Positions 1-22,252 of a DNA stretch of 22,252 nucleotides are shown piece by piece. The notes under the pieces were generated by a model. The model ran no database searches and was not told the origin of the DNA. It saw nothing but the letters and a program-made list of their open reading frames with translations. The position numbers were made by a program, and so were the translations under genes. Numbering within the stretch: the first letter of the stretch is position 1; each line of letters begins with the position of its first letter. The stretch is taken from IMG/VR virus record IMGVR_UViG_3300047453_000166, positions 1-22,252 of that record; one strand, 5' to 3'. Origin of the DNA: a virus.

Positions 1-169
1 TTTTAATTCTACGGCCATTAGCAGTCTTATCTGTATACTCTGAACCATCATAGAATCTATGCACAGTACTAAGTAACTGTGCAGATTCTACAATCATTTT
101 GCATACATGTTTATCACAGCTCATTTGAGCTGCCTCTATAGGGTCTTTTGATAAGTAGAAGATATTCAT
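1..169 (-). CDS. Conserved phage protein, 3' end cut by window edge
   Basis: The first 56 codons of a minus-strand gene that runs off the left edge. The ATG shares an ATGA overlap with the stop of the preceding 37-aa membrane peptide. The N-terminus begins MNIFYLSKDP and carries CDKHVCKMIVESAQLLST (residues 18-35). From memory this N-terminal pattern (a short beta strand, then a CDKHVxKM helix) recurs in conserved hypothetical proteins of T4-like marine phages; I know no established function. The visible part has no signal peptide or membrane segment, so it is probably cytoplasmic. Coding is supported by the clean open frame, the coupled start and the recognisable motif. Confidence 0.75.
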   Translation of the reverse strand, partial: MNIFYLSKDPIEAAQMSCDKHVCKMIVESAQLLSTVHRFYDGSEYTDKTANGRRIK

Positions 170-279
170 ACTAGTACTAATATCCAAAATACTGATATAA
201 CCGATACCATTATTATGGCCTTAGCCATATCCGGTATCAAATCACATAGTTCTACAAGTTTTTCTATAAAGTCTTTCAT
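166..279 (-). CDS. 37-aa single-span membrane peptide
   Basis: A short gene starting at ATG 279 with GAGG about 8 nt upstream. The product is MKDFIEKLVELCDLIPDMAK followed by a hydrophobic C-terminal segment of about 17 residues (roughly 21-37), so it is probably a tail-anchored inner-membrane peptide. It is the first gene after a strong sigma70-like promoter (312-339), and its stop overlaps the next start as ATGA. I recognise no family. Early phage membrane peptides of this size often alter host envelope or superinfection properties, but nothing here shows which. Confidence 0.6.
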   Translation of the reverse strand: MKDFIEKLVELCDLIPDMAKAIIMVSVISVFWILVLV

Positions 280-311
280 AAGTTACCTCAACATAATTTA
301 TATATGTGTCC

Positions 312-339
312 ATTATACAGGTATTGGTGGTTATGTCAA
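312..339 (-). promoter_or_regulatory. Sigma70-type early promoter
   Basis: On the minus strand TTGACA (339-334) and TATAAT (317-312) are separated by 16 bp, and the -10 is embedded in CCTGTATAATGG. Both hexamers match the consensus exactly. Transcription would start near 305, about 25 nt before the 37-aa gene. The same CTTGACA...CCTGTATAATGG layout occurs at 3872-3899, 9521-9548 and 9670-9697. Confidence 0.85.
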
Positions 340-359
340 GCACTATTTAATCTTTTTTT

Positions 360-378
360 ATGCACTATTTTAGTGCAT
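360..378. repeat. Inverted repeat, 8-bp arms with 3-nt loop
   Basis: ATGCACTA (360-367) and TAGTGCAT (371-378) are perfectly complementary around a 3-nt loop. The repeat touches the stop codon of the 80-aa gene (378-380). On the minus strand the hairpin is followed by A7, not a U-run, so it is not a standard intrinsic terminator. It may mark the 3' end of the upstream operon or stabilise the RNA just before the promoter at 312-339. Confidence 0.5.
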
Positions 379-620
379 TATATACAACTAAAGAAATCTT
401 CTATGGTACACGCTTCTTTTAGGGAAGATGGTGTATATTTAATTCTGATGGTAACATTGTAAGTAAATTCTTGAGGATTGATTTCTTCACCGAAATCATC
501 AGTTTGATGAGACAAGTGTATCGGGTTTTTTTCGGTTTCTAATATTTTAATATTTTTCGATTCATTCAGTTCATTGTACTCTGACTGGTTAAGTTCAAAC
601 AACTGTTGTATTTTATGCAT
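378..620 (-). CDS. Hypothetical 80-aa protein
   Basis: Starts at ATG 620 with an excellent GGAGG 5 nt upstream. The product is acidic and polar with no signal peptide or membrane segment, and ends in a short cysteine-containing tail (EDFFSCI). I do not recognise a family. It follows the large membrane protein by 14 nt and is the last gene before a hairpin (360-378) and the next promoter, so it probably closes the operon that begins at 3845. Confidence 0.65.
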   Translation of the reverse strand: MHKIQQLFELNQSEYNELNESKNIKILETEKNPIHLSHQTDDFGEEINPQEFTYNVTIRIKYTPSSLKEACTIEDFFSCI

Positions 621-634
621 GTTATCCTCCGTTT

Positions 635-1663
635 TTATACATTGCTTTTATACTTGTCCTCATTTTGACCCCATTCGTAAATTTGATTTAGTTTCAATCT
701 TACTTCATCGGGATTTAATTTGATTAATTCTTCCTCTGATAAACTTTCTATAAATTTCTTATACTCACGGCTATTCTTCCAGTCTTCTTTATTCTCCGTG
801 ATTATCTTCACTAATTTATTTTGATTCTCATTATCTAAATTATTATCCTTTTTAGGTAAATTTTTAGGTAATAAATCTTTTGGTTCATCCTCCTTTTTTG
901 GTTTTCTTAATTGTCGTAATGATATATTTGCCGATATCAGCATTAATACTGCTACAGGGTCAAATACGAATATCAATATAACAATAATTATTCTAACTGC
1001 TTTATCAAAATGATTTGCAGCTTCATCACCATATATAAATTCTGCTACATATTTTATAGGACCTAAATCAGCCTCTAGCTTTAATTGTTCTGTCCTAATC
1101 TCAGATTTCTTATCTGATAATTCATTAATCTTATTTAAACTTTCTTCTATAGTAGTTTCTAATGATAATCTTTCTTGTTTTTGATTATTTCTTTCTGTAA
1201 TCGCCCTTTGTGAACTACTACTAAACCAACTTGTTTCTTCAGATTGATTGATGACCAATTCATCCATCTTTTCTAATTGTAATTGTGAACGGTCAATTAC
1301 CTTCTGTCTTTGTTCTATTTGTTCATCTAAAATCTGTATCTGCAATTTATTGTTGCCTTCAGGAACAACTTGGTCTAAATGTGCCTTGGATAAAAACCCA
1401 AATATACCTACTGAAGTTATAAAAATTAAAACTATTACAGATGTTGTTAAGTAATATTTAATTGACTTTGGTAATAATGGATTATTCCAATTATTATATA
1501 ACCAACTTGCCATTACAAGTTTTGCAATTTCTAATGCACCACCCATTGCATATATAGCCGTTGTGGCACCAGCAAATAAGGCTGCTAATCCTATGATAGA
1601 ATAACCTGCAGCTATGATAGATAATGATATGCCACTAATAAGGGTAAGTATTGCTAAAAACAT
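635..1663 (-). CDS. Large membrane protein with periplasmic or cytoplasmic coiled coil
   Basis: A 342-aa protein. Hydrophobic segments lie at about 2-19, 21-45 and 71-92, followed by a long heptad-like, Q/E/K-rich coiled coil (about 103-200), a fourth hydrophobic segment (223-245) and a Lys/Glu-rich tail (250-342). I do not recognise a named family. It lies 4 nt downstream of the glucosaminidase endolysin, so a role in lysis or envelope remodelling is a reasonable but unproven inference. If the N-terminus is cytoplasmic and three segments span, the coiled coil is periplasmic and the tail cytoplasmic. A weak AGGTG precedes the ATG, and translation may be coupled to the upstream gene. Confidence 0.75.
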   Translation of the reverse strand: MFLAILTLISGISLSIIAAGYSIIGLAALFAGATTAIYAMGGALEIAKLVMASWLYNNWNNPLLPKSIKYYLTTSVIVLIFITSVGIFGFLSKAHLDQVVPEGNNKLQIQILDEQIEQRQKVIDRSQLQLEKMDELVINQSEETSWFSSSSQRAITERNNQKQERLSLETTIEESLNKINELSDKKSEIRTEQLKLEADLGPIKYVAEFIYGDEAANHFDKAVRIIIVILIFVFDPVAVLMLISANISLRQLRKPKKEDEPKDLLPKNLPKKDNNLDNENQNKLVKIITENKEDWKNSREYKKFIESLSEEELIKLNPDEVRLKLNQIYEWGQNEDKYKSNV

Positions 1664-1667
1664 ACAC

Positions 1668-2255
1668 CTATTTATGCATATTTTCTACCTTATCTATTAT
1701 TCTAATTACTCTTTCAGCGTAATCTGATGTCTCAGAATACTTATCTAATGTCTTAATTAGTTGTCTAGAATCTAATGGCATATTCATAGTTATCATAGTA
1801 TCTCTTAAATCTCTAAATTGTTTATATGCACTATGATTATTTAAAAGTCTTATATATTCACCAACTGACTGGCATTTATGTTCAAAACTTCTATACATGA
1901 CCTTTTTATTTTCTAAAGCATGTACATGAGGTTTTGTTTCATCAAATGATTTTATACCATAGAGGTTGTTAGCTTCACTTGATAATCTAGATGAACCCCA
2001 GCCTGTCTCTAGAATAGCTTGAGATACCATCATACTATTCGGTATTCTTCTTGATTCTGGTATCGTTAGATTATGATAATCTATACAGGTTTGTAGACCA
2101 TTTAAAAATTCAACTTCTGTGTTATATTCAAATATAGGATACTTCAGAACATATTGATTAGGAAAAAATGTCCCAATTGTAAATATAGTAAAGGTATAAA
2201 AAACACCAATTGTTAAAGTTATTATCCTATCAATTAGATTTGTTATTCGATTCAC
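1668..2255 (-). CDS. Membrane-anchored glucosaminidase-type endolysin
   Basis: A 195-aa peptidoglycan hydrolase of the mannosyl-glycoprotein endo-beta-N-acetylglucosaminidase/Bax-like family. The core motif SQAILETGWGSSRLSSEANN (about 78-97) followed by LYGIKSF contains the expected catalytic Glu83. Residues about 11-31 form one hydrophobic segment, and no later cleavage site is obvious. This matches a signal-anchor (possibly signal-anchor-release) endolysin that reaches the periplasm without needing a holin-made hole. The start is GTG at 2255 with AAGG about 8 nt upstream, and the gene overlaps the end of the 75-aa gene by 26 nt. It is followed 4 nt later by the four-span membrane protein. 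Substrate and lytic role are inferred from the family. Confidence 0.8.
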   Translation of the reverse strand: MNRITNLIDRIITLTIGVFYTFTIFTIGTFFPNQYVLKYPIFEYNTEVEFLNGLQTCIDYHNLTIPESRRIPNSMMVSQAILETGWGSSRLSSEANNLYGIKSFDETKPHVHALENKKVMYRSFEHKCQSVGEYIRLLNNHSAYKQFRDLRDTMITMNMPLDSRQLIKTLDKYSETSDYAERVIRIIDKVENMHK

Positions 2256-2457
2256 TAATTAAACCTTTGAGAATTTTATACATTTCTTTATATACAGCGG
2301 TATTTCTCCATAAGGTATCACCTGTTTTTTTCTGTTCATTTTTCAATTCTTTTAAAATTTCTTCTAAAACTAGAATTCTATTATTGAAAGGTTTTACTTT
2401 TGCCTTTTTATTTTTACTCAAAAGATTGCCTAAAAAATATGGTTTCTTATTTGACAT
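2230..2457 (-). CDS. Hypothetical 75-aa lysine-rich protein
   Basis: A basic small protein (many Lys and Asn, helix-prone centre about 26-48) with no membrane segment. Its 5' end overlaps the 92-aa gene by 11 nt and its 3' end overlaps the endolysin by 26 nt, so translation is probably coupled. Only a weak ribosome-binding site is visible. No family is recognised. It may be a nucleic-acid or membrane-surface binder by composition only. Confidence 0.6.
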   Translation of the reverse strand: MSNKKPYFLGNLLSKNKKAKVKPFNNRILVLEEILKELKNEQKKTGDTLWRNTAVYKEMYKILKGLISESNNKSN

Positions 2458-2725
2458 AAGCTATGTAATGATACCCACCAACATTCTCTGGTAATTTTCT
2501 AGATGTAAATACCAACTTTTCTGATAGATTTTTCATTTGAGATTGTAGTTTTTCTCTCTGTCTATCTGTAAGATTATCTTCTAAATCTTTACCCCAATAA
2601 CCAGTATAATAAGTTATACCAGGTGATGATTCATTACTATCTTTTAAAAAGTTTTTAAGAAACTTTGGTGTTTCTACTAACTGTTTTTTTAAGTGCTGGT
2701 CTATTTCTTTACTTTCTGTGTTCAT
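2447..2725 (-). CDS. Hypothetical 92-aa phage protein
   Basis: I place the start at ATG 2725, not at an ORF extension up to 2782, because AGGAG lies about 7 nt upstream of 2725 and the ATG forms an ATGA overlap with the upstream stop. The soluble, charged product contains a central YYTGYWGKDLEDN segment and ends YHYIAYVK. No family is recognised, and no signal peptide or membrane span is visible. It sits in a run of small coupled genes between the DUF3445 gene and the endolysin. Confidence 0.65.
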   Translation of the reverse strand: MNTESKEIDQHLKKQLVETPKFLKNFLKDSNESSPGITYYTGYWGKDLEDNLTDRQREKLQSQMKNLSEKLVFTSRKLPENVGGYHYIAYVK

Positions 2726-2988
2726 GCTATCTCCTTTACTTCTTGAACTACACATTTTGGTATTATTGTAGAATTGCCACATTCATCAATACTACCATCT
2801 TCCTTAAAATTGAAATCACTAACTAATCTAATGACTTCATCCTCATCACTAATTAAGAAACCTGTACTTAGACATCTAGGTAAGTTTTCTTCTTTTATAT
2901 CTTCCACACTTCGCCATGATGAATCAGATGTTATATCAATCCAATATACATGAACAAACTTGTAGGGAATCTTTTTTATTTTACTCAT
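2722..2988 (-). CDS. Small conserved phage protein, 88 aa
   Basis: Starts at ATG 2988, overlapping the upstream 40-aa gene by 8 nt (ATGAGTAA). A TTG three bases earlier is possible but unnecessary. The pattern VHVYWIDITSDSSWRS, then CLSTGFLISDEDEVIRL, then STIIPKCVV resembles a small family common in phages (a WxDI..S.W start, an S/TxGfLisd centre and an IPk.cI end) with no assigned function. It is probably a compact beta-rich cytoplasmic protein. Cysteines at the middle and end are not arranged as an obvious zinc site. Confidence 0.7.
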   Translation of the reverse strand: MSKIKKIPYKFVHVYWIDITSDSSWRSVEDIKEENLPRCLSTGFLISDEDEVIRLVSDFNFKEDGSIDECGNSTIIPKCVVQEVKEIA

Positions 2989-3103
2989 CAAATTCGCCTG
3001 ATAATTTTATTACTATGACTGCTAGTACAAATAATATTAATGTCATTGTAGGCAGCCAATCTCTTAAAAAGAGAAATAACCAGTCATCGTATATGTTATA
3101 CAT
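2981..3103 (-). CDS. 40-aa single-span membrane peptide
   Basis: An open frame from ATG 3103 with AGGAG 8 nt upstream. Its start overlaps the DUF3445 stop by 8 nt and its stop overlaps the next gene by 8 nt. The product begins MYNIYDDWLFLFLRDWL and has a hydrophobic span at about 18-33 followed by KLSGEFDE. The strong ribosome-binding site and double coupling argue that it is real. Function unknown; probably inserted in the inner membrane. Confidence 0.65.
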   Translation of the reverse strand: MYNIYDDWLFLFLRDWLPTMTLILFVLAVIVIKLSGEFDE

Positions 3104-3845
3104 TTAATAACTCCTTTACTTCAACTAAGTTTTTATATTTTAATACATCTTCAGACATACTATTAATACATCTTTTCAAAAGACCACCATTTCTTTCTAT
3201 TACAAAATTTAATGGATATCTTTCAACATCTATAAAGAAAGCAGCTGTATCTTCATCAACTGTTAATGTTCTTTCATGTTCAACTCTGAAAGTCAAATCA
3301 TCTAAGGATTTAATTTCAGGTCTTTCATACTTCGGATGATTACTTAATCTTTTTAATGATGATATTGCCCATGTGTGTCTATGAAAAGATTTACCACTTG
3401 TCATAGCACGCCAAATACCATCACTAGCTTTTCTTAAAGTTTCACCATCAGCAACAGGCTCATGAACTTCTGATAGTGTCATACCTTTTACATTTTTAGG
3501 ATTCCAACCACTTGCCATTGCAACAAAACACGCTTCAACTTTTCCCTTATGCATGATGACAACATCATCTGGTATTTCTAAACCCATTTCTATAATATCA
3601 TAAAAAGGTTCATCACTTAAATTCATTGCCTCTGAAGTTTTTATAACTAACTTCTTTTCTCTTGCAAGGTCTGATTCAAAAGACATATCACCCATTAAAC
3701 TGTTATACTCACAAAGTCTTTCTTCATATAAGTCTTGATGATAGTCTTTGAATCCTATAGTATTAATTGGTGTAAATCTAGGATTCATGTCAAAAGGAAT
3801 CTTGATTAATCCGTTAAAGTTTGCAAAGTTTACGCCATAGTCCAT
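3096..3845 (-). CDS. DUF3445 protein, heme-dependent oxidative N-demethylase-like
   Basis: A 249-aa protein matching the DUF3445 family (heme-dependent oxidative N-demethylase alpha-like, heme-binding PAS-type fold). Family landmarks in order are LYEERL (39-44), a glycine/tryptophan segment ASGWNP (111-116), EVHEPV (126-131), RHTWAI (156-161) and RVEHERTL (187-194). Cellular members take part in oxidative removal of methyl groups from secondary amines such as dimethylamine, with partner reductase/ferredoxin-like subunits. No partner is visible here, so the phage protein would need host partners or do something else. It is the first gene after a strong promoter (3872-3899), with GAGG upstream of ATG 3845, which suggests early expression. 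No signal peptide. The family call rests on motif order by eye. Confidence 0.75.
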   Translation of the reverse strand: MDYGVNFANFNGLIKIPFDMNPRFTPINTIGFKDYHQDLYEERLCEYNSLMGDMSFESDLAREKKLVIKTSEAMNLSDEPFYDIIEMGLEIPDDVVIMHKGKVEACFVAMASGWNPKNVKGMTLSEVHEPVADGETLRKASDGIWRAMTSGKSFHRHTWAISSLKRLSNHPKYERPEIKSLDDLTFRVEHERTLTVDEDTAAFFIDVERYPLNFVIERNGGLLKRCINSMSEDVLKYKNLVEVKELLNV

Positions 3846-3871
3846 AATATATACCTCGATTAATTGATTCC

Positions 3872-3899
3872 ATTATACAGGAATGAAATCATATGTCAA
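3872..3899 (-). promoter_or_regulatory. Sigma70-type promoter before DUF3445 gene
   Basis: TTGACA (3899-3894), 16-bp spacer, TATAAT (3877-3872), with CTTGACA and CCTGTATAATGG flanks as at 312-339. The predicted start near 3865 leaves a leader of about 20 nt containing the GAGG of the DUF3445 gene. The -35 lies just past the stop of nothing but intergenic DNA (gap 3846-3907). Confidence 0.85.
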
Positions 3900-3907
3900 G
3901 CACTTTT

Positions 3908-4417
3908 TTAAGATTTTTGCATATAATTTTCATCCCAACCAAAAGCGTCCTTCACCATATTGCCGTTTAAACCTTTAAACATACGGTGTAATACCTTATC
4001 TTTGACTGCGATTAAAATTTCTGCTTCATCTTTGTGAAGTCCTTCTAGAACTTGAATAAACAATGTTTCTTTTCTACCTTTTGTTAATGAAGGGTCAGCA
4101 TTCTTAATAAAGTGCCATAACTTTTTAGATTCATTTTCTAGAACTGTATGTTCAGTACCTTCTGGTGCCTCATTTGCTATAAATGGTGGTGTGCCTTCTG
4201 GTAAATCCCATTGTACATTTGGGTCAAATGCACCTTTGAGTATCATTCTTAATCCTGGTGTATTATTTTCTTTTAAGATTTCTACCTTTTTAGCTTTGAC
4301 CTTTGCATTGTGTACTTTTTTAAATACTTCACTCATTAAAGGTGCTTGAGAACCAGATGTTGTTGACATTTGTTCCATAGCTTTCTTAGATATTAAATGT
4401 GGGTTTTGTTCTACCAT
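3908..4417 (-). CDS. DUF6433-type conserved T4-like phage protein
   Basis: A 169-aa protein starting at ATG 4417 (GGAG 9 nt upstream); a TTG extension to 4438 is less likely. It contains a stretch that I recall from T4-like marine phages: LRMILKGAFDPNVQWDLPEG, then APEGTEHTVLENESKKLWHF, then KETLFIQVLEGLHKDEAEIL. This corresponds to the uncharacterised DUF6433 group. It is soluble, with a mostly helical second half and a C-terminal AFGWDENYM. It follows RNase H by 17 nt and closes the transcription unit that comes down from the glutaredoxin side. Function is unknown; the neighbourhood points to DNA metabolism. Confidence 0.75.
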   Translation of the reverse strand: MVEQNPHLISKKAMEQMSTTSGSQAPLMSEVFKKVHNAKVKAKKVEILKENNTPGLRMILKGAFDPNVQWDLPEGTPPFIANEAPEGTEHTVLENESKKLWHFIKNADPSLTKGRKETLFIQVLEGLHKDEAEILIAVKDKVLHRMFKGLNGNMVKDAFGWDENYMQKS

Positions 4418-4434
4418 AATTTTATTCTCCAATT

Positions 4435-5280
4435 TCAAAAATCATTTATATTTGTCATTAACGATTTCAATTTATGTTTCATGAAATACGGTAATAGTTT
4501 TGACCTATTAGGTACTTCATAACTTCTGTAACTATTTATAATGTTCTCCATTATAGATATCGGTATCTCCTCTAGGTCTATGAGTTTCTTATTTCTTTCA
4601 TAGTTTTTCTTAGTCTCACTACCAAGAGGTATATTATCTAGGTTAGCCCATTCTTCCAACCTTTTTTTATTAATAGGTCTTTGTTTTTCACCTGTAACAA
4701 AAACATCATCATCAGATAATATATTAGGTATGCCATCTGAACGGTCACCTTTTATTATTTGTTCGTGTAAAAATACTTTCGGGTCAATACCCTCACCTAC
4801 CATTTTCTTTTGAATAGGTGCAAATTGTTTGACATTTTCGTGTTTATGTAATTGTATAAAATCTTTATCACCAGAAACAATCATCACAGGTTCTTTTTTA
4901 TGATTTGCTTCTCTAACTAATACTGCAATTATATCATCTGCTTCGGCATTATCAATTGCTAATACCATATAAGGAAAGTTTTCTTTTATCTCTTCCTTAA
5001 TTTCCATAATCTTTGCGAATAAATCATCCCAATCTGTAGTGGATTCATCACGGCCTTGTCTTCTACTCCATTTATAATGTGGAAATAATTGTCTTCTCCA
5101 AGGATTAGATGAATCTGAGCATAGTACTTGTGTACCATAATCTTTTTTAAATTTTAGATTATAACCTCTAATACTATTAATAACCATGTGTCTAATCATA
5201 TCAAGATTAGCTTCTTCTTTACCTCTGGTTTGTGCCATAACATTAGATATTAATACCTGATTTAAGTCAACTAATATCAT
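4435..5280 (-). CDS. rnh: RNase H / 5'-3' exonuclease (T4 Rnh-like, FEN family)
   Basis: A 281-aa FEN/5'-nuclease family protein similar in length and layout to T4 RNase H (about 305 aa), which removes RNA primers from lagging-strand fragments. Acidic metal-binding residues are visible: Asp5 (ILVDLN), Glu113/Asp115/Asp116 (DNAEADDI), Asp138/Asp140 (SGDKDF) and Asp179/Asp182 (KGDRSDGIPN). The ATG at 5280 overlaps the upstream stop as ATGA and has GAGG upstream. It works in the same replication pathway as the gp61 primase at 14518-15519. No unusual residues seen. Confidence 0.9.
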   Translation of the reverse strand: MILVDLNQVLISNVMAQTRGKEEANLDMIRHMVINSIRGYNLKFKKDYGTQVLCSDSSNPWRRQLFPHYKWSRRQGRDESTTDWDDLFAKIMEIKEEIKENFPYMVLAIDNAEADDIIAVLVREANHKKEPVMIVSGDKDFIQLHKHENVKQFAPIQKKMVGEGIDPKVFLHEQIIKGDRSDGIPNILSDDDVFVTGEKQRPINKKRLEEWANLDNIPLGSETKKNYERNKKLIDLEEIPISIMENIINSYRSYEVPNRSKLLPYFMKHKLKSLMTNINDF

Positions 5281-5837
5281 TGGTCATCCTCAGGGTCTAA
5301 CCATTCCATATCAGGCACAAAATCAATTTCAATATCACTTTGTATGGGTATAAGATTTTCTTTATAAAAATCAAAACACATCTGGTCAGGATTCATATTG
5401 TTATAATCCTTTTCGGTAATGATTGGTCTATAATCAATTACAGGGTGATATTTTCCTTCATACTTTTCTAAAGAAACCAGTTTATCTACAACCTTTTGTG
5501 ATATATGTTGTATATCAAAATTTCTATAAGTTGCAGCTCTATACATATCTGTTATAAATGCCAAATCTTTATAAAAATCTTTATGTTCAATATTGATATC
5601 AGCATCCACAGATGTTTTAATGTAATTGATGGCATGTTCTTCAACTAAGGCCTCAACAAAATTGTGTACCTTTTCCTCATTATCTAATGATAAATCTTTT
5701 GGTGTACCATCACCTTTGTTATATGTCCAAACATCATCAAGTTTCCAAGAATCTTGGCCATCATCTCGTTTAACATCTCTTTTGGGGAATTGTATAACAT
5801 TATTTTTAATGTTATTGTTATCCTTGTCTTCGCTCAA
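5277..5837 (-). CDS. Conserved hypothetical 186-aa phage protein
   Basis: The start is TTG at 5837 with AGGAG 6 nt upstream; no ATG nearby is better placed. The N-terminus has NVIQFPK after a charged leader, a short motif I recall in small uncharacterised T4-like phage proteins. The middle (about 55-130) is helical and the C-terminus strongly acidic (DFVPDMEWLDPEDDQ). No membrane segment. It overlaps glutaredoxin by 20 nt and RNase H by 4 nt, so the three are translated together. Function unknown; an acidic tail next to replication genes would fit a protein-protein adaptor, which is speculation. Confidence 0.75.
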   Translation of the reverse strand: MSEDKDNNNIKNNVIQFPKRDVKRDDGQDSWKLDDVWTYNKGDGTPKDLSLDNEEKVHNFVEALVEEHAINYIKTSVDADINIEHKDFYKDLAFITDMYRAATYRNFDIQHISQKVVDKLVSLEKYEGKYHPVIDYRPIITEKDYNNMNPDQMCFDFYKENLIPIQSDIEIDFVPDMEWLDPEDDQ

Positions 5838-6093
5838 CTATCTCTCCTTTGAAGTTAACTAAACCTTCAGTAGTAAAATATTCTACTAATTGATTATAAC
5901 CACCAATAAGATTTCCATTAATCTTTATTTGTGGCATTGTTCTTACTTGTTTACCTATATCTTTTTTAAAATCATCTACTGAATTAAAATCTTCAAATTT
6001 CTTTTCAGTAAACTTTAAGTTTAATTTTTCAAGAAGATTTTTTGTTTTTGTGCAATAAACACAATTCTTTTTACTGTATAATATTATTCTCAT
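5818..6093 (-). CDS. nrdC: Glutaredoxin
   Basis: A 91-aa glutaredoxin/thioredoxin-fold protein. The CVYC redox pair is Cys11/Cys14, the cis-proline loop TMPQI is at 52-56, and the GGYNQL glutathione-binding segment at 64-69. Its expected job is to reduce the class Ia ribonucleotide reductase encoded at 11106-14518, as T4 NrdC does; the symbol follows that role. AGGAT precedes ATG 6093. The next gene starts inside its last codons. Confidence 0.9.
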   Translation of the reverse strand: MRIILYSKKNCVYCTKTKNLLEKLNLKFTEKKFEDFNSVDDFKKDIGKQVRTMPQIKINGNLIGGYNQLVEYFTTEGLVNFKGEIVERRQG

Positions 6094-6102
6094 TTTACTA
6101 TC

Positions 6103-6189
6103 CTAAAATGCATTTGCCTTTTGCAAGGTATATGCAAGTAACATTATCATGATTAGAAATGCTATAATTGGTTCATAATTTATATTCAT
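6103..6189 (-). CDS. Possible 28-aa membrane peptide
   Basis: A short open frame MNINYEPIIAFLIMIMLLAY followed by TLQKANAF. It has one hydrophobic span (about 8-20) and its stop (6103-6105) supplies part of the glutaredoxin ribosome-binding site. No good Shine-Dalgarno precedes it. The frame fills an otherwise empty gap between the 72-aa gene and glutaredoxin, and such membrane peptides recur in this window, but chance cannot be excluded. Confidence 0.4.
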   Translation of the reverse strand: MNINYEPIIAFLIMIMLLAYTLQKANAF

Positions 6190-6211
6190 GTCATATTACT
6201 TATGTTTCTTT

Positions 6212-6430
6212 TTAATTATCCTTTTTTGCTGGATACTTATTATATTTTCCTTTATCATTTGCTATTTCTCTGCATAAAGTTTGTATGTCTTTTATTCTAC
6301 GGTTTATATCTGAATCTGATTCCTTTTCAGTAACATCGTCCTTGTGGCCGTATTTAGCTATCCTTAATTCTTCTGCCTTCTCATAAATTACTCTTACTTT
6401 ATCACACATAGAACTTATTTTGTGATACAT
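6212..6430 (-). CDS. Hypothetical 72-aa protein
   Basis: I place the start at ATG 6430, which has a perfect GGAGG 8 nt upstream; the longer frame to 6463 lacks one. The product is a soluble, charged, helix-rich protein (MYHKISSMCDKVRVIYEKAE...) with no recognised domain. It is the first gene downstream of the GC-rich hairpin at 6472-6491, so it depends either on readthrough or on an unseen promoter. Confidence 0.65.
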   Translation of the reverse strand: MYHKISSMCDKVRVIYEKAEELRIAKYGHKDDVTEKESDSDINRRIKDIQTLCREIANDKGKYNKYPAKKDN

Positions 6431-6471
6431 TAGAATTGCCTCCAACTTATAACTAATTATCATATAATGGT

Positions 6472-6491
6472 GGGTGCCCTTTCGGGCACCC
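6472..6491 (-). terminator. GC-rich hairpin with GAAA loop after winged-helix gene
   Basis: GGGTGCCC (6472-6479) and GGGCACCC (6484-6491) form a perfect 8-bp stem closing a GAAA tetraloop on the minus-strand RNA, 7 nt after the stop of the 91-aa gene. It is conspicuously GC-rich here. No U-run follows, so termination may be partial, or the hairpin may protect the 3' end of an abundant transcript. Confidence 0.6.
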
Positions 6492-6498
6492 TAATCCA

Positions 6499-6774
6499 TT
6501 AAGAACTATAAGCGTACTCTGTACCATATAGTGCCTTAATACCTGCAGCTACGATAGCTTTAGATGGCGTACCCATACGATATGAAGTATTGTTGCCGTT
6601 AGTACCTGTACCTTGATTAACATAAATCATGTGTCCTTCTGAGCGTAATGTATCAATCATTGCTCTAGGTGATGATAAATCAAATCTACTTCTTAATGTT
6701 CTCCAGAATACTGGTTCACCTTTAGATAATAGGTTTAGTACTTTTTGTTTTTTGCTTAGTCTAGCTCTTGCCAT
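6499..6774 (-). CDS. Small winged-helix DNA-binding protein
   Basis: A 91-aa basic protein with a winged-helix layout: helices at about 6-18, 23-31 and a recognition-type helix 35-46 (SPRAMIDTLRSEGH), a beta hairpin or wing (50-67, IYVNQGTG...TSYRMG), then an Ala-rich C-terminal helix (GTPSKAIVAAGIKALYG). I recall abundant small proteins of this form in marine T4-like phages, with no proven role. AGGAG lies 8 nt before ATG 6774. It appears to have its own promoter (6830-6858, weak -10) and its own 3' hairpin, and so looks like a monocistronic, highly expressed regulator or DNA-coating protein. Confidence 0.75.
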   Translation of the reverse strand: MARARLSKKQKVLNLLSKGEPVFWRTLRSRFDLSSPRAMIDTLRSEGHMIYVNQGTGTNGNNTSYRMGTPSKAIVAAGIKALYGTEYAYSS

Positions 6775-6829
6775 ATTATATTACTCCTTAAAGTTATTTC
6801 AATTTTGACATTTTTAGTCTGTCTCGACC

Positions 6830-6858
6830 ATGGTACTACATATTTAAGCCCTTGTCAA
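6830..6858 (-). promoter_or_regulatory. Probable promoter with weak -10 for winged-helix gene
   Basis: CTTGACA (-35 at 6858-6853) matches the other promoters of the window, but the best -10 at 17-bp spacing is TACCAT (6835-6830). Start would be near 6823, giving a leader of about 50 nt before ATG 6774. The poor -10 may need an activator, or the true element may be elsewhere. The -35 lies 4 nt downstream of the stop of the 63-aa gene. Confidence 0.5.
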
Positions 6859-6861
6859 GCC

Positions 6862-7053
6862 TCAATGTAATGTTTTTTTCGCCTCATTTTCCATGCCTTT
6901 TTCAATCTCCTCAACTAAAATATTATACTCTGCTAAGAGATTGTCAACATAGTCTCGTAAATCGGTATTTACCTTACCAGAATCCTCTTGTAATTCTAAA
7001 GCTGCCTTGATTACCAGCAACTCATCCATGAATTTTAGATACTCATGAACCAT
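6862..7053 (-). CDS. Hypothetical 63-aa helical protein
   Basis: I place the start at ATG 7053 (GAGG 6 nt upstream), 11 nt inside the end of the DUF3310 gene; an upstream GTG at 7065 is weaker. The product is a Leu/Glu-rich, probably all-helical protein (MVHEYLKFMDELLVIKAALE...), perhaps a short coiled-coil dimer. No named family recognised. It is the last gene of the operon starting near 9514. Confidence 0.65.
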   Translation of the reverse strand: MVHEYLKFMDELLVIKAALELQEDSGKVNTDLRDYVDNLLAEYNILVEEIEKGMENEAKKTLH

Positions 7054-7309
7054 TAGAATCCTCACTAGACAATAATAATATACAATAATGAATTGCTTTA
7101 ATTATGTCTTTACGGTTTCTACCTTCTTTTTTACCATATCGGCACAAATACTTGATAGCATTTGCTTGGCAAAAATCTTTATCAAGGTCAAGATGTCGTA
7201 ACATATCTTGTACCTGAAATCCATTTTTATCAGCACTATAGTGTTGAGAATATGTACCCTCAATATATTGACCAATTTCTAATAAAATTTTATCTTCGTT
7301 ATACTTCAC
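7043..7309 (-). CDS. DUF3310 family protein
   Basis: An 88-aa protein with the DUF3310 pattern of phage proteins (sometimes loosely labelled nucleotide-kinase-like). The signature here is QHYSADKNGFQVQDMLRHLD (22-41), then FCQANAIKYLCRYGKKEGRN, then a DIIKAIHYC helix. The family's biochemical role is not firmly known. The start is GTG at 7309: GGAGG lies 6 nt upstream, while the ATG just before it belongs to the end of the upstream gene in another frame. It overlaps neighbours on both sides (11 nt each). Confidence 0.8.
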   Translation of the reverse strand: MKYNEDKILLEIGQYIEGTYSQHYSADKNGFQVQDMLRHLDLDKDFCQANAIKYLCRYGKKEGRNRKDIIKAIHYCILLLSSEDSNGS

Positions 7310-7691
7310 TCATTTCCTCCACTATGTTAGATAAATCATCTTTTGGTACATTAGGCACCTCAACTGATACATTTTCAATCATATCTTCCGTTGAACCACT
7401 AAATGCTTTAGGGTCTTTTTTCATCCATACTTCTCTGTATGTTAAACCATAATATTTTAAGAAAAAGTATTCTTTAGGATTGTCTGAAGAATATGTCTCA
7501 TATAATCCAGCAAAATTAAAAGGTTTACCATTTCTGTCTTCCATACTTTCGTACAACTCTGGCATATCTCTTTCTTCTTCCATGTGTTTTTTCATCATGG
7601 CAGCTCTATTGACAAAAGTTTCTGTTTTACCACTTAGGTCTTTTTCTTTTGCTGTAGCAAACTCTTTTCTTATTTCTTCTTTAGTGTACAT
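7299..7691 (-). CDS. Hypothetical 130-aa protein
   Basis: A soluble acidic protein. It starts MYTKEEIRKEFATAKEKDLS and has a Met-rich charged helix (MMKKHMEEERDM, about 32-43), an aromatic middle (ETYSSDNPKEYFFLKYYGLT) and an acidic tail. The start at ATG 7691 is preceded by AGGAG (about 9 nt). No family is recognised. It lies between the 2H phosphoesterase and the DUF3310 gene, in an operon of small early-type genes. Confidence 0.7.
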   Translation of the reverse strand: MYTKEEIRKEFATAKEKDLSGKTETFVNRAAMMKKHMEEERDMPELYESMEDRNGKPFNFAGLYETYSSDNPKEYFFLKYYGLTYREVWMKKDPKAFSGSTEDMIENVSVEVPNVPKDDLSNIVEEMSEV

Positions 7692-7712
7692 ATTTTCTCC
7701 TGTTGTTTAATG

Positions 7713-8135
7713 TTATTTTAAGTCTATCCACTCAATGGTACCTTCTACATATCCTATTCTTTCTTCCACTTGGGTTGGATTTGTAAACATGGTATTTGCT
7801 TCTTTAGCTTTTAATCCTTTCTTGTGTGAAATCGTTATGTGAGGTGCACCATCATCCCACCTTTTTAATACTTTTTCACTTTCTGTTAAACTGTAACTAT
7901 CGTAAAACATATCTGTTACCCAAAATGCTTCTATATTTTCATTTCTCCTTAACTCATCAATATATGCATTAACTCTTTTACCAACCAATTTAGTATATCT
8001 AGCAAATGCAACATCATCTGGTTTATATGCAAGTGTGATATGGTCTCCACGAACAACTTCCATTGTTGCATTTTTTTTGATAACATCTGCCCATGTTTTA
8101 TCTAATTTAACTGCAAAATATCCGTTATGATTCAT
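7713..8135 (-). CDS. 2H phosphoesterase, candidate anti-CBASS (Acb1-like) enzyme
   Basis: A 140-aa protein with the two HxT motifs of the 2H phosphoesterase superfamily: HITLAY (His32/Thr34) and HITIS (His99/Thr101), about 67 residues apart. 2H enzymes cleave cyclic or 2',5'-type phosphodiesters. The size and motif spacing are like phage T4 Acb1 (gp57B), which hydrolyses the cyclic nucleotides used by CBASS immunity; RNA 2',3'-cyclic phosphodiesterase activity is the alternative. The start is ATG 8135 with GGAGG 5 nt upstream, inside the end of the 42-aa gene; the longer frame to 8159 is not needed. No signal peptide, so cytoplasmic. The superfamily is fairly sure; the substrate is not. Confidence 0.75.
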   Translation of the reverse strand: MNHNGYFAVKLDKTWADVIKKNATMEVVRGDHITLAYKPDDVAFARYTKLVGKRVNAYIDELRRNENIEAFWVTDMFYDSYSLTESEKVLKRWDDGAPHITISHKKGLKAKEANTMFTNPTQVEERIGYVEGTIEWIDLK

Positions 8136-8253
8136 TTTTACCTCCAAATATTCTCTCATCTAAGTTTGATAAAATCATACAAATTTTATCGTGTATTTTT
8201 GTTAAATTCATAACAAATATAAATGTCAATAATAAAATTATAAAGTTTATCAT
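8125..8253 (-). CDS. 42-aa membrane peptide
   Basis: An open frame from ATG 8253, sharing ATGA with the stop of the signal-peptide protein and overlapping the 2H phosphoesterase by 11 nt. The N-terminus MINFIILLLTFIFVMNL is one hydrophobic span, followed by a cytoplasmic-type tail with one Cys. A GAGG lies 11 nt upstream, so translation is probably coupled. Together with the preceding secreted protein it could form an envelope pair; that is conjecture. Confidence 0.6.
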   Translation of the reverse strand: MINFIILLLTFIFVMNLTKIHDKICMILSNLDERIFGGKNES

Positions 8254-8567
8254 TTACAAGGGTACCTCGTATTCTCCATTAGTGAACATTTATATTCTTC
8301 ATCTGCTTTCATTCTCAACTCTGATTGAATGCCTTTTAATATGTGTGGTAAATGTTCTGACATTATACCAAGTATCTCAATCGTATGTCTATGAGCAATT
8401 CTTTTTAATTCATTTGCCATAATTTCTTCGTGTTTCATACCTCTGCCGGCAAGTGTCTCTCGTAGCACATGAGCACCAACAGCCTCTTCATAATCTCCAG
8501 AGTGTGCTGGATGTGAAAACAAAGAGAGAGAAAAAAACACCAGCACACCTAATAAAATCTTATTCAT
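8250..8567 (-). CDS. Secreted or periplasmic 105-aa protein
   Basis: Begins at ATG 8567 (GGAAG 6 nt upstream; ATG 8573 is the alternative). A clear Sec signal peptide is followed by a likely cleavage after HPAHS (about residue 23). The mature part is helical, His-rich in the middle (IAHRHTIEILGIMSEHLPHI), and ends with a Cys pair KCSLMENTRYPC that could form a disulfide. No lipobox and no named family. It is expressed in the operon behind the Fur-box-like island and coupled to a membrane peptide, so it probably acts at the envelope. Confidence 0.7.
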   Translation of the reverse strand: MNKILLGVLVFFSLSLFSHPAHSGDYEEAVGAHVLRETLAGRGMKHEEIMANELKRIAHRHTIEILGIMSEHLPHILKGIQSELRMKADEEYKCSLMENTRYPCK

Positions 8568-8907
8568 TTTCATCTTCCATTCTTTCTTTTAATAATTCTC
8601 TAAACTCTACCCAATTTTTAGGGTATATTGCAAAACTTTTTGCATATCTTTGTATACAATGATAAGGGCTTCTAATATATCTTTCCATATAATCACTTCC
8701 ACCTCTGTATCTAATTCTAAATTGACCTTTGAAATGTGTTTTGAAATCATGTAAATAATCTATAGGCAATCCTTTTGCAAGTGAGCCCTCATCTCTAGGC
8801 GACATGTGTTTTATGATTTCATCTATCAGGAATTTTTTAGAATAAATTCTTTCTGATGTAAGACCCATAAGTGATTTCATACCTAACGATTTATCTGCTT
8901 GATTCAT
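8560..8907 (-). CDS. Hypothetical 115-aa protein
   Basis: A soluble basic protein starting at ATG 8907 with GAGG upstream; it overlaps the 69-aa gene by 17 nt. The most distinctive part is FRIRYRGGSDYMERYIRSPY then AKSFAIYPK (about 63-98), an arginine/aromatic block of a type I recall in uncharacterised T4-like phage proteins. No catalytic motif can be named. Its last codons overlap the start region of the secreted protein. Confidence 0.7.
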   Translation of the reverse strand: MNQADKSLGMKSLMGLTSERIYSKKFLIDEIIKHMSPRDEGSLAKGLPIDYLHDFKTHFKGQFRIRYRGGSDYMERYIRSPYHCIQRYAKSFAIYPKNWVEFRELLKERMEDENE

Positions 8908-9100
8908 TTACTACCTCATCTCTAAAATCAATTTCATCGTGAATGCCTAAGAAATCTAATGCTGTTCTTTCATCGGATGTTAATTCATCCATATAAACAT
9001 TTTCTGTATCATCAAAAGTTATTTCACCTTCTGATACTCTTTTATATGTTTTAGCTAAAATTTCTTCTGCTAAATCCATAGCATAGTCATTCATACTCAT
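8891..9100 (-). CDS. Hypothetical 69-aa acidic protein
   Basis: Starts at ATG 9100 with GGAGG 7 nt upstream and a TAATG junction with the preceding stop. It is strongly acidic, with an N-terminal amphipathic helix (MNDYAMDLAEEILAKTYKRV) and a second helix around DERTALDFLGIHDE. Small acidic early proteins can mimic DNA or bind host proteins, but nothing specific identifies a target. No family recognised. Confidence 0.65.
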   Translation of the reverse strand: MSMNDYAMDLAEEILAKTYKRVSEGEITFDDTENVYMDELTSDERTALDFLGIHDEIDFRDEVVNESSR

Positions 9101-9351
9101 TATACTGCCTCCAACATTGATAGTGGTACATTATATCTGGTACCTTGCATTTCAACAACAGCTTTCTTTATCTTAATTTTTAAGATTTTGCCCAATGTTT
9201 TTTTAGTCTTTTGAACTACATAAACTGTATCACCAACACTTAATTGTGTTTTAGCGTTTATGACTTTTACATCTTGAATAAAACTTTGTAAGTCATTCAA
9301 TTGTGATAGATTCATATTTGCTATTTCTGTTTTCATATTCTTTGTTATCAT
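9100..9351 (-). CDS. Hypothetical 83-aa protein with SH3/KOW-like half
   Basis: I place the start at ATG 9351, forming TAATG with the stop of the 43-aa gene and preceded by a GAGGG; the longer frame to 9417 would overlap that gene deeply. The N-terminal half is helical (LSQLNDLQSFIQDVK). The C-terminal half, SVGDTVYVVQKTKKTLGKIL then KKAVVEMQGTRYNVPLSML, reads like a small SH3/KOW beta barrel of the kind that binds nucleic acid or ribosomal components. The fold suggestion is by eye only. Confidence 0.7.
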   Translation of the reverse strand: MITKNMKTEIANMNLSQLNDLQSFIQDVKVINAKTQLSVGDTVYVVQKTKKTLGKILKIKIKKAVVEMQGTRYNVPLSMLEAV

Positions 9352-9482
9352 TAAGCAGCCCTCATTTGTGAATTCTGTAATATTCTCATACAAGCAATAA
9401 CTAGTGTTGCTGTACATTGGTTACGCTTCATGATAGTGGATATCTTGTAACCTTTCTTAATGTCTGATAGTATGTATTTCAT
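9351..9482 (-). CDS. 43-aa basic protein, first gene of operon
   Basis: An open frame from ATG 9482 with GGAG 8 nt upstream, located about 32 nt after the predicted start site of the promoter at 9521-9548. The product begins MKYILSDIKKGYKISTIMKR and ends LQNSQMRAA; it is basic, helix-prone, and could form a short helix-turn-helix (KISTIMKRNQCTATLVIACM). Its stop is joined to the next gene by TAATG. The perfect leader position and strong ribosome site make it a convincing gene despite its size. Confidence 0.65.
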   Translation of the reverse strand: MKYILSDIKKGYKISTIMKRNQCTATLVIACMRILQNSQMRAA

Positions 9483-9510
9483 AATGTTTTCTCCTTTTTA
9501 TTTCTTTATC

Positions 9511-9663
9511 TTATGTGTCCATTATACAGGTCTGGAAAGCCTTGTCAAGCACTTTCTGCCTATATAAGTCATTGATTTTAAAGGGATTTGAAAAATAATT
9601 TAAATTATTTTTTTGAGAATGATTCTCATTTGGAATATATTGTTTATTTTTTGCACAATCCAT
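9511..9663 (-). CDS. Doubtful 50-aa leaderless ORF in regulatory island
   Basis: An open frame from ATG 9663 to TAA 9511, ending inside the -10 region of the downstream promoter. The ATG falls close to the predicted transcription start of the promoter at 9670-9697, so it would be translated without a leader or Shine-Dalgarno. The product is Asn/Gln/Lys-rich, as expected of random AT-rich sequence, and one Fur-box-like palindrome lies within it. Listed because of the start position, not because of any recognisable protein. Confidence 0.2.
   Translation of the reverse strand: MDCAKNKQYIPNENHSQKNNLNYFSNPFKINDLYRQKVLDKAFQTCIMDT
9521..9548 (-). promoter_or_regulatory. Sigma70-type promoter, proximal, small-gene operon
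   Basis: TTGACA (9548-9543), 16 bp, TATAAT (9526-9521), within GTGCTTGACA...CCTGTATAATGG. Bases after the -10 (GGACACAT) match those at the 312-339 promoter. Predicted start is near 9514, just before the 43-aa gene. Confidence 0.85.
9591..9612. repeat. 22-bp perfect AT palindrome
   Basis: AAAAATAATTT (9591-9601) is followed at once by its exact reverse complement (9602-9612). It lies upstream of the promoter at 9521-9548 and abuts the first Fur-box-like site by 1 bp. It could be a protein-binding or cruciform site; an UP-element-like role for AT-rich DNA is also possible. Confidence 0.55.
9614..9628. promoter_or_regulatory. Fur-box-like palindrome 1
   Basis: TGAGAATGATTCTCA is a 7-1-7 inverted repeat matching the Fur core TGATAATNATTATCA at all but one symmetric pair of positions. 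It lies between the two promoters, upstream of the -35 at 9548 and downstream of the start of the 9670-9697 promoter, where a bound repressor could act as a roadblock. Confidence 0.55.
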
Positions 9664-9669
9664 GCTTGG

Positions 9670-9697
9670 ATTATACAGGTGTAGGAAGTCATGTCAA
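9670..9697 (-). promoter_or_regulatory. Sigma70-type promoter, distal, between Fur-like sites
   Basis: TTGACA (9697-9692), 16 bp, TATAAT (9675-9670), with GCTTGACA and CACCTGTATAAT flanks. Start near 9663. Bracketed by the two identical 15-bp palindromes at 9614-9628 and 9721-9735, it would feed the same operon as the promoter at 9521-9548. Confidence 0.8.
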
Positions 9698-9720
9698 GCT
9701 TTATTTTGAATTTTTTTAGG

Positions 9721-9735
9721 TGAGAATGATTCTCA
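9721..9735. promoter_or_regulatory. Fur-box-like palindrome 2
   Basis: A second exact copy of TGAGAATGATTCTCA, 107 bp from the first and 23 bp upstream of the -35 at 9697. It ends 1 bp from the stop of the 57-aa gene. Both copies are followed by TTT on the plus strand. Identical duplication of a 15-bp palindrome around a promoter argues for an operator pair. Confidence 0.55.
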
Positions 9736-9736
9736 T

Positions 9737-9910
9737 TTACTTATCATATGACCATATATCATCTCTGAACATACAAAATCCTGTATGTTTGTTTTTACCG
9801 TATTCATAGACAAATTGAGAATCAAGTATTAAGGTAACTTTACCTTTTCTTTTTTTATTTAAGTGAGGTAGTGTATGTTCTATCTTATCGCCGATTTTAG
9901 GAATTTTCAT
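9737..9910 (-). CDS. Hypothetical 57-aa protein
   Basis: An open frame from ATG 9910, sharing ATGA with the stop of the secreted acidic protein. The product MKIPKIGDKIEHTLPHLNKK, then RKGKVTLILDSQFVYEYGKN, then a KHTGFCMFRDDIWSYDK end looks like a small SH3-like beta protein (a KIGDKI... RKGKVT pattern). No Shine-Dalgarno, so coupled translation is assumed. It is the last gene before the regulatory island. Confidence 0.6.
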   Translation of the reverse strand: MKIPKIGDKIEHTLPHLNKKRKGKVTLILDSQFVYEYGKNKHTGFCMFRDDIWSYDK

Positions 9911-10128
9911 TCGCAATCAGGTTCTTCTTCAGTAGATATCTCTTCCTCTGTACCTGTAGAATTGTTTTTAATTTTTACCTTTACCGTTTCTAACTGTTCT
10001 GTCATTAATACTACAGGTCTAGGATTTTCCACATCATTAACAAACATTCTTATTGTTGTTGTTTCTGCTCTAGCTGTTGTTGCACAAATTACTAAAGCTA
10101 TTATTAGTACATAAGTATACCATTTCAT
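9907..10128 (-). CDS. Small secreted acidic protein, 73 aa
   Basis: ATG 10128 with GGAG 7 nt upstream. A clear signal peptide (MKWYTYVLIIALVICATTARA, cleavage after ARA) is followed by about 52 residues with a beta-type stretch (TIRMFVNDVENPRPVVLMTE) and an acidic tail (EEEISTEEEPDCE) with one Cys. Probably periplasmic. No lipobox or family recognised. It lies in the block downstream of the RuvC-like gene, an unexpected place for a secreted protein. Confidence 0.65.
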   Translation of the reverse strand: MKWYTYVLIIALVICATTARAETTTIRMFVNDVENPRPVVLMTEQLETVKVKIKNNSTGTEEEISTEEEPDCE

Positions 10129-10137
10129 AATATTCTC

Positions 10138-10371
10138 CTATTTGGTCTTAGTTATATAGTAATGAACTTCATCATCACCACATGTTTCTATCTTATCTAA
10201 CTTATATTTATTATTTTCAATAAATTCTCTTACTGCCTTTTCAAGTTCTGGTTTTTTCGTAAAATTTACCATTGATGATTCACCATCTTTAACATAATCA
10301 TTAAAATAATATTCTAATCTTTCACAAAATAAAACCAAATCGGTAGTTTTCATCATTACATACTGAAACAT
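10138..10371 (-). CDS. Hypothetical 77-aa protein
   Basis: I place the start at ATG 10371 (GGAAG about 7 nt upstream); the longer frame to 10422 overlaps the RuvC-like gene and lacks a ribosome site. The product is soluble, mixed alpha/beta, with a FxxxLEYYFNDYV helix and an EVHYYITKTK end. No family recognised; followed 9 nt later by the secreted acidic protein. Confidence 0.65.
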   Translation of the reverse strand: MFQYVMMKTTDLVLFCERLEYYFNDYVKDGESSMVNFTKKPELEKAVREFIENNKYKLDKIETCGDDEVHYYITKTK

Positions 10372-10397
10372 ATTTACTTCCCTGTTTTTTGTTTTTT

Positions 10398-10976
10398 TTA
10401 TTTTAAGTTCAGATATCCGCATTTCATTATATAATAGGAATCTACTATATCAGATATAGGATTTCCTATCTTTTCGACCTCGAACATATTCATTAAATCT
10501 GTTTTAGTTTCATTTGCAAAACATTCATACATTAAATCTTTGTTAGCATTACCTTTTTCTGTTGCACATTTTTTAACAACACTAGGTACTATTATATCAT
10601 ATTTTATTTTCTTAGCTCTTAAAAACGATTTTAAGATACCACCATTTTCTGCAATCTGAAATATGGCTTGACCTTTACTACCATAAGAATAACCTTCTAT
10701 AAAAACTTTAATATCTTTACCATCATATAAATTTATATCACCATTCTCTCTTAAACATCTATGAGCCCAACTTGCTAAATTATTAAATCTTTCTATAGGG
10801 TCTGTCCATTCCTTGTGTGAATACCCAAATATATTTTTAGATATTTTACATTGCCACTTTTTTTTATCTGTAAGAAAGTGAAATGTACAATCTTTAAATT
10901 TCATACTACCATTTGATATACAAATCGCAGGAGAATTTAAACTATAATCAATCCCAGCTATTGTAGTCTTCTTCAT
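10398..10976 (-). CDS. RuvC-like Holliday-junction resolvase (RNase H fold)
   Basis: A 192-aa RNase H-fold nuclease of RuvC type. Strand 1 IAGIDYSLNSPA carries Asp10, IEGYSYGSKGQ carries Glu94, PSVVKK follows, and the C-terminal DIVDSYYIMK supplies Asp176/Asp179. These are the four acidic positions expected for two-metal catalysis. Expected role: resolving branched recombination or replication DNA before packaging, where T4 uses the unrelated gp49. The start is ATG 10976 with GAGG 6 nt upstream (ATG 10988 is the alternative), lying inside the end of the zinc-ribbon gene. Confidence 0.8.
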   Translation of the reverse strand: MKKTTIAGIDYSLNSPAICISNGSMKFKDCTFHFLTDKKKWQCKISKNIFGYSHKEWTDPIERFNNLASWAHRCLRENGDINLYDGKDIKVFIEGYSYGSKGQAIFQIAENGGILKSFLRAKKIKYDIIVPSVVKKCATEKGNANKDLMYECFANETKTDLMNMFEVEKIGNPISDIVDSYYIMKCGYLNLK

Positions 10977-11109
10977 CAATTTCCTCATAATCTACTTCAT
11001 GACCACAGAATGGACAAGTGTATGGTTGCAAATCAGTTTGTTCTATGTGCCAACTAATTGTAAACTCACTATCACAGTTAGCACATCTTCCTAATAATTT
11101 TTCTGTCAT
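10948..11109 (-). CDS. Small zinc-ribbon protein
   Basis: A 53-aa protein starting at ATG 11109 within the nrdB stop (ATGA) and ending 29 nt inside the resolvase gene. Two CxxC knuckles, CANC (9-12) and CPFC (32-35), 19 residues apart, form a typical zinc ribbon, followed by an acidic tail (DYEEIDEEDYNSWD). Small zinc ribbons of this type are common in T4-like phages; the role is unknown, perhaps binding nucleic acid or a protein partner. No Shine-Dalgarno; translation is probably coupled to nrdB. Confidence 0.75.
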   Translation of the reverse strand: MTEKLLGRCANCDSEFTISWHIEQTDLQPYTCPFCGHEVDYEEIDEEDYNSWD

Positions 11110-12203
11110 AATTTGAAGTTACTAAATGTATCCTTTTCTACATCTTGTTTAACACCACCAATTACATAACTTTCTATCTCAGTTTCTTGTGGTGCATTTT
11201 GTAAAGAACGACTATTCAACCAATGGTCAACCCACGGAAGTGGATTTGTTTTTTGTTCATACTTAGCCTCCAGACCAATTGACCTCATTCTTCTATTCGC
11301 CATGTACTCTACAAATCTATGTAATAGTTTTTCTGATAAACCTATCATAGAACCATTAGTTAGTAGATATGTTGCCCAATTCTTTTCCTCTTGAACAGCT
11401 TCATCATACATTTTATATATTTCATCTTCTGTATCATCAATAACTTTTAACATTACTTTATCATTTTCGTGTTCTTTATAATTATTAATAATTCTTTGAG
11501 ATACTGCCAAGTGTTGTGATTCATCTCTTGCAATAAAAGATATAATCTTAGCAGAACCTTCTAGTTGTTTTAGTTCACCGAAAGCAAAACTACATGCAAA
11601 TGATACATAAAATCTTAGACCTTCTAATATGTTTACTGTGCATAATGCAAGCCATAATTTCTTTTTAAGTTCGTAATTATCTATTTTTTCACCGATAAGT
11701 TTCCTGTGTCCTATTTCAAGTAAATCATCGTATGCTTTTGTTACTGACTTTGCTCTTTTTTCTATTCTTTCATCTTCAATAATTGTATCAAATACTTCTG
11801 AAGGGTCTGAATATAAGTTTTTTATAATGTAAGTATATGACCTAGAGTGGATTGTTTCCATAAAATCCCATGTTATAATACATGATTCTAATTCAGGTAG
11901 ACTTACAAATGGTAAAAATGCAAGTGCTGGTCCTCTTCCTTGAACACTATCTAACATAGTTTGATATTTCAGATTAGATGTAAAAATAAACTTATGTTCA
12001 TCTCTTAAATCTTGATAATCATTCCTATCTTTTTGTAGAGATACTTCTTCTGGTCTCCAGAAATATCCTAATTGTTGTTGTGTTAATTTATCAAAAATAG
12101 GATACTTAAATGTATCGTATCTTTGTACTGCTAAATCTTCACCAAAGAACATAGGTTGTTTTGTGAAGTCTAGTGATTTTGTTTTGTTAAATACTCCTTT
12201 CAT
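11106..12203 (-). CDS. nrdB: Ribonucleotide reductase class Ia, small subunit
   Basis: A 365-aa NrdB, close to the T4 protein in length and sequence (early segments QPMFFGEDLAVQRYDTFKYP and FIFTSNLKYQTMLDSVQGRG are T4-like). Di-iron and radical residues are present: Asp85 (LDSVQGR), Glu116, His119 and radical Tyr123 (ETIHSRSY), the later CSFAFGE glutamate, and RDESQHL (Glu and His). With NrdA it makes dNDPs for phage DNA. The start is ATG 12203 with AGGAG 5 nt upstream, 9 nt after nrdA; the longer frame to 12224 is not needed. Confidence 0.97.
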   Translation of the reverse strand: MKGVFNKTKSLDFTKQPMFFGEDLAVQRYDTFKYPIFDKLTQQQLGYFWRPEEVSLQKDRNDYQDLRDEHKFIFTSNLKYQTMLDSVQGRGPALAFLPFVSLPELESCIITWDFMETIHSRSYTYIIKNLYSDPSEVFDTIIEDERIEKRAKSVTKAYDDLLEIGHRKLIGEKIDNYELKKKLWLALCTVNILEGLRFYVSFACSFAFGELKQLEGSAKIISFIARDESQHLAVSQRIINNYKEHENDKVMLKVIDDTEDEIYKMYDEAVQEEKNWATYLLTNGSMIGLSEKLLHRFVEYMANRRMRSIGLEAKYEQKTNPLPWVDHWLNSRSLQNAPQETEIESYVIGGVKQDVEKDTFSNFKL

Positions 12204-12211
12204 GTTTTCTC

Positions 12212-14518
12212 CTAAATTGTGCAACTATCACATGCTTCATCATCTTCGGTTTCTTTTGTTTCTTCGACATCATCTTTCCAACCTAATGGGTGTGCTGGTT
12301 CATCTTCATCTTTTTTACTATCGTAAGTATTTTGATAGTAAGATGTTTTCCAACCATACTTGTAGGTTGTCAATAAGTCTTTTGCCATTACAGATAAAGG
12401 TACTTGGCCTTCATCATAATTTTCTGGATTATATGACCAATTGCCTGATATAGCTTGGTCAAAATATTTTTGCATTACTGCAACAACATTTATATATCCT
12501 TCATTTGACTTCATATCCCATAATAAGGTATAAAAATTTTTCAATCTGTAGTAATCAGGTACGACTTGTTTTAGTGGACCTTTTTTACTTTTCTTAATAG
12601 ACAAATAATCTCTAGGTGGTTCTATGCCATTTGTTGCATTAGAAACTATACTAGAGGATTCAGACGGCATTTGAGCTGAGAGTGTGCTATGTCTGAGACC
12701 ATGCTCTTTAATTTCATTACGGAGAGATTCCCAATCTAAAGATAGTTTACGATTTACAATCTCATCTACCTCTTTTTTGTAGGTATCAATCGGTAAAGTG
12801 CCGTCTGAATATTTAGTTCTGTCAAAGTACTCGCATTTACCTTTTTCTTTTGCAAGTTCATTTGACGCTTTAAGTAAGTAATATTGAAAGTGTTCTGTTA
12901 ATTCATCTACTTCTTTATATGCTTCTTTATCATCATATTTCATATGTACTTTAGCAAGATAGTGTGCAAGGCCAATATAACCAACACCTAAACTTCTTCT
13001 AGATTTAGTAGAAATTTCGGCAGCCTTAACAGGATAATCTTGCAAGTCTATAATTTCATCTAGAGCTCTAACTGCTAAATCACATAAAGTTTCTAAATCA
13101 TCTAAGTATTGTAATTTACCTACATTGACTGCTGATAGAATACATAATGCAATTTCACCGTCTCCATCTATATGTTCTAGTGGGTCTGTTGGTAAAGTAA
13201 TTTCTTGGCATAAGTTTGACATGTATACTCTATCTTTAAATGATGAATGAGTATTACAATGGTCGATATTCATAATATAGATACGACCTGTTTCTGCCCT
13301 TTCTTTTAAAATACTCATGAATAAATCTTGAGCATTTATTTTCTTTTTCCATACAGAAGTTTTTCTTTCTGCCTTTTCGTATTCTTCATCAAATTTATCT
13401 GTACCCCATGTTTCGTATAATTCAGGTACTTCATGTGGTGAGAATATAGTTATTTCTTCATTTCTAATAAATCTTTCATAGAATATTTTAGATAATTGTA
13501 TTGAGTAATCTAATTTTCTAACTCTATTATCATCACTGCCTTTATTATTTTTTAAGACTAATATATCTTCTATCTCTTTATGCCAGATAGGAAAGTGTAC
13601 TGTAGCAGAACCACCTCTTACACCGTTTTGTGTGCAACATTTTACTGTAGCCTCAAACTTCTTTAAGAAAGGAATTACGCCTGTGTGTTGTACTTCACCA
13701 CCTCTAATTTTAGAGTTGATACCTCTTATTCTACCAGCATTTATGCCTATACCTGCCCTCTGAGCAACATATCTACCTATGGCCATATCAGATGTAAAGA
13801 TTGAAGGTAAACTGTCTCCTGAATCAACCAGAACGCAGGAAGCATACTGTCTGAGAGGTGTTCTAACACCTGCCATGACTGGTGTTGGTATGTTTATTTC
13901 AAACTTACTGATAGCTCTATAATACTTCTTAATGTATGTCATTCTCTTATCTTTGGGATAATTGTGAAATATTGTAGCTGCAATCATCATATACATAAAC
14001 TGTGGTGTTTCAAAGATTTCACCTGTACTTCTGTCTTGTACAAGATATTTGTCCATAACTTGTCTTAGACCAGCATATGTAAAACTATAATCTCTTTCAT
14101 GGACAATCCATTGTTCCATTCTATCAAAATCTCTTTCTGTATACCAGTTTAATAATTCTTTATCATATAAACCCATTTCAACACATTTTGTTGTGTGTTC
14201 AAATATATGAGGATGGTCCCAAAGTTTTCTGTTTAATGACTTTCTTAAACTGAATAATAATAGTCTTGCAGCCACATATTGATAGTTTGGTTTTTCTAAT
14301 GATATTAAATCAGCAGCTGACTTAATTAGTATTTGTTGTATTTCTTCTGTTGATATGTTGTCATAGAATTGTAGACCACTATTCATTTCAACTTCTGATG
14401 GTGATACTCCTGTGATATCTTCACAAGCATGTTCTACCATATCATGAATTTTTTGAATGTCTAAAGTTTCTTTTCCTCTTCCATTTCTTTTAACAACTTG
14501 AATTTGTTTCTCGCTCAT
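12212..14518 (-). CDS. nrdA: Ribonucleotide reductase class Ia, large subunit
   Basis: A 768-aa NrdA. It has an N-terminal ATP-cone (about 4-90, IQVVKRNGRG...), active-site cysteines Cys228 (ASCVLVDSGDS), Cys437 in the NLCQE motif (Asn435, Glu439) and Cys459 (ALCILSAVN), the paired tyrosines in SYYQNT, and a C-terminal CDSCTI pair for reduction by glutaredoxin. All catalytic residues appear intact and no intron or split is seen. ATG 14518 forms TAATG with the primase stop; the frame could extend to 14533. A full-consensus promoter lies inside the primase gene just upstream (14582-14610). Confidence 0.97.
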   Translation of the reverse strand: MSEKQIQVVKRNGRGKETLDIQKIHDMVEHACEDITGVSPSEVEMNSGLQFYDNISTEEIQQILIKSAADLISLEKPNYQYVAARLLLFSLRKSLNRKLWDHPHIFEHTTKCVEMGLYDKELLNWYTERDFDRMEQWIVHERDYSFTYAGLRQVMDKYLVQDRSTGEIFETPQFMYMMIAATIFHNYPKDKRMTYIKKYYRAISKFEINIPTPVMAGVRTPLRQYASCVLVDSGDSLPSIFTSDMAIGRYVAQRAGIGINAGRIRGINSKIRGGEVQHTGVIPFLKKFEATVKCCTQNGVRGGSATVHFPIWHKEIEDILVLKNNKGSDDNRVRKLDYSIQLSKIFYERFIRNEEITIFSPHEVPELYETWGTDKFDEEYEKAERKTSVWKKKINAQDLFMSILKERAETGRIYIMNIDHCNTHSSFKDRVYMSNLCQEITLPTDPLEHIDGDGEIALCILSAVNVGKLQYLDDLETLCDLAVRALDEIIDLQDYPVKAAEISTKSRRSLGVGYIGLAHYLAKVHMKYDDKEAYKEVDELTEHFQYYLLKASNELAKEKGKCEYFDRTKYSDGTLPIDTYKKEVDEIVNRKLSLDWESLRNEIKEHGLRHSTLSAQMPSESSSIVSNATNGIEPPRDYLSIKKSKKGPLKQVVPDYYRLKNFYTLLWDMKSNEGYINVVAVMQKYFDQAISGNWSYNPENYDEGQVPLSVMAKDLLTTYKYGWKTSYYQNTYDSKKDEDEPAHPLGWKDDVEETKETEDDEACDSCTI

Positions 14519-15519
14519 TACACTCTCTTCCAATAATTTATTTTTGTTATAGCACTCAGTTTTGAATAAGTATTTTCAGATATTATATCCTCTATTTTGG
14601 ATTTTGTCAACCCCCTGAGAATCATATCATTAATATCTTTTTCTTTTATGTCATCAGGCCAAATTACAATGTTATAATCTTTTTCAATTACATCATACAT
14701 TCTTTTAACTATCTCTTTATTTCGAGGTTCATTATCAAATATATATGTTATATTGTCAGGTGCAATTTTTCTTTTCATAAACAAATCTGCACCAGCAGCC
14801 GCCAAACAATTATCTAAAAATAAACTATCAATTGGACCTTCTACTATACGAATCTGTTTTGCAAAATTAATTCGTTCAAGGCCATAAATCTTCTGTTTAC
14901 TTTCATCTAATTTTAAGGTTATGTATTTTGGTTCTTCTTTACCAAAAGCACGACCTTGTAATGCAAACAATTTACCCTCAATATCATAGAATGGTATTAC
15001 TAATCTAGGATGTTCATACTTTACATTAAATGTATTGTTTTTTATTTTGTTTGCTAAATCATAAAATTTGTTGACAAGATAAAGTTTATCAAAATGTTCT
15101 TTTGGTATTTTTCTATCTTCAACATATTTTCTAGCAGGGTGTGATTCTTCTAAATCAGATATCTTCTTATAATTATCTAAGAGACCAATCTCTTTAAAAG
15201 CTGGTTTGAAGTCCATCTTTTCAAGATTTAATTCTTGTTTTACTGGTTTCTTATATTTTTCTAAAAGATAATCTGAATGTAGTCTGCCGTCAACATACTT
15301 TAAGAAGTTAACGAAATTAGCACCCTCTCCACAATTGTGGCATTTGAAGAACATATCATTCTTCACTCTATATATATAACCTCTAGCCTTAGTCTTGTCC
15401 TTTTTAGAATCACCACAATACGGACACCTGAAATTGAACAGGGTATTGGTTTTCTGTTTAAATTGACCTAACCTTGAGGATAGTAAATTTATATATTTTA
15501 AATTAATATAATCTGACAT
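14518..15519 (-). CDS. 61: DNA primase (T4 gp61-like)
   Basis: A 333-aa primase close to T4 gp61 (342 aa). The N-terminal zinc-binding domain has CPYCGDSKKDKTKARGY and CHNCGEGANF. The central region holds PRLVIPFYDIEGKLFALQGR, a match to the T4 protein. The TOPRIM-like part includes RIVEGPIDSLFLDN and IFDNEPRNKEI, and the end has DINDMI. It synthesises RNA primers with a gp41-type helicase, not seen here. I place the start at ATG 15519 because the promoter at 15532-15560 would start transcription at about 15525; an upstream frame to 15543 lies within that promoter. The mRNA would then be nearly leaderless with no Shine-Dalgarno. Confidence 0.93.
   Translation of the reverse strand: MSDYINLKYINLLSSRLGQFKQKTNTLFNFRCPYCGDSKKDKTKARGYIYRVKNDMFFKCHNCGEGANFVNFLKYVDGRLHSDYLLEKYKKPVKQELNLEKMDFKPAFKEIGLLDNYKKISDLEESHPARKYVEDRKIPKEHFDKLYLVNKFYDLANKIKNNTFNVKYEHPRLVIPFYDIEGKLFALQGRAFGKEEPKYITLKLDESKQKIYGLERINFAKQIRIVEGPIDSLFLDNCLAAAGADLFMKRKIAPDNITYIFDNEPRNKEIVKRMYDVIEKDYNIVIWPDDIKEKDINDMILRGLTKSKIEDIISENTYSKLSAITKINYWKRV
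14582..14610 (-). promoter_or_regulatory. Internal sigma70-type promoter for nrdAB
   Basis: TTGACA (14610-14605), 17 bp, TATAAT (14587-14582), both exact consensus, inside the 3' end of the primase gene and 64 nt before nrdA. Predicted start near 14575. The spacer lacks the CCTG before the -10 seen in the other set. It could raise ribonucleotide reductase expression independently of primase. Confidence 0.65.
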
Positions 15520-15531
15520 AACACGAGTATC

Positions 15532-15560
15532 ATTATATAGCAATCAGACTAGAATGTCAA
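15532..15560 (-). promoter_or_regulatory. Sigma70-type promoter before primase
   Basis: ACTTGACA (-35 15560-15555), 17 bp, TATAAT (15537-15532) followed by G. Predicted start near 15525, only about 6 nt from ATG 15519. It begins the primase-nrdA-nrdB-resolvase unit. Confidence 0.8.
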
Positions 15561-15567
15561 GTGTGGT

Positions 15568-16011
15568 TTAGCTTATGACTGTAGATAAAAATGCTGGCAT
15601 ATTCTTTGCTAATATGTAACCAACAACTATAGCACCACCGAGAATTAACCATCTCCATCTTTCCAAGACATTTACTCTTTCGTTGATGTCGGATTTTAAT
15701 GACTTAATTTCTAGTAATAATCTTTTTTCAGTTTGTGATATGTCTCTCTGCAAATCACGATATACAATATCTAATTCTTCACCCCTTTCCCTTACTTTAT
15801 CAAATAAGATTTCTTCAGTTTTTTCTGATTGGGTAATCTTTTGTTCATGAACGGCCAACATCGACTTTATGCTTGTAGATACATCTGTTAACTTTTCTAT
15901 AGCGTTGTCTAGTTTACCTTGAATATTGTTTACATTTGCAATATCTTTCTTTAAGACTTCTACATCTACAGCTATTTTCTGCACACTATCTTGATTTGTT
16001 GGTATCATCAT
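15568..16011 (-). CDS. Coiled-coil, C-terminally anchored membrane protein (XhlA-like layout)
   Basis: A 147-aa protein. Long heptad-like helices (about 10-118, rich in I/L/K/E) lead into one hydrophobic span (about 121-139, WLILGGAIVVGYILAKNM) near the C-terminus. Coiled coil, then NVLERWRW, then one span is the layout of XhlA/holin-associated proteins and of several uncharacterised T4-like cyanophage proteins. Which it is cannot be settled by eye. Two ATGs (16011, 16008) are available and there is no Shine-Dalgarno; TATAAATA lies 5 nt upstream and another copy 77 nt upstream, so late expression is possible. Its stop is 8 nt from the primase promoter -35. Confidence 0.7.
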   Translation of the reverse strand: MMIPTNQDSVQKIAVDVEVLKKDIANVNNIQGKLDNAIEKLTDVSTSIKSMLAVHEQKITQSEKTEEILFDKVRERGEELDIVYRDLQRDISQTEKRLLLEIKSLKSDINERVNVLERWRWLILGGAIVVGYILAKNMPAFLSTVIS

Positions 16012-16016
16012 ACTTT

Positions 16017-16024
16017 TATTTATA
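16017..16024 (-). promoter_or_regulatory. Possible T4-type late promoter (proximal)
   Basis: TATAAATA on the minus strand, the T4 late -10 octamer, ends 5 nt before ATG 16011. If used, the transcript would be essentially leaderless. In such AT-rich DNA this octamer arises by chance, so the evidence is weak. Confidence 0.25.
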
Positions 16025-16048
16025 TAGCAATTAATTTATTATCTCGAT

Positions 16049-16061
16049 ACACATTATGTGT
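16049..16061. repeat. 13-bp palindrome ACACATTATGTGT
   Basis: Six-base arms around one T, in the gap between the 62-aa and coiled-coil genes. It would lie in the leader of a transcript started at the TATAAATA at 16088-16095, and may be a protein-binding site. Confidence 0.35.
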
Positions 16062-16087
16062 CATTTTATATGTGTTGCTATTAGTTA

Positions 16088-16095
16088 TATTTATA
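16088..16095 (-). promoter_or_regulatory. Possible T4-type late promoter (distal)
   Basis: A second TATAAATA, 77 nt before ATG 16011 and downstream of the hairpin at 16110-16144. Of the two copies this one would leave a normal leader. Position after a hairpin in a true intergenic gap makes it the more plausible late promoter for the coiled-coil membrane protein. Confidence 0.4.
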
Positions 16096-16109
16096 TCTTA
16101 TGAGATGTC

Positions 16110-16144
16110 TAGGACTGCACAAAGGGGGATTATGTACAGTCCTA
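16110..16144 (-). terminator. Hairpin 3' of the 62-aa gene
   Basis: TAGGACTG (16110-16117) and CAGTCCTA (16137-16144) are perfectly complementary, with a 3-bp inner extension (ACA/TGT) after one mismatch, closing a C-rich loop on the minus strand. It begins 9 nt after the 62-aa stop. No U-run follows. It is probably a 3' stability or weak termination element for the curli-type cassette transcript. Confidence 0.5.
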
Positions 16145-16153
16145 AGTTACCAA

Positions 16154-16342
16154 TTATCTTAAGCTTTCTCTCTCGTATCTTCTTTTGAGCATACTTAGTT
16201 TTTTTATTGCACGCCTGTGTCTATGTTCTTTTTGTAAGCGTGTCTTCATCCATTCTAGGTTTTCTAAGTATCTCTTTTGTAAGTTTATTGGTATTACCTT
16301 TTTAATAGTTTTCTTTAATTTAGTTTTTTGTTCAAGTGTCAA
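16154..16342 (-). CDS. Very basic 62-aa protein
   Basis: The start codon is TTG at 16342 with AGGAG 6 nt upstream; no in-frame ATG is well placed. The product (TLEQKTKLKKTIKKVIPINL..., then RHRRAIKKLSMLKRRYERES) is almost all Lys/Arg plus hydrophobics and probably one long helix, which suggests nucleic-acid or membrane-surface binding. No family recognised. It sits downstream of the cyclase behind a structured leader (16397-16442) and is followed by a hairpin. Confidence 0.6.
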   Translation of the reverse strand: MTLEQKTKLKKTIKKVIPINLQKRYLENLEWMKTRLQKEHRHRRAIKKLSMLKRRYERESLR

Positions 16343-16372
16343 ATTTTTCTCCTTTATAGTTAATCATGTTCC

Positions 16373-16414
16373 TTATAATCTACCATAACAAATTTTTCTG
16401 GTTATTGGAAACAT
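16373..16414 (-). CDS. Possible 13-codon leader peptide
   Basis: GAGGAGG lies 8 nt before ATG 16414, an ideal ribosome site by position and strength, and opens MFPITRKICYGRL then stop. The Shine-Dalgarno sits in the loop of the foldable segment at 16397-16442. A second mini-ORF (ATG 16367, 11 codons) overlaps the start of the 62-aa gene. A leader-peptide role for the 62-aa gene is possible; peptide coding itself is unproven. Confidence 0.3.
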   Translation of the reverse strand: MFPITRKICYGRL

Positions 16415-16442
16415 CTGGACCACCTCCTCTTCAATGACCAGA
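16397..16442 (-). ncRNA. Foldable leader segment with alternative pairings
   Basis: On the minus-strand RNA TCTGGT (16442-16437) pairs with ACCAGA (16402-16397), and after one mismatch ATTG pairs with CAAT, enclosing a loop that contains GAGGAGG. ATCTGG (16443-16438) can instead pair with CCAGAT (16418-16413). The two pairings exclude each other. On the plus strand the first stem is longer through two G-U pairs. It lies in the 118-nt gap between the cyclase and the 62-aa gene and could be a regulatory leader; no known riboswitch class is recognised. Confidence 0.35.
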
Positions 16443-16460
16443 TTTCAAATTTAACTTTCA

Positions 16461-18305
16461 CTATTTCGGCGTATATATTGTTATTAGTTCCTCCTTTCCT
16501 TTAACTTTAATTTTATCTATTTCTACTGATTCTATATTCTTTAGTTTCTCCATTGTGTATGAAGAATATAGAGTAGAAAGTACATCACCATTTTCATCTT
16601 TATAATTTCTTGTAGCTGCCTCTAGTCTTGCGGCTAGATTAACAGCATCCCCAATTACTGAATAATCAAATCTTGTATCACTACCCATATTACCTACGAT
16701 ACATGTTCCTGTATTAACACCAGAACCTATATTGATATCGGGTAGTCCTCTTTCTTTGAAATCTTGTTTTAATCTTTTTGTTTCTTCTGCACATTCCTGA
16801 GCAGTCTTAACTGCCATCTCGGCGTGGTCTTCACAATCAAGTGGTGCATTCCAAAAAGCCATTATACAGTCTCCCATATATTTGTCAACCGTACCTCCAT
16901 TATTGAGTACAATTTTTGTCATGCGATTAAGATAGTCGTTGATAACTTCAACAAGTCCTTCAGGGTCATCATTGTTTTTGTAGTGTTCTGATATCGGAGT
17001 AAATCCTACTATGTCCATAAAAAGAAAACTCATTTCTCTCCTTTCACCACCTAATTTTAATTTACTAGGGTCTTTTTGTAATTCTGCAACTTGTCTTGGG
17101 TCTAGATATGTTTCAAATTGTTTTCGTATTTGTTGTTTTAGTCTAAACTCTAATATAAATCTATTGAATATACTGTGCATACCTACTATGGTAATTACAA
17201 TAATTATCCAACTAACATCTGATAATATTAAGTATTTATCAAATAAGAATTTTGAGCCAAAAATACTAGCACTATATAAAATTATTAAACTAAACCCTAT
17301 AAACCAGTAAGGTGTAAATCTGCATATTAGTATAACAGTAAGTCCTAATATAACAGATAAAACTAATTCTAAAAATGAACTAATATCATATCTGTTTATT
17401 TGTTTGCCATCTATCATAGTTTGTAGTGTAGAAGCAGATAACATGTAATCATATTTTTCACCAACAGGTGTTGCAATGATACTGTTTAATCCTTCTGCTG
17501 TTGTTCCTACAATTACAGTACGACCATTAAATTTTGAAAAGTCATCTTCTGAAGCTGATATTGTTTCAAATGTTTTATTCCATCTCAACCATATTCTAGC
17601 ATTAGGGTCTGTTTCTATAATTGGAAAACCTGGAACTCTTACTGCTTGAACACCACCATCTCCTGCCTTAACTTGATAACTAGGATTGCCTGTTGCAACT
17701 CTGATAACTTCTAAACCAATTGTTGGATATGTTGCCTCACCTATTCTCATTATCAATGGAATTCTTCTTACGACACCATCTATTTCTGGTGCTGTGTTTA
17801 TAACACCTACACCATCAGCACTACTTCCTAACTCAGGTATTGGTCCTAACATACCTTCCCATTCAAATAGATAAGGTAATGGGTTGCCTATTTTTGCAAC
17901 CCCTCTTGGCACGGCATTTTTATTTGTTTGTGATGTACCTGTTTGTGCAATGACTACACCATTATTAGTCAATACTCTTGCAAAAAATTCATCTGTACCA
18001 AATCTATCTTCTTCTGAAAATAATATAGGTAAAACAATTACACCAGCACCAGCTTGTCTTAGTTTAAGAACTATCTCTGCCATTTTATCTCTTGACCACG
18101 GCCATTGTCCATACTTTTCTATAGACTTTTCATCTATTGTAACTATACCAATGTCTTTTGATAAACTTTGTTCTTCTTGTTGTATTAACATATCGAAAGA
18201 TTTTAACTTTAATATTTCTTTGACAAATGGTTCTTGTAAACCATAGAATGTTAATGCAACTAAAGTTACAAATGCGAATGTCCAATGTGTTATAAATTTC
18301 TTCAT
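16461..18305 (-). CDS. CHASE2-domain adenylate/guanylate cyclase
   Basis: A 614-aa class III nucleotide cyclase from ATG 18305 (TAATG with the upstream stop). A membrane or signal segment at about 5-22 is followed by a CHASE2 sensor domain outside the membrane (about 35-300, including IGIVTIDEKSI and WPWSRDKMAEIV), three spans (about 310-382), a linker, and a catalytic domain (about 422-605). Catalytic positions are present: metal Asp431 (FMDIVGFT) and Asp479 (KYMGD), base-contact Lys475, Asn556 and Arg560 (GDAVNLAARLE). The residue seven before Asn556, which helps set base choice, is Ser549, not the usual Asp or Thr, so cAMP is likely but not certain. It would make a second messenger in response to a periplasmic cue, perhaps sensed with the FecR protein. 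Confidence 0.9.
   Translation of the reverse strand: MKKFITHWTFAFVTLVALTFYGLQEPFVKEILKLKSFDMLIQQEEQSLSKDIGIVTIDEKSIEKYGQWPWSRDKMAEIVLKLRQAGAGVIVLPILFSEEDRFGTDEFFARVLTNNGVVIAQTGTSQTNKNAVPRGVAKIGNPLPYLFEWEGMLGPIPELGSSADGVGVINTAPEIDGVVRRIPLIMRIGEATYPTIGLEVIRVATGNPSYQVKAGDGGVQAVRVPGFPIIETDPNARIWLRWNKTFETISASEDDFSKFNGRTVIVGTTAEGLNSIIATPVGEKYDYMLSASTLQTMIDGKQINRYDISSFLELVLSVILGLTVILICRFTPYWFIGFSLIILYSASIFGSKFLFDKYLILSDVSWIIIVITIVGMHSIFNRFILEFRLKQQIRKQFETYLDPRQVAELQKDPSKLKLGGERREMSFLFMDIVGFTPISEHYKNNDDPEGLVEVINDYLNRMTKIVLNNGGTVDKYMGDCIMAFWNAPLDCEDHAEMAVKTAQECAEETKRLKQDFKERGLPDINIGSGVNTGTCIVGNMGSDTRFDYSVIGDAVNLAARLEAATRNYKDENGDVLSTLYSSYTMEKLKNIESVEIDKIKVKGKEELITIYTPK
16861..16888 (-). promoter_or_regulatory. 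Promoter-like element inside cyclase gene
   Basis: TTGACA (16888-16883), 16 bp, TATAAT (16866-16861) then GG, the same geometry as the intergenic promoters and with CTGTATAATGG. It lies in the codons for VDKYMGDCIMA, so the conserved protein motif may create it by chance. If active it would transcribe the 62-aa gene and the coiled-coil protein. Confidence 0.4.
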
Positions 18306-19702
18306 TAGTTTTGTGTTACTGTTGCTGAACAACTTGCACTATTACAATTTTGTTCAAGGTAATAATTTTGGTCTGTTGAACTATCCTGTGTCAAAGTAAC
18401 ACTAGAACTATTACCACTTAAATTTATTGTTGCATTGTGATTACCACTTCCGTCTTGTGTTACATCTACACTATGACTATCAGTTAGTGTGATATCTAAA
18501 AAGTGATTACCTGTACCTTTTTGGTCTACGGCAACATTATTAGAACTATCTATGTCTAACCACAATTTTTTATCTCCTGTTTCTGTCTGGTCTACATCAA
18601 CATTATTATTACTACCAACTATCTTAACATTCATATAGTGTTCACCTACATAATTAATTGCTGATTGGTCTAAGTCTACATTATTTGTTGAACCCAATAT
18701 ATCTAATATTGCTCTCTGGTCTTGATTTTGTGTAACTGCAACATTGTTTGATGAACCTATTATATCTAGTCCTAAAATATTATCGTTACCTATTTGGTCT
18801 AAATCTAAAGCATTATTATCGCCAGTTATTACAGCTGTTGAAGTTAAATCTGAACCTATAATTAAATTATCATCACCATCTTGTAATATATTTAGTGTGT
18901 TATTATTTCCTGTTTGTGTAATGTATAACTGATTACCACTTATAGATTTATTTCTAGCTGCATTAAATTCTGTTGTTTGATTTGAAGTTATACCAGATTG
19001 TACTGTTGATGTGTATAATCCTTCTTCTATCATTATTGACATCAACAAAGCATCCATGTTAGCTGCGTATGTGTGAGTTGAAAGAAACTGTCCATAACCA
19101 AATGTTACATAAACTGAGCCACCATTTGAACCGTAATCCCATTTGTGCATAATAGGAATATTATTATTAGAAGATGAGTTAGCGGCTACAGTTGTACCGT
19201 TAGTTACATTATACATATATTTGTCTGAACCTGGTAAAGTATTTTCACTAGTAGTGCTACTTGCATAATCACCTTTTCTTACTGAATAATAACAAGCATT
19301 ACAACCACCAGCTTGTGTAAAACTACCCACACTCATCTTACTTTCAATTAATTGTTCTATGTTACTATTTCTGTTGGTTGCACCATTACTACCTACTATA
19401 AGCAATTCACCGCCACCAGATACATAATTGTCATAAACTGTCTTACAGTTACTACCACAGTTTGAAGAACCTGTGATATCAATGACTAAATCTTTGCCTG
19501 ATACATCAGTAGAACTAACTGTACCACTTGTACTACTAGATACAGTATAACCTAAATCTTCTAATTCAGATTTTAAATTTGTGTATTGAGAACTAGTATT
19601 ATAATCTCCACTATTTTTATAATATATAAAGGCAGTATCAGCCAATACAGAGGTACTAAAAAATAGCAGACTACTGACCAGACTGAATAATTGTAATCGC
19701 AT
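18305..19702 (-). CDS. Secreted protein with globular N-domain and curlin-like repeats
   Basis: A 465-aa protein. A signal peptide (about 1-21, cleavage after SVLA) is followed by a globular domain (about 22-240) with alternating strands and helices: YKNSGDYNTSSQYTNLKSEL, DLVIDITGS, then YVSGGGELLIVGSNG, which reads like a Rossmann/amidotransferase-type sandwich, plus several Cys. From about 255 the chain is a run of curlin-like units: N/D/Q-rich strands with ITQTGNNNTLNILQDGDDN, NNVAVTQ, NNVDLDQ, NNVDVDQ and NNVAVDQKGTGN, ending CSATVTQN. Curlin units form amyloid beta-solenoids when exported through CsgG. GGGGGAG precedes ATG 19702, and the gene overlaps fecR by 32 nt. It is much larger than CsgA/CsgB (about 150 aa). 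It may be the cap, adhesin or nucleator of a fibre. Confidence 0.75.
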   Translation of the reverse strand: MRLQLFSLVSSLLFFSTSVLADTAFIYYKNSGDYNTSSQYTNLKSELEDLGYTVSSSTSGTVSSTDVSGKDLVIDITGSSNCGSNCKTVYDNYVSGGGELLIVGSNGATNRNSNIEQLIESKMSVGSFTQAGGCNACYYSVRKGDYASSTTSENTLPGSDKYMYNVTNGTTVAANSSSNNNIPIMHKWDYGSNGGSVYVTFGYGQFLSTHTYAANMDALLMSIMIEEGLYTSTVQSGITSNQTTEFNAARNKSISGNQLYITQTGNNNTLNILQDGDDNLIIGSDLTSTAVITGDNNALDLDQIGNDNILGLDIIGSSNNVAVTQNQDQRAILDILGSTNNVDLDQSAINYVGEHYMNVKIVGSNNNVDVDQTETGDKKLWLDIDSSNNVAVDQKGTGNHFLDITLTDSHSVDVTQDGSGNHNATINLSGNSSSVTLTQDSSTDQNYYLEQNCNSASCSATVTQN

Positions 19703-20768
19703 TTTCTACTCCCCCTATTTCGTAATCTATTATTTCATAATCACCTTGTACAACATTTAAAACATAATTATATTCTTTATCTAATCTTAATTCAATATAA
19801 TTTCCAGAGGCGTCTTCTCTACTCCATAACCAATTTGGGTCTTCATCTAATAAAGTGATACCTGTTTCAGGGTCTTTACCTAATCTTATACCATCTCGAC
19901 CTTTGTCAAATTCATTTCTCATTGACTTTGCTAATTCAGCATTAATTTGGTCTAATATGTTTACTAAGAAATTTTGTTCTAAGAAATCTATGTCTAATCC
20001 TGTTGCCCAATTTTCAGTTTCTTCTTCTAGATAATCCACTTCCAAATCATCAAATTCTAAAAAATCAATATCTAGTGCATTGGCAACTTTTATAAAATCC
20101 TCTTTACTTTGTTGCTCTTCTATCTCTCTTGGTTTTGATATGATTAATAAGTTACCTATTAAGTTTTCATCTATATCTAGAATGACTGGTTTCATAGGAT
20201 TACTTGCAACTGTTTCTACAACTGTGGCTTGAAATGCCTGATTTAAAATTACTTGACCAGCATCCGATGTTACATCTATTTCTCCTACATAACAATTACC
20301 ATTTGTATCACATGAAGGTAATAATATAATTGTAGAACTTCCGACTTCATCTATTGTCATTGTAAAGTCTGTTCCACGAACACCGATTGTTGCTGTTGGT
20401 GTTTTTATCTTTACATTTTGTTTTGAGTTTTTTGCAATTTGACCTGAAGCATACCTAACAGTACCTAAGGATGCCTTTAATGATAAGGCACCTGTTTTTG
20501 AATTTGGGTCATAAACAAATTCATCTATTATTAGTTTAGAATGTTCTGTTACATCTACTCTAGTATCATCAATAAACTCAATGGCAGTTTTACCTTTTCC
20601 GGTTCTAACGGTGTCGTAAGAAAAAATATCTAAATCTTTTTCAGACTTAAACTCATCTCCTTCTTTTCTTTCAACGACACCATTACCTTCTTGTAAAATG
20701 ACATCTCCGATACTTGCACCAAAAGTGTTAGTGCTAAACAACAACATCATAATAAAAAACTTTTTCAT
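19671..20768 (-). CDS. Periplasmic FecR-domain protein with curlin-like C-terminus
   Basis: A 365-aa secreted protein. Signal peptide about 1-17, then a FecR domain (about 45-145) with YDTVRTGKGKTAIEFIDDTR and the hallmark TPTATIGVRGTDF (123-135). An acidic, Leu/Asp-rich region (about 205-285, LDIDFLEFDDLEVDYLEEET) and a C-terminal part follow. The chain ends in a curlin-like strand, GGVENAITIIQSGQ. FecR domains act in periplasmic signalling or wall binding; in bacteria they often sit beside CHASE2 cyclases. Here there is no sigma factor or TonB receptor, so iron-citrate signalling is not implied. It is 1 nt from the curlin-like gene and overlaps the next by 32 nt. Confidence 0.85.
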   Translation of the reverse strand: MKKFFIMMLLFSTNTFGASIGDVILQEGNGVVERKEGDEFKSEKDLDIFSYDTVRTGKGKTAIEFIDDTRVDVTEHSKLIIDEFVYDPNSKTGALSLKASLGTVRYASGQIAKNSKQNVKIKTPTATIGVRGTDFTMTIDEVGSSTIILLPSCDTNGNCYVGEIDVTSDAGQVILNQAFQATVVETVASNPMKPVILDIDENLIGNLLIISKPREIEEQQSKEDFIKVANALDIDFLEFDDLEVDYLEEETENWATGLDIDFLEQNFLVNILDQINAELAKSMRNEFDKGRDGIRLGKDPETGITLLDEDPNWLWSREDASGNYIELRLDKEYNYVLNVVQGDYEIIDYEIGGVENAITIIQSGQ

Positions 20769-20769
20769 T

Positions 20770-21453
20770 TTAATCTCGTTGTATTATATCTATATCGTGA
20801 TTATCTCCAGATGTTGTTAGTGTAATCATGTTATCATAGATACCACTTTGAGTTATATCTACATCTGCGATAGAACCTGTGTGTGTATGAATGTAAGTAT
20901 GTCCAACATTATCACCATTACCATCTATATCAACTAAGAAGTTATTTGTATCTCCATTAACTGATAATGTTAGTATTGCTGAGTTACCATCTATTGTACC
21001 TAAGATTGTGTTACTATCACTACCACTTGCACCAGTAATTCCAACTGTTGCTGAAGTAGCAGATGATGTTTCCCCAATGTCTATGTCAATATCGTTAGAT
21101 GAACCTACCCAAACAATAGAAGCTGTTGCTGTACCACAAGAACTATTATTTCCTGCACTATCACAATTAAAGTCTATATTGTTACTATCACCTGTTACAG
21201 AAAATGTGCCTGTATAGGTTGCACCATTGACATCAAAGGTCATAACATTACTATCACCTATTTGTGTAATTGCCAAATTTGTTGTTGCACCAATAACACT
21301 AGAGGCTGTAGTCGCATTACCTACTGTGTTATTCTGACCATCTTGTGTTACATCTAAATCTAATGTAGCACCAGATTGGTTTATATAAATGTCATTTGCA
21401 TGTACTGATAACGAAATAAAAATCACAGATAATATAGTGATTATTTTTTTCAT
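20770..21453 (-). CDS. Secreted curlin-like repeat protein
   Basis: A 227-aa protein from ATG 21453 (GGAG 9 nt upstream, ATGA with csgG; the frame to 21468 is less likely). The signal peptide MKKIITILSVIFISLSVHA is followed by a mature chain rich in N, D, S, T, G with repeated strands: INQSGATLDLDVTQDGQNN, ITQIGDSNVM, VTGDSNNIDF, VGSSNDIDIDIGE, ITQSGIYDNM and SGDNHDIDIIQ. These follow the curlin unit (Q-x-G-x2-N with alternating hydrophobics) only loosely. Three Cys occur in one cluster (FNCDSAGNNSSC...). It is the natural substrate candidate for the adjacent CsgG pore. It could be a fibre subunit or a soluble amyloid. Confidence 0.8.
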   Translation of the reverse strand: MKKIITILSVIFISLSVHANDIYINQSGATLDLDVTQDGQNNTVGNATTASSVIGATTNLAITQIGDSNVMTFDVNGATYTGTFSVTGDSNNIDFNCDSAGNNSSCGTATASIVWVGSSNDIDIDIGETSSATSATVGITGASGSDSNTILGTIDGNSAILTLSVNGDTNNFLVDIDGNGDNVGHTYIHTHTGSIADVDITQSGIYDNMITLTTSGDNHDIDIIQRD

Positions 21454-22252
21454 TCTTTTACTCTCCATTTTTTAAACTTCCAATAGTCTAACTGTTCGCC
21501 CTTTTCAACCATTTTTAAAACGCCATATTCTATGGCAGAACGAATAGCATAATCTGTTGGTTCATTAATAGCTGCACCTGTTTCTATCTCTAATGCTTTA
21601 GTCCTTAAATCAAAGAATCTAAATACATCAGCACCAGTTTGATAACTTGCAATAGTTTTACTTGCTGATATTGTCATCAATACTTCTCCTGTCTGTACTG
21701 CTATTACTCTTAAAGCAACAGTTACTTGGTCTGTTCGATATTGTTTGGAAGCTCCAATACCGAATACTCTTGCACCTTCGCCACCACTTACGGTATTTGA
21801 ATCGTAACTGACAACGCCCCCCTCTATAATAAGACCTGCAAATATTAGTGGTTTTAATACTGTACCTGCATTTTTTTCACCATCATATAATTCTCTTGTA
21901 GACCTAACCAATTGTCTTTCTTTGACTAGGTTGCCTAATCCTTTTCTTTCTACTACTGTAAACCAATCACCATCACTTACCAGTTTAAGTGCTTGTATTA
22001 AGTATACTTCAGGTCCTTGTGTAACTGCCGTACTTAATTGAGAAAACTTATCACTAGGTTTTCTTTGTCCTGTTCTATCAGGAAAATCATAAATCGCAAT
22101 CGTAATCTTATCTTGGTCTAAATCAGGTACACCTTTTAATAAATCCGATGTAGCAGGATTTTGTATAAATGGCTTCTGAGACATCTCAACATAATTGCCC
22201 ATTGTTGTCGAACAACCTGACAGGCACATGCCCATTAAAAATATTAATACAT
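21450..22252 (-). CDS. csgG: CsgG-type curli secretion channel lipoprotein, 5' end beyond window
   Basis: The gene is open to the right edge. The frame continues upstream of ATG 22235 as VLIFLMGMCLSGCST, so the lipoprotein signal peptide starts outside the window and the lipobox is LSGC. The mature sequence follows CsgG closely: ITIAIYDFPDRTGQRKPS, STAVTQG, WFTVVERKGLGNLVKERQLV, IIEGGVVSYDSNTVSGGEGA, RVFGIGASKQYRTDQVTVAL and SKTIASYQ...GVFRF-like DVFRFFDL. CsgG assembles an outer-membrane nonamer that lets unfolded curlin subunits out. CsgE and CsgF are not in the window. The loop between TGQ and STAV, which lines the constriction in E. coli, differs (RKPSDKFSQL). The gene overlaps the curlin-like gene by 4 nt. 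Confidence 0.93.
   Translation of the reverse strand, partial: VLIFLMGMCLSGCSTTMGNYVEMSQKPFIQNPATSDLLKGVPDLDQDKITIAIYDFPDRTGQRKPSDKFSQLSTAVTQGPEVYLIQALKLVSDGDWFTVVERKGLGNLVKERQLVRSTRELYDGEKNAGTVLKPLIFAGLIIEGGVVSYDSNTVSGGEGARVFGIGASKQYRTDQVTVALRVIAVQTGEVLMTISASKTIASYQTGADVFRFFDLRTKALEIETGAAINEPTDYAIRSAIEYGVLKMVEKGEQLDYWKFKKWRVKE

Follow-up and report, generated by a model that had tools for sequence, protein, structure and literature searches.

What does a phage of marine bacteria do with a protein from the family of the heme subunit of HODM, the heme-dependent oxidative N-demethylase with which bacteria remove methyl groups from dimethylamine? This question is raised by a single gene in a 22,252-nucleotide stretch of viral DNA (IMG/VR record IMGVR_UViG_3300047453_000166; the whole stretch is referred to here as the window). 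An initial annotation, made by reading the sequence, described it as a phage-encoded DUF3445 (PF11927) gene and suggested that it could be an auxiliary metabolic gene that frees formaldehyde and amine nitrogen from methylated amines. We reproduced its open reading frame exactly, including the coordinates, the ATG start, and the length of 249 aa. The gene and the elements in and directly before it are as follows.

3096–3845, minus strand: PF11927 (HODM alpha-subunit-like) gene; open reading frame with ATG start, 249 aa; assigned by Pfam and by comparison of a model with HODM 5LTE.
3213–3569, minus strand: PAS-like core, approximately residues 93–211, corresponding to the heme-b PAS domain of HODM (5LTE residues 155–290; PMC8694187); placed by model strands and helices and by alignment.
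3462–3464, minus strand: codon of H128 (H194 of 5LTE), candidate heme ligand, placed by alignment.
3854–3857, minus strand: GAGG, ribosome-binding-site-like by sequence reading, 8 bases 5' of the ATG.

The family assignment is borne out by a profile search. PF11927 (HODM_asu-like) is the single Pfam family matched by the window protein, at 65.5 bits (E 6.4e-18) against a curated cut-off of 25 bits; the alignment places residues 87–245 on positions 97–270 of the 273-position profile, and a six-frame search of the window yields the match at 64.7 bits. Among the motifs that had been taken as landmarks, EVHEPV, RHTWAI, and RVEHERTL are real family motifs. LYEERL is no family landmark; it is loosely conserved, and within phages only.

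An AlphaFold2 model of the window protein, computed with the phage alignment as input, reached a pLDDT of 82.9. Compared by VIA-align, it matches the HODM heme subunit in 5LTE and 5LTH with Z 21.6 and 21.4, respectively, along the whole chain (240–244 residues, 14% identity); the superposition covers 240 residues with an rmsd of 2.8, and Foldseek gives E 8e-10 against 5LTH, the complex with dimethylamine. As modelled, the phage protein matches the fold of the HODM alpha subunit (Pseudomonas mendocina; 5LTE, 5LTH, 5LTI) over its full length. Searches of PDB sequences with the window protein or the phage alignment did not find HODM, so the link to it is made via the fold and via cellular sequences. 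The sequence of 5LTE was recovered via an Acinetobacter homologue. Profile-profile alignment and MAFFT agree on its register with the phage protein, and xHxPV, RxxW, RxE, and YK occur in the same order in both. The full-length fold, the Pfam family, and this motif order are also shared with the DUF3445 protein encoded at dimethylamine monooxygenase loci of bacteria. It differs from the HODM alpha subunit in its size, having 249 aa whereas the latter has about 340 aa.

Most heme-PAS domains are heme-based sensors or binders without catalysis; to our knowledge, HODM is the only characterised enzyme on the heme-PAS fold. The phage protein could be a non-catalytic heme protein, sensing O2, NO, CO, or heme and controlling a partner from the host or the phage. 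The PAS fold itself and weaker matches to sensor PAS domains (EcDOS, for example, at Z 6.6) speak for such a role, as does the lack of a phage-encoded electron donor in the phage records searched. However, the full-length match is to an enzyme, and the next structural matches after 5LTE and 5LTH, which are sensor PAS domains, reach at best Z 7.7 as against 21.6; moreover, the protein has no attached output domain and keeps the invariant residues of HODM-type proteins. We regard a sensor as unlikely.

Which residues are kept was determined by comparison with 18 cellular members of the family, 4 of the dimethylamine type and 14 orphans from Alphaproteobacteria, Gammaproteobacteria, and Actinomycetota. 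To retrieve real cellular PF11927 members from plasmids, a motif string served as bait, and none of the conclusions depends on it. Fourteen columns are invariant in the cellular set, and 12 of them are retained by 90% or more of the phage sequences: D94, W114, G121, H128, P130, R156, W159, R187, E189, F203, I205, and Y237. All except Y237 lie within the region matching 5LTE 155–290. H128, P130, R156, W159, R187, and E189 are conserved in the 18 cellular relatives and the phages alike; the cell-invariant V131 is V or I in phages. Loss of heme-contact residues would have counted against the initial annotation; judged by family-wide conservation, as measured by these columns, the annotation is not refuted on this ground. 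H128 is the sole histidine that is invariant across phage and cellular relatives and hence the natural candidate for a heme ligand. One change stands out against this conservation. The Asn of the RxNW motif (N226 of 5LTE) occurs in 18 of 18 cellular sequences but in no phage; there its place is taken by Thr (T158 in the window protein) or Val, and the motif reads RxTW or RxVW.

The same residues bear on whether a cofactor is bound at all. Recruitment of folds for binding is frequent in phages, and the fold could have been retained to bind a host protein or a small ligand without heme. Beyond this general habit nothing direct speaks for a cofactor-free derivative, and loss of the cofactor should have erased the family-wide histidine and the charged strand residues, which are invariant in the phages; we consider it improbable.

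The phage PF11927 gene is real, widespread, and under selection. It was found in IMG/VR at 55 loci by a single-sequence search and at least at 125 loci by an alignment search. The phage proteins are about 250 aa long and share 58 invariant columns (34 distinct sequences), and the pairwise dN/dS of their genes is 0.16–0.44, which indicates that the gene is kept by purifying selection. Elsewhere it is hard to find. The window protein had no match in PHROGs or NCBIfam; tblastn against 50,697 GenBank phage records gave none, either with this protein or with a query from the other phage group; and the BFVD viral structure library contained no match to the phage model below E 0.001. The family is therefore unrepresented among the named phages searched. 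BFVD revealed no further viral protein resembling HODM, although one may still exist. The phage alignment retrieved no relative from genome contigs, the phage protein matched nothing in plasmids, and the open literature yielded no report of a DUF3445 or HODM protein in a phage. Neither the fold nor the Pfam family is new; what is new, to judge from the collections searched, is a viral branch that is compact and partnerless.

The place of the gene in the phage genome is nearly constant. The following neighbours, and the promoter discussed below, surround it in the window.

4435–5280, minus strand: T4-type RNase H / 5'-3' exonuclease, conserved upstream; from domain matches and the locus survey.
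3908–4438, minus strand: DUF6433 protein, conserved upstream neighbour (PF20025, 137.5 bits), counted 90 times close to the PF11927 gene in a survey of 94 loci.
3872–3899, minus strand: sigma-70-type promoter TTGACA-16-TATAAT, 12 of 12 positions matching, 26 bases 5' of the PF11927 ATG.
2981–3103, minus strand: 40-aa open reading frame with one hydrophobic stretch, overlapping the PF11927 stop codon and not conserved among relatives.
2722–2991, minus strand: 89-aa protein (PHROG 25889); among cultured phages, only Pelagibacter phages have homologues.

In nearly all of the 94 loci the PF11927 gene lies downstream of the T4-type RNase H and the DUF6433 protein, a T4-like phage synteny that supports the claim of phage origin. 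T4-type pelagimyophages (HTVC008M, Mosig) and the OM43 phage Melnitz have a similar replication gene order and the closest NrdA, primase, and RNase H; no PF11927 gene is annotated in the stretches of these three genomes that were read. At the corresponding place, HTVC008M and Melnitz have the RNase H without an annotated PF11927 gene. It follows that PF11927 is an optional gene with a fixed place in this T4-like phage group. This synteny, its absence from sister phages, and purifying selection bear on whether it is an auxiliary metabolic gene, a role that would also take a metabolic function in the host. In one related locus, L105 of the second phage group, a 415-aa protein is encoded at 6890–8137 just before the RNase H gene (region 6890–8974), and the RNase H is split into two open reading frames (163 and 79 aa) by an insertion, a frameshift, or a sequencing error.

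The promoter ascribed to the gene is real as a sequence. The window contains 7 perfect sigma-70 sites, and 0.07 were expected from shuffles, a 100-fold excess. Of 92 loci, 30 have a perfect site ahead of the PF11927 gene, and these 30 all belong to the window's own branch; in the other phage branch the gene follows its neighbour without such a site. Because the site is perfect and recurs, the PF11927 gene probably opens its own transcript in the window's branch; the promoter is presumably of the early class, as had been proposed. Simple ORF calling gave longer upstream starts in some relatives, but these fall inside the promoter and the shorter start is likelier. The seven perfect promoters of the window (312–339, 3872–3899, 9521–9548, 9670–9697, 14582–14610, 15532–15560, and 16861–16888) are all on the coding (minus) strand. 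Five of them have TG directly 5' of the -10 hexamer, in four cases as CCTGTATAAT.

If the phage protein worked as HODM-type enzymes do, partner subunits might be expected nearby. In the dimethylamine loci of Rhizobium, Acinetobacter, and Phyllobacterium, a GcvT protein, DmmA, and a VanB-type reductase adjoin the PF11927 gene, whereas the phage gene has none of these alongside. A survey of relatives, which had been proposed as a check, found no partner in the phage records. GCV_T, NAD_binding_1, and Fer2 domains were absent from 16 phage records, which are fragments (one of 123 kb), and the same searches gave matches in 10–12 of 14 control genomes. DmmA had no match in 11 phage records, in a search run without a positive control. 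Two neighbouring genes were also considered: the one that overlaps the stop is not the same from relative to relative, and the 89-aa neighbour is no obligate partner, since it is present in Pelagibacter phages without a PF11927 gene. ORF calling placed the gene for the 89-aa protein in 49 of 57 well-covered loci and missed the window copy and maybe others. With no phage-encoded partner found, the phage protein appears to act by itself or together with proteins of the host; since the records are fragments, a partner gene may lie farther away.

The family tree separates the phage proteins from the dimethylamine enzymes. The phage PF11927 sequences all group in a single, fully supported clade whose stem measures 3.9 changes per site, and the four dimethylamine-type sequences form a separate clade among the cellular ones, on a stem of 3.0. 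The phage clade does not group with the dimethylamine enzymes, no cellular donor is visible in the tree, and the point at which the phage clade joins is unsure owing to the long branches. Orphan cellular PF11927 proteins (Indioceanicola, Nitrospirillum, Skermanella, Acidimicrobiia-type MAGs, and Gammaproteobacteria MAGs) belong to the same family and are likewise far from the dimethylamine enzymes, but they have about 290–340 aa and keep the Asn, and none is close to the phage clade. Judged by these sequences, the phage protein is no close copy of a dimethylamine demethylase, and a stem of 3.9 leaves room for functional change.

Accepting an enzyme with its fold and redox pocket kept, the substrate could be a different one, such as a modified nucleotide, a methylated amino acid, or a host metabolite. 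A heme-PAS oxygenase or oxidase of this kind would fit the long stem, which sets the phages apart from the dimethylamine enzymes as well as from the orphan cellular proteins, and also the loss of the invariant Asn, the stand-alone gene, and the strict synteny with RNase H and DUF6433. No positive evidence favours any such substrate, however, and the neighbouring genes point to none; we consider this reading somewhat doubtful.

The host bears on the substrate as well. The window NrdA and primase are nearest to those of Pelagibacter phage Mosig (80.8% and 63.6% identity, respectively), and the nearest RNase H is that of the OM43 phage Melnitz. Homologues of the 89-aa neighbour occur in 54 phage records, namely 50 Pelagibacter phages and 4 uncultured ones. 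From these phage relatives SAR11 would be the likeliest host group, with OM43 as the alternative, in keeping with the hosts named in the initial annotation. The 89-aa protein is also found in Pelagibacter podophages and could mark SAR11 phages. A family search for PF11927 covered 197 genomes of the SAR11 order, which was picked by a SAR11 16S probe sequence that matched two genomes, and found it in none; as a positive control, all six cellular genomes known to carry PF11927 matched. SAR11 has Tmm, Tdm, and GmaS and is reported to be without DmmDABC, that is, the dimethylamine step (PMC5520151). With PF11927 found in none of these genomes and the step reportedly missing, the phage could fill a gap in its host, but a host electron donor would be needed.

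The reading that we favour, tentatively and at less than an even chance, is a heme-PAS oxidase that stands alone and acts on small methylated amines. It falls short of even odds because the Asn is lost, the stem is long, and partners are missing. We infer a compact soluble heme-PAS protein, a full-length homologue of the HODM heme subunit. Its PAS pocket would hold heme b, for which H128 is the candidate ligand, and would be lined by R156, R187, and E189. Electrons would be supplied by a host reductase or ferredoxin, or peroxide would be used instead. A small methylated amine would then be oxidised inside the infected SAR11-type cell to give a demethylated amine and formaldehyde. Dimethylamine is a plausible substrate; SAR11 should make it from TMA/TMAO and is not known to degrade it. 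The narrower proposal, that SAR11 phages carry a one-protein dimethylamine or methylamine demethylase that works with host reductases and fills the missing step, so that infection would yield formaldehyde and monomethylamine for C1 metabolism and nitrogen, appears unlikely. The initial annotation is supported in part. Its family, phage origin, own promoter, and likely SAR11/OM43-type host are borne out; the suggested release of formaldehyde and amine nitrogen may or may not occur. In its favour, the pocket-type residues are kept and SAR11 is reportedly without the dimethylamine step; against it, no partners were found in the phage records searched, the downstream gene is not conserved, and the tree distance is large.

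SAR11 are among the most abundant marine bacteria. If methylated amines are the substrate, the phage would supply a step that these hosts reportedly lack, and infection would be tied to marine methylamine turnover. Even if methylamines are the wrong substrate, a heme-PAS-type protein kept by so many phages calls for an explanation. The compact viral branch is a new place to study how the HODM fold works without its reductase complex.

Other parts of the window contain genes of separate interest, all on the minus strand. A glucosaminidase-type endolysin (1668–2255; PF01832, 73 bits) is followed by a 342-aa protein with hydrophobic stretches (635–1663), and the two (635–2255) are a possible lysis module. 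The product of 7713–8159 has weak, below cut-off similarity to the anti-CBASS protein Acb1 (E 0.011) and to 2'-5' RNA ligase (E 0.11). A curli-type cassette at 16461–22250 encodes CsgG (PF03783, 167 bits), two curlin-like proteins, a FecR protein, and a CHASE2-adenylate cyclase. The curlin-like protein at 18305–19702 matches PF07012 and has six QxGxxN repeats as against 0.2 in shuffles; the second lies at 20770–21468. Published pelagimyophage curli operons are said to be without CsgA and CsgB (PMC7029224), and curlin-repeat proteins adjoining CsgG may fill this gap. Most cassette proteins are 75–91% identical in the related loci L083 and L105, and the PF11927 protein is less so, at about 52%.
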